Below, piece after piece: positions 1 to 64,000 of a stretch of DNA of 64,000 nt. Every line of letters begins with the position of its first letter. Within the stretch, counting starts at the first letter, position 1. A program made the translations under genes and the position numbers. Location of the stretch: assembly GCA_029721435.1 (NCBI GenBank), contig CM056577.1, forward strand, positions 28,103,719-28,167,718, given 5' to 3'. Under the pieces are notes generated by a model. It worked only from the letters and a program-made list of their open reading frames with translations. It ran no database searches and had not been told where the DNA came from. The stretch comes from Gymnothorax reevesii. Its lineage: Eukaryota > Chordata > Actinopteri > Anguilliformes > Muraenidae.

Positions 1-2244
1 GCTAAAATGGCAGTATGTTTACAAATTAGCCAGCACCCCAATGTTGTTGATTCTTTGGTGAATAAGGACAATACATGTGTGTGATTTATTTATTTATTCT
101 TTTAACCAATGCCCATTTGAGTATATTTATATTCATGCTTGCACTGTGCAGTCCAGAAATACAGTAGTTGGACAGTATCAATAGATGGAAAAAAAAATTT
201 AAATTCCTACGCAATTTAATTGAAATGGGTAAACAATACCTGGAAATTCATGAAGGCTGTCTCTATCTGCTGGAGTCCTGACTTAAAAAGCAAAACTTTT
301 TGCCGCTGTCCAAACACTTACAGACGGCTTTAAGAGCGCACTTCTGTGAGTAAGTGAGCAGTGAGTGCAGTCAGGCCTGAGAGAGAACAATGCTAAATGC
401 TCATCTCTCTCAGGACTACAAAAGGTCATGTTTTTTAACAATGGATTTTGATGCTGCATAGGACGGTACAAATGGGAAATGCGTTTTAAAAGGCTGCGGT
501 GCAGCGGAGCAACATTTATATTTAATACGATGATGGATTTTCCTTCCCACAGAAGTGCTTTTTCTTATTAAAATAACCATTGTTCTGATCTAATGCTGGG
601 TACACACAGAATTTCACAACTGTCAAACTAGAGGAGCATTTTTTAAATTCTCTGTGCATATTTTGCATAGTAAAATGGGACATGGTCTCCTTTTGTTAAA
701 TGACTTAACTGTTCCGTGAAGATATTATACCCATTTTCATTCTGGGAAAAAAGTTAAAATTTTTGGTGAATATTCTAACAATGTCTTGTTTTAGTCAATT
801 AAAATACAGAGAAACATGGAGAGAAACCAGTCTCACCCTGTAACTGCAACTGTATCTTCCAAGATATCTATGTATTTATTTATTTCATTTTATTTTTCTT
901 TCGCTGCCAAAAATTATTCTTACCTCAGCTTGCTCCACGGTGAGAACATTCACGACCAAATAAAATTCTTTAACCCCTTAAACTCTGATTTTTGCTTTAG
1001 TTCCCCCTGATGTACTGTCGGTTGAAATTTAGCATTTTTTTCCTCCACATTTTGCAAGATAGTGCCATATACTTATTCTGTATCTGCTGGTTTCAATGCT
1101 TCACTGTAGCTACATCAGTCTTATAATCGGTGAAATATTCAAACCAGGACACCATGTTTTTATAGCCTCAGCATTGCATCAAATAGAGAATATCTGGACC
1201 TTACACATCGTTTTAAACCATTTTCCTGTAATTTAGCGAGACATATTTGGTATTGTTGGAAACCTTGGGATCTCCACTCAAATTTAAAATGGACCTTACA
1301 GTAAGTTCCTCAGGTTTGAATACAGCAGCTCCATTTGAGGAACCCACATATGGGATCAGTAGAGATGAAGAGATTAATACTGAAAAACATTAGATGTGAC
1401 CTTTTCGAAAGTCACCATCGGCTTGGAAATGTCACTTAGTTAAGCACATATGCACAAGACCAGGCTCCAGGTCCTGTTAATGAGACTCACAGCACTCAGA
1501 CTGTGGAAGACACAGATCAATTGCAGGCTGATATTACCTCTCTATGATTCAAATGGTGAGCTGAATTCCAAAGGGCACTTTCTCCTATAATTCAAACTCT
1601 ATGCATAGCCATGCATGACCTTTGACACAGAAGGAACATTTTCTCATTTTAATGCGACACTGTACGTCTGACCAACCTCTGCAGTTTGTTCGCTGTGGGT
1701 ATCTCAGAATTGATAGTCATTTGTAACACGATTTGGCGCTCAACATGAAGATAATATGTAAAACAATGACTGCATTCTAATCCCTTTATAAGTACATCAA
1801 CACGCAAGATAAAATGGTGATCAGCATTATTAGTCTGAGTGAAATCCTTCAGAGGAAATAGAAAAGTTGCCGTTACACTAAGGTGTCTGTGTATAATATT
1901 TTTTGCCCCAAGCTCTGGTATCATGGGACATTTCCTATAATATTTACTATTGATTGCACTGGGCTTGTCACATTTAATATGCAGGCGTTAATATACAGTA
2001 GTAAATAACCAATTTTCTCATTGAAAAGCAAATCACAGCCTAGAAATCGAAGCCAGCACACTCATGAGACTTCAACGAAATTTTGGTTCTGAGCACTGGA
2101 TCGAGGGAAACTGTATCCCATTCCTGTTCTGAATGTACTGTAATAACTTGAATTTGGAAATAGTTTCTCTGTGCCTAAGACTTTACTGTGAGATGTGGGG
2201 TCCTGTTCTAATGAGGTTCGGTGGCAAAAAAACAAAAAAGTTAT
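1..2244. other. Intergenic, nothing recognised
   Basis: AT-rich sequence with many stops in all six frames. The only ORFs are under 100 codons and show no domain, no codon bias and no flanking splice signals that would make exons. I see no tandem array or inverted termini. It is treated as intergenic or deep intronic DNA. Confidence 0.6.
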
Positions 2245-2564
2245 TGTGATGGTCCTGCTCTGCAGTCCCTCCCCCTTGCTCCCTGCACCTCCACTTCAGC
2301 GAGCCACACCTGTTGCTCGTTGAGGTGGAGGTGCAGTGGAGAGTATTTAAGGACTGCACTGCCTATTTGGCAGTGCAGTTGCATTCTGATTCCTGGAGCC
2401 CTGACATGGTTTGCCGCTGCTCTCCTGTTTTTTAAAGCTTTTTATTAAAGTTTTTATTATATTTTTGCACTCAGCCTGTGCGTGTCGGTCCCTTTCCCCT
2501 CTCGGTTCATGGTCCCTGTGCCCGCCAGCTTCTTGCCTTCTGCTGGCGGGACCAAACCATGACA
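2245..2564 (+). mobile_element. Solo LTR, family 'LTR-A', copy 1
   Basis: A 320-bp unit that begins TG and ends CA and is flanked by a perfect 5-bp duplication (GTTAT at 2240-2244 and 2565-2569), the hallmark of retroviral-type integration. Inside are the family's characteristic blocks: a C-rich start (GCAGTCCCTCCCCC), a pair of complementary CACCTCCAC / GTGGAGGTG segments around 2288-2335 that can form a hairpin, a TATTTAAGG promoter-like word near 2344, an AT-rich stretch with ATTAAA words, and a 3' part with CTCAGCCTGTG and a CCCGCCAGC / GCTGGCGGG hairpin. Related copies lie at 24181-25522 (split), 33965-34292 and 45944-46283. There is no internal coding region, so this is a solo LTR left by recombination. 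The retroelement class (Gypsy, ERV or other) cannot be told from the LTR alone. Confidence 0.85.
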
Positions 2565-2594
2565 GTTATCTGCACAGAAAAGAGAAATACTTAT

Positions 2595-2619
2595 GTATAT
2601 ATATATATATATATATATA
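2595..2619. repeat. (TA)n microsatellite
   Basis: About 11 consecutive TA dinucleotides, 30 bp downstream of the solo LTR. Confidence 0.9.
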
Positions 2620-3881
2620 GTTATTTGGCATTGCTGAAATTAATTACTTTTCTTAAACCAGAGAATGATCAATTAGTTTGAAGCTTACTCAATTATTGTG
2701 CTGTATATCAAAGTCTTCCTTAAGCATTCCTACTCATCAGAACTAATAACATATCATATTTCTTTTTTATACTGCAATGTCTTGAAACTTATCAATGCAA
2801 TCTTAACAATCCAACTAATTAGTTTTGTTAGTCCATGGTACTACTGGTGTATATCTAATACTTTTCGGATAACAACATAAATATATAGTTCTATAAGTAT
2901 TTCATTCATTAGTAAATGAAAATAAATTTACATTCAGTTCTCCAAGTATTTCATTTATTGATTGAAATAAAAATCTGTAGTCACATGCATGGAAAAATTT
3001 AAAAAGCGTTTCAAAATTAAACTTAAATCTATCAGAAAAGCCGTCTGTCCTCTAAATGGGCGGACTGATTATAGTCAAACTGTAAAAGTCCAATGTCTAT
3101 TTATTTATTGGATTGACAGAGATTACTGGGGGGGGGGACTTATGACATCTCATTGACACCTCTCCTTCTTCGCGTCTCTGTTTGCACTAACGTTTCCAAG
3201 GAAATGTGCAAGGTTTGACTGTTTGTGAGGTCGTTTCAGGAAAGAGAAAAGATGGAGGGGTGAAATAAAAGAGAGGATTTCACGTCTGGGCTTTCGATCT
3301 CACACTGAAGCCTATCCCGTGTCCTCGGAGGTGGGGGAAAATTAAATGCTTTCCTGCAGTACCTCACTTGACAATCAATAAATTAAAATCGTAATGGGGG
3401 CCTCTCGGATTGCACCGCAAACAAGTCATGAATATTGAATGATTTCTGTCACCGGATCGCTCTCTTGACATTGATGGCAACCTCTGTGCGCAAGGATTTA
3501 GCAACTCTCCCTTTCTGTCTAAACTTGACAACGGTCTCCTAGACTGGTCTGGCCTGGTTCCCATCATTCAATTTAGCCTTAATGCTCCGTCTCAAATTAA
3601 ATTTCAGTGTCTGTTTGTTCCTTGCCAACAGCCTGGCTTGGTCAATAAAACGAAATGCTCAAAAAAATAAGCCAGAGATGGCACTTGAATTTTAGTGTGT
3701 ATTTTTAAGCCTTTACCCTTAAAGTCATCTAGTGTACAGGGATATGTCTTGGAGCTCTGGGCCACTTGGAGGAAAACTGCTGTACCCTGCCCTGTTTGTC
3801 CCTATCCTGACCCCGTAGTCCTCTTGAGTCTGCTATTCCCCCTAGTTTTTGGTATCTCACCCCTTACAGCCATGCTTTGTT
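2620..3881. other. Intergenic, nothing recognised
   Basis: Unremarkable AT-rich sequence with a short poly-G run near 3130. There is no ORF with family features and no repeat boundaries. Confidence 0.55.
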
Positions 3882-3901
3882 CCTTAATTCAGTGGTCTTA
3901 A

Positions 3902-4052
3902 GCTGCTTTCACACTGGACGCAAAGCAAATTTTTCGCACGACAGATTACATTCAAAGTCAATGCAAAGACGCGAATATTCGCGTCTTTGCATTGACTTTA
4001 AATGTAATCTGTCATGCGAAAAATTCATTTCACGTCCAGTGTGAAAGTAGCT
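3902..4052. mobile_element. Palindromic MITE at a TTAA target site
   Basis: A near-perfect 151-bp palindrome centred between 3976 and 3977 (GCGAATATTCGC). The arms carry CTTTCACACTGGACG, a gap, and GATTACATT-AAGTCAATGCAAAGACGCG. TTAA flanks both sides (3898-3901 and 4053-4056). The copy sits inside the left arm of the hAT-type element, and the right arm of that element (around 6075-6090) supplies the uninterrupted site, confirming a clean insertion. TTAA targets are used by piggyBac and Kolobok elements; I cannot tell which mobilised this one. A half copy lies at 13541-13625. Confidence 0.85.
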
Positions 4053-4949
4053 TTAAATGTCGTTCTTGGGGACCCACTGTGTAAGCTGGTTTTTGTTCCA
4101 ATCACAATTGTAATCATGGGATTTTGACAAGCTGTTATTGTCTTAATTAGGTGTTTTTCATGTTTAGAGTTGTTAATTACTCTATAGCCAAATGTTACAT
4201 AGAAACATCCATACATGCAATGAAGAATAAAATACAGTAGAAGATAGTGTGTTTATTTACTGCAAGCATTTCAAGTAATGTAACATTTCACACTGATCAA
4301 ATTAGACACTGAGATAATCAGTAAACCTAAAATTAGGCTGCTGGACACAACTGTTTCAAGTTATTTCAAAAACCTTCCAGTGAACTTAATTTGATAAACT
4401 TAACACAAACTGGTTTTACTCTTTACCATTTGTTAGTTGAATGAATTTGTCAAGATGTCCCAATTAGTTTTCACCAATTAGGAGCCAGCTGCATCTTTAG
4501 TTTGATTGGATACATTGTTTTCTCTCATTTTATGCTGTTATTTCCAATACATAGCAATGTGGCTATGGTATTTTTTAATGCCCATATGATATCCTCTTTT
4601 AACTTTTGTGTCAAGAGCACAAATAACTGCTCTAAACATGAAATGAACTTAAGAGAAACAAGTGGTGCCAGGCACAACAAACCCCGCCCCTCACACATAC
4701 TTTCACTCACTTGAACAAAATTCAATAGGGATCTAATCTGGGTCAGTGGCAATCTCTAAACCAAATTTGGGGTGAGTCTGGCCATTAGTTTTGGAGCTAG
4801 AATGTTAACAAAGAAACACACAAACACATAAATGAAAGGTCATTCATATAATAACGACTTGCTGGAGTCATGCACAGATCTCTGAAACAGAATGAACGGA
4901 ATGGAGTTGTTTTCTCTAGCTCTCTAGCTGTAATAGTAGAGAGGTTATG

Positions 4950-5810
4950 AACCGAAATGTGTTTTTGACCTTTCTGGTGAGCCTGACCTTAACCTTTGAT
5001 CTTTGGCCTTGAAAAGAGACTGGTCTCTAGCCGCAAGGCTAGTCAATGTTGTCACCAAGCTTGGTGAAGATAATCTGAAAATTGTGGCTTGTAGAATCCA
5101 CACAAACAGACAGGCAAAAAAAATAAACCAAAATAGAGGTGATCTCGAACTTTTACCTAGATTCTTCAAAATAGTGCAGTGCTTAGGTCAGATAACACAG
5201 GCCTTGAGTTTATCAACAAATTATGCACTTGGTTTGAAGTGTGTAGACCAATTAGATGCGAAGCTATGGCCACTTATGAGTCTTTGACATTTTGTGTGAC
5301 CTTGACCTTTGATGTAGATTCATCAAAATAGTTTAGTACCTAGGTCAAGTAACATAAACAACAATATGCACTTGATTTGAAGTCTCAACGATGATTAGAA
5401 CCAAAGATATGGCTTCTTATTTGTTTTTGACCTTTTGTGTAACCTTGACCTTTGACTTAGATTTCCAGGTCAAATAATAAAGACCTTTCGTTTATGAACA
5501 ATATGCACATGGTTTGAAGTATCCAGGACGTTAGAACCGAAGATATGGCTTCCTATGTGTTTTTGACCTTTTGTGTGACCCTGACCTTAACCTTTGATCT
5601 AGATTAATCAAAATAGTACAGTTCTTAGGTCAAGTAACATTGACCTTTTGTTTATCAACAATATGAACTTGGTTTGAAGTCTGTACAACAGTTAGAACCG
5701 AAGATATGGCTAAAGTGCACACAAACAGACAGACAAAAAAATAAACCAAAAAAGAAGGTGACCTTGAACTTTTTCCTAGATTCACCAAAATTTTGCAGCC
5801 CATGCCCAAT
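4950..5810. repeat. Diverged tandem repeat with TGACCTTGACCTTTGA words
   Basis: About five to six degenerate units of roughly 130-165 bp. Each unit has GTTTTTGACCTTTTGTGTGACCT-type text, then TGACCTTTGATCTAGATT, then ATCAAAATAGT, AGGTCAAGTAACAT, an ATGCACTTGGTTTGAAGT block and GAACCGAAGATATGGCT. An ACACAAACAGACAG-AAAAAATAAACCAAA block closes the series twice (about 5097-5135 and 5720-5753). The whole array is internal to the hAT-type element. The repeated TGACCT/AGGTCA half-sites resemble nuclear-receptor binding words; any function is speculative. Confidence 0.75.
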
Positions 5811-6099
5811 GCCTATCCTATGTTGATCATGAAATATGAGCTAAATTGAGCTGAAACTGTGGACGCCATAGTGCAAACAAACAAACAAACAATCAAGCAA
5901 ACAGAGTGATATACTTGCAAATCCAAGATTACGGCAAGTTACAAACCAAACCAAAAACAATACCTCTTGCCCTCATCCTTTGGCTGGGGTGGGGTAATCA
6001 ACAGCTTGTCAAAATCCTGCAATTACAATTGTGGTTGGTACAAAAACCAGCTTACACGGTAGGTCCCCAGGAATGACGTTGAAGACCACTACCCTAATT

Positions 6100-6201
6100 A
6101 GTTATCATTGTATAGGCCTGTCAGTTCCCTTCATTACCTGCCAGTACACTGTTATTTGTTCTTGTGGCTGAGTTGCTCTTTGACTTCTATTTGTTTCCTT
6201 A
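6100..6201. other. Short intergenic gap between two transposons
   Basis: About 100 bp of ordinary sequence separates the hAT-type element from the PIF/Harbinger-like element. Confidence 0.6.
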
Positions 6202-7211
6202 GGGGCTATTTACAATTGATCGTGCGTGTCTACGTGAACTGCGTGTTCTACGGGCGACCCGAATTCTACGGCCAAAACTGACCCGCAGACCGATCGTGGC
6301 GCACGCAGCTAATTTTTCTGGTCGTACAGGGTAAGTACTTGTTCAATACGTGCCACTTACATGAAGCTGGCGTGATCTGCGAAATCGGTGACGATCAGGG
6401 ATCTTTTCACACGCACGTGGGACGTGATGCTCGCAAGTGGAGAGTACTTAACATGCACGCGCGATTCAAGTGGCAAGTAATGCAGACGTACGGACGTCGA
6501 CGACAAGGCGCAAGTGAGTGTGGAGTACATGTTCTACGTGGCCAGTGCGGGTTGGGGTACTATTTAAAAATGCTGATGTAACAGGACTCAGCATCATTTG
6601 TCATCTTCATTCGTGCTGGTATCCTTGACTGAAGCTGGTGATTTCTTGGATCTCCTGGGTGGCATTTTCACAGCTGTTCAAGAACTGGCAAATGACCGGG
6701 TTTAAATAACCCGCACGTGCAAGTACTTGCCACATGCGTGCGCTGCGTGAGACGTACGGCCGACCTGCTTGCTCCGCCAGTGTCGTGCGTGGAAAGTAAG
6801 TCAGTTTTGCGCTACCCGGACGACAGAAGTGCTTACCACGTGCGTGGCACTTGCGTGGGTGTATATTCATATGCTTACAATATTAAAAATATTTTAAAAT
6901 TCTTGATATATGATTCATTTTGAATTAATTTTAATGGAATTTTCCCCATAAAACCCTATATATATCTACAGCACACGCACTTGTGACGTACTTGCCATGT
7001 ACTTGGAGTGGACTATTTTCGACTGATCGCTGCGTGCACCGTGGAATTAATTTGCAGACCAATTCTTTTGCTACGGGCGGTTCTACGTACCCTGCGGCCA
7101 GCAAAACACGCACGTGTCACGTACTCGCTACATCGAGCACGCAGTCATTTTTCCCAAATTTCGCACGTAAGTTGCACGTAGACGCCCGTACGTTCAAATG
7201 TAAATCCCCCT
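6202..7211. mobile_element. PIF/Harbinger-like non-autonomous element, CpG-rich
   Basis: The left end (GGGGCTATTTACAATTGA) and the inverted right end (GGGGGATTTACATTTGAACG) match over about 40 bp including GTCTACGTG-AACT. TTA lies just outside each end (6199-6201 and 7212-7214), fitting the 3-bp TWA duplication of PIF/Harbinger elements. The roughly 1-kb interior is unusually rich in CpG and in repeated words such as ACGTGC, GTACTTGCCAC and TGCGTG in both orientations. ORFs in it (for example 6607-6870 on the minus strand and the start of 6983-7483) have no recognisable domain and are by-products of this composition. Confidence 0.65.
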
Positions 7212-7214
7212 TTA

Positions 7215-7949
7215 GTTGCCCATTTGCCACTAATTTTCTAAATTTTTTTTGTCATTCCTTTCGCTTTTTGATCCTGTATCCATTCTTGTATTCTGTTATC
7301 CTGGAACCTGGAAATGAGAACTTTGGCCCTGGCTCAACACTTGGGTCAGTCATTTTGCATCCACATGACTCGGTGCGGGAATCATCACCACCTTTCACAC
7401 TGCCAACGATGACCCATCCATCTACAGAACAAATTCTGCATTTCAGTCTTTGCTTATTGTGCTGTTTTTCAGCGGAGGATTGATATTAGATTCTCCTTGT
7501 TCAGACTCAAAGATCAGAGCATAAATGACATCGAAAATCCATGAAAGTGTTTTGATGTCTCAAATTTACATTCTAGGAGGTAAAAATCATCTCACTGGGG
7601 TTCCGCGGAGCACTTCTGAACATCTCTTTGTATTTATCTGTATCATGACTGCAGAACAAAAGAGCCGCCAGGCCCCACAACTCTAATATTAAACATGTAT
7701 TTGTATTATTTAATGGTAATCTAATGTAATATTTTATGGGGTTGATTATGACTCATTATTGATACTGCATGTCATTAAGATGGGAGTATTTACCTCAAGG
7801 GATATACTTTAGGGTGCAGTGGTGTAGTTCCAGCAAACTCAGAATGCAAAACCTCCCGCTGAACAACATTAAAAATAAAATTATGTAGATGTAATTTACT
7901 ATACATCTCTGGAATCAAACAGGAAGTCTTCATCTTAATGTTCTATATC
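7215..7949. other. Intergenic, nothing recognised
   Basis: No repeat termini, gene or RNA recognised. The end of a 166-codon ORF that starts inside the upstream transposon runs to 7483, but it has no domain and is considered chance. Confidence 0.5.
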
Positions 7950-8345
7950 TTGTCATCACTTTGTGATGCAGTATCCACCAGTGTAACTGAGGATTAATGG
8001 GCTGTATACATCGTACACAAATTCCTGTCTCAGTAATTTTCAATGAAAAGAGCATGACAAGCAAATTTCTGCCAGGTGCTCCTTGGTGAGCGAAACTCGT
8101 TTTCGCGAAAACCGCCCTGCTGATGTACGATTCATGTGCGTGTTCAGTGCTGTCTCATGTGTCGTAGTTGTCAGATACAGCATCCACCGGTACAACTGCA
8201 GACACTCGCTAAAGTGTATTTAATTTTAAACGTAATGAGGGGTGACAAGCAAATTTCCAGGTCCACATTGGCGAAGCGGCAAGCGAAACTCGTTCTCTAG
8301 AAAACAGCCGCACTGGTGCGGAACTCATGGATTCGCAGGCAAGTG
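7950..8345. repeat. Two-copy tandem duplication, about 205-bp period
   Basis: Copy 1 (about 7950-8160) and copy 2 (about 8164-8345) share, in the same order, CAG-ATCCACC-GT--AACTG, then TGACAAGCAAATTTC, then GCGAAACTCGTT and AAAAC-GCC. The copies are diverged, with small indels. There is no coding potential. The origin could be local duplication of unique DNA or two units of an unknown satellite. Confidence 0.6.
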
Positions 8346-11300
8346 GAAGATTTCGGCATATAAGAGATCAGCTCAGTTCCCGACTGTTCGCTGAGGAGCT
8401 GTTCCAAGCAAAGTCTCACAGATGGGAGGCGTAGTGATTTGCTGATACAGTACTGGCTGTTCGTTGGCACACCATATATTCAGCCTTTCAGACATGCAGG
8501 GCAGGAAGCGTATTTACTGTAATGCATCTATCTTTCGACATGCTCAAATATTGTTTATAGATCTGGCCCCGCCAAACCGACCACAGTATGTGAGAACGAG
8601 AGGGCAGTGCTAACGTTCGCCTGCATCAGCCAAGGCCGTGTCTGAGGGCGGAGTATTGGCCCTTGGTTCCTGTCTCCTAACTCATTCAACTCCTGCGCGC
8701 CTAACCTTGAAAACTTTCCTATTTTTGAAGTTATTGTCCATAACAGAGGTCACAGATCGGTAAAACACCCCCCATCATACACACCACTCACCAGCTCAAG
8801 CCTGCACACTTCACTGCACACTGGCCGGGTTAATCAAAGGATGTTTCTGCTGCTGTCCAGAGAAGAGACATTGTTTATCACTGACCTCCAGCTCCCTCCA
8901 TCCCCCATAACCCCTCCTTCTGTCCTCAGCCAATTCTGTCATGGCAGGAGCCGCTCTCTTTATCAATAACAGCAGATTTTCTCTGGTCCTGCAGGCTGAA
9001 AATGGCTACGGAGCCCGGGAACGTCCGGCAGCTTTGGTTGTTTGGCTGTTCCTTCCAAAATAAAAGCACTGCGAATGTTGGATAGTGTTATACTCTTAAT
9101 TTGTATATTTGGCTTCTGCTAGTACGACTGCAGGCACTACCTCCAGCTCAAAGCAGTACTTCTCATATTTCTAAAGCAGGTTTGCACTGTCTTGTTCCTG
9201 GAGATCAGTCGCTCCTCTCCTGTCTTTATGACGTATATTTCATAAGCAGCTACATATCATGGTGAGCAGCTAATTAATGGAGTCAGACATGTCAAACTCT
9301 AGAACAGGACTTAAATGTGTTCTATGGATAAAGTATGACATAAAAAAATTCTAAAGCATTTCATTTGATATGCAAAGGTGGAGAGTCCCAGTGTAGACAG
9401 TAAAATTTCTGTTGTGATTCTGAATTTAGCCTGCTGAATAATTAGCAAACAATTCGTAATTAATCTACCTTCTGGTTGTAAAATTGAGCCCAAAAGCAAA
9501 TGTAGATGTTTTGAACAAAATGCAGGGGAGGACTTATAGCTTTGAAACAGGATTGTCATCCATCTGGTGATGAAGCTGGAGAATGACGTGTCATTTTGAG
9601 GCCATCTGACAGTACGGAGGAGAAAGAAAGCGGCATTGTGTTGCGCATGGACATTCTCTCCTTAAATTAGTCAGGGGAAAAGAGCAGGGGAAAGAATTGA
9701 ACAATAAACGCACAAACTTAAATAAAATGGCCTTATGACGTGTAAACAGCAAACCAATAATATCTGTAAACAGTGTGAAAAGTCACACTTCGACATTTGG
9801 TGGAGGGAATGAAATATTTTGGATGTAGTGCTCAGCTAGCTGCCACCTGCAGACGAGGAACACTCACACTGAGAGGAAACTGCTCACCTGCTAGGCTCAG
9901 TCGTTTACGTGTCATTACCAAATGGACGCCACGCTGCGCGCTCCTGCTCTCTCGTACAAACCTCCGCCCTGCAACAGGAAGAGGCATCACTGCAATCCCC
10001 GCTCCATGTTATTTGAATAATGTTTTAAATTTTGTAACTGCCATGTCTCTAACGGAACAATGTTATTTTGCAAAACATAATGCATAATATAATTTTTATT
10101 GCAGCTAGACTTTCATTTCTCAATGGAATGGGTTGGGTTTGAACATAATTTTGAGCAAATATGCCTTAGAATTGTGGCATTAGCGTCCACCTAATTTTCA
10201 TATAAGTCACAGGCTTCTTGAAGGCAGTGTGGTACAGGATGCATGTGAATATGTCATAAAATACAAGCTAATAACCACATTATACATTGTACAACGTAAT
10301 AACTTATACAATCGATGCAGTAAACAGAGTACAAAAGCTGGAGGCCGTAATGAGCACTGCCGCTGCTCGCTTATCTCACTAAAACTCTCGACACCTCCAC
10401 CAGGAACAGTTCCTCCCGAGCTGCTTTGGTTCTTTCTGCCAAAATCGTTATTAATTTGGCACAGATTTGAGGTGTTGAAAAGCCTTACTTGTTTTGTCTC
10501 ATTTTCTCTGGGCCATAAAATGACACCAACTTTTTTTTTTTTTTTGTAGAAGTGTGCAATTAGTGCTGCAAAAGAAAGGGGAAATGTTGTAGTTAAAATG
10601 GCCACATTTCGTGTTATCCTGTTTATTCTGTGCCCTGACAGAGAGGTAATGTGGGCTTTAGCATTGGTCAGTGTCACGCCTGTGGCTTTTTGGCAGGCTC
10701 GTCGTCTCATTGGCCTGCTACTCGGCCCTGACTCACTGTGGCTAACACCCTATGTGGGCGGATCTTGTTAGTTTTGTGAAAATGGCTTGAGGCCATTGAT
10801 TCAGACTTCTTATTTGCTCAAACTCTAGCCTTCTCAATGGGTCAACGTTATATGATGCCACTGGGTTTTCAGAAATATTTTATTGTATATTTGTAAGATG
10901 CTTGTATAATCATGCAACTTGGATGAATTCATGTTTTTTGTTTTTGTTTTTTTTTTGGATTTCACCAAAAGATTTAATTATCGTGATTGTTAGTATTTTT
11001 CTTCTTTTTCGCCATTGTCTTGTGGTAATATGCTTAATGCTCGAAAAATGCAGGCTAAAGGAGGTCATGACCTGATTAGTGCTATAATTGAGTGTTCATA
11101 CAGTAATTGTTTAATTAAAAAAAGTCTGTTAATTTAATCAATGCCTGCTTCATAATGATGAAAGGCCCACATATTGGGCTATAATGGTCAGTGTCATTTC
11201 CTCATCAGGAATGTGATATATTATGGTAAAATAAAAAATTTAAAAAAAGTGCTAATGTCACCATTAAAATGTTAATGAGTATGCCGCTCAGTCATTATTA

Positions 11301-12849
11301 ATTTTAAATGAACTTTAATTAAAAATTACACTGTCACATTTCAAAGATTGAACTTCAATATGTATGTAATCTTTCTTTCTGTCAAAGGGGGGGGGGGGGA
11401 CAATTTTATTTATTCTTATGGAATAGTTCTCCCACTAAGCCACCGTGTTTCGACCACCAACGACAAAAAAATCCACTTAGCGCACTGCTTAATTAACTAT
11501 GCACAAGCTGAATGGGTGTTTGAAATAGGCCTGATGGAGCACTGATTAACGGTGTAGATTTTTTTGTCTCGTGAAGGTCATCAACTCTCGCATTAATGTG
11601 GACTGCACCGGTAAAAGGGTTGTGCGAAAAATGTCTCACCAGCAGTATACTTAGAGCTGCTGGTCCCTACTTTTCTGCCCCAAAGGCCCCTGTCTTCAGG
11701 ACCCCCTTGCTGCTTTCTGGGCCCCCCTTTTCGGCTCCTCTTTGAGAAGAACTGAGGTAGACAATATAACAACATTCATTCTATCCACTTCTTCTGTCTT
11801 CTAGTTGGAGGTTTTAAAAATGCATCACTGGATAAATTTAGCACAGGTAGATTCTACTTTCATCGCAGGCTAACATTTGCTGAGATTCTCCAGAGCCAGT
11901 ACATGGGTGATAGGTGAAATCCTTCTGGCTTTGAAGCTGCCCTCGATTAGTAACTGCTATGAGCACGACACATCAGAGGAGTCGGCCTTACATCTGCGTA
12001 TGGACTTCATCTGAACAAATAGCTCAAGATCCCTCCAGGTATTCTATGGTAGTGGGCTGTGCAGTCGATGCCGCAAGGTCTTCTAGCTTTGTTTAACCTC
12101 CACAGTGCACTGGGGCCAGTGAGCATCGTTCAGTCCGACAGACTGGTCTTCAAACATTTCACTGATGCACCTTTGGGACTTGAACATCAGAAGCAAGCCA
12201 AGGAGAATTATTCACACACTCTTACCCACAGAGCTCCACACCTCTCGTTATTGTTTTGTTGCAGATTATTTCACAATTGAACTGTCTTCAGAGAGGCTAC
12301 TTGCTGATGCAAATTTAAGTCTAAATTTAATCTTCTCATTAGTGGGGCTGGTCTTTCATTGGCAACACGGCCTCAGAGACATCACCTTCAGACAAGGAGA
12401 GTCTTCATGTTGATTGCCTGGCTACCTAAAACTGTTTATCTGCGCTAATTGAGACCGAAAAATAAAATCTATATTTAGTTACCACTACTTAGTGAGATTT
12501 GTAGGCATGTTTTGCTGAATTTAATTGCTTGCATTAAAGAGGGACGATGTATGAGGCTGAGAGTTCAAATGGCTATCTTTTCAGTTAAAAAAATATGTTC
12601 TCATACAGCAAACATACTTTCTAAATTTGAGTGACATGAACAAATTTCTCTGTTCTGAAATACAGCATACTCATATATGTGACTGTTTACTTTTAGGATT
12701 ATAAATCTGCTAGGATGGTACTGGGTATGCTAAGCACAAGGATAGATAGATTTCCCATGGTCAATCAAACTAAACTCGTGACACACAACATACACATGAC
12801 GTGAAATTTGTGTGCTGAACTGCCCATGTAATTAATTTCTGTGCAACAG
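8346..12849. other. Intergenic; no gene recognised
   Basis: A 4.5-kb stretch with no recognisable coding exon or transposon ends. It includes homopolymers (A/T tracts near 10530 and 10940, a poly-G run near 11390). The 167- and 106-codon ORFs on opposite strands at 10207-10710 overlap each other and have no family features. The 8850-9065 segment has balanced composition and no repeat signature and is one of the stretches that could be tested for conservation. Confidence 0.5.
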
Positions 12850-13095
12850 CCTATATGGAAAAGCGCTTTTACGTCCCCCATTGTCATGTGTTCTCCGTCT
12901 TGTCGCCCGGACGACCGCAGTCATTCCCTCGCGAATGTCCTTTTGCGTGATGGAGCTTAAGCTGGCATGGTCCCCATGGCAACGCTGCTGTAAATAACCC
13001 GCCGCTTTTTCTCTCCCCTCGGGGCGCGTTCCCCGACGCGCATCAGCAAAAACCTCTCCGCAGGACGGCACGTCCTCTGCGCGCCTGTAAGCTTG
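12850..13095. promoter_or_regulatory. Small CpG-rich patch with RFX X-box-like word
   Basis: About 245 bp markedly richer in CG dinucleotides than its surroundings (for example around 12900-12950 and 13015-13085). It contains GTCCCCATGGCAAC at 12970-12983, which differs at two positions from the symmetric RFX X-box GTTGCCATGGCAAC. There is no supporting ORF or splice donor for a first exon on either strand, so it could be a distal element, a weak island or chance. Confidence 0.3.
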
Positions 13096-13540
13096 GCCTC
13101 ACCTGTGGAAGTCTAGAGAAGAGAGAGAACTGTGCTCCACTCAGTGCTCATGAATGCAGCAGATGTAGACAATCCAGGTTCAGAATGTAAAACCTTCGAC
13201 TATTTTGTTCCAACTTCAAAAACCAGAGTAAGCTGGTCGAGCTGGTGTAAACTCTGGGTGCACGCTGTGGGCACAGTGGGCGGGCAGAGTAAGAACTCGA
13301 TTTAAACTGCGAAATTGCCCGGGTCATGCTCTGTTTACGCGATTTCCGCATTACAGCAAAGCTGTCAAACAGCTAATACTCAATTTAGGAGCCCTCCACT
13401 CTCTCGCCTGCCCATGTCAAATCCGTGCATCCAGGCAGTAAATAGACTGCGCCATGTGTTTCTGAACATTTTTAGCTGGTCAACTTGCCTTTCACCAGCG
13501 GACACCAGCTTAATCTTCACCAGCTACGACCACCTATGAA

Positions 13541-13625
13541 GTGTTTTCACGTCTTTACAGTGACTTTGAATGTAATCTGTTGGGCGAAAAATTTGTTTTG
13601 CATCCGGTGTGAAAGCAGCTTAAGC
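13541..13625 (+). mobile_element. Half copy of the TTAA palindromic MITE
   Basis: The sequence CACGTCTTTACAGTGACTTT...GTAATCTGTTGGGCGAAAAATT...GTGTGAAAGCAGC followed by TTAA matches the right arm of the palindrome at 3902-4052. The left arm is missing. It is a truncated or deletion-derived copy. Confidence 0.75.
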
Positions 13626-15147
13626 CACCCTAACTTGATCAAGCTGGTTTAGGCTGTTTTAGACACTTAACTTGTTGAAAAACTCAGGATCCTGTCGTCA
13701 GCTATTCCCTCAGTTTAAACAGCAAGTTTTGTAAGATAAATCAGCTTTAATTCGCAAGCAAGGGAAAAAACAATGATCAGCTGTAAGTGTCAAAAACACA
13801 GCTATGGACCCTCTTAGGATTCATACCAGCTTGGGTTCTATTTAAGTGTGCAAATATTATGCAGTTTTTTTTTTGGAGAGTAATAGACCTTATTTCCTGC
13901 AGTAGATGCACAACCACACCTGCTGGGCTAGCAGAGGTAGCTGGAGCAGGGGTGAGGTGCCTGCTGGGAACAAGAGTTCTAATTTTTCTGAATTTATTCT
14001 ATGTGAAACTACAATGAATACTAGCCACCAAGGCGTAGCAATCATGTGTCGCACAGACAGCGTGTGTTAAATCAATATAATGTCACAGTATTTTCCTGTT
14101 TAAAGTGAGTGCAACACTGGGCTATTGTTTTCTCCTTTGAGGACAGAACAAAGTAGGTTTACAGACTTTCATATTGGTATGGAGAAATAGGCTGCACATT
14201 CTACAAAGCCATTCACAGCAGTGCGCATGAATATTAAAAACCTGGAACAATGTACTTCATTCTTCATTCTAATTACAATTGAAATACACTATATTGCAAA
14301 TACACCATACAACAAATACTCTTTTTTTTCTTCTCCAGGAGATGTTATGGTTGAAGGACTGATAGGATGCACCTTTTTGATTGGACTGGTCACTTCGGTG
14401 GATGGCCCTTTCAATTTCACACCACAAACTGAAAATGCTGTTCCCTCAAAAATTATTGGCACCTTGGTGAATATAAGCAAAATGGGATGTGAAAAAATAA
14501 TGTCTTAGTTGATCCTCTTTGTTTTCCACTGAAAATATTGACAGTTGTACGATACTCTTTCTTCTTCAGTGATGTAAGACCACGCCTATAGCCATCCAGC
14601 TCAACTAAGATCCGTACTGCTCTTCGGTGATCATTCAATTATCACCTGCACCTGTTACTAATTTCTACTGTGCAGTAGCAGAGGCCTGTTTAAGAACAAG
14701 CTTTGCACTTACTCTTTGCCAAATCTTGTAACTACATGCCTGTGCTGTATTATGAGTCTTGTATAGATGTATTTTCTGCATTTTGCATGTATTATTCTCT
14801 AAATCTAACTTAGTGCTGTTTCTTGTTTTAAACCAGCCCTTTATTAAAGGAACCTCATTTCCATTTGTTTCCTTTCAGTGATACTTTGTTACTAGAGTCT
14901 TTATTACTAATAGTGTTTATTTAGGAACCTTGTTTCCTTTTTGTTTTGTATTGCAATGTTTGTGCTTTCTGTTGTGTGGTAGGCATTATAAATACAACCA
15001 ACTCCATCCTTGCACCTGAGTCCAGTCCTCAACTTCCTTTCCTCCGTGCATCGGAACTGTGTAGGAAGCACAACGGTTACAACTGAAGTAAAATTACTGA
15101 AAGAAAAGAAAAATACAGACATAAATATTATTCTCCAGAACATCTAT
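13626..15147. other. Intergenic, nothing recognised
   Basis: No domain-bearing ORF and no transposon termini. The 95-codon ORF at 14221-14508 has an AG-like site before GAGATGTTATGG, but it shows no recognisable product and no matching donor. Confidence 0.5.
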
Positions 15148-15470
15148 CCATCCCTCCATTATCTGTACCACTATTTCCTCTCTAGGGTCACTGGGGAGCT
15201 GGAGCCTATTCCTGCTGACTTTGGGTGAAGGGACAGCTTGTTAATCCATCACAGAGCACACACTCAATTCGCTCACATACTCATACCTACGAGTCTCCAA
15301 TAAGCCTGACATGCATGTCTTTGGACTGTAACAGGGAGACCAGAGCACCTATAAAGAAACTCACGAGAACATGTAAACTCCACACAGAAAGTCCGCAGGC
15401 CACATTCAAACCCACATTCTTCCAGTTGTCAAGCGGCAGTGCTACCCACTGTGCCAATGTGCCACCCTCT
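15148..15470 (-). mobile_element. SINE-like / LINE 3'-tail repeat
   Basis: On the minus strand this reads as the interspersed repeat common in fish: GCACAGTGGGTAGCACTGCC, then a degenerate pol-III B-box region (GGGTTTGAATGTGG), TGTGGAGTTTACATGTTCTC, CAGTCCAAAGACATGCATGTCAGG, then a block ending in AGGCTCCAGCTCCCCAGTGACCCT and ATAATGGAGGGATGG. Related copies lie at 27185-27495 (minus) and 63640-63960 (plus). I recognise the family by text but cannot give a database name. Confidence 0.75.
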
Positions 15471-15779
15471 TCAAAACCCGTGCCGCAATCATTTGTCCCC
15501 CTAAAAAATCCTGCGATTAACATCTGACTGAAGTATATTTCCAGTTGGTTTACATTTCACCTGCTTTATTGGAAAGTAAATAGTGAGCCATGACTTCCTG
15601 TTTCACTTTGGAATAAATATGTGGTGACACAGGCTGCATTCCCTTAGTCATTCATCACAATGGGATAGACCCAAGATGCACACTGTTACAATTAGCGATT
15701 AATAGTTGTTGAGCTGTGTAAATCAAGAAATGAATATAAGAACATTTCTAAACAGTTGACACTGGTCATTTCCACTACC

Positions 15780-16680
15780 AGGGCAAGTTTGAAGCAACCT
15801 GAAAGGGGATGTGTGCATACATTTACCCCATGCACACCGTGAAGAAGATGGTTTGACTCTCTGAAGAATCTCCAAAAGTCGCAGCGAGAGAATTGCAGTA
15901 GTTAGTTGTGCCTTGGGGTCAGAGACTCTCCAGAACTTTAATCAGGTGCCACCTACATCACTGCAAGTTGCTTGGGCGGGTTGCCTGATAAAAGCTTCAG
16001 TTTTCAATCGCCAACAAACTACAGTGTCTATGGTTTGGCAAATGTTACTAGGACTTTCAATGGGCCCAGGCTATATGGTCTGATGAGACCAAAGTATTTC
16101 TTTTTGGCAACAAATTTCAAAGCTGGGTATGGTGTTGACAGAAAGATCCCCCCTGTGAAGTAAGGTGGTGGATCTCCGATGTTGAGGCATTTTTTTTCCA
16201 AAGGCCATGGAGATCTTGTTGGAATACATGGTTTCATGAACTCCATCAAACACCAGCAGATATTGATTGAAAACCTAATAGCCTTCGCTAGGAAGCTTAA
16301 AGTTGTTATTGGTTGAATCTTCCAGCAGGACAATAATTTGAAGCACAATAGAAAATCTGCATAAAAAATGATTCATCAACTGCAGAATAAAGATATTGCC
16401 ATGACCATCACAGTCCCCCGGACTAAAATCCATAGATTATCTGCGAGAAGAACTAAAGGAGAGTCCCTCAGGGGGACTAAATCTAAAGGATCTAGAGAGA
16501 TTCTGAAGGGAGAAACGGTCTCAGAGGCTGTGCCATGTGTTCACCAAACTCATCATGCACTACAGGAGAAGACTCAAAGCTGTTTCCTTGGCAAAGAGAG
16601 GCTGCTCAAAATATGACATAAAGGGATGTCAATAATTGTGGCACGTTTTTGAGGGGAAAAAAATGGTTTCATGATAAGAA
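15780..16680 (+). pseudogene. Tc1/mariner transposase relic
   Basis: Conceptual translation in shifting frames shows Tc1 landmarks. These include IWSDETKV-LFG near 16080-16110, a GGG-equivalent region with a stop near 16140-16165, and a degraded Q-D-N block near 16325, followed by a typical Tc1 tail near 16620-16645 (GTCAATAATTGTGGCACG). Multiple stops and frameshifts make it inactive. The precise inverted termini are not resolved. Confidence 0.75.
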
Positions 16681-17099
16681 CTTAATGTTTCCTTCTATTT
16701 TGTGACATTAATTAAAGTTTAAAAGACGTGAGGAAGAACTAAGACTTTTCGCATTTCGCTTTGCTTCTTTTTTTTGTTGAAGGGTGCAGATAATTTGAGT
16801 TATTATATTAATAATGCAGATTTATTTAATAACTGAAATAAATATGAATGTGTAATGTGAGATAAAATTTAAATTCAAATGCAATAATAGAAATAGATTT
16901 TTCAGTTTCACCTACTACTGTGGGCGTGCAATGACCATAGTAGCATGAAAATAGGAAAACCATTTTGACATTCAGTTTCCAAAGAAATACAGTGAAAATG
17001 AATCAAATCTTTTTTGTAATTCAAATTTTAAAATAAAAATGTAATTCGAACAAAGTGATTTAATTTTCCATTTATGCAAGCAATTTTGAAGTTAAATTA

Positions 17100-18623
17100 C
17101 AACCCGAATTCCGAAATAGTTGGGACAAAGTGTAAATCGTGAATGAAGTCAAAATGCAATGACTTTCAGATCACATGAGCCAATATATTATTTACAATAG
17201 AACATAGATAACATTTAAAATGTTGAAACTGAGACATTTTACATTTTTATCCACAAAATGAGCTCATTTCAAAATTTCTGCCTGCAACAGGTCTCAAAAA
17301 AGTTGGGACATAGGCAAAAATGGGCTGAAAAAGCAATTAATGTATAAGAGAATCAGCTGAAAGAACATTTATCAAGTAATTACATTAACTGGCATCAGGT
17401 GTGTAACATGATTGGCTATAAAAAGGATGTCTTCGAGAGGATGAGTCTCACAGAAGTGGCCTGAGGCTCTCCATCCTGTGAAGGCTTACGTAAAAAAAAA
17501 TTGTGAAATACTTTAAAAACAATGTTCCTCAACATCAAATTGCAAAGGCTTTGAAGGTCTTGTCATCGACAGTGCATAACACTGGATGCCCGTGATCTTC
17601 GGGCCCTCAGAGGCCACTGCATCACTTACCGGCATGATTCTGTCATTGACATTACTAAATGGGCCCAGGAATACTTCAAGAAACCACTGTCTGTAAACAC
17701 AGTCTGCCGTGCCATCCACAGATGCCACCTAAAACTCTACCAGGCAGAAAGGAAGCCTTTGTTGAGCATGATCCAGAAGTCTGTGGGCCAAGGCTCATAT
17801 AAAATGGATTGTAGAAAAGTGGCAAACTGTCCTGTGGTCAGACGAGTCCAAATTTGACATTCTTGTCGGAAATCATGGGCGTCGTGTCCTCTGGGCTAAA
17901 GAGGAGAAAGACCACCCCTCCTGTTATCAGCGTTCAGTTAAAAAGCCAGCATCTCTGATGATGTGGGGATACATTAGTGCAGATATTGTGGGACACTTGC
18001 ATGTTTTAAAAAGCACCATAAATTCTGAAAGGTACACAAGGTTTTAGAGCAACATATGCTCCCCTCAAGACGACATCTATTCCAAGGAGGGCCTTGTGTA
18101 TTTCAGCAGAACAATGGGAAACCACATACTGCAGCTATTTTAACAGCATAGCTTCATAGTTAAGGAGTCCGTGTGCTGAACTGGCCTGCCTGCAGTCCTG
18201 ATCTTTCACCGATTGAGAACATTTGGCACATAATTAAACGAAAAGTCCGTCATAGGAGGCCCAAAACTCTCCAGCAGCTGTAAGCCTGTATTAAACAAGA
18301 GTGGGATGAAAATCCAAAGGCTAAACTCAAGAAACATGTCCCCTCAATGCCCAGATACCTTCACTCTGTGTCAGAAAGAAGAGGGGATGCTACACCATGG
18401 TAAACAGGTCCCTGCCCCAACTTTTTTGAGACCTATAGCTGCCATCAAATCTGAAATGAGCTCATTTTGTGAATTAAATTGTAAAATTCCTGAGTTTCAA
18501 CATTTGCTATGTTATGTCTGTTCTACTGTGAATAAAATACTGGCTGGCGTGATTTGCAAGTCATTGCATTTTGATTTTATTCACAATTTACACTTTGTCC
18601 CAACTATTTCGGAATAGGGGTTA
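17100..18623 (+). mobile_element. Tc1/mariner-superfamily element, full length but inactivated
   Basis: The ends are inverted repeats of about 38 bp: left CAACCCGAATTCCGAAATAG... and right ending CTATTTCGGAATAGGGGTTA. The shared inner word is GTTGGGACAAAGTGTAAAT. TA flanks both sides (17098-17099 and 18624-18625). The interior reads on the + strand as a DDE transposase. A stretch near 17580-17760 includes WAQEYFKKPLSVNTVCRAIH, then WSDESKFDI at about 17838-17864, MMWGYISA near 17960, QQNNGKPHTAA near 18105, and IENIWHIIKRK near 18217. Stops (for example near 18045) and frame changes break the gene. It represents a separate Tc1-type lineage from the relics at 15.8 and 43.4 kb. Confidence 0.85.
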
Positions 18624-18625
18624 TA

Positions 18626-20060
18626 CAATTTTTAAACAGTTTGGAAATGGTAATGAAAAGCGCACTTGACATTTCATTTTCAAAGGCTTCACCTGCTGTA
18701 CAATGGATGATATTCAAATTCAAAAAGTGAAGCGGCACCCCTGTCATCAAGGCAGGTCTTCAGTTAGGACGTCAACCATTTTCCGCAGTCAGTATTACAG
18801 TGTTTCATTGCACAGGGCGCAGGGTCTTTGAAGAAATTGATCTGTCCCAAGATGATGAGTGGGCTTTAAGGTTTTTTTTTCTTTTTTTAAATTGAGACTC
18901 TAAACTTTTCTTTTGTTTCTTTCTTGAAATTATGCCATAAATTTTGAATCACATTTTAAAGTGTTAGAATTACAAGTCTCTCCTTCAGAGCATTAGCTGT
19001 TTATGAGTCATGTATAAAAGGATATGGTTCATGCATCAGTGCTCAGCATAATTGAGATGGGCAAGTTGGGCAGGACTGAATGACCTTTCATCCTGTATTC
19101 ACAATTTATTTTCCTGATGCTTTAATTGTCAGTTTAAGACATAAACAGGGCTAGTCCCCTGGAGCACTGAAAGATCTTGCTCAAGGACCCAACAGCTGTA
19201 TGTATCTAACTGTGGTAACACTGAACCCCATCTGTTTTGTAGTCCAATAAATTTTTTTCTCTAGAATATGGGCAACATTATCTTCTCCTTAGCTATTGGC
19301 CTGTTTGCATTAGTGTAATTTGTTAAGTATTGTTTAGGGGGGCGTCACGCAAGTGGATTAGAGCTGATGTGAAAGGTTGAATCCCCTAGCAGGTGCTTCT
19401 CTGTTGGAGATTGGAACAAATAGACAAATACTCTAATCTATATGTAATTAATAGTGTGCATGAAACTAAATTGCCCACACAGCTGTGGTACGACTGTTAG
19501 AATAGAAAACCTGGTAATGTGTTGTAAGCAGGTGCGGTGTTGTGAAATGAGTGAGCAGGAGATTATCTGCTCTATTTACACAATTACATGTTTGGACGAC
19601 TCGCCACATGGCAGTGAATGAAGTTATAACATGGGTAATTATGGGGAAAGTAAACGATTATTTGGGCTTCTTGCAATGGGATAGCGTGAACGGCACCTGT
19701 TGCAGGTCTTCAGTTGATTATTGCCATGAGATTTTGCAGCATTGAGACATTGGAATAATGGTCCATAGTAATGAGAACGTAAAAAAAGCTTGAGTCTAAT
19801 ATTCCTGATATAATTTAAACATCAAGAGCTTAATTAACAGTTCTGTTGATATCATATTCATACGGTCATTCAGTTCACTCATTCAAAGCAGTCAACATGC
19901 CATTGTCAAATGCCACAGTCTATTCACGATTAAAAGATATCAATGTCACTTTAAGTCATAATTCAGTGAAAATAAATATTTTATCCTGTTTTCTCCTGGG
20001 TCTTTTTGCTTAATAAAGGGGCCATATTATGCCAAGTTTATAATTTTCATGTTCATGGTT
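18626..20060. other. Intergenic with possible decayed interspersed repeat
   Basis: Mostly featureless. Segments near 19165-19240 (TTGCTCAAGGACCCAACAG) and 19340-19490 (GTTGAATCCCC...AAATTGCCCACA) faintly resemble parts of the SINE-like repeat at 63.6 kb, too decayed to delimit. Confidence 0.35.
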
Positions 20061-20062
20061 TA

Positions 20063-20422
20063 GGGAAGACTGCGGTTCGATGAGCCATGGGGACCAATGA
20101 GCCATATCGCTATTTTGCGATCAATCGATGCCAAAGGTGTTTGAAATAGACAAAATATTGATATGGCTCATTTATCCCCATGACTCATCAGTCAATGGTC
20201 AAATATTTAACCCATTTTTGCCTAGCATCCTCACATGAGGACTGTTAAGAAAAAGTGTCCTGTTTGAATGACTATTAGAGTGGTATTTTGAAGTATAATA
20301 ACATAAAAAAGTAAAAAAAGAAAATTCAGGCATAAATGGGTTAAGCAGCTTTGACATCCATTGATCGCAAAATAGTGATATGGCTCATTGGTCCCCATGG
20401 CTCATCGGACCCCAGTCTCCCC
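20063..20422. mobile_element. Tc1/mariner-type MITE
   Basis: Inverted terminal repeats of about 70 bp (left GGGAAGACTGCGGTTCGATG..., right ...CATCGGACCCCAGTCTCCCC) share GATGAGCCATGGGGACCAAT and GAGCCATATC-CTATTTTGCG. TA lies outside both ends (20061-20062 and 20423-20424). The interior of about 220 bp is non-coding. High arm identity suggests a fairly young insertion. Confidence 0.85.
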
Positions 20423-20979
20423 TATATAAAAATTTGCATGTTTTATGGTCAAAACATTACCTCTGTATAGTGTGTGTGCAGCACCTCAGGCTCACTCAGC
20501 CTGAAGCTGACTGATGCAGAGACACAAAGGATGAAGAGTAACTTCCTTGGGTGTTGACTTTTTGCTTCATAACTTTCCAGATGTTTCAAATGCTCAAAAA
20601 GCTATACAGTCCACTGAAGGAAAGGGGAAAACCAAAAAAGCATAGTATGGCCCCTTTAATCGGTTCTGTTCAACTTCTCCAAATTTGACAGCATGGGCTG
20701 AAAATGACCCTCAGTAATTTCCATTGTTATTCAAATGTTTATAATGATTAATATACTGATTTGGTGCCGGTATTCAACATTGTCGAATGTTGTGTCGATG
20801 TCGAAATACAGTGCGAGGTCTCCGTCATAACCGCATGAAGACAACCCAACAGTAAATTTACATTAACTGTGAACACTCTCTGAACTCAGTAAGAAAACAG
20901 GAGGAGAGGATAAAATATCATAAACACTAAAATAAATCATAAAAATATCATAAAAACTTCCACAATCTACACTATAAAC

Positions 20980-21183
20980 CAGGGCTCCCCAATCCTTCCC
21001 GGAAAGGGCCGGTGTGGGTGCAGGCTTTCATTGCAGCTGAGCAGCTACACACTTGATGCTACTAATCAAGCTTATTACCAAAGAGTCCTTAGGTTGATTA
21101 GTAGTATCAGGTGTGTAACTGCTTGGTAGCAATGAAAGCCTGCACCCACACTAGCCCTTTCTGGGAAAGACTGGGGACCCTTG
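20980..21183. mobile_element. hAT-type MITE
   Basis: A 204-bp palindrome-like unit that begins CAGGGCTCCCCAA and ends GGGGACCCTTG, flanked by a perfect 8-bp duplication CTATAAAC (20972-20979 and 21184-21191). The arms share GTGTGGGTGCAGGCTTTCATTG and its complement. The 8-bp duplication and CAGGG start are classic for hAT. Confidence 0.92.
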
Positions 21184-21284
21184 CTATAAACCCTGACAAG
21201 TTTCTCACGTTGGGTAGAAATGATGAATTAAAAATTCAAAACGATCTTAGAAACAGAGCACTGAAAAACATATATAATAACAAT

Positions 21285-21375
21285 GATAATAATAACAATA
21301 ATAATAAATAAATAAATAAATAAATAACAATATATAATATTAAATATTAAAATAATATGTAATATTATTACATAC
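21285..21375. repeat. AT-rich microsatellite (AAT/AAC/AAAT)n
   Basis: Runs of AATAATAAC and AAATAAATAAAT followed by interrupted TATTA words. Confidence 0.85.
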
Positions 21376-22229
21376 TATGTTATGGGGGGAGGGGGGGCAA
21401 CATCAAAAGCCAATTCCACAATGCAATCTATGGACTAGTTTAACCTTTTCAACTCAGCAATCCTATTTGTGGGTTCATCAAATGTAGCTGCTTCATCCAA
21501 ACCTGCCAATTTTGGGCCTATTCTAAATCCTAGTTGGGATGCCAAGGTTTCCAAAGATCCTGAATATGTCCTGCTGAATAACAGGCAAATGTGCATAAAA
21601 TGCTGTACAAGATATTTTCTTTTTGATGTGATGCTGCAACCATAAAACCTGGGTGTCCTAGCTTTTAATATTTCACTCAGTGTGAGTGTGTTGTAGCATC
21701 AGTGAAGCTCTGCAACCAGCAGACACAGGATATGACATTGTCCCATGTTGAAAAAAAAATTTTTTTTTCTCAAATTGAACATACTTAAGGGTACATTCAA
21801 GTGAATCTCAGAGTTTACAGGATTAAAAAAAATCTAATCCTGGGAAGTAAGCTGTTAATTTTGCTCAGTGTCTCACAATCTTTGTTTGAATTCGCTGAAA
21901 TAAGATTTTTTGCCAGTGCTTTCTGATGTGAAATCAGGGGATAGCTTAATGATTTTAAGGCGGTCATGCAACTTCTTAGACTTGTAACGGTGTTATCATG
22001 TGCCTGATTACTAGCCAAGAAGACAATGATGCTATTGCGTATTTTAGTGAGTTGCAAGATATCCTCTTTCTCTCTGGCAGAAATTGATTGACTCGCGTCA
22101 TGCATATTTCCTGAGGCACATGAAACACAGGGTGGGCCCACTGGGTCGAAACTAAGTGCTCAAACAGTTAACACATTCACATCATTGGTTTGAAAGCACA
22201 TGAATTTGATTTGTGATTGTGGACTTTAA

Positions 22230-22570
22230 TTGGATTAAAATAATACCCCTGCACCTAAGCTACCTGGATGCTTAACAGTTGGCAACAGATAATGCCTCCT
22301 TTGACATTTCCCAAGCATAAACCTGTCCAGATGTGTTAGAAAGAGTAACAGATGACTCATCAGACCAAATTGCCTTGCTCAGAGGTGCAGGTTATGCGTT
22401 CTTTAATTTTCAAATGGAAATTCTCTGTTCTGGGTTTTGCGCCCACTCAGTACCTCAGTAGTAGTTTTATGACAGCTCTATGAATTGTGTTGGCTCACAC
22501 CGATATTCCAACAGAGTAAAACCGTTGAACTGTAGCTGGTGCTTATACGAGTGTCAGATGAAGATGTGAT
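22230..22570 (-). mobile_element. Decayed DNA-transposon relic, Tc1-like
   Basis: The + strand text (TGGATGCTTAACAGTTGG, ATGACTCATCAGACCAAATT, TTCTGGGTTTTGCGCCCACT) is the reverse complement of Tc1-like transposase coding sequence, but no frame stays open and no termini remain. Classification is by resemblance only. Confidence 0.45.
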
Positions 22571-22998
22571 TGAGCTAATTTCTGAAATTAACCCTTTTAT
22601 TGGTCGATTTTCTTCCAGCTGAAAAGTACCAATTTTTTTTATCACAATTAAACTAGGTAATAACATAATTCTAAGTACATTGTATACAAAAGTACAATTT
22701 AATATTAAATAAAATTCAATGTAATTAACTAAGTAATTACATAATATTATATTCAAGCAACTCCTCATTAAATAAAATAACACGCATTATATTAACTGGT
22801 ACTTAACATCTGTAGTTACAATGATGACTTCAGCAAGTGCATTAACAATGTCGTTTCATCAGTGAACCAATGGTGAAAAGTTTTTTATGAATAAGCTAAA
22901 AAATTAATAATGTAATAACTATTCCTTTTGAAATCAAATAATGCACATTTTTTTGCATTAATTGTTAATTAACCGTATCTGTGTTTACAATGATGATT

Positions 22999-24167
22999 TC
23001 TGTAATGCCACGCCTCCAGCTTTCTACCTCACTGGCCTATTATGACCCGGACCGCATTCCACACTCTAAAGCATTGTCTGCAGGTTTCTCATTCCTTACC
23101 TGCCATAGCATCTCTCTGTATGAGGTAGAGCTTTGCACTCATTCGGTGTGAAGTCTCGTAAGCTTCCACTATAGTCTTGTTTAGACTTATATCCCTCATA
23201 TTTGCGTGTATTTGTAAAACTGTCTAAATAAGTGAGGTTCTTTGTATTTATACGTTCCGTGCTTTTCTTTTCAAAACCAGGAATCTTGTTTCCTTGTTCA
23301 GCTGGCCAGGCCCAGTGTGCCTGCTTTTCCAGTGTGTCCAGTGGGCCCCGTGTGTTCCGGCGTGCCAGGTTGTTACGTGCCACGGGTGCATGTATTGTTT
23401 TTACTTCCCAGCTTTCATCTGCCACCATGTCATTTGCTGTGCTGCCAGTCAGTCTTCATTTTAACAGGTCCCGCCTTCACCAATCACAGCCTCTGCAGTC
23501 CCGCTTTCACCAATCCAAGCCTCCCATGTCATCCTACAATCAATCAGTCCCGATCCACTCATCCAGTTTAACAGTCACTACTGTTTGCATTCTGGTGGCC
23601 GCTCATTTCCTTATCTTTACTTATGCAGTAACTGCCCGTTCCCTTATCTTTGTTTTTCTGTTTACCAGTAAGTGTTTGATTTGTTTTGGTTTGTGTACAC
23701 TTCCAGGGCTTGGGACAGGTAAGACTGGGGGCTCCTATACATATGCCCGTAGTTGTTCTATGTATAGACCCACTAGCCGTTAGAGGTGGTTGCCAACCCT
23801 TGTATTTTTTTGTGCTAGTTAGAGTAGTCAGGCTTTTGTTTTGTGTTCAGGAAACATTAGATTAGATTGCTCTCTGTGTTAGCTAGCTTGTTTTTTTTTG
23901 ATGTTCTTTTGGCAACATCCAGCGTCCCTTGTCCTTGGTTGTGTGAGTTTGTCTAACCCAGTCACAGTAAAAACCCCTGCACTGAATTATTTTTGCCTCC
24001 TTGTTTTATCTCCACTGTTACCATTACATTTTACATCTCCAGGTATAAATAACATCCAGTTACTCGCCCCATGCACCCCAGGCCCATGGGGAGGTTGTAA
24101 CACAGGTCCAGGGTTTCCAGTGTGGCGGGCCCAGTGTGTTTTAGTGTGCCTTTTCCTGGCGTGCCTT
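22999..24167 (+). mobile_element. Probable internal or 5' remnant of an LTR retroelement
   Basis: This stretch precedes a polypurine tract and LTR. It contains repeated text such as CCAGTGTGTCCAGTGGGCCCCGTGTG (23330s) and CCAGTGTGGCGGGCCCAGTGTG (24117s), and a start (TGTAATGCCACGCCTCC at 22999) reminiscent of LTR beginnings. Overlapping ORFs of 183 and 109 codons (23232-23783) are proline- and cysteine-rich and show no gag, pol or env motif. I infer retroelement remnant from context, with the class unknown. Confidence 0.35.
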
Positions 24168-24177
24168 GGGGGGAGGG
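24168..24177 (+). other. Polypurine tract of LTR element
   Basis: GGGGGGAGGG lies 3 bp before the TG start of the LTR-A copy at 24181. That is the expected position for the plus-strand primer of an LTR retroelement, so this copy is probably a 3' LTR and not a solo LTR. Confidence 0.6.
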
Positions 24178-24180
24178 TAC

Positions 24181-25522
24181 TGCGAGGGTTTGGCCTTGCA
24201 GTCCCTCCCCCTGCTGCATTCTTCACCTCCACCTTAACGGGCAACAGGTGTGGCTCGTTGAGGTGAAGGGCTGCATATTTAAAGGTTGGCTGTGCATTAG
24301 TGATTGCAGCAGCATTTCTGAATTGTTGCCCTGCTGTTTTGTGCTGCTGCTCCAATGTTGTTGTTATTGTACTGATATGAAATCAGGTAGACACCAGAAG
24401 TGAGGTGAAGGGGAATGAGGAGTTTAATAAAACAAAAGAAAACAGGGACGAGGGCCAACAAAAAACTTGGCCCAAAGGGTTGCAAAAGACAAACTAAGGT
24501 GAGCTACACAGAGCTAAGAACTAAGGATCAGAAAACAACAAAAACAAAAGGCACTGGAAACTCCTGGCAGGATAACCATAAACAGAAAAGAACAATGATT
24601 CTTGGAATGCAAAGGCTATATACAAAATGACTATGAAAACGAGACTTGGGAACATGAACTTGCGAACAAGAACTTGCAAACATGAACAAGGACTGGGAAC
24701 ATGAGCGAGACACTGTCTGCCAGCCAACTTCCACCGCATCCAGATAAAGGCTAGGAAATCAAGGACACATGAGGGGCAACACCTGGAGAAGGAGAAACAA
24801 GAGGCAGGGCAAGATCATGACATGGACTAAGATTGGTTGACAAGACTTTCTCATTAAGAGAATGAGCGTGCTCAGCTTAAGTACCAATTAAGTATGCGGT
24901 TTGAAAGCAGCATGAATGTTCGGAACAGAAAAGCACAGCAAGACTTGAAATAGCAAAGCAGGAATCATGACAATAAACTCACTGTCTAAATTAGTAATAT
25001 TAGTAATGTGCCTATCTAAGAATTACACCACCCAGGGAGTGTTAGTAAATGTTAGTAACTTAAAAACAGTTAATTGCCAATTAAGCTTAGGGAGCCCCGA
25101 ATCAGCACAGCACAGAAGGAAGGGGGAAATACCAAAGCCAACCAGAGCTCTGAAATGTGCAACAACGAAGGCACGGGGCGGAACGCAGACAAGCGGTGGA
25201 GTGGCTTGGCAGACCTGGCATGAACAAAAACACGGAAAAGTAAAAACATGGACAATGAACATGAATTATGAAATATTTGATCCTAACACAAGAAACTGTT
25301 ACAATTGTGACTATGAACATGAGCTATGAACTATGAAATCTTGAACATGAAACTGTTAAAACCATAAATGCTGTCCTGGCCAAAGGCCAGAACCCCGGAA
25401 CACAACATGTCTTTTTTTTTTTTAACTGTTTAAGTCTTTTCTATTTTTACTCAGCCTGTGTGTCGGGGTCCATGGTCCCAGTGCCTACCGCATGTTGCAT
25501 CCGGCGGGACAAATCCATGACA
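24181..25522 (+). mobile_element. LTR-A copy 2, split by a nested insertion
   Basis: The left part (24181-24358) matches LTR-A: TTGCAGTCCCTCCCCCTGCTGC, CACCTCCACCTTAACGGGCA, GTGTGGCTCGTTGAGGTG and a TATTTAAAGG word. The right part (about 25408-25522) continues with TTTTTACTCAGCCTGTG, the GTCGGGGTCCATGGTCCC block and AAATCCATGACA. The middle is another LTR-like insertion. No clear 5-bp duplication flanks the outer ends (GGTAC against AAGGG), which fits a 3' LTR still attached to internal sequence. Confidence 0.7.
24359..25407 (-). mobile_element. LTR-like insertion nested in LTR-A copy 2
   Basis: About 1.05 kb interrupting LTR-A. Read on the minus strand it begins TGTTGTGTTCCGGGGTTCTG and ends with CAATAACAACA, short TGTTG/CAACA inverted ends typical of LTRs. 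A CTTTTGTTTTATTAAACTCC word on the minus strand (near 24425-24445) resembles a polyadenylation region, and it is rich in GTTCATG repeats. A clean target duplication cannot be set because the junctions lie in repeated TGT. ORFs inside it on both strands are domainless. Confidence 0.5.
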
Positions 25523-27184
25523 AAGGGTTGTGACGGCAAGAAGGTGTGCTGAATAGTGCAGTGAACGAGAAGCTCGAGGAATGGGCTTTAGAGCAAGAGG
25601 CACAGTAACCAGCCCACTTGCATACTGACACACAGCGCACACAAGCGGGTACGTGAGGCTTAACTGGGGATTAAGGAATAAAAATCACCATTTGAATATG
25701 AATATACAGTATACCGGCATGGTGCCCTATTTAGCTCGAGCGCTTTCCTTTGAAAGACCTCCGCACGGAAATGGGATTTTAAATGTGAAATGAACGACGG
25801 CAGACTTTTGAAAAAAAAACAGGGGGAAGCGCAATTTACTGAGAAGCGGAAAGTGAGGATGGCTTTCTTTTACAGATCCCCCTCCCAGCTGTCGGCAGTC
25901 TGAAATGCATTTTTGACAACATAATAGGACATTTCCACCCGCGCTCCTGAAAGACGCATGGTTCGTGGCTGTGAAAGTCTGCGGGGCGGCCCCTTTGTAT
26001 TTTTTTGTGTTGCCGTATATGGACACGCAGTACAAAACTGCCTCGCCTTTTGACATTCTGCGGAAAAGCAAGCAGATGAATGATTGAGAGTAATACAAAT
26101 CAAATACTGAGGGATGAAAAGGGAGAGAAGTGAAATTGATTTTAAAAAAGCAGGAGAATCTGTCTAAAATTTGATGAAAGCCAGTCTTCACCTCAGGATC
26201 CGCTTTTGTGAATCAAACACTGACGTCCCTGGGTAATCATTCATGTAACATTTTGATGTGACAAGGCAATAATCATTCTAAAAAGGCCTGCATTTTATTT
26301 CTTTATTTTTTTCTTTTTGATTGAAGCCCATTTGGATGTCAATAATAATAAAAACCCATGAAAAAAAAAAAAAAAAATCTGAAACATCATTGGCATTTCA
26401 GTTTCTTACGTGAAAGTCGCTGCAGTTTCAGTGCAAACTCCAGCTACTTTGTACAATTAACAATCTTCTGTAAGGGACCTCTTTTCATTTAGGCTGTAGC
26501 CATTTACAGTGAATTCAGTGATTGAATTTGCATAAATCTGATGTATAGCATCCTGTTCAAGGAGATGCTTATCCAACCAGTGCATTTAGTCAACAAAGAC
26601 AACACCCTAATGTTGGGTAGCTCAGAGCGAATAAATGAATCAAGAAATAAATGAATTAAGACTTGCAAGCGTTAGCAAGGGTGCTAAAAATAAATTGACA
26701 TTGACTGGCATAAGGTTCACATAAACCCGGAGAGAATCTTGACGCATGTTCGCAGGCAGAGTCCAATAATAAATCAGTACATGACCCAGAGTACGACTAT
26801 TACAGGGTAGCGGTAATTTATGAACCATTGTGACAAGAAAGCATCGTGTTCAGCTGCGGCCGTGTTTTTTCCGGATGGATGGGCAATCAAGATGCACTTG
26901 CTTCCTGCCTGTGCATTCAACTAAATGCTTGCAGCAGATTTTGCAGCGCTCAATGAGGTCATTTCTGGGCCCATCCGTGTTTCAACCCAACAATTAATTT
27001 TTAATGGAGTCGGCCCTTTGTAGCACAAGAAGGGTTCATTCAATGTGAACCTGCAATGAAAGTAGCCAAAAGTGAAGGCCAATGTTACTGACACAAGGCT
27101 AGCAGGACTAAGAGTCGATTGGCTCATATTAAAGCACCTCAGTGGTGATCTAAGTGCAAAAAGTGAAATACCAAGAACCTTCAC
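25523..27184. other. Intergenic, nothing recognised
   Basis: Contains a 154-codon minus-strand ORF (25727-26191) with an overlapping 77-codon ORF in another frame; neither shows a domain. A-tract near 26360. No transposon ends recognised. Confidence 0.5.
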
Positions 27185-27495
27185 GCATTCATCCAATATC
27201 TACCCTGCATATTCATAATTTGGGCTGTAGCATTCTCTGTGTCATGCAACGGGCAAAACGTATAGACACATCCTGGACAGTCTGTCAATAAATCACTGGG
27301 ATTACAATGAATTCACTCATGCCTATGGAAAATTTAGAGTTTCCTGTTAGCATGTATATCTCTGGACCATGGGAAGAAACAATTACTGGGAGAAAACCCA
27401 CACAGGAGCATTCCAGGTACACGCAGAAACACCGCAGGGTAGAGTCAAACCTTCAGTGTTCTTACAATGAAGCCATAGTGCTATCCATAACCCAA
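27185..27495 (-). mobile_element. SINE-like / LINE 3'-tail repeat, decayed copy
   Basis: Minus-strand order matches the copy at 15148-15470: a CGCC...ATAGCACTATGGCTTC head near 27465-27505, then GGGTTTGACTCTACC-like text, a TGTGTGGGTTTTCTCCCAG block near 27395, and further degraded text. It is more diverged than the other two copies. Confidence 0.6.
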
Positions 27496-27988
27496 ACGCG
27501 CCACCCCCGTTTAGTTGTCGAACTGATCCTAATTTTACTCTTGTGTCTGCCTTGTTATTGTTAACTTTATTTTCAAGTTTTCTTTGGCAGTAGGGTACAA
27601 CATAATAAAACTGACTTATTGTTTAGTTTGTAGAGTTTAATTCTGTAATTGCATCATTAGCACTGCCTGAAAATTGTATATGAAATTTCGACTGAAATGA
27701 ATCCTGAAATGTGTTCTCCCTGACTGCAATCAAGCTTCATTTGCATGGCTGATTTCTCTGACTTGTTGAGAACATTTCCCACTAGGGCTACTGCAGTTGT
27801 GTCCAGTACAGGCTAGAGAGACCCTGTTCTCCACTTACGTCACTGCTAACTTTGTCTAATGGTGAATGGTTGTTTGTCCAATTCATTTCCCTGCTAATGT
27901 GCGAGTGTGTAGTTGGAACATAGATTTAGAATCATAGAGAATTGGTTGTCAAAAGATGCTGATACGTCCAGGCATTCATGCAACAACC

Positions 27989-29576
27989 CAGCTGTAAGAA
28001 AAGGAGAGAAGATGAAAATACTAGTTAAGATGAATTCAATGAATTCACTTATTTTAAGACTTAAAACACTTATTTCTACCACCATTTTTCTTAGTAAGAC
28101 AAAAAAATTTGTCCTTGATTTGAGGTAATTTTGACTAGCTTGCCGAAGGAATGAGAAATTTTCACTTGCCAAGCAAATAGTAACTTATTTTAAAGAGGTT
28201 GTGGGAATGAATTTTAAAATCTCTGAAACCAAGTTCAGTTCGATTAATGCACTGTCATAAAACATTCTTCGCTGAAATTTTTCCAAAATATCACCTAATT
28301 ACTGAGTTATGGCCATAGCAAGGCACTTAGCAACCAAGACAAAAAGCTTCGGCCATCTTCGGGAATTTCCGGCAGTGACGTCTATTCAAGAACAGCCTCT
28401 TTGCTTACTGTGCGGTATTGTGTATGTAGTGTGCATGGTGTGTAATCAGAAACACACTCACACTCGACTCACCATATAGTGAGTACGATTGAAAAGTATT
28501 GAAATGTAAATTTAGTGTGTCAGAAAGATCGACCAACCTCTAACCGAGGGAGCGGTCCCACTCCTCGCCAGGTGATATTCACAAACGCCACTTGAGCATA
28601 ACTGACAGTAGTGGGCACTGGGTACCACAGGCGGTGCGTCGGCTGCTGCAAAGGGACGCTCAATCCTCACCCTTCAGTGCTGAATGACCTAAACCTGTCG
28701 CAGTTCACTTTTCTTGATTAGAAAGTTTCTCAGACTAATTGGTGAAACGACAATGAAAGGTATTTTAATAGCGTTGTTATACATTGCTTCACAAAATTGA
28801 GGCGTTTCTTTCGCACAGAAATGACGACGTAAATATCAGCATGTCTTCATAATTTCTGTGGTCGAGTGACTTGTGAAAGGTGCAGGACAGCCCGCGAGGT
28901 TCACAAAGCAACAAGCTGTGAAACATGTCAGACATTTCCATCTACATTCAGCAATTAAGAATGTAGAAAAGGATGGATTCTCGTGACTTACAGCTACATG
29001 AGCCTCGCAGACCGATCCACACGCGCCCCACGAGCCGCTGAGCGCAGAATTTACCAACCCATCAGTAAAGAAAAGCACCAGAAATCCGAATGCGTGAGAG
29101 TTGACAGATATGCGTAATAAATTAAAACTGGCCACACCTGATAATGTTGAGAGTTTCCGGAGTTTTGGCAATGGTAATTTAAAGAAATTAAATTACAATC
29201 CATCTTGGATTGTATGTTGTGTTCTTGAAATGACGTCCCACTTCCTTATTAGTCAGAAATTTTAGTATTTCCCCGTGAAATTTGAATGATCTTCGGAATT
29301 GTACAAATAAATGTAAAAAAAGGCGTTTAGAACACATTTTTCTCGCATTTATTTCTCATGATACCTTTTATTTATCTAGTCAGAACTTAAATAACAGGAT
29401 TCCAGCAATTTCAGATAGGACTTCCCATCACCTCAATAAGTTACTATTTGCTTGGCAAGTGAAAATTTTCTTATTCCATTGGAAAGCTAGTCAAAATTAC
29501 CCCAAATCAAGGACAATTTTTGTTGTCTTACTAAGAACAATGGTCCTAGTATTTTCATCTTTCATTTTTTGCAGTG
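27989..29576. mobile_element. Decayed non-autonomous element with about 180-bp inverted arms, possible CACTA type
   Basis: Left arm (27989 to about 28190) and right arm (about 29390-29576) are inverted copies. Shared words include AGATGAAAATACTAG, CTTAGTAAGACAA, TTTGTCCTTGATTTG-GGTAATTTTGACTAGCTT and TTTTCACTTGCCAAGCAAATAGTAACTTATT. The right end reads TTTTTTGCAGTG followed by TA, equivalent to an inward CACTGCAAAAAA terminus. The left end is degraded. The 1.2-kb interior has no recognised gene; the 183-codon ORF at 29282-29833 is partly repeat arm and is rejected as a gene. Confidence 0.55.
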
Positions 29577-29578
29577 TA

Positions 29579-30444
29579 GGCGGATTAGACAGAGCCAGAC
29601 TATATCTCCGCAAAACCTGTGAATCTGGGATACATCAGGGTTGCCGTTCATTTGTCAAAACGTCCATTATACTTGACCCTCCGGACCTCGGTTTTCTAGC
29701 CTTTTTGTCATTGGATACGTTGTGGGATAAACACTGTTTGTGGAGTCAGCTTTATGAGGTCAGAGATAAAGAGCAGGTCATAGAGTGGCATTTATACCCA
29801 GAGAAGAAAGGTAGTGGATGGGTTGACATCTAAATAAAGGCATGGCATCAGTTAAGCACTTGACCTTTCCATGGGTCTGTTACTGCCATGGTTACAGCGG
29901 CAGCCGTTGGCTCTAGTCCCTGTCACATAATTTGCTTCAACAAGCAGTTGCAGTCAGCAAAGGAAACAAAACAGTGACTATTCCCTTTAATAAATTCAGT
30001 TTAAAATAACAGATTTGCCAAGGCATTGTGTACTTCTATTACATTCTGTTGGAGACTTTTGTGAGACAGTTTGTTGGCGAATTTCAGCTTTAAAAAGAAT
30101 GATACTGTAGGTGGATGAGCTTGCAATAAGTGATGTATTGTGGGCAAGGGAACACTGCCAGTGAGCAGTGGGGCATTGACGGAGTTCTTTCTTAACGACA
30201 AACGCTAGCCAGATGTACTTCAACAGGAACATTCGACTCGCAGGCAGCCCACTAACTAGCTGTCCAGGGAGTGATTGTGCAGCCCATTTCCCCAGTGCCA
30301 CCACCATGTTCTTGATTGAGTGTTTTGTGGCTGCTACCGCTGTGTAAGACCCGTACGACTGAATATCTGGTGTGTTGCCTGAAACTGTCATGAAAAAGGA
30401 CAAAAACTTTGCTCCAACATCTGGTATTTCTGGACAGAATGTAC
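29579..30444. other. Intergenic, nothing recognised
   Basis: A 135-codon minus-strand ORF (29996-30403) overlaps another in a different frame. No domain or splice context supports either. Confidence 0.5.
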
Positions 30445-30790
30445 TACACTAATCAGCCATAAGATTAAAACCACTGGCCTAATATAGTTAAGGTCAACTT
30501 GTGCTGCCAAAACTGCTCCATCAAACTAATATCGTCTGAATACCCAGCAGAGCATTTCCCAGAGTTTCACAGTCCCTCCACCAACTTGTCTTCTTCCCAC
30601 AGTGCATCATGTTGCCATTTCTTCCCAGGTGAATCGTGCACACCTATCCAGCTGGAACGCCAGATGTAAATGGAAATGTGGCAAACTGGACCAGGCAGCC
30701 TCCTTTAATTGCTCCAAGGTCCAGTTCTGTAGCTCAATTGCCCATTGAGGGTGACTTTAGTGATGGACCGGGGTTAGAGTGGATACTTTG
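30445..30790 (-). mobile_element. Deleted copy of a fish Tc1-like interspersed DNA repeat
   Basis: Begins ACTAATCAGCCATAAGATTA, the familiar end of a widespread fish repeat, then jumps to internal text (TTCTTCCCACAGTGCATCAT, TTGCTCCAAGGTCCAGTTCT). The transposase frame would lie on the minus strand but is broken and mostly deleted. Confidence 0.6.
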
Positions 30791-31171
30791 ACTGGTCCGC
30801 AAACTAAAAAATGCAAAACACAGCAGGGTGTGGTGCACTGTGTGCTTTTTTCTATTACTTTTTTTTTTAATTTAATTTAATTAATTTATTTTAAAATAAT
30901 TTTTTAATGCCTTTTGTACTCTTACTGCTGTTTGTTTTTCTTCGTGTAAAGCACTTTGTGCTCTTGCTAGAAAAGTGCTATATAAATAAAGTTATAATAA
31001 TAATTATTATTATTATATAAAAAATTAAATTCAGATTCCAAGTAACTGTGGTTTTTATGACATTTTCATAAATTTCCAAGATTTTATTCCCTTTTTTCAT
31101 GAATTTTTTTAAAAATCTGAATTTCTTGAATTAACTCTTGGTGAAGGAGTTAATTTTCATTCTATACAGTT

Positions 31172-31206
31172 AAATGTACTGCTCAAAAAAATAAAGGGAA
31201 CACTTT
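31172..31206. mobile_element. Isolated Tc1-like terminus
   Basis: TACTGCTCAAAAAAATAAAG followed by GGAACACTT is a well-known terminal text of fish Tc1-like/MITE copies. No partner terminus was found nearby. Confidence 0.5.
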
Positions 31207-31602
31207 GAGTGATATTGTGTTGTTTAAGTGTTATATGGGAATATTTTAGGAATTTATGCCAGAGGAGTGAAAGCATTCATACTTCTTTGTACATTACTAT
31301 GGATTTCTTGAGCATGATGAAACACTTCAAATATGCTGTACACCAGAGGTAAGTTTTAAATGCAGAACTATTCTTAAATAAATTGAATTTATCTTCAATG
31401 GGAAAATTGCTTTGAAATATAAATGAAAGCATTAGTGTTTTTATTTGTACTTATGCAGTAGAATTGTTCCTTTTGAAGTGATGGAAGTACTGTGACTTTT
31501 TCTCGCCACCCGATATTAAAATAATATATGATTATAAATTTCAACATTTGGGGCATGACTGGTTTGGAAATTATGTTGGTAACTAACGAGTAAAAATCAG
31601 AC

Positions 31603-31606
<4 letters not shown>

Positions 31607-31639
<33 letters not shown>
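31607..31639. repeat. (TG)n microsatellite
   Basis: Sixteen or so consecutive TG dinucleotides. Confidence 0.95.
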
Positions 31640-31640
<1 letters not shown>

Positions 31641-32345
31641 TGCTTTCATATAAGGACAGCCATGTCTCCTTTCCTTGACATCTAAAATGCTAATCATACA
31701 TTGGTATGTCTCCCTAACGCGGGGAAAAATTTAAATCAATGTTTTTATCAGTATTCCCGGTAAGGATTTCAAATGCTTTGTAATATATGGATTTTGATGT
31801 GATGTGTGTTTATATTTCCCACTGTTTTCGGAAATGACAGACAAATTATCTGCCGTCCTCTAGCATAACATTCATCTGCAAGACACTTACAATCAAACTG
31901 ATGTTCAGTAAGTGTATAGAATAATGTAACTGGGGCAGCTACGTGACGGATCAGACAAGGTACAATTCATATGGAGCAGCAATCACCGCAGTTATGAACA
32001 GGTGTGTGAAATACACGGTACACAGACGTAAGCTATTGTAGAATAATGCAAAAGAGATACAAGAAAAAAGACTACTTTTAAATTGCAATCCCTGATACAG
32101 AATGCATCATTGCGAACGCTCTGACACAGGGACTGAAAATACATTAGTTTGGGGCGGTGGCACGTTTTGATTGAGACATTGCAGGGCCGAGACGAAGGCT
32201 GAGTGCTGTCTGAAAAGATGAGCCTTCTGATTTCGATGTAGGATCTGCTTGGACCGTGAATTTTGCAGGGGCATGGACAGGTCATTCAGCCACTGGGGAC
32301 CTAGAGTGGTCCGGAGAGGCTCTAGGGTGAGCCGAGTCTCATACC

Positions 32346-32556
32346 GACTCGTCATATTCAGACATTACCCGACTAAGTATCAATATCCAGCAATAAAGGA
32401 GACTTTTGCCATCCTTATTTGATGCCAGTGTTAAAACGAACCCCACCCCCTAACCCCTAACCTGGACCATAACCCTCAACATAAAATAATGGTGCCGAAA
32501 ACCTCCTTTTTTGTCATGTATAGACACGTGGTCAGGTAGCGTCGGTATATGATGAA
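32346..32556 (-). mobile_element. MITE with telomere-like interior, copy 1
   Basis: The ends (ACTCGTCATATTCAGACATTA... and the complement of ...GGTATATGATGAATTGG) pair as imperfect inverted repeats containing CTACCTGACC and AAAAGGAG. The interior on the minus strand is a run of GGTTAGGG-like words (CCCTAACCCCTAACC on the + strand near 32447-32462). A second copy in opposite orientation is at 42438-42663. Confidence 0.65.
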
Positions 32557-33964
32557 TTGGGACATGAGCACCTGTCATTCAAATGGAGGGAAGGAAGATG
32601 TAGTCAACCTGCTGTTGCGGAATACAGCAGACGGGCTAGTCTGTCGAGAATGATGACTTCCTGCTGGGCTGCCATGTGCACAGCAGTGTAAGCCAGAGTC
32701 AGAACTTCTAATCTGTCCCTGGCAGCAACTGGCTGCCACTACAGAGATTTCAGGATCAGGCTAAAATGCAAAGATGGGAAGGTTGGAGATGATTTTGGCT
32801 GAGGCATTCTGGATTAGCTGCTGGGGTTGGATGGCACAGGATGGAACACTTGCAAGTGAGGCATTACTGTTGTCTTTGAAGGAGATCATTAATGGCTTAG
32901 ATGAGGAATTATGTCAAGTTGGTGGTCGGCAAGAACGAGTTGATGCTGCAATTTGCTTTTTGAAGTCTAGTTGTATGTCTAATTCCACCTGCAGGTTCTT
33001 TGTAGAGTGAGCAGCAGCCTCTGTTGTGCTGTTGACAGAAGGCAAGCTCTTCTAGAGAGTTTGGTATAGGGACAGAAGAACAACCCTGTCTTATCCATAT
33101 TGATCTTAGGATGATGCCTAGTCATCCACACGAAGATGACTGCCATGCAGGTGAATATTTCTTATTGGCCCTTCATATTAGTGGGAGACAATGATTGGAA
33201 CAGTTCAGCGTCATCTGCATCACATCAGGAGGAAAAGCAATTGAATGTTATAACAAATCCAAAAAAATGGGTATGAATAAAAAACAGCAGGGGCCCTAAT
33301 TCAGATCCCTGGGGGACTCCTGTAGTAAGTGGTTGGGGTCCAGAAACAGGTTTCCCAGATGGGATCTTTACAGGTACGAAAGTAAGAGAGGGAAGTCTGA
33401 GAAATCCCTTACTCACTTAGAGTAGAGTAAAGGACTTTGCTGTTGACTGTGTCTCATGTGGCCGACAGGTCAAGAAGGGCTAAGACAAAGGCACTTGCAA
33501 TCTTGGTTGAGTGGTCAGCCAAAAATCCAGACTGGTGTGAGTCAAGAAGGTGGATCAGATGAACAAATTATGAATATGCAAGTACAGCACAATTCAAAAT
33601 TATGGATAAAAGGAAGCGATAAAACAGCACAGAATTTCCTGGGAAAATATCAGGTATTAGAGGAATCAATATAGGGCATTGTGAGGACTGCTGTGATATC
33701 TTGAAAGCAAATATGAAAGGGTCCACAGGCAATGGAGTAGTTATACTGCAGGAAATATAAGGAACAAACTCATTGCATATAAATTTCAGAACAGGAGATA
33801 ATATTAGGTCAAGTGGACATGCACGTGCACAACGGGGAGGAGAGAGGGCTGAGGTGGAGGATAGGAAGAAGATGAGCAGGGAAAAGAAAGTGGTAAAGAA
33901 ATATTATGAGTAAGAAACTCATAAACTGGTTTTGGCCTGAAAAAATGGGCCTCAGCCATTGTGG

Positions 33965-34292
33965 TGTAAGGGTTTGTCCTTGCAGTCCCTCCCCCTGTTG
34001 CATTCTTCACCTCCACCTTAAGGGGCAACAGGTGTGGCTCGTTGAGGTGGAGGTGAAGGACTGCTATTTAAGGGGTGGCTGCGCCTTAGTCCTGTGCAGC
34101 AGCATTTTGTGAGTCACTGGTGTGTGTTTACGCTGCTGCTCCCCTAATGTGCTGTTTTTTTATGTGTTTAATTAAACAGTTTTTAAATTTTTACTCAGCC
34201 TGTGCACTTGGGTCCCTTCACTTGCTTTTGGGTACATGGCCCGAGTGCCCGCCGGCTTCGTGTTTTCAGCCGGCGGGGGCAAAACCATGTCA
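33965..34292 (+). mobile_element. Solo LTR, family LTR-A, copy 3
   Basis: 328 bp beginning TGTAAGGG and ending CATGTCA, with a perfect 5-bp duplication TGTGG (33960-33964 and 34293-34297). It has the family order: TTGCAGTCCCTCCCCC, CACCTCCACCTTAAGGGGCA paired with TGAGGTGGAGGTG, a CTATTTAAGG word, ATTAAACAG, TACTCAGCCTGTG and the GCCGGCTT/AGCCGGCGG hairpin. The 26-bp minisatellite begins directly after its 3' duplication. Confidence 0.9.
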
Positions 34293-34297
34293 TGTGG

Positions 34298-36872
34298 TGC
34301 CAGACTAGAAGGCTGCTGGCTGTGTCTGATGTGATCAAAGGTCAGCGGTGTCAGATATGCTGCCAGATCAGCAGTGTATTTTACGAGGCCAAATAAGCAG
34401 TGTCAATAATGAGACCAAATCAGCAGTATCTGGTATGAGGGCAGATGAGCAGTGTCAAGTATGAGACCAGATGAATGGTATCTGGTATGAAGCCAGATCA
34501 GCGGTATCTGTTATGAGGCCAGATCAGCAGTCTCTGGTATGAGCCCAGATCAGCAGTATTTGATATGAGGCTAGATCAGTGGTATCTGGTATGACGCTAG
34601 ATCAGCGGTGTTTGGTATGAGGTCAGATCAGCAGTGTCTGGTAAAAAGCCAGATCAGCGGAATCTAATGTGAGGCTAGATTAGCACTATTTGATATCAGG
34701 CCTGATCAGTGGTATCTGGTATTAGGCCTGATCAGCGGTATCTGGTATGAGGCCAGATCAGCAGTACCTGATATGAGGCCAGATCAACGTTATCTGGTAT
34801 GAGGTCAGATCAGTGGTATCTGGTATGAGGCCAAATCAGCGATATCTGGTATGAGACCAGATCACCAGTATCTTGTATGAGGCCAGATCAGCAGTATCTG
34901 GTGTGAGGCCTGATCAACAGTATCTAGTATGAGGGCAGATCAGCGGCATCTGGTATGAGGTCAGATCAGCAGTGTCTGGTATGAGGTCAGATCAGCGGTA
35001 TCTGGTATGCAGTCAGATCAGCAGTATCTGGTATGAGGCCAGATCAACACTATCAGTCAACTTCCATTTGTCACCCCGAGTTCTGCTAACGAAACTTAGC
35101 AGAAGGAATCCTCCATAATTCACTTTGTTGATCCCTTTAACATATTTAAAGACCTCAAACAGATCACCCATAAGTCTCCTTTTCCTAAGACTAAAAAGAT
35201 TAAGGATCTTTAGCCTCTTCTCATAGCTTTCATCTTTTATACCTGGAATTAGCTAAGTGGCTCTTCTCTGAACTTTTTTCTAGAGCCTCTATATCTTTCT
35301 TAAAGTATGGTCCCTAGAACTGTACACAATATTCCAGGTGTGGTCTGACAAATGTGTTGTACAAGAGAAGTGCGACCTTTGGAGGTACTCAATACCTTTG
35401 ACGATGTATCCCAGCACCCGATTGGCTTTTTTAACTGCTGTGGCACAATGGCTAGAACCTGTGAGGGTTTAGTCAACAATCACTCCCAGATATTTTTCAT
35501 GTGGAGCACATTCCAGTTTTAAACCTCCCATGAAGTAATCCTGTCTAATGTTTTTATTCCCCACTTGTACAACTTTACATTTCGCTACTCTAAATTTCAT
35601 TTGCCACATTTCTGCCCAATTCAGGATTCTATCCAAATCATCCTGAATTACTTAAGTGGACTCTTAACTATTTGACAAACCTCCCAATTTAGTGTCTTGT
35701 GCAAATTTAACTAATTTGCTCTCGATATTCCAATCAAGGTCATTAATGTAGATGAGGAACAGCAGGCAACCCAACACCGATCCCACTCCCCACTATACCT
35801 AGTTCAGATGAGGTTCTACTGACCACCACTCTTTGTGTTCTGTCCTGTAACCAGTTTTGAATCCACTTTAGAATACCTCCAGTAACTCCAATGGAGCTCA
35901 TTTTAAAAATTAGTCTCTTATGTGGTACTTTATCAAATGCTTTCTGAAAATCCAAGTATATGATGTCATAAGGCCTGCTCTGATCAAAAGTCTTGGTGGC
36001 CTCTTCAAAAAAATTCCAGGTTTGTCAGGCATGACCTTACCATACGGAAACCATGTTGGCTATCCCTCAAGATATTACGTTCAAGAAATAATTCCAGCTC
36101 GTCATTTATGATAGATTCCAGTATTTTGCATGCAATACAAGTTAAACTGACCGGCCTGTAATTTCCTGGCTCAGTATGGTCCCCTTTCTTATATATTGGT
36201 ATTATATTGCCCTGTTTCCAATTATTTGGTATTTCCCCAGTTCCTAAAGACCGTCTGAAGATAGCTGAGAGCGGTTTAAAGATGATCTCACTAACTTCCC
36301 TGAGCACTCTAGGATAACAGCCATCAGGACCCGCTGCCTTTTCTGCCTTTCGTTTATCCAACTTGTCTGACACTTCATTATCCCCATCCTCAATTTTTGC
36401 TAAATAATCTCAAGCATTGGACATGCCCTCTGGTGGAATAAAAACCTGCTCCGAGGTAAAATTCTCAACAAAGTAACTGTTCAAGCCATCCGGAATATCC
36501 TTGTTGTCATAAAGCAGCGATTCATATTTATTCTTTATGCACTTAACCTCCTCTGTGACTTTCCTTTTTCTGCTACAGTACTGAAAAAAGCGCTTAGGAT
36601 TAGTTTTTGCTGTATGAGGCCAGATCAGTGGTATCTGGTACAAGGCCAGATCAGCGGTATCTGATATGAAGCCAGATCAGCGGTATCTGATATGAAGCTA
36701 GATTAGTAGTATCTGGTATGAGGCCGGATCAGCAGTATCTGGTATGAGGCCGGATCAGCAGTATCTGGTATGGGGCCCGATCAGCAGTATCTGATATGAG
36801 GCCAGATCAGCGGTATCTGGTATGAGGCCAGATTAGCAGTACCTGGTATGGGGCCAGATCAGCGGTATCTAA
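34298..36872. repeat. 26-bp minisatellite, split by a LINE insertion
   Basis: The array runs 34298-35052 (about 29 units) and resumes 36614-36872 (about 10 units). Consensus unit: GTATCTGGTATGAGGCCAGA followed by TCAGCG or TCAGCA. Each unit contains ATCTGG and CCAGAT separated by 7 bases, so every unit can form a small hairpin. Units vary by scattered substitutions without spacers, which distinguishes it from CRISPR. Confidence 0.93.
35053..36613 (-). pseudogene. CR1-like LINE, 5'-truncated reverse transcriptase relic
   Basis: On the minus strand, fragments of a non-LTR reverse transcriptase occur in order: NPKRFFQYCSRKRK (near 36570-36605), KAAGPDGCYPRVLREVSEI and NWKQGNIIPIYKKGDHTEPG with NYRPVSLTC (36100-36345), MDFQKAFDKVPHKRL (35910-35955), then a C-terminal tail similar to RPHLEY-type text down to the 3' end near 35053. 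Frame breaks separate the blocks and the 5' half (ORF1, endonuclease) is absent, as expected for a truncated insertion. It lies within the minisatellite. CR1 is my best clade guess; L2 or Rex-type remains possible. Confidence 0.8.
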
Positions 36873-37230
36873 AGCTAGGTGAATGGAGGATCTGAATTTC
36901 TTCTACTTCCTCTTAGCAGCTGGCAGCGAGATTTGGGTGGAGTGAAAAGGATTAGTCACTTGTGGCCAGGGGAGATAAGCACGCTGGTTTGGGGACAGAA
37001 GGACATAGTGAGCTGAGACTAGCAGAGAGACCAGTTTGAGGCTGATCTATCACCATCAACAAGATAGTTTGTAAATGAAAGAAGAGGAAGTGGAATTCAT
37101 ACCAAAGAGCTTGATGAGGAGTGGGAGAGACTGATTGTTAGAGTCATTAGAGGCTGGAGAGAAGAATAAGAACCAAACAAAGAAATGATCTGATACATGA
37201 AGTTGAGTCTCCATTTACTGTAAACCAAAA

Positions 37231-40200
37231 GCCTCAAGTGATTCTACTCATATGCACACTCTGCCAAACAGATGCTAGGATACATATGTCACTTATATTA
37301 TGGAGTTTAGTCTCTGTATTATGTGTTTTCGTTTTAGCTCCTTGGTGTCATTGCTGCTTAAAGTATATGATATTTTCTAGGCATAAAGCAACACTAGGTT
37401 ATTTTTTGTTGGCTTGCGTTTCAGTCTGCTGCGCTAATTGAAAAAGTTTGATCGCAAAATACGCCAATAATATAATTGGGCACCCTACACGGTGTGTCTT
37501 TCTCACGATTTGTAAACAAATCTGTGTTCTGGGTTGAATACTAATCACGCACTTCACCCAAAAGGAAGGCTTCATGTTTTGGTAGGATGCAGATATGTTA
37601 GCCAAACTGCAAAGATGTAAAATAGCATCTGTGCCTTCCTGATAATGAGTTCTCTGCTCGACAGCGCTAGAGTGATACAAAGCAGATGCGCCATCATCTG
37701 AAACCTGTTTCTCGAAAGCGTTTCCTTTATTGTCTTGCATTTATAATGCTTTGTCTTTGGCAGTGTCTTCCACTGGTGTTTTAGCACATTTTTTATTTAT
37801 GTATAATATGCAGAAACATGCATATGCCCATGTATTTTATTACATTCATTTTTATCCTTGATGCGGGTATACAAGTCCAAGTTCCCATTGCTTGTCAGAG
37901 AGAGATAGTAGTGCATATTTATAGGTAGATTTGAATATTAAGCTCACGGCCCAGCTTGTATGCAATAAAACTTTGGTCACACTATGCGATATAAAAAGAA
38001 TTAAAGTTATAAATTCCACTCACAATATGGTTCCCAAGTCTATTTATTGACTAATCAACAAGCGGTATGAAAAGCACTTGTCAGATCGCACTCAAGCAAT
38101 GAAGTGCATATGCACATTCCTGATTTACGGCGCAGAATTAGCGCCCGTGTGTTTCACATTTTAAAGGCATTAAAATTTATTTCTTTTCTGATGTTCTTGC
38201 CCATGTTTGGCCTTTTTTTGTTATGGATTCAGAGTTGAAGCTCAGCTGGGAAGCTTGACTGCATTTCAACAAATAAGGAAGGGGGCAGGGCAGGCTCTGC
38301 CTGTCATCCGATACGCTGGCTCTGATTGGAAACCTCTCACTCGGATGTATCCGATTCGTCATCTGCTCCCCTCGTTCCCGCCTCATCAATAATGCAGCAC
38401 CTCTGCAACAAACCACTCAGGCCGCGTAATGAAGCGATCAGGCCTTTGGGGGGTTTGCGCCCGGCTCCCTCACCCCAACACCACCCAGCTCAAACCCCCC
38501 CCCCCACCTCTCCGCTATCACCCCACCCCCTTGACTCGGCTGCAGGAAGTGAATACGGCAGTGCCGTGTGCTTGATTGATGCGACGGCATGACCCACACC
38601 CTGCGAAAACCGCAGCGGGCACCAACACTGAGCGGTGTTTGATGCTCACTGAAGCAGGTCCACATCCATAACCATGCGACTGGTGAAGAAAGGTTACCTA
38701 CATACGCCATATCCAGCAGTCCCCCCTCCCCGGCTCAGTCGAGCAGTGTCTGAACCTGTTTTACCCCCCCTTATCTGCCCTCCGTCCCTTTCAGGAAGCA
38801 AGAAGCATACAGACATCCCAAGGCCAGGTGTTTCACCCCTGTTTACAAGGTCAAAATGTGAGTGCAATGGTCAAACATTGATTTTTAATGCAACTTATTT
38901 GTAGGGAATACATGAATTTAACATCTAAGAGCGCATGGATGTAGAAAATGGGCAAAATTATGCAATTCAGAAGCAAATCCTGGCAATATTTGGCTGGAAT
39001 ATCTTAACCATCTGCATCCCATTCACAGGTAGACCGTGAAGCTAGAGTCTGGGAATGTGCTTACATGCCCCTGGGACTTGCTGCAATCAGGGGTTTTTGA
39101 AGCGTGATTAAGGTCTGCAGTTCATAGCCAGACTGTGTTTTCTGTGTTCAGCGCTCATTTAGCGTGAGTCGAGTAAATGGAGATTGAAGTCTGTGAGATT
39201 TTGTTAGCAATGGCCTAAATTTGAAGGGCTGCAGTGTACATTGTAAGCTTTCCTTTGAGCATGCACAGTACATTCGTGTTAAATAATCCATGTTAAAATA
39301 GACCTCCAGAACTGTCAGTGTCCAAAGACTTATGGTCCTCACAGTTCTTGTGAAGTATAGTCTAGTGAAATTTCCACCCATCATTTAAGCTTCACGGGTT
39401 TCTTTAGCGACATTTGAAGCTGCTTTGGCAAGGAATATGCCAGAACATGTAAGTATGTGTGCTGTCAGTGTTGTCTTCAGAACGGGGACAGAGCACTCCT
39501 GCCTTCTGCAATGACTGGCAACAAAACTGAACACTCTAGCAGCAGAGCTGAAACGAGTATGAACAGCTTTGCCAGCGACTTTAGCATTCGCTGTAGTCCC
39601 AGGGTCAATTCCGATTACCCCGCTGATGTGAAAATGCATGGGCTGCCTGTTGATCTGCCACTAAGGGACCAGCCACCATATGGCCTCCTCCCTCAGTATC
39701 TGAGATCTCAATGCCCACAGGGCTGCAAGACTTCCTGCCCAGACTCCACCAGCTGCCTGTCATGTCGAGCTCTTCCAGTACCCTCTTCCGCTGTCAACTC
39801 GGTGCAGCTCCAGAATTGCGCTGGGGTTTATCTGATTGGAAGAGGCTCAGCTGTGGTCTCAAACCTGATCGGATGTCCTGGACTTCCTGGAAGTCAGTCT
39901 CTCTCCTGCAGGTGTCTTGGGGCTGAAGTCATTTTAGGACACGAGACCTGACAGGCAGCCTTCTCCGCCACTGCTCTCGAAGGTGAAAACTGGGAAGTTC
40001 CAGCCTAAAAAGAGTCGCCTGAATGCCCGGGGGGGACAGAGGGAGTCTAGGACACGCCATTTTCCCTCCTTACCACGAAATGTGGAGAGAGCGGCTCACC
40101 TGAGTCGTGCTGGCCGTTAATCAAATTGCGTGGGAATGCGGCACTTTTTAAGGTAATGCTGCAGAACAAAACCTTGAGGAGTGTGGGTGGTGGGCCAACT

Positions 40201-42239
40201 TTGAAAGTGAGGTGAGAATATATGCAAAATAATGCAAATAGTGGGTGAAAAGTGAATGTGTTGACGCATAAAGTTTGCTCGGCTCTCGTAAGGATATTAA
40301 CTTTTATTTAGCGGAGCTGATCCCAGATTATGCCGACTCTGTGAAAAGTGCCTTCGCCGCGATTGGTCCAGATGTGCGCCACAGCCAGAGAAGGCAAGGC
40401 TAATTTCTAGCCCTCGTGACTGCAGATCGGAGGCGGTTGGGGCGGTGGATGTTTCTCTGTCATTAACTTTGTAATTGAAACAGGCAGCTAATGCATATAT
40501 AATTACACTGCGACACTACTGTACACAAGGTGCGAACCCCAACTGAGGCTCAGTGGCTTGGAAGGCCGCCATTTCTGTGACTGCTGCTGGAAGCGACTGT
40601 CTCCCAGCATCTGCCACTGGGGGTCACTTGACAGAAATTGAGCCCACTGCTGCACCCTCCTCGGCCTGGATTTTCACTCAGTCTCAACCTGTCGCCATCC
40701 TGATAACAGGCTCACAAAAACTGACAGTTCGGGCCCCAGCGATAAATTAAAAATGCAGCGCAATATGTGCCCCCGTCACTCCCATAAACTTTAAACGTGC
40801 ACGTTCATTTTCTGCAGTACATTCCCACAGCAGTAATAAATACTAATAGGCCAGTATATTTTTGTTCTTTGTAGTTTTAGAACATTACAAATGAAGAGGA
40901 CAATAAAGATAGTTCGGCTGCTAGGCCTTTGCTCCTTATACTATTACTTGGATTGTATTGATGCTCGGAATCTATGATTACTTTAATTCCAATTAAGTGG
41001 TTTTACTTTGCCTGTAACGCCAAGAAGCTCATCTTTGCCATTCTGAAGCAGCTGTGGCTTCCAACTCTTAGCTGTAAGTGTGTTCATGTGAAGGTAAAAA
41101 GGCTTTTAAATCATGAAAATAGTCCTTCTCTCCTGCACATTTGCGTGGGCAAGAATATGCACTGCTTTGCCCAGAACTGTCGAATAGACCCAAAGAGCTC
41201 TTCAGATGGGCAAACAGTTTTTGAAAATTCACAGCGAGGAATTGCTGGAGCAATCTTTGCCTATCTGCATAGCTGCAACGAGCTACCTTGCTTTTAGTCG
41301 CACTTTGCAGGATTACTACGTTGTATATGAATGTAAATTGCTGTGTTGTATTTCGCAAATTAAATATTTTTACTGCCTGTACTTAGTGCTGAGCAACACC
41401 TTTGAAGCAAAGCCCACACTAAGAGGGTTATTTTCTGTCATTAAGAATACATAGTAATTTGGTGTCATGTCCTTGTTTTTGTATAGCCTACTGCACATTG
41501 CAGGCTGAGATAAAATCAGCACCCCCCCCCCCCCCCCCAGCTCTGACCAGAAGTAAGTGGGTTAGATAACTGACGGACAGATGTATTTTTCACACTTTCT
41601 CGACTGTCTACTTTCGCCACCTACGCTACCATCGAGCCGAATGCTCTCTGACTGAAACATAGAGCCATCATTTTCCGTTTCGCAATTTCTCATCGTCCGT
41701 CACTTCCGTCGACTATTTTAAGAGGCACTCAAGTTTCGAGGCTGAGTCTGAAGAGGGTGACCTTGCATTTCAGATGATCGGCCTCCATCTTGTTTGGATG
41801 CAAAAGCCTTCTGTCCCTCAGACTCACGACCTCCGATAAACTCCTGCTAATTACGGCTGTCTGGTACGATAAAAGGGTCTGTCACTCATGCACATTTTAT
41901 GGCCTTTTTAGACCTTGCTGCACACAATGAAAATATAATGCTTCTGTCTGTATTCAGATCAGGAGATTATATGCTCAGTACTCAATGCCCGTTCTATTCT
42001 CATATAAAAATATGATTAAATCTGACATTATAAATCTGCAAGATGAATCCTCCCCTCGAACAAGCTATCACAAAAGCTCAGTGGACCGCTCATATTGGGA
42101 CACTGGAAAATGTTCTCACAACTTAAGCCTTATTTTGAAACTTAAAGTATATATTTTTGAATCTGTATGGCAGCATTGTTCAAGCATTTCTATTTCCCAA
42201 ATTATTTGTTGAAGTCCACTGATCTGTCTGTGGCTGCGC
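37231..42239. other. Intergenic; no gene recognised
   Basis: Five kilobases without recognisable exons or transposon ends. Contains C-rich runs near 38490 and a pure C tract at about 41521-41539. A 164-codon ORF (39457-39951) has an overlapping ORF in another frame and a composition unlike real proteins. Segments around 40310-40520 and 41600-41900 look unique and balanced in composition and are candidates for a conservation test. Confidence 0.5.
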
Positions 42240-42760
42240 ATTTTTACGGTCATATATTTTGAGACAAGGGTTGGTTAAATCTTCTCTTGATTGTTGACAG
42301 AGACCCTGATACGCCTATCCCCTGGAAGATCTTCTCAATTTGACCGACTGTTCTGAAGGGGGTTAGCACTCTAGGCACATAATTCTATGGCATTCCCCTC
42401 TAGTTATCCATGGTCTTCTGATAGATGAACGCATTCTCATCTGGACTCGTCATTTAGTGACACTACCTGACGAAGCATCCATATACGATGAAAAAGGAGG
42501 TTTTTTGGCATCCCAATTTGACATTTAGGGTTAGGGTTCAGGTAAAGAGTTGGGTTAGGGGGAAGGGTTCATTTTAAAATGGCATCAAGTAAGGACGCCA
42601 CAAGCCTCCTTTTTCGCAGAATATCGACGGTCAGGTAGCGTCTTTATATGACGCGTCGAGATGATTGGGGTTGATGTGCCTTTGTGTTCTTTTTTTATGA
42701 GAATGCGCCAAATATTTGATTTGGTTAAACGTGAAGCGACAGCTCTTTCAAAATATATTG
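42240..42760 (-). pseudogene. Tc1-like transposase relic, interrupted by a MITE
   Basis: On the minus strand the text around 42270-42430 corresponds to the helix-turn-helix part of a Tc1-like transposase (the + strand shows TTGACAGAGACCCTGATACG, CCATGGTCTTCTG). The same relic resumes at about 42685 (TGTTCTTTTTTTATGAGAAT). The MITE at 42438-42663 separates the two pieces. It is short and non-functional. Confidence 0.6.
42438..42663 (+). mobile_element. MITE with telomere-like interior, copy 2
   Basis: Ends CATCTGGACTCGTCATTTAG and the complement of ATATGACGCGTCGAGATG are inverted repeats with CTACCTGACG and GAAAAAGGAGG inside. The middle reads TTTAGGGTTAGGGTTCAGG and later GGGTTAGGGGGAAGGGTTC. 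It matches copy 1 at 32346-32556 in reverse orientation. Confidence 0.75.
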
Positions 42761-43383
42761 AGAGTTAACAGCAACAGATTGCTAATTCAAACTCTAACTT
42801 TTTATCTGTTTACTATTAAATGACATGAATAAATAACTTGCACCTGGCAATAGAATAATTGTCCAGCAATTTTTTTGATTACATTAGTCACTTAAAACTG
42901 GGAAACCACATGTCAAAAGTTCAGTAATTCCTGCACTGTTCTCCTTATTTGGATGTATATACCCACAGAGTGTATCTGGAAGTCTTCACTTTGAGCATAT
43001 TCATTATTTTATCTGAACTTCAATGTGCTGCATTGGATAGCTAAAATGAAATAAGCTTTTCTCTACATATTTTTGGAACACATATTTGCTTATCTGAGTG
43101 GTGTGAAGTTTATGAAGCCATGTTGCAATTTCAACAGCTGTTCACCCGTAAATGTAAGTTTCCGTAATTATGATTAATTATGAAGGATTAAAATGCCCTT
43201 TGTGCTAATGATGATAAATGGATTTTCGGATGAGAACAGTTGTGTATTGGGCAGGTTATTAGATTACTGCAATAACCTTATGATAGTATAACTAAATAAT
43301 AAATAATTATCTCCCTTATTGTGGACCATGCTATCAAACTGTAAGGGGCCTATAATGATTGGACATTTAACATTTATATATGT
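42761..43383. other. Intergenic, nothing recognised
   Basis: AT-rich sequence between two transposon relics. No ORF or repeat boundaries recognised. Confidence 0.5.
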
Positions 43384-45943
43384 GGGGTGCAAATATTTGG
43401 CAACCCCTGGTTTAAATGTTTGTTTCATTGAATCTCCAAGTGACTGAAAACAAACCTGAACACTAAACGGTACACTATTAAACATGGCACATTTCATCAC
43501 ATTTTAAAGCAAGAATCATTTTTATTTTTAACTTTTTACAGTTTCAAGTACTACGTAACTCCTCCTCAGGCAGCTATAACAGTTTGCAAACGCTACCTCT
43601 ATCCAGCTAAGAGTCTTTCAATTCTTGTCTTTGGAATTTTTGCATACACAGCATGTTTGAGGTCTCTCCACAAGTTTTCAATAATATTCCAGTCTGGGGA
43701 CTGTGATGGCCATTCCAAAACCTTCATCAGTCTTTCCTGGAGGTACTTCATGGTGGATTTTGAGGTATGCTTCTGGTCATTGTCTTGCTGGAATACCCAA
43801 CGTCTCTTTAACTTAAATTTCTGGATTGAAGGTGAATGTCTGGAAGGTCTTGATATCTGGTGTAATCCATTCTTCCTTCCACCTGCACAGTATTGCCTGT
43901 GCCCCCAGCTGCTAGACAACCCAAAAGCATAATGGATCCATCCCCTTGCTCAACAGTTGGCAATGTGTTCTTCTCAACAAATGCTTCACCTTTTTTTCTC
44001 CAAACATATCTATTTTAGTTCTGTCCAAAAAGTTCAATTTTGGTTTCATCAGTCCAAAGCACATTGTTCCTATAGGCTTGACCCAGATATCAAAAAGCAT
44101 TAATTCAATGTTGGATTTTGGTCAGATTGGTTATTTTTGGTTGAGGTTGAAAAATCTATGCTGACTCAATGTTTAATTACAGTTGCCATTTCAACATTTG
44201 AAAAACTTGTTGAATCACTGTAGTATAGATGATGATTTTTCAATGTTGAAATACCCTACAATGATTTGACATCATTTTAATGGTGCTGATGGGGGGGGGG
44301 GGCTCTTCTCTAAGGTGTTTCCTCCTCCTAGGCCAGACAGGAAACCTTAAAGGAGGACTATCATTGCTTGGAAAGGTGGGTAATAGTATTTCACTATATC
44401 ATGAAGAAAGCTCCTACGACTATTTTTCCCTTTATTTTGCGATTTCTTTAATTTTTATTCACGATTTTACAAAACTAGTGGACCGTGCCATTTTCACTGC
44501 AGCAGATGAAAATTCACCCTCGATCCACTTGGTGCCCCCTGAATCGTGACATCAGTGCGGCTGCCAGCGCCATGAATGTCCATTTTCCTGTGGTCTTGCA
44601 TTGTGATTGTTGAATGACCGAGACATTCCCTCTTCCTCTATGGGGCAGACAGACGAGCTTGATTATTAGCTACCTTTCTCTATCCAATACAACTTTAATT
44701 TAGTGGTGAACTTACATCAGAGACCATTCGAAATACTTCCAGAAAGAAAAGTGCGATTTTAAGTCTGCTAATTACCAGCGAGGCTGGACAGCTGCCGTCA
44801 CCTTGGCATAATTAGCTCACCTTAAATCAATTCCTTAGTTCTTTGCCTGAATTGTAATCAAGCCATTTATTCAGCCAACTGACCAATCAAAACCTAAATC
44901 TAGCCAATAATGATTTAGAAGAGATAATGAGAAGCAGACAAACTGAACCAGGCTACCATGCTAGATTGAAATAATGTCAATAATCTGAATAAATAGCAGA
45001 CCTCTGAATTCCACCTCTCGTCTGAAAACTTTAACGTATTATTAAAAAATATTTCTTAAAAATAAAATCATGTTAAGATGGCCCTGGTTTTTAAGCATCT
45101 AAAAATAAGTAGAAAAGTAGAAAACATTGTGTGAACTGCATCAAACATGAATGTGAGAAATTATTTTCGCATTGCAAGAAATGGACAACAGCACCGAAAA
45201 CTGGGCCAGCACGCGAAGGCAAATCAGTGCCGCAAATTTTAAACATTTTTTATTTAATTATTGAACAAGATTCGCACACAATGGCCTAATGTAATAATCA
45301 AGCAAACACATTCAGGCAAATTGCGTGCTGAACTAAGCAAAGTTAAGGTCTTCAAAATCATCCTCACCTACTTGACAGTTGCTTTCACCTCCCTCCCATT
45401 TACTTTGCTCAATTCGCAATCCGACAGTTGATTCGCTCAATGAACAATTTTAAATTGGTTGGTGGTCTAATTTATTTGGATATCCATGCATTCAGACATT
45501 TTGACATTGCATACATTATGCACATGAATGCACATGGCAGCCGTAGTGACGTTATGATCTTGCAACTTGCATCTTGCAACTCAAACCAGGCGTGGCGTTA
45601 ATGGCGGCCTCCTGGAAACAGCAATTCCGGCTAATTAATGGTCATTTAAAACAACAGGGGGTATGTATGGACAGATAATCGACCGTGGATATTATGTTGG
45701 AGTTAATTACTATAAGATTAAGTCAGGATGTATAGTTCTGTGTAGTCCTCCTTTAAAAGATCAAAAGAAATATTGTGTGCTAAAATGTACAAAAGAAGTA
45801 CAAAAGTGTAATTTCTTTTGAATCTTTAATAAATAACTAAATGAACAATGGTCTGTTTTATTGTTTTTTTTTTGTTAATAGAGCATGCAGTAAAGTAGCT
45901 TTTCTCAACCTTGGTTTCTTAAAAATAATGTAAATAGCCAATC

Positions 45944-46283
45944 TGTAATGGTTTTTGCCTTGCAGCCCCTCCCCTGTGGCTTTCTCTCACCTCCACCTTA
46001 ACAAGCTGCACCTGTTGCTTTTTAAGGTGGAGGTGATTATCTGAAGTATATAGGGCTGGCAGTTGCTAGTTCTCATTGGCTCTGCATTTTGGTTTTATTA
46101 TTGATGTGTGTGATTTTAACCCTGATGATATGGTGATGCTGCTCCCTGTTTGTGTGCCTGTGCGCTTTTTTTTAAACTATTAATTAAATCTTCAGTTTGT
46201 ATCAGCCTGGCATTTGGGTCCTGCATTCTTTTAGGCTCCCACTGGACAGCAGCTTATATCCGGCAGAAGGTGAAACCATGACA
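45944..46283 (+). mobile_element. Solo LTR, family LTR-A, copy 4
   Basis: 340 bp beginning TGTAATGG and ending CATGACA with a perfect 5-bp duplication CAATC (45939-45943 and 46284-46288). It contains TTGCAGCCCCTCCCC, CACCTCCACCTTAACAAGC opposite TTTTTAAGGTGGAGGTG, AATTAAATC, and TATCAGCCTGGC. It is nested inside the 44082-48537 element, which is itself nested in Tc1, giving three insertion layers. Confidence 0.9.
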
Positions 46284-47489
46284 CAATCTGCACGCTCACA
46301 ACACATTTTTGAATATTCACCTATGAAACGATTATAATGAAGTACAGGGTCCCCCAAAACATGTCCCTGTAAAGTGCGGTCTTTGTATAAAAAGGTTGAG
46401 AATCACTGCAGTATAGCATACTTAATGAACCAGTTCAGCAATTTAACCTTGGTCTGTATATTTTTAATATGCCTCATTTAAATAATCATTTTACTCTATT
46501 TGGTGTTTTAAAGTTCTGCGGGGGTTGCTCCAAACTTGTCTATTAGTGGCATCACTGCCATTCAGGCATATGGCAGTGATATCACTGATTAGCCGACTAT
46601 TTTGGCATGCTCCTTGTTGAACTATATCATCACTAGAGTAATAAAGTGATTATTTTTTAATGAGGCATGTGTAAAACCCCAAGAAAGCAATAACCGGATA
46701 TTATTATCTATATTATATATAAAGGCGGATATTGCCCGGGTTGAAGGCCTTACGTGTTCTCCAAGTCTAACTTTAATTAGAGCATTCTTCTGGCTGGGGT
46801 GAATCACAATAAAATGAATAATCTTTCTCCGTCCGAGGACGGGGCATGAAAGCGCAATGGTTACGATTTATCTGACTCCATATAACAGTTAGAATACAAC
46901 ATTTAGCTATATCCTCGTTAAAAATCTGACTCCAAATTAGAATTAGAATTGAAACAGCATGCGTGAATCTCAGGGCAGTTACGCACCCAAACTCTATCTG
47001 CGAAAACCATTGTCACTAAGCAAAACACCCCCTAGGGTTAAAATAGGCGTCACTGCCTGGTCTAATTCGACAATACTTCCATTGGAAAGAGGAGACTGGC
47101 ACGGTAGCAACATCAGGCAAATAGCTCTGAGTATGAACGTACCGCGAACCTAGGTTTATGTATATCAAAGGGCCCCTTAGAAAGATTAACCAATAGCTAA
47201 ATCTTAAGAGCCGATAATTTCATAACCCCTTAATAGGTAGAACCCAATCTCAATCTAACTTAGAAGTATCGCTACCTACACATGTCTTGGTAGGAGTCTC
47301 CCCTTAAGTCCCAATCGCAACAAGGCCAGAAAGAATATACAATGAGAACACGCAAGCTGGAAAAGGAATAACAATAATTTAATTCACCAGGTAGGCACAA
47401 CTTGAATCAAACAAATCAATGATAAGCCAATTACCGTTACATATAATTTAGAAGGATTTAGAGTATTTTCATACCTGGAAAAGATGAAT

Positions 47490-47522
47490 GACCACGTGGA
47501 GCTAAAGTCGCTCCACGTGGTC
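47490..47522. other. Perfect hairpin with two CACGTG boxes
   Basis: GACCACGTGGAGC (47490-47502), a 7-base loop, then its exact complement GCTCCACGTGGTC (47510-47522). Each arm contains the palindromic E-box/G-box core CACGTG. It sits inside the nested 4.46-kb element; function unknown. Confidence 0.8.
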
Positions 47523-49404
47523 GGGGAGAATTCACATGCTTCCCCGCTCCGGAACAAGGTGACGTGACTTTTCCCCACTTACCTATTCGCACGTCAGAAG
47601 TTGACCAAGAAAGGACAGGACAGGAAGAGAAGAGACCCCCCCCTCAGGATCTCGTACTTTTAAAGACTCCACACCACGCCTCCGAAAAAGGTAGAGGGAA
47701 GGTTGGCCGAATCAGAGTTTTACTGGCCTAGGTGATAAGATAATTTGCACAGGGAGACTAGGGTAGTTGCTTGAATGAATCTTACAAACGAACCATAATT
47801 CCAAGGGAAATGAAACATGTTCCATTCAACTCCTTGGACTCCCCCGAGAATAGCCCAATAGTATGATAAATATATGAGAGGTTCCTTTTAGGATATTGAA
47901 CATAAACAAAATATGAATTTGATAGAGGTTTAAGTTGTTTTAAGCCAATTGAAGTAGCTGCGCTTTAACTTCAATGAAACCAGTGAATTTGAGTTCCAGA
48001 GATGCTGGGCCTGCTAGACTTGATGGCTCTCACCCCCCGCCGTGGGGAACAAAGGATGCCACTCTCACCGGCAGGCTGTAAGATTGTAAAAGTTAACTGC
48101 TCGCTCTGGATTGTGTCAGATCACCCAAACATTCAGATTTTACCAGCGCAATGGGCATGTGTTCCAACAATAGGATTTTTGACCCATGTTTTGAGCTAAA
48201 TCAAATATTCAGGTTCTACACATGTTAAAAACATACAGAGGACGGTTGAAAAGTGTTGAATTGGCCCTTTAATAATAACATTGTTTCAATTTATAATGCA
48301 ATGCATACATATAGTTAAATCGATGTTGATGCAATTCTACATTCTTTCAATGTTGATCATATCATAGTTGAATTAAGGTTTATTCATTGTCAGAATTGAT
48401 TGGAAATTCAATGTTATTTCCATGTTGTTCATAGCGAGCACTTTCAATGTTTTTTTCAATATCTGACATCATTGTTGATTGCAATCTTCAGCCTGACAAT
48501 ATCACAATGTTTATTCAATCAACTTTCGCTATCTGGGTGAGGTTTCTCAAGGTTTTCTTTTGCATACTTCAGATGCTTCATTTTGTGTTGAGGTAATAGG
48601 AGGTCTTTTTTTTTTTCATTACTTTAGTAGTGTGTTGAGGTCATAGGAAAGGCTTCTTTCTTGCAGCTCTGCTATGTAGGTCTTTGTAGTTTAAAGTATG
48701 CTGTATTGTTGTACTGTGAACAACTAGACCTGTCTGCTACTCTTTTTTGCAGCTCTTTTGCAGTGATGTATGGGTTCTTCTAAGCATTTCTCATCAGATC
48801 TCGGGCCATTCTATCCAAATTTTTTCTTGGTCTTCCAGATCTTGCCTTGACTTCAATTGTTCCATTTATTTTCCATTTTCTTACAATGTTTCTGACAGAA
48901 GAAATGGGTAGTTTGAAATGCTGAGAGAGTTTTTTGTAGCCCTCTCCTTGTTGGTGGAAGTGAATTATCTTGATTTTGACATCCGTGGACAACTGTTTAA
49001 AGGAACACATGGTTTTTAACACCAGACACAACAGCCACCACAGTCGGGTACTTTACAAGGCATTGAGTTACTTCAGGAAATACAGTTCAACCCTGGAATT
49101 ATATTCACCTGACTCATTGAAGCTCTAATGAGTACATCAACTAGGTCTGGGGCTTAGTAATCATCTTCTTAAAAGGTAACAAAGAATAATCATAAAGGGT
49201 TCCCAAACTTTTTCATAGGGCCCTTTTTCCTTTCTAACCATTTAAAAACTCAGAAAACTTAAAATAAAAAGATACCCTGCTTTTAAATATTCAGAAAGGT
49301 GTCATTTTTAACTTTGTAGCATTTAATGTTCAGGTTTGCTTTCATTCACTTGCAGATTAATTGTAATAGACATTTAAACCAGGGGTGCCCAAATATTTGC
49401 ACCC

Positions 49405-49626
49405 TACTTTGTAGTTCTGATCCCTCCAAACCTCAGTCCAGTATTACAAAAACCAAAGCGCCCTGTTGTCACGTAAGTCTATCCATTTTTTCAACACGAC
49501 GCACAGTTCTGGAGTCTTTGTGCAGGAATCACTGACCTGTGCAAACGTGGCAGACAGATGTTCCTCACTTGCTGCGGAAGCCATTATAGTCTCCGAGGAC
49601 TGAGAGCTCTTAATATGATGCCCTCA
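49405..49626. other. Short unique spacer between Tc1 and the CACTA-like element
   Basis: About 220 bp with no recognised feature; it provides the left flank (ending TA) of the CACTA-like element. Confidence 0.6.
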
Positions 49627-49628
49627 TA

Positions 49629-49638
49629 CACTCTAAAA
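49629..49638 (+). repeat. Left terminal inverted repeat of the CACTA-like element
   Basis: CACTCTAAAA, preceded by the TA duplication. Match to the right end stops after 10 bp; subterminal short repeats continue for about 120 bp. Confidence 0.75.
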
Positions 49639-49799
49639 GGTAATACCAATGCTCACTTGAAGTACATTTGTGTTCTTTACTTAAGTCTCACTATCCTGTT
49701 GTGTCAACTCTTGTAATGTGAGTAATGTACTCGTTTTGCCTGAAAGAAGTATTATACTGAGTTTGGGGGTGTGAACAGGACTTGAAACTTTTTGTTCAT

Positions 49800-49904
49800 G
49801 GAGCGACCGTCTCTGCACAGCGGTGCACATGCGCAAGAGCAATACTGGTCGGGAATTTTCTAGAAGTGGCTGCTGGAAGGAGCAGAACGTCTCTCGGTCT
49901 CAAG
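49800..49904 (+). promoter_or_regulatory. Candidate promoter-proximal noncoding first exon
   Basis: A short GC-richer stretch (GGAGCGACCGTCTCTGCACA, then TGCACATGCGCAAG resembling an NRF-1 word at about 49824-49837) ends in CTCAAG followed by GTAATT at 49905, a good splice donor. No ATG-led ORF of note precedes it. It is well placed to be the 5' exon joined to the acceptors at 52343 and/or 55061. The transcription start is not visible and no clear TATA box is present. Confidence 0.45.
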
Positions 49905-52343
49905 GTAATTTATTCGACTTTAACAAATATTTCTATGGGTTAGGTATGAATTTATTGTTCCCAATTGAATAGAACAGGCCCGATTTTCGTCTCGGGTTAT
50001 AAGGATAACTCTGAATAATGTTCAGACTTGCGTTTGTGTTTCACCACGAGTGGCTAACAGTTAACGTTAGCCAAGGTATTTAGCTAATAATAATTAAAAG
50101 CGCAATGCCGTTTAAGAGCTCTGCTTACATTCATTAGTTTATATTTTAAATGCGAATTTCACGCTTCAAGCTGTTAAAGGTAGCATTCATTGTGGGCAAG
50201 CACATGTGCAAACATAACATACAAGCGATCTTTATTTTTTTTCAGTGGCGTGGAAGCAAGAATTCATTGCACTAAGTGCCGAGGCGTGCCACCGGAGTAT
50301 AGGAAAAAGATAGTCCTCGTGTCAGTGTATGTGCGCGCTCGCACACTCGGGGGAAAAAAGCGACCACACAAGATAACGACGGGATAAGGAGGCAGGCTGA
50401 GGGAGGATTGATTAGCTACAGGTCTGAGGTGAGCATCAAAACGCAGTACTCACCAACTGGGGCAACACTCGCATAGCAATAGTGCAGCATGTTGCGTATT
50501 GCATAATTATTTCGTTGTTTGTTCATGGCTTGAAAAAAGTTTGCAGGTCTTGCAGAGGTTCCAAGTCTGCCAATTGGGGGGGAGAGAATCTCCCATTTTT
50601 TTTTTTACATAAATTACACACAATCTCTGGACCTCACGTTTGCAATCAGTATCTCCCGCTTTCTTGGCGTATACTCGAAAATTCTACGTTTATTAAAATT
50701 GATCTGCATGTGCAATTAATTTACGCCGAAATGCCACCCACGCACATTTTTTAAACTCTAATCTTGTAATCCTTACGCTGCATTTCGCTAGGTGGGGCTC
50801 AAAGACCGGATGCAGATTTCTCGAATCAAACCAAAACTCTAAAGTCGACAGCATGGACTGTGTAAAAATATTGACGCAGCAATCGGGTCTGAAAACTGAG
50901 GCCAATGCAGAAATCTCTAAAATTTGCTTCCTACTTAATGGCCAGCAGATGGCGACATCGGTGGTTGCTAAAAGAAGTTCAATTCTGTTGAAGTCTCTGA
51001 GAAAATTACCCGACTTTCCCACCTGATTTATTTTTTAAATAATTATTTTCCACATTACTTTATTGTATCTATCACAAGTTTCAAGTCTCCTTGAATATCT
51101 CATGATGTCCATTTTTATAAATTATGGTCCCAAATAGACTAAAAGAACACCATAATATTCTGTCTCTGGTCGTCAGTCTAAACTGAAGTAAAGGTATTTA
51201 TTGGTATTTTAAGGTATTTATTTAAACCTACTGATTAAAGCTATTTTTTGTTCTGAATTTAAGCCATGCTCAGAATTCTTGTGACTCAGGTGCTTTTTTT
51301 CTACTATTAGTCGGTATTTTTGTTGATACATACATTGTATAAGAACCATCAATAAAATGATATTTAGTGTTGCTAATTTTTGTTCACCTTGTTGAGAGAG
51401 GTTTGGGATTTTGAACTTGAGATTTGGTGCTAGGAGAGTCCAAGAATGCACCTGAATTCGTCTTGGGGGATCCAGCTCCTTGGGCCCTTCAGCGGGCCCC
51501 AGACCCCTGGCCATAAAGGGTGCTCGCTTCGCGAGCTGCATACACATCTGCCATCAGTCCCCTTCTGTCAGGAGATCTTCCCCCATTCCCCGATTTCAAC
51601 TTGGAATCTCTGATCTTTGCTAGCAGACAACTGCTTTCGCGCTTTTGTCATGAGGCCTCAGTCTATCTGAGTTACTTCTTTCTTCGCTAAAACGGGCATT
51701 CACGATCCTGGATAATCGTGACTATCATCTGTCTCTGGTAACACTGTGGTTTTGAAGAAATGCAAACTGTTAACTGCGAGGTTACAAGCCACATAACGCT
51801 AATCAGAGACTTGAACAAATTCGATTAAACGGTTAGGGGACATTAGCCTACCTATGGGGAAATTGGTCCGCTACATTGATGATAAAAATTGATATTGAAC
51901 AAAGTGAAATGTGGACAGCAGTATCTTGAATACGTTAATAGCTTTTGAAAAACTAGAAATGATTTCTGAGTAAGACTTGAAAATGTGTGCTCTGTACAGT
52001 AAGTTTATAACATGAGTGAGTACTTTTTGGTTGTTTTTATCCCAGATAATAAACAAAGCATTCTGAGAACGTATTGCACATATAGATCATATTACTGGTC
52101 CTTACTGTCACATTGTAAACTCACGAAAACTTTTGTCACTATCTGATAGCATCATATATGAAGTTAACCAATGTAAACAGCAATGATTTCATGACTCTAT
52201 ATACGTTATATTGCCCATTCAACATTTACTTCATAATGATGCGTTGAAGCAAAAGCATTATCTATTGCCTGTCTTAAGTAGTTGTTGTTAAATATGTGTT
52301 TAAAGCCATTTTTGTGACTTTTTTTTTAAAAATCTTTTTGCAG
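49905..52343 (+). other. Candidate first intron of the CACTA-like element
   Basis: 2.4 kb between the donor at 49905 (GTAATT) and the acceptor TTTTTGCAG ending at 52343. It contains only short domainless ORFs (for example 51218-51547 and 50693-51022 on the minus strand). I see no other repeat in it. Confidence 0.45.
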
Positions 52344-52367
52344 ATTCAAGACATACGACGGACTCTA

Positions 52368-55040
52368 ATGCGGTGGGCGTGTAAGTTTTGCAGCTTCACG
52401 TGTGAAAAGCGAGGGCATCTCCTTAAGCATTATAGGCTGAAACATGGTGGCTACACAAGAACATCACCATTACCATGTCTTCACAAAGAGTGCCTCTGTT
52501 CATTTAAGTCCTTTAATGCACTTAAGATACATCTATCAAGAGCACACTCCCTGATTGATGATAATCCTATTCATGTCAGGAAAAATGTATTCCAGTGTCA
52601 AATTTGTGATTTCAAAGAGCCATGTGCAGAAAATGAGTTTTTTTCACATTTACGCACACATATCCGGATGCGCCAGAAAGTCCAGTGTCCCTACCAGGAT
52701 TGTGATTTTGAAACCAGCGTCTACACAACATTTAATGCCCATAAGAGTAGGAACCACTGTGGCAGGCAGACACTTAACCAGTTGCAGTTCAAGCAAGGGA
52801 TTTTGACACATACAGTAACTTCAAATGAAGTTGTTGAAACTGAAATTGAAGGTGACATTCAAGATGAAACAGATTTTCAAGAAGAGGATTTGATGGCAGA
52901 TAACATTGATAACTTGGAGTGGCAGCTTGAGCATAATTTGGCGGCCCTTTTCCTCAGAATGAGAACTATACTCCATATATCTGAAAGTGCTGTGCAAGAT
53001 ATAATACAGCAAATACGGCAGATAATGGACTTATCAAAACCTTTGCTATTATCTGCTATTCAGAGAATACTCCTGAAGTACTATCCTGATGTGGATTTGT
53101 CCATAGTAAGAGAAATGGTAAGTGCAATCTCAGATAGCAATGTCATTCTGAGGCACACTCAGGTAGGAGGTTCCCTATCCACATCCTGCAGAAGAGCATC
53201 ATACTCAGTCAAAGAATTTAAAATTGTGGAACCTGTTGAGTTTGTAACGGGTGAAGACAAGCAGTCAGTTGTCTATATACCTGTTCTTAAAATGCTCCAA
53301 GCTTTGCTAAACAAAGCAGAAATCTTGGACAGGGCTCTCGAAGTTAGCAGTGGTGATGTGCAAGAATACTGCTCTTTCAGAGATGGTTCATTGTTCAAAG
53401 AAAATACTTTACTGGTGGAAGAAAATTTTAACATTGCCCTGGGACTCTACATAGATGACTTTGAGGTTGCAAATCCACTTGGAACCTCTAAAAAGAAGCA
53501 CAAAATATGTGCAGTGTATTGGGTTCTCTTAAATCTTGCACCAAAATTTCGCTCGTCTTTGAACTCCATACAGTTGGCCCTCCTTTGTAAGGCAAACTCT
53601 GTCAAAGCATGCGGGTACTCCGAAGTCCTGCGACCACTTCTTCAGGATCTAGTGCTTCTTGAAAAGCATGGTGTGTATGTGGAGAAACTGGGATCAAGTG
53701 TCAAAGGAACCATTTTGTATGTTGCAGCAGATAATTTGGCTGCTCATTCATTGGCCGGATTCCATGAAAGTTTCATCTCTAATAAGATTTGCCGCTTTTG
53801 CATGGCGACAAGCCAGGGAATACAAGACAACGAAGTTAGATCTGGTAACTTCTGCTTGAGAACAAAACAAACACATGATCAGCAGGTGAAGGAAGTTCAG
53901 CAGGATGCGCAAATGGCAAAGCAGTACGGTGTGAAAAGCAGCTGTCCTGTAAGTGATCATTTGGAGCACTTTCATGTTATTGGCGGTTTTCCCCCTGACA
54001 TCCTCCATGATTTGCTTGAAGGTATCATTCCTTCAGAGCTGTGCATTTGCATTCAGGATTTGATAAAAAGGAAATTCCTCACACTTGAGATCCTCAATAG
54101 CGCCATAAAGGAATTTCCCTACACACATTCAGACAAGACAAACCAGCCTCAAACAATTTCTCAAACATTTCAGGCCAGAGGGACCATTGGAGGAAATGGT
54201 CATGAAAATTGGAGCCTGATCAGACTGCTTCCCCTGATGATTGGCCATTATGTTCCTGAGGGAGATGAAACATGGGAAGTTTTACTGTGCCTGAAAGATG
54301 TGGTTGAGTTGGCCATGTCTCCGAGGTTTACTGAGGAGTCACTCCATTATTTGGATTTCAAGGTGTCCGAGCATAGGGCTTTGCTTCAAAAGGCATTTCC
54401 TCACTACAGACTCCGCCCAAAACACCATTACATAGAGCATTACCCCCATCTGATTCAAGTATATGGGCCACTTGTTGATGTTTGGACAATGAGGTTTGAG
54501 GGAAAGCACAAATTCTTCAAGCGAGTCATTCGTGAAGCCCACAATTTCAGAAATGTTGCTCTGACTTTAGCTGATAGACATCAGAAGATGATCGCTTACC
54601 ACTTAGATTCTGCTTCATTTTTTAAACCAGCATTTGAACTGAATAAAGTGAAGAGTGTCATGATATCTTCTCTCCAAGATAGTGTGCAGCAACAATTGTT
54701 GGCAAGATGTGCCCCTCAAAACACAGTCCTTGCAGCAACATCTGTTAATATAGATGGTATTAAGTATGCAAGTGATATGGTGGTGTCTGTTGGTTCATGT
54801 GCCGGCCTTCCAGAGTTCAGGCAGATTCATCAGGTTTTGGTTATAGATACCAATGTTCTGTTCATTTGCAGACAGATGTGTGCATGGTATCATGAACACC
54901 TCAGATCTTATGAAGTCTGCAAAAGTAGCACATGCCTGCTTGTAACGGAGTTACAAGACCTCAATGATATCTTTCCCCTCTCTGCCTACAGAGTGAAAGG
55001 CCAATTGTTTGTTACCCTGAGACGTTATATTTTGTGCTGA
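52368..55040 (+). CDS. C2H2 zinc-finger CACTA (Tnp2-like) transposase
   Basis: An uninterrupted 890-aa protein, by far the longest in the window. I chose the ATG at 52368 because the upstream in-frame ATG (52296) lies before a strong acceptor (TTTTTGCAG, ending 52343). The N-terminus has four C2H2 fingers at about residues 5-26, 36-60, 74-98 and 103-130, likely for binding the element's ends. An acidic linker follows (about 160-185), then a long transposase body. Conserved-looking landmarks are VAADNLAAHSLAGF with CRFC (D455), FPPDILHDLLEG (D544, the CACTA/Tnp2-type DxxHDLLEG signature) and MRFEGKHKFFKRV (E711). Together they give a plausible D-D-E triad. KHHYIEHYPHLI precedes the last. Proteins of this layout are frequent 'uncharacterized' predictions in fish. 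The family assignment is by motif resemblance; catalytic residues are inferred. It ends 21 bp before the next gene's acceptor. Codon use and the absence of any lesion contrast with all other transposons in the window. Confidence 0.85.
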   Translation: MRWACKFCSFTCEKRGHLLKHYRLKHGGYTRTSPLPCLHKECLCSFKSFNALKIHLSRAHSLIDDNPIHVRKNVFQCQICDFKEPCAENEFFSHLRTHIRMRQKVQCPYQDCDFETSVYTTFNAHKSRNHCGRQTLNQLQFKQGILTHTVTSNEVVETEIEGDIQDETDFQEEDLMADNIDNLEWQLEHNLAALFLRMRTILHISESAVQDIIQQIRQIMDLSKPLLLSAIQRILLKYYPDVDLSIVREMVSAISDSNVILRHTQVGGSLSTSCRRASYSVKEFKIVEPVEFVTGEDKQSVVYIPVLKMLQALLNKAEILDRALEVSSGDVQEYCSFRDGSLFKENTLLVEENFNIALGLYIDDFEVANPLGTSKKKHKICAVYWVLLNLAPKFRSSLNSIQLALLCKANSVKACGYSEVLRPLLQDLVLLEKHGVYVEKLGSSVKGTILYVAADNLAAHSLAGFHESFISNKICRFCMATSQGIQDNEVRSGNFCLRTKQTHDQQVKEVQQDAQMAKQYGVKSSCPVSDHLEHFHVIGGFPPDILHDLLEGIIPSELCICIQDLIKRKFLTLEILNSAIKEFPYTHSDKTNQPQTISQTFQARGTIGGNGHENWSLIRLLPLMIGHYVPEGDETWEVLLCLKDVVELAMSPRFTEESLHYLDFKVSEHRALLQKAFPHYRLRPKHHYIEHYPHLIQVYGPLVDVWTMRFEGKHKFFKRVIREAHNFRNVALTLADRHQKMIAYHLDSASFFKPAFELNKVKSVMISSLQDSVQQQLLARCAPQNTVLAATSVNIDGIKYASDMVVSVGSCAGLPEFRQIHQVLVIDTNVLFICRQMCAWYHEHLRSYEVCKSSTCLLVTELQDLNDIFPLSAYRVKGQLFVTLRRYILC

Positions 55041-55041
55041 T

Positions 55042-55061
55042 GTGTCATTTCGTTCTTTCAG
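55042..55061 (+). other. Splice acceptor upstream of the second gene
   Basis: Right after the first gene's TGA (55038-55040) comes a pyrimidine-rich tract ending TTCTTTCAG at 55061, then GACCATGG, a strong Kozak start at 55066. This is best explained as the 3' end of an intron whose 5' donor lies upstream, so gene 2 would be made from an alternatively spliced transcript that skips gene 1. Confidence 0.65.
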
Positions 55062-55065
55062 GACC

Positions 55066-57202
55066 ATGGACCAGTCCTGGCCAGTGAGAGTTGTTGTTGG
55101 TGATAATGACATTCGCAAGGTTACCTTCCAAGAAAGGCCTAATGATTTGGAAGAACTCAGATGTGAGCTGAAAAAACGACTCAGTCTGCAGTATGATTTC
55201 ATGCTTCACTATGAAGACCCAGATTTCAACAATGCTTTTTGCAATGTCACTGACATAACTGAATTGCCCCCAAGACCAACACTGAAGATAGTCTCCCTGG
55301 AAAATGTATTTTTAACATTGTCTTCAGTTACTGCTTCATCTTCAGCATGTGAAATGTCAACAACTAGTTCATCTGATACCGAAATACTGCCACACAATCA
55401 GGAGACCTCACGTAACCCATGGCCTTCTACATTTGAGGTGCCATATTTTTCAGTGGATATTGAATATAGACTTCGACAGGGAAACCTTATTTACATGAGA
55501 GATGGCACACGCATGTCAGTGTCACGAGACATGAAGCATGATATTTTGCAGAAGCTGGCTGAGGAGATGTACAAGTTCTTAGCTTACCCACAAGATGAAC
55601 ACTTCACCACTGTTGCTGAGGCACTGATTGCTAAGCACCCTTGCCTTGCTGAGCCAGGGTCAACCAGGGGCTGCTATGGATGGAAGAATAGCTTAAAATT
55701 TAAAATGGGTAATCTCCGCGCCAAACTTCGCAGATGTGGAATGGCAGACGTGTCAGTCAACAGTAACAAGAGGACAGTGCAGAACCCAGATGGAGAGCCA
55801 CCGGGAAAAAAACTGAAGAGACCCAGGAGAAGTGAAACAAACTTCCTGCCAAACTTTCCGCAGGGCCAGGATGCTTCAACACTTGAAAGCTGTAGACAGG
55901 TACTTGAAAATGAGATGAAGAAAAGGTCCCCAAATGCAGTGTATGTGAATCGGCTGATGAGCCAGACCTTCTCATTGAGGCGCAAAGAAGTAGTGGAAGA
56001 CCAGCCTTCTGTGAAGCACATGTTAGAACGCTGGCCAGCACTTTTCAAAAAACAACAGGTAAGCAAAGAGGTAGATAATAAAAACCAAATTTATGTCTGC
56101 CTCGTGCAGTTTGTCTTCCAAAATTTCCTCATCTCTTTACTTTTGTACAAAATGTTGTGCTTGTATTCTGTGTTGTCCTAAAAGGTTTATGCAGAGTTCA
56201 CCAGAGTGGCTAGTAGAGATCTTGAGCAAGACTTCTTTGAGTCCTTGGATCGCCATACCCCACGTTTCCTTGAGATCTTCAAATCTAAAAAGGGGATTGT
56301 TGGCCAGACACTTTCTGAGATCCTTGCCCAGGTTGAAACAAGGGTAAGCATTTATTCTCATTAATTTTTTCTTAGGGCAGGAAATTGTGCAAATTGTTCT
56401 TTTAGACAATATTCAGTTGCGCGTGCACATGCATACACAATTTCTCCACTTCAAATTCTCTTTTCTAATGATCTTTATGCTTGGCTAAGCCAACCAGAGT
56501 TTAGCCTCACATTTAATGTACAAACATGACCGTGATATCAACCTTCTAATCTAGTTGACCAAGACTGCAAGTATAAAGACTGCTTCTAAACATGTTGATC
56601 TATTCTATCTGACTTACTTTGGAAAAAAATGTGATGCTTTTCTTTTAGGAATTGCTTTTCCTTAGTTTTACTCTTTTTACCCACTTGTAGACCAATGACG
56701 TCATTGCCATTAGGACTGCTGTCCTGCGATGTCTCCCTGTTTTCTTTGGGGATGATGGAAGTGACTTCTACAAAGTCTGTTTTGTAAGTATTGTATAATT
56801 TGGTATGTTGGATGCTTTGCACTAGGAAGCAATGATTTTCACTTTTTTTTTTTTTACCATTCTTTATATCCACAGAACACTGATGCTACTGCAGACTTTA
56901 CGCAGGTCCCTGTTGGGGTATTGACTGTTATACCTGAAGTCAGTCAGCTGCCAGGTCCAAATGCTCTACACCTGGAACCATGCAACATTGGTATTATTCT
57001 GGAAGGTACTGTCGTCATGGATGACATTGAAAGCCATGCTCATGCTATTTGCCTTATATTTGGACTAATGTATGCCCTTCATCTCGATTATCCAAAAACA
57101 TTAAAAAACTTCTTTGACTTCATTCAGAGGGTGATGCTCAATCTGGGGGTGGGTAACCTGAGGCCAAAACTTCAGAGCTTGAAAAACACACTTTTACAGT
57201 AG
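55066..57202 (+). CDS. PB1-like domain, SAMD3-like protein (second CACTA-element gene)
   Basis: Four coding exons with GT-AG junctions, all phase 0: 55066-56058, 56185-56343, 56691-56783 and 56876-57202, giving 331+53+31+108 = 523 residues and a TAG stop. Residues about 6-80 (VRVVVGDNDIRKVTF ... MLHYEDPDF ... ELPPRPTLKIVS) look like a PB1/ubiquitin-fold domain with an acidic OPCA-like loop, a protein-protein interaction module. A central conserved block has YGWKNSLKFKMGNLRAKLRR. A basic stretch PPGKKLKRPRR near residues 245-255 could be a nuclear signal. The C-terminal region includes FGLMYALHLDYPKTLKNFF. The whole resembles the 'sterile alpha motif domain-containing 3-like' family, hugely expanded in fish; the SAM domain itself is not evident here. 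By position it may play the TnpA-like accessory role of CACTA elements (end binding or oligomerisation), which is inference. Confidence 0.8.
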
Positions 57203-57751
57203 GTGGGTTTACTGCAGGCAGCTGCAGATAACAGAAAAAGATGCTGAAGCATAGACACTTGATTCAACTGTTACACGCTGAATGTTTTCAATCAGTGACC
57301 ACTGCCTAGTTCTGATGGTTAGTCAATCACAAACGGCTGATTTTTGGGCACGTTATATATCAGTTTGTATGGTTTTTCAATTTATGGGGCAAACAAAATC
57401 AAAACTGGCTTGTGAAGTTGGATGGTTCCAGGTGTTGGGCATTTGACCATTGGAGTTAATCATGTCAAATGTACATTCCAAACGAAGACTTGACTGGTGG
57501 TTCTGTTTTGTTTACGTTTTATGTAAATGTGACTAGTTTTTACTAATTAATAGTAAGATGTTTGCAGCTATTGTCTTGCTGTTTCAGTGCGAAAGCAGTT
57601 GGCTGAAGCTTGATTGATAAAACTGCTATTGAGTGCTGTTGAGATTTTTTTTTATCCTTATTTCATGACTGAAAAGAGCTGATTTGTGTTGATTTTACAA
57701 TTTAATTTGTAAATGGCCTTTGTTAAGATGCTGAGAATGATATTTTACTAA

Positions 57752-57757
57752 AATAAA
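57752..57757 (+). terminator. Polyadenylation signal AATAAA
   Basis: AATAAATAAATAATCC, 550 bp after the second gene's stop and just before the right subterminal repeats. It is the likely shared 3' end for both transcripts. Confidence 0.6.
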
Positions 57758-57810
57758 TAAATAATCCTGTGAACTTGTCATTCTTGGTTGTGCTTACTTT
57801 ATTCATTTGA

Positions 57811-58101
57811 GGCAATCGGTTTCCTAGATTCTACTGAGTAAATTTTACTGTTCACATAAATCAGACAAACTTGGTTTTGGTAAGTTGAACAACTTGCCAT
57901 TTTTAAGTTGGAACAACTTCAGAGAACTGAGTTGAAATGACTTCACTTAACTAAGTAAATACTGAACCATTAAAGTACACTGAACAATTAGATGTGAAGT
58001 AAACAAAACTTAAGACTATTGGTTATATTTACTTGCCTTTTTCAAGGCAACCGGTTTCCTAGATTTTTTTAAGTAAGGTCAACTTGTCAGATTTTAGAGT
58101 G
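57811..58101 (+). repeat. Right subterminal repeats and terminal inverted repeat
   Basis: Two direct copies of GGCAA(T/C)CGGTTTCCTAGATT (57811-57830 and 58046-58065), each followed by AGTAA words, and several AAGTTGAACAACTT-like inverted motifs between them. The last ten bases TTTTAGAGTG are the inverted terminal repeat. Such arrays are binding sites for transposon proteins in CACTA elements. Confidence 0.7.
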
Positions 58102-58103
58102 TA

Positions 58104-60758
58104 CCTTTAACTGTCTTGAGCCCAACTAAGAGTTTCAGGCTGCATTAAGATGAAAATAAGGGGCAATATTTTTATACCCTAGCTAGCTTTTGCTGATTCC
58201 TAGCTCGATTTATGAGGTCAAATACAATGCCGCTTGTTTTCATAAACTAACATCACATCCTTTTTTGCAAATATTGTTATAAATTTAAAACATTACAGGC
58301 CAAATTGTTCAACTGTCCCATGGCAGTGCTTCATAAAAGTTATACCTGCCATAGAAAGCCTTCAGATAGGTGAAACCAACTCCACTGTCAGTATACATAA
58401 TTAAATCAAGAGTGATATTGTGGACAGAGGGTCAAGCCGAAAACTTGATATGCGCATATTTTTCATGTCATATTTTTGAACAGGGTTTTACATAAGAGGG
58501 GCGTAACAATGCAAGCAATTTTAAAATTTTTATGCCTTCTTGTTTTGAACATCATAACTGTTGTTTAGAGCTGGGAGGACGTTATTGCCCGTAAAGTAGT
58601 GTCCATAAAACCTGCATTACATAATTAATACTTTGCCATTTCAGCACACATCTTGTTTACAGAAATGGAAGACAAAAAATAACTTGGGGGGACCATTTTA
58701 TAGCCCAAAACTACACAAGAAATACTTAGAGAATAAAAAAACCAAATGGGATTAAATTCAATTGATGTAAAACGCTGTGGTTACCAATGGTACAGAAAAC
58801 AGTGGCTGTTAAATTCGATTCGGGTTTCATTGCTTTTTACCACAGTACATTGAGCTAAATGAGTAGACCCTAAACGTATGTGTTTCTGCTGATTCCATTT
58901 AAGCCTGCTTAACCCCTCATTTCGAGAGCAAAGTGAGGAAGCCATGTCGTAAATACCATTCAATTAAGGCAAAGCAACACGCCTTAGCACGATTGCTAAA
59001 GAAAATAATGTGAGTAAAGTCAACAAAGCTTGAAATTAGGAGGAGAAAGAACAAAATCAGCTGGCAGAAGAGGCCCAAGATGGAGGGAGACCAGTTCAAT
59101 GGGAATGTGGTGTACTATTTGAATATTTATAAGGGGAAAAAAATTAAAAGAATAACATTCTAATCACCTCTGGTTTGCTCATTGTTTAAACTAAGCATTT
59201 GTTACCAGCCTATTTGTATTTTCAAAAGGGCAACGGTAGCGTGAGCCTCTGATTCCTTGTTTCAATTTCACAAAATTGATGTTTTCATTTCAGGCTTATT
59301 AACATTTCACTGTTATGAATAACCTCCATTATTGATGTGCGCGGTATCTCGGGACCCGTCGTACAGAAAATCAAAAACCAGGGGAATCTGGGTTCTCTGA
59401 GAGGCGTGAGCAAATTAAACTGAATCTGGGGCTGCTGGCTTTTCAATAAAGATGATGAGGTGGTTTTATCTCCAAATCAGCGACAGAGAGCATCAAGAAG
59501 AAATGTGATGAAGAAATTCAAAATCCCACATCCATTCACGCAGCGGAGCCGCTCACCTACTCGGCTAATGTAGAAGAATTACTACGACTCTCATTTAGCT
59601 GGTGCTTTTATCCAAAGCTACTTACACTTGCATAAGACTAAGTGGAAGCCAATCCCCTGAGGGACTGCACTGACAGTGACTACGCTGGGGTCTGAAACTC
59701 CAACCATTCAGGACAAAGCCAAGCACATGAGTCACTTTTAAAGAGAACTTTCGAGATCTATAATCTTATTTCAATCACTTTTCTTCCCCCCCGTAATAAC
59801 CCATGACGTTCCCAACGAGGTGAGACGGACCCATTTCAAGATTTGCCAATGGGGTAAGAAAACTATGCCGTCAAGAAAAAAAGTCATCACTATACATCAG
59901 CTAATATTTCTTTCAAACTCGAGAGAACTCATTGCAAACTCATTGCAAAAATAAAGCCATTAAGTCTGTCGCTAATTCTTTACCCCTAAACTCACTGCTG
60001 CTTTCCAAATGCAAGTGTATTGACTCGGTAATTTGGAATGTCTGGAGTTTCGCTGCTTTAGTTTGCCGCAAGTTAAGATACACCTCTCTCTCTGTAATAT
60101 ACACATTTTTATATAGCCTCGAATCACATGTTTATCAGCACATATGGTGTTCAACAAACATATTTTAAGCCTTTCACATGGCATCAGCCTGCAAAATGCA
60201 TTGGGTTTATAAAAGGGCATAAAACTTACTTCACTGTTGTACGGCTATTTCCATTGTAGGACAAGCCATGAATGCACTGTCATCTTTTCTAAACTTTATC
60301 TTTTGCAAAATGAAAATTAATATTAATAATCATTATGATAGGAATAACACCAAACTTTTGTAATATAACGCATGATATTATATCACAATATGCAATATCC
60401 CCCACGGAGGTAAATTCATCTTTGAAATAGCCTTGCACATTTTTGTAGCCCAATATAGAGTGTATTCAACCACTAACTGAGTCAATCTCTAAACTATTAT
60501 TTGGTGGTCTCGCCACTCTTTGAGGGAAGGAATCGTTCTGGTTTTACAATTACTGGATGCAACAGACTCATTCAGGTCTGGCGTCACCTGGGAATGGACG
60601 TCACGCATGAATGAACACTTCAATCACGCAATTTAGATCTGAATCTGAAGAGCGTAAGCCAAGCCCAAGGGAACAGCTTATGTTCTCTTAAAGTGAAAAA
60701 CACACACTGGGCTCCTGTAGAGAATACCCCTCCTATGGTGAAGTTTTTGTATTCATTG
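58104..60758. other. Intergenic; no gene recognised
   Basis: No ORF above about 80 codons, no repeat boundaries. The 59270-59600 segment is balanced in composition and lacks repeat character, a candidate for a conservation test. Confidence 0.5.
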
Positions 60759-61242
60759 GCTGAGTTTACATGGATTATTTTCCTCAATCTGATTGAAATC
60801 AAAAACATTAAATGAATCTGAATGAACGCTAATTATAGCGGTCCACGTTCAATCCGCGTATACCTGGCCCCAGCTGAAACCGATTACAGTTTCTTTGACA
60901 TGCGCAAAAGGTCCAACTACCTGAAATGGTGTATGAGAAGAAGGGGTGCACCTCCGGTTTCCTGTTTACCCACGAACGTCATTACATCATTACGTGACTC
61001 CTACGTACTACAGAGCGCGGGCACAGAACGAATAATCCAGTCCATCAACCGAATCCACTCTGTTCAGCCGTTTATATGCGGCATCAAGCTGATTATCAGT
61101 CGGCGTAGACTACAATCCGATCAAATATTTTAACCCATCTGGGTGGATAGGATCGGCTAAGGTGGTTACCTGAGACATTTTTAATCTGACTAACCTGTCA
61201 ATCCGATTATAAGCAGGATTTTTGGGCCTAAATAGACGCAGC
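60759..61242. mobile_element. MITE-like element with 'GTTTACATG' type inverted ends
   Basis: Left end GCTGAGTTTACATGGATTAT and the inverted right end GCTGCGTCTATTTAGGCCCA pair imperfectly; CAATCTGATTG (left) and CAATCCGATTATAAGC (right) lie inside. Fish genomes carry many copies with GCTGCGTTTACATG ends. No clear target duplication. The 103-codon ORF inside (60822-61133) has no domain. Confidence 0.55.
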
Positions 61243-61889
61243 TAATGTTCCTGTAACCTTCAAAACTGTCAAGGACAAAAAGTTGTTAACAGCACAGGAT
61301 GATAATGACACTACAGGGATCTGGGATTGTGACGACTGTTGGTGGTGATACTGGCAGCTGTTCTTGTTTTCTTTCTGGCCACCTCTGAGTTATAAACCTC
61401 AAGATGGAAAATAGGTTTGCTTGCTATAGCTGCAAAAAATTGGAGTGCTTTTGCGATGAATAACAGTTTGCAGTTTGCATCTGCAACCACAGATAAAAAC
61501 GAATTTGCTATCACAAATAAAGCTGGTGAAGATTGATTCTGCTTAAAAAATATTTTTGAAAAAAAAAAAATATGTAATTATACTCTAGAACTAAATCTAA
61601 ATAATATCGTCTAAAACTCATTGAAATAAAATGTTGAATAACTAAAGTGGTTCTTTAACAGCTATTCAGCTGGTGCTTGACATACACCTCTAAAAGTCAT
61701 GTGAATCCAAACCAAACTTGAGACTTTTATAGTCCTGGAACTGTAGTCATATGGGTGTGCGAACAAACACTCGTTAAGCAAGTATACATGTTTAGGAAAA
61801 TGACATGTCCGCCGCCCATTTTAAACCCTGGCATTTAAAGCATTTCAGTGCTGTTGGCAAAGTGTATGATTTAGTTAATTATTATTTTA

Positions 61890-61941
<52 letters not shown>

Positions 61942-63639
61942 ATCACAGGAAATGAAAAACTCTTTCTTTTGCTTCCAGTAATGATTCAGACATCACGGGT
62001 GAATGCTGCCTATCACAGTGGATGGTCTGGGGGGGGCTCTATATTTGGTGTTCCCTCTTGCCTCGGTCCAAAAGATGGCAGATGGCCATATGGAGGGCAT
62101 TTCATGCGCCAGTCAGCTGAAATTGAATCTCGTGATCCCTTCCGGCATCACTTCAGTCTGCTTAACCCTTCGTTTAGAGGGCAAACGGAGAGCAGGTCAT
62201 ACTGTGCGCACACATATACTGGAGCTAAACTTTTATCTCTGCGTATCATAGCTGATATTGGTGACTTAATCCCATATTTTACTTACTTTCCTTTGTGCTA
62301 TGTAGAGTCTGAAACAGAGTTTCAGGGCTAGACGACCTCTTAACCACAGGAAAAATGGACAGTTTTTCACCCTGTTCTCATTAATACTCTTTCTCTGCAC
62401 GACCAAGCAAATATTCAACATAAGCAGTCCCAATCCACCTTATACTTGTATGCTGCAAGGCCCGCAAGTCACAAAGGCCTCAAAATTGCCAATTCACCGA
62501 TATCTTTTTAATTACACCCAAAGCATAAATTCCTTTTTCATTTCAATCGTGTGGGCCGTCTAAATCATTTTAAAAATGCATAATAAAAATGTTTAAATAA
62601 AATATGTTTGTTTTTAAATCAAGATTCAAGGCCGTGGTGGCAGTGCAATAACTTCATAAACAGATGCAAAACAGATGCAAAGACAATTTTTTTTTTTTAC
62701 AGAACAGTGACTGCAATGCAAGAGTTTTCATTACCCTTGCAACTTTATCTTTTGCCCGCTGAATAAGATTTTGGTGACAGTAGGTATCTACCTTGGAAAC
62801 TGCCCTCCGGAAGAACTGAACGATTACAAAGATTGTTGAGTGTATCGAAGGGCAGAGGATCAACTTTTTCAGCTCGAATGAGCCACCATCTTCAAAATGA
62901 AACGTATAGTCTTGAGTAGGACAGATTATCTTTAAACATCCCTCCTTCATTTGTACGCAGAAATATGGCGCATACTGAGGAAGAACACTGGGACCTTCAC
63001 GCTAAAGGAAATTCTCATTATCAAATGCTGTGTTCATTCACTATCTGCTTCCATTTGATTTAACTTTATGTCTGGCATTTCTGAGGCATCTACAAAGGTC
63101 TGAGGGCCCTCAAGTTATCACACTGCGAGGGAGAAAGCTTCTGTTAGCCTTTTGTCTGGCTCAAGCATTAAAGCCCTTGGAATGAGCAATAAATTACTCC
63201 AAAAACAAAAGCTGAACCCAATTTCTCGGGACGTACCCTTGGGCCTCAGTCATTGGCACAAAAAATATCATGTATCTGTCAAGGACTCTCACATATATTT
63301 TAGAGATAACAAAATGCTTTCAAAGCCGCGAGAAAATTAATGGCATATGGACATCAGGACTTAAGTTTTATTATGCTTGTCATTGTGTTTTTTTTTCCCC
63401 TCTAGATTTGCGATACCCAACAGTATTCAGTGGCCGTGCTAATTTCAGCAGCCTCAGTCATAGTTATGGATTCTGGAAACTCAAGCAGCACATATGATTC
63501 ATTTTGATTTTTAGGGCAAGTCTATAAGTTGGGCTTAAAAATGTATCTAAGACGGACATCACAGGCCCAATTTACTCTAATCTTCAGCATATGCAAAGCT
63601 ACAATAACACCGCTAATAACTGAGAATAGGCAAATTATT
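61243..63639. other. Intergenic; no gene recognised
   Basis: Includes the (TTA)n run at 61892-61940. Overlapping ORFs of 120 and 82 codons at 61969-62331 show no domain and are in competing frames. No transposon ends recognised. Confidence 0.5.
61892..61940. repeat. (TTA)n microsatellite
   Basis: About sixteen consecutive TTA triplets. Confidence 0.95.
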
Positions 63640-63960
63640 TCTTTGTCTTTTTTGGGGGGAGGGATGCAGGGAGGCACTGTTCCCTGACAACAGGAAGGTA
63701 GAGGGTTCGAATCCAGCCTGGGGCCTCTCTATGCGGAGGTTGCATGTTCTCCCTGTATCAATGTTGGTTCACTCCAAGTACTCCTCCTACAGCCCAGAAA
63801 GACGCCTTCAGGCTAACTGGAGACTCTATATTTGCCCACTGGTATGAGTGTGTGAGTGAATTGTGAGTGGATGGCGGTTGCAATAGCTGTATTTGCCTGT
63901 TCCAGTTGAATGAATCCCTTCCTCTCCTGGGCATTGGCACTGTCTACACCAGACTATGGT
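63640..63960 (+). mobile_element. SINE-like / LINE 3'-tail repeat
   Basis: Plus-strand copy of the family at 15148-15470: GGAGGCACTGTTCCCTGACA, a good pol-III B-box (GGTTCGAATCC at about 63704), GGAGGTTGCATGTTCTCCCT, TACAGCCCAGAAAGACGCC, AGGCTAACTGGAGACTCTA, then TGAGTGTGTGAGTGAATTGT. The window ends shortly after. Confidence 0.75.
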
Positions 63961-64000
63961 ATGCGCATTAGACCAGGCCAATGCAGCCATCCAGCCAAGA

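Follow-up and report, generated by a model that had tools for sequence, protein, structure and literature searches.

In the genome of Gymnothorax reevesii (assembly of 2,173,976,663 bases) we were interested in a stretch of 64,000 nt, hereafter called the window, for which an initial annotation had proposed a CACTA/EnSpm-like transposon at positions 49629-58101 with two lesion-free genes of 890 and 523 codons. Both genes proved free of stops, gene 1 as a single open frame and gene 2 upon joining of four exons, the borders of which were chosen by us and are backed by full-length relatives. The locus carries the following features:

49627..49628, no strand: left copy of the target-site duplication, TA (empty-site test made on the contig-2 copy)
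49629..49638, + strand: left terminal inverted repeat CACTCTAAAA (boundary shared by a third copy, on contig 1, whose outer flank differs)
49639..49904, + strand: putative leader region with a terminal donor-like TCAAG/GTAAT
52340..52343, + strand: putative acceptor GCAG, found by eye immediately before gene 1
52368..55040, + strand: gene 1, 890-aa transposase, single open frame, assigned from the reading frame and relatives
52380..52760, + strand: four C2H2-like zinc-finger motifs, aa 5-131 (loose-pattern motif scan; Cys/His conserved)
52911..54617, + strand: predicted RAG1-like catalytic core, aa 182-750
53454..53456, + strand: D363, proposed first catalytic Asp, invariant in 59 sequences
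53730..53732, + strand: D455, proposed second catalytic Asp, invariant in 59 sequences
53790..53801, + strand: C(2)C motif, C475 and C478, invariant in 59 sequences
54423..54440, + strand: H(3-4)H motif, H686/H687 and H691 (H687 invariant, H686 and H691 at least 90% conserved in 59 sequences)
54498..54500, + strand: E711, proposed catalytic Glu, invariant in 59 sequences
54627..55013, + strand: predicted BAH-like domain, aa 754-882
55060..55061, + strand: putative acceptor AG (TTCTTTCAG), found by eye immediately before gene 2
55066..56058, + strand: gene 2 exon 1, encoding the putative PB1-like domain and the first part of the helical region
56185..56343, + strand: gene 2 exon 2
56691..56783, + strand: gene 2 exon 3
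56876..57202, + strand: gene 2 exon 4, stop codon included
58092..58101, - strand: right terminal inverted repeat TTTTAGAGTG, from sequence and copies
58102..58103, no strand: right copy of the target-site duplication, TA, from sequence and copies

For gene 1 a RAG1/Transib-like catalytic fold was predicted, as is characteristic of the CMCT clade discussed below, RAG1 being the enzyme behind antibody genes. The only solved structures matched by sequence were zinc-finger and BCL11A entries, and Pfam Transposase_21 reached an E value of 0.001, under its cut-off. Weak Pfam Plavaka matches were obtained for 2 of 3 scanned gene-1 relatives (E 1.5e-5 and 3.9e-5, neither reaching the curated cut-off) and were precomputed in 6 of the 120 gene-1 relatives listed. 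No gene-1 relative could be confirmed in viral contigs or prokaryote genomes, and no gene-2 relative in viral contigs. The predicted BAH-like chromatin-reader fold (54627-55013) ends a transposase with a RAG1-like core, an arrangement which in principle recalls the histone-reading PHD finger of RAG2.

Boundaries, copies and empty sites

The ends of the element are perfect inverted repeats of 10 bp with TA on either side. As 10-bp inverted pairs flanked by TA and spaced 1-15 kb apart occur 14 times in the window, the element's own pair included, ends and TA alone are not above chance and were discarded as sufficient proof. Enrichment of CACTCTAAAA was likewise rejected as evidence: its genome count was 5,981 against 11,342 for the backward-read pattern, and with the backward pattern the commoner of the two the 10-mer count is uninformative; none of eight genomic places extracted with CACTCTAAAA resembled the element. 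Subterminal repeats had also been claimed and were not borne out, since the k-mer sharing of the two 320-bp ends was not above that of random host pairs (equalled by 144 of 467 pairs for 6-mers, 47 of 468 for 7-mers and 76 of 472 for 8-mers). It is the identical boundaries of other copies that prove those of the transposon and confirm the 10-bp inverted termini and the TA duplication described initially.

A genome search with gene 1 led to at least 52 match rows, two of them from one place, with 51 of 744 candidates scored. The nearest copy (contig 2, L039) is 99.788% identical over 8,477 columns to window positions 49627-58103, with 13 mismatches and one 5-bp gap, and the flanks outside the TA differ. 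Gene 1 is open in both this twin and the window copy (L010). The third copy lies on contig 1 at about 96-98% likeness and is a broken member of the window's subfamily with three stops; its start is the same CACTCTAAAA, here preceded by TT, and within the approximately 3.5 kb covered no match was found past window position 55597. When the 5' 300 bases were searched, 11 matches were detected, namely the three copies of the window's subfamily, one diverged copy on contig 8, a match on contig 13 and six pieces on contig 2. These six diverged 5'-end pieces (L053-L058) are clustered at 36.19-36.42 Mb, within about 233 kb; three of them start at the terminal repeat, and their closely similar outer flanks indicate that they probably reflect a segmental duplication, not separate insertions.

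Another subfamily, at 43% protein identity, was recently amplified and comprises at least 24 rows with one common score. Its gene-1 coding sequence was identical in 12 of the 16 rows examined, the mean pairwise difference among the 16 being 0.48 of 2,646 bases (maximum 2). Two of its copies, one of them with 11,523 bp on contig 1, were covered end to end in pieces and showed the CACTCTAAAA start, the TTTTAGAGTG end and TA flanks. A (TA)n microsatellite was observed between genes 1 and 2 of an amplified copy (L040:7671-7750), and as the alignment of L040 with L041 breaks at this point, its length may explain their length difference. The ends of ten more copies, scored by script, showed the same termini in all ten cases and an exact 2-bp duplication in nine (four TA, two TG and one each of CA, CT and AA); the tenth had unequal flanks (TA/CA), and no longer repeat was found in any of the ten. 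Among the 14 complete copies (window, contig-2 twin, two full amplified copies and ten read at their ends), 13 therefore carry a 2-bp duplication.

Related empty sites exist for the contig-2 copy. It sits inside a repeat, which we take to be a LINE from its protein, and the frame of this repeat is open with one TA and closed with two or none. The joined flanks of the copy gave an unbroken match in 40 of 40 scored relatives (192 candidates) with 95-97% identity, some of them showing gaps of one to three bases, and a single TA was present in all seven relatives inspected, which proves insertion with a 2-bp duplication for this copy.

Pairing, selection and expression of the two genes

In 26 of 30 loci, the window locus included, gene 2 was detected on the same strand as gene 1 and no more than 1.5 kb behind it; the 30 loci were taken from the 52 match rows, 22 further rows lying outside this count, and in the remaining four loci the sole match was the gene-1 tail of a fused model, which was left uncounted. 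In L013 and L016 gene 2 begins just past the 1.5-kb stretch, while in L015 and L017, of the same subfamily, the sequence read was too short to reach it. With these, gene 2 is found downstream in 28 of 30 loci, i.e. in all 28 read far enough, and the pairing holds across subfamilies at 43-59% protein identity to the window's. Fused gene-1/gene-2 models were present at least 15 times among the 240 relatives listed (120 out of 188 gene-1 and 120 out of 447 gene-2 relatives), with gene 1 preceding gene 2 in 15 of 15. Among the relatives listed they span 12 fish species, namely Coilia grayii (2), Cirrhinus molitorella, C. mrigala, Labeo rohita, Paramormyrops kingsleyae, Hoplias malabaricus, Astyanax mexicanus, Oryzias latipes, Seriola lalandi, Pholidichthys leucotaenia, Thunnus maccoyii (3, two being isoforms of one gene) and T. 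albacares. In Mugilogobius chulae the locus tags of the two genes (P0100, P0128) are consecutive. A hint at the same pairing, which may be due to chance, comes from Logan contigs of equal length (6,772) with P0056 and P0207.

Comparison of gene 1 in ten between-subfamily pairs led to pS values of 0.68-0.86, pN of 0.23-0.40 and pN/pS of 0.31-0.49, ratios that are rough as pS is near saturation; dS was computable for one of the ten pairs (L019/L020, dN/dS 0.156). Within subfamilies, dN/dS was 0.37 for L014/L018, 0.18, 0.55 and 0.55 for L013 against L016, L017 and L015, and 0.62 between the window copy and the degenerate copy on contig 1, all of this range (0.18 to 0.62) reflecting mostly few changes. 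Purifying selection has probably acted on the transposase between bursts, as synonymous exceed amino-acid-changing differences per site in all ten between-subfamily pairs; the window copy and its contig-2 twin, with four amino-acid changes and no silent one in gene 1, do not add support and differ too little to be weighed.

Maize Spm has a two-gene layout and produces TnpA and TnpD by alternative splicing, and a similar mode of expression is suggested here by paired acceptors. In the window, pyrimidine-rich stretches ending in AG precede both start codons, and a donor-like site is found at 49904/49905, whose surroundings (bases 249-300 of the element's 5' end) are 88-90% alike in two distant copies. 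Visual inspection showed similar acceptors ahead of gene 1 at six of the eight loci and ahead of gene 2 at five of eight places, the window included, with no clear acceptor for gene 1 in L013 and L017 or for gene 2 in L014, L018 and L021. One promoter probably serves both genes, the common leader probably being spliced to the acceptor of either gene 1 or gene 2. The gene-1 product would be the transposase, binding the ends probably via its zinc fingers, cutting DNA with the D-D-E site of the predicted RAG1-like core and joining the element into staggered 2-bp target cuts, and the predicted BAH-like tail may direct it to marked histones. Gene 2 would be an obligate partner, most likely assisting the assembly of the transposase-DNA complex, a role read solely from the conserved pairing.

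Classification within the CACTA-like elements

According to the available part of PMC12730594, the wider CACTA-like (CMCT) clade mostly has 5'-CA..TG-3' ends and target-site duplications of 2-5 bp. The element has CACTCTAAAA...TTTTAGAGTG ends, a 2-bp duplication in 13 of 14 complete copies and, invariant in 59 sequences, the proposed catalytic residues and those of the C(2)C and H(3-4)H motifs (D363, D455, C475, C478, H687 and E711), and it was filed under CMCT because its 2-bp duplications vary in sequence and are neither TA-only nor 3 bp. The CACTA/EnSpm-like label of the initial annotation thus stands for the wider clade and is less probable for EnSpm proper. With CACTA/EnSpm elements, which constitute as CMC-EnSpm 4.69% of the zebrafish genome (available part of PMC4746887), it shares CACT...AGTG ends and a DDE transposase with C(2)C and H(3-4)H motifs (available part of PMC12730594), and it differs by 2-bp instead of 3-bp duplications, zinc-finger motifs, a predicted BAH-like tail and a SAMD3-like second gene. 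Fungal Plavaka elements share the weak Pfam matches, and their duplications of 2 or 3 bp include the length found here, whereas their ends are TGT..ACA or CATCA..TGATG (same part of PMC12730594) and those of the element are CACT..AGTG. The ends also differ from those of Transib, RAG1 and ProtoRAG, no RAG2 likeness of the partner emerged, and the duplications are 2 bp. Those of Transib and RAG are 5 bp. To our knowledge, a SAMD3-like second gene is not known from Spm-type elements.

That the element belongs to EnSpm proper (3-bp duplications) or ESTA (TA only) and not to a separate CACTA-like lineage is a serious though less probable alternative, for which the CACT...AGTG ends and the Transposase_21 match below cut-off can be cited, and against which stand duplications of 2 bp that include CA, CT, AA and TG besides TA. 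The exact boundaries, the 2-bp duplication on insertion and the fixed gene order are all shown, and positions 49629-58101 very likely represent a cut-and-paste DNA transposon of the CMCT clade, complete and apparently autonomous. Several subfamilies with intact gene 1 exist in this one genome, and one was amplified very recently. An intact two-gene CACTA-like transposon of a vertebrate is thereby available with precise ends, two candidate proteins and a recently amplified sister subfamily, and the requirement for the partner becomes directly testable.

Gene 2 and its relation to SAMD3

Gene 2 consists of a putative PB1-like N-terminus followed by a helical region, in which no enzymatic or DNA-binding fold was recognised (this part was not predicted alone). 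Many of its relatives are annotated as 'sterile alpha motif domain-containing protein 3-like', and their placement within a transposon as its second gene, proposed initially, is supported by the shared boundaries, the empty sites and the pairing. SAMD3 is defined by a SAM domain and a helical region; the latter is homologous in gene 2, and the former was absent by Pfam from gene 2, six gene-2 relatives and one fused model. The homology of amniote SAMD3 to gene 2 begins near residue 116 of the latter (turtle SAMD3, P0359: hhalign probability 99.2%, E 1.6e-19, 360 columns). The N-termini differ, a SAM domain being present in almost every one of the 120 SAMD3 listed and the PB1-like domain in gene 2. 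A 29-nt inverted repeat, 90% complementary with 430 nt between (56958-56986 and 57417-57445), joins the last coding exon of gene 2 to the region behind it and may reflect a transcript hairpin or a duplicated exon piece.

The annotators' naming of so many gene-2 relatives would fit two ordinary host genes, a zinc-finger gene and a SAMD3-like gene, lying between chance short inverted repeats. This is hardly conceivable for copies that share their exact boundaries, show 2-bp duplications and empty sites and are near-identical on many contigs, and the copies and empty sites refute it in the Gymnothorax reevesii genome. Gene 2 might also act as a regulator or silencing antagonist outside the transposition complex, which we regard as rather improbable; the helical part without a recognised enzymatic or DNA-binding fold would agree with such a function, as would the BAH-like and PB1-like domains, BAH and PB1 domains being typical of chromatin and signalling proteins. 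Still less likely appears a real transposon that took up gene 2 from a SAMD3-type gene of the host, as a passenger dispensable for transposition. The homology to amniote SAMD3 would be explained, and other transposon lineages carry unrelated extra genes such as fungal TET/JBP dioxygenases (available part of PMC12730594), but against this stands the presence of gene 2 in all 28 loci covered far enough, spanning subfamilies with 43-59% protein identity to the window's, and in fused models of 12 fish species among the relatives listed.

As gene 2 lies inside a transposon, many fish 'SAMD3-like genes' are probably mobile DNA and not ordinary host genes, and a large set of fish predictions named 'SAMD3-like' or 'uncharacterized' would become transposon genes, with consequences for gene counts and expression studies. 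In the literature open to search, which excludes Repbase entries, preprints on bioRxiv and the majority of subscription journals, we found no link of SAMD3 to a transposon and no text combining PB1, EnSpm and transposase; the available part of a paper on fish transposons (PMC8869645) mentions neither EnSpm nor SAMD, and a prior Repbase record of the element is possible. For the human gene SAMD3 a testable origin is raised. The SAMD3 of amniotes, humans included, may be the domesticated second gene of this transposon lineage with the PB1-like domain replaced by a SAM domain, an origin to which we give slightly less than an even chance. If true, it would be a second case, beside RAG1/RAG2, of a transposon with RAG1 fold leaving a vertebrate gene, here that of the partner. 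In a tree of seven SAMD3 and 27 fish rows the two groups were joined by a very long branch (2.77 + 2.05 changes per column), a length at which domestication and capture give the same picture.
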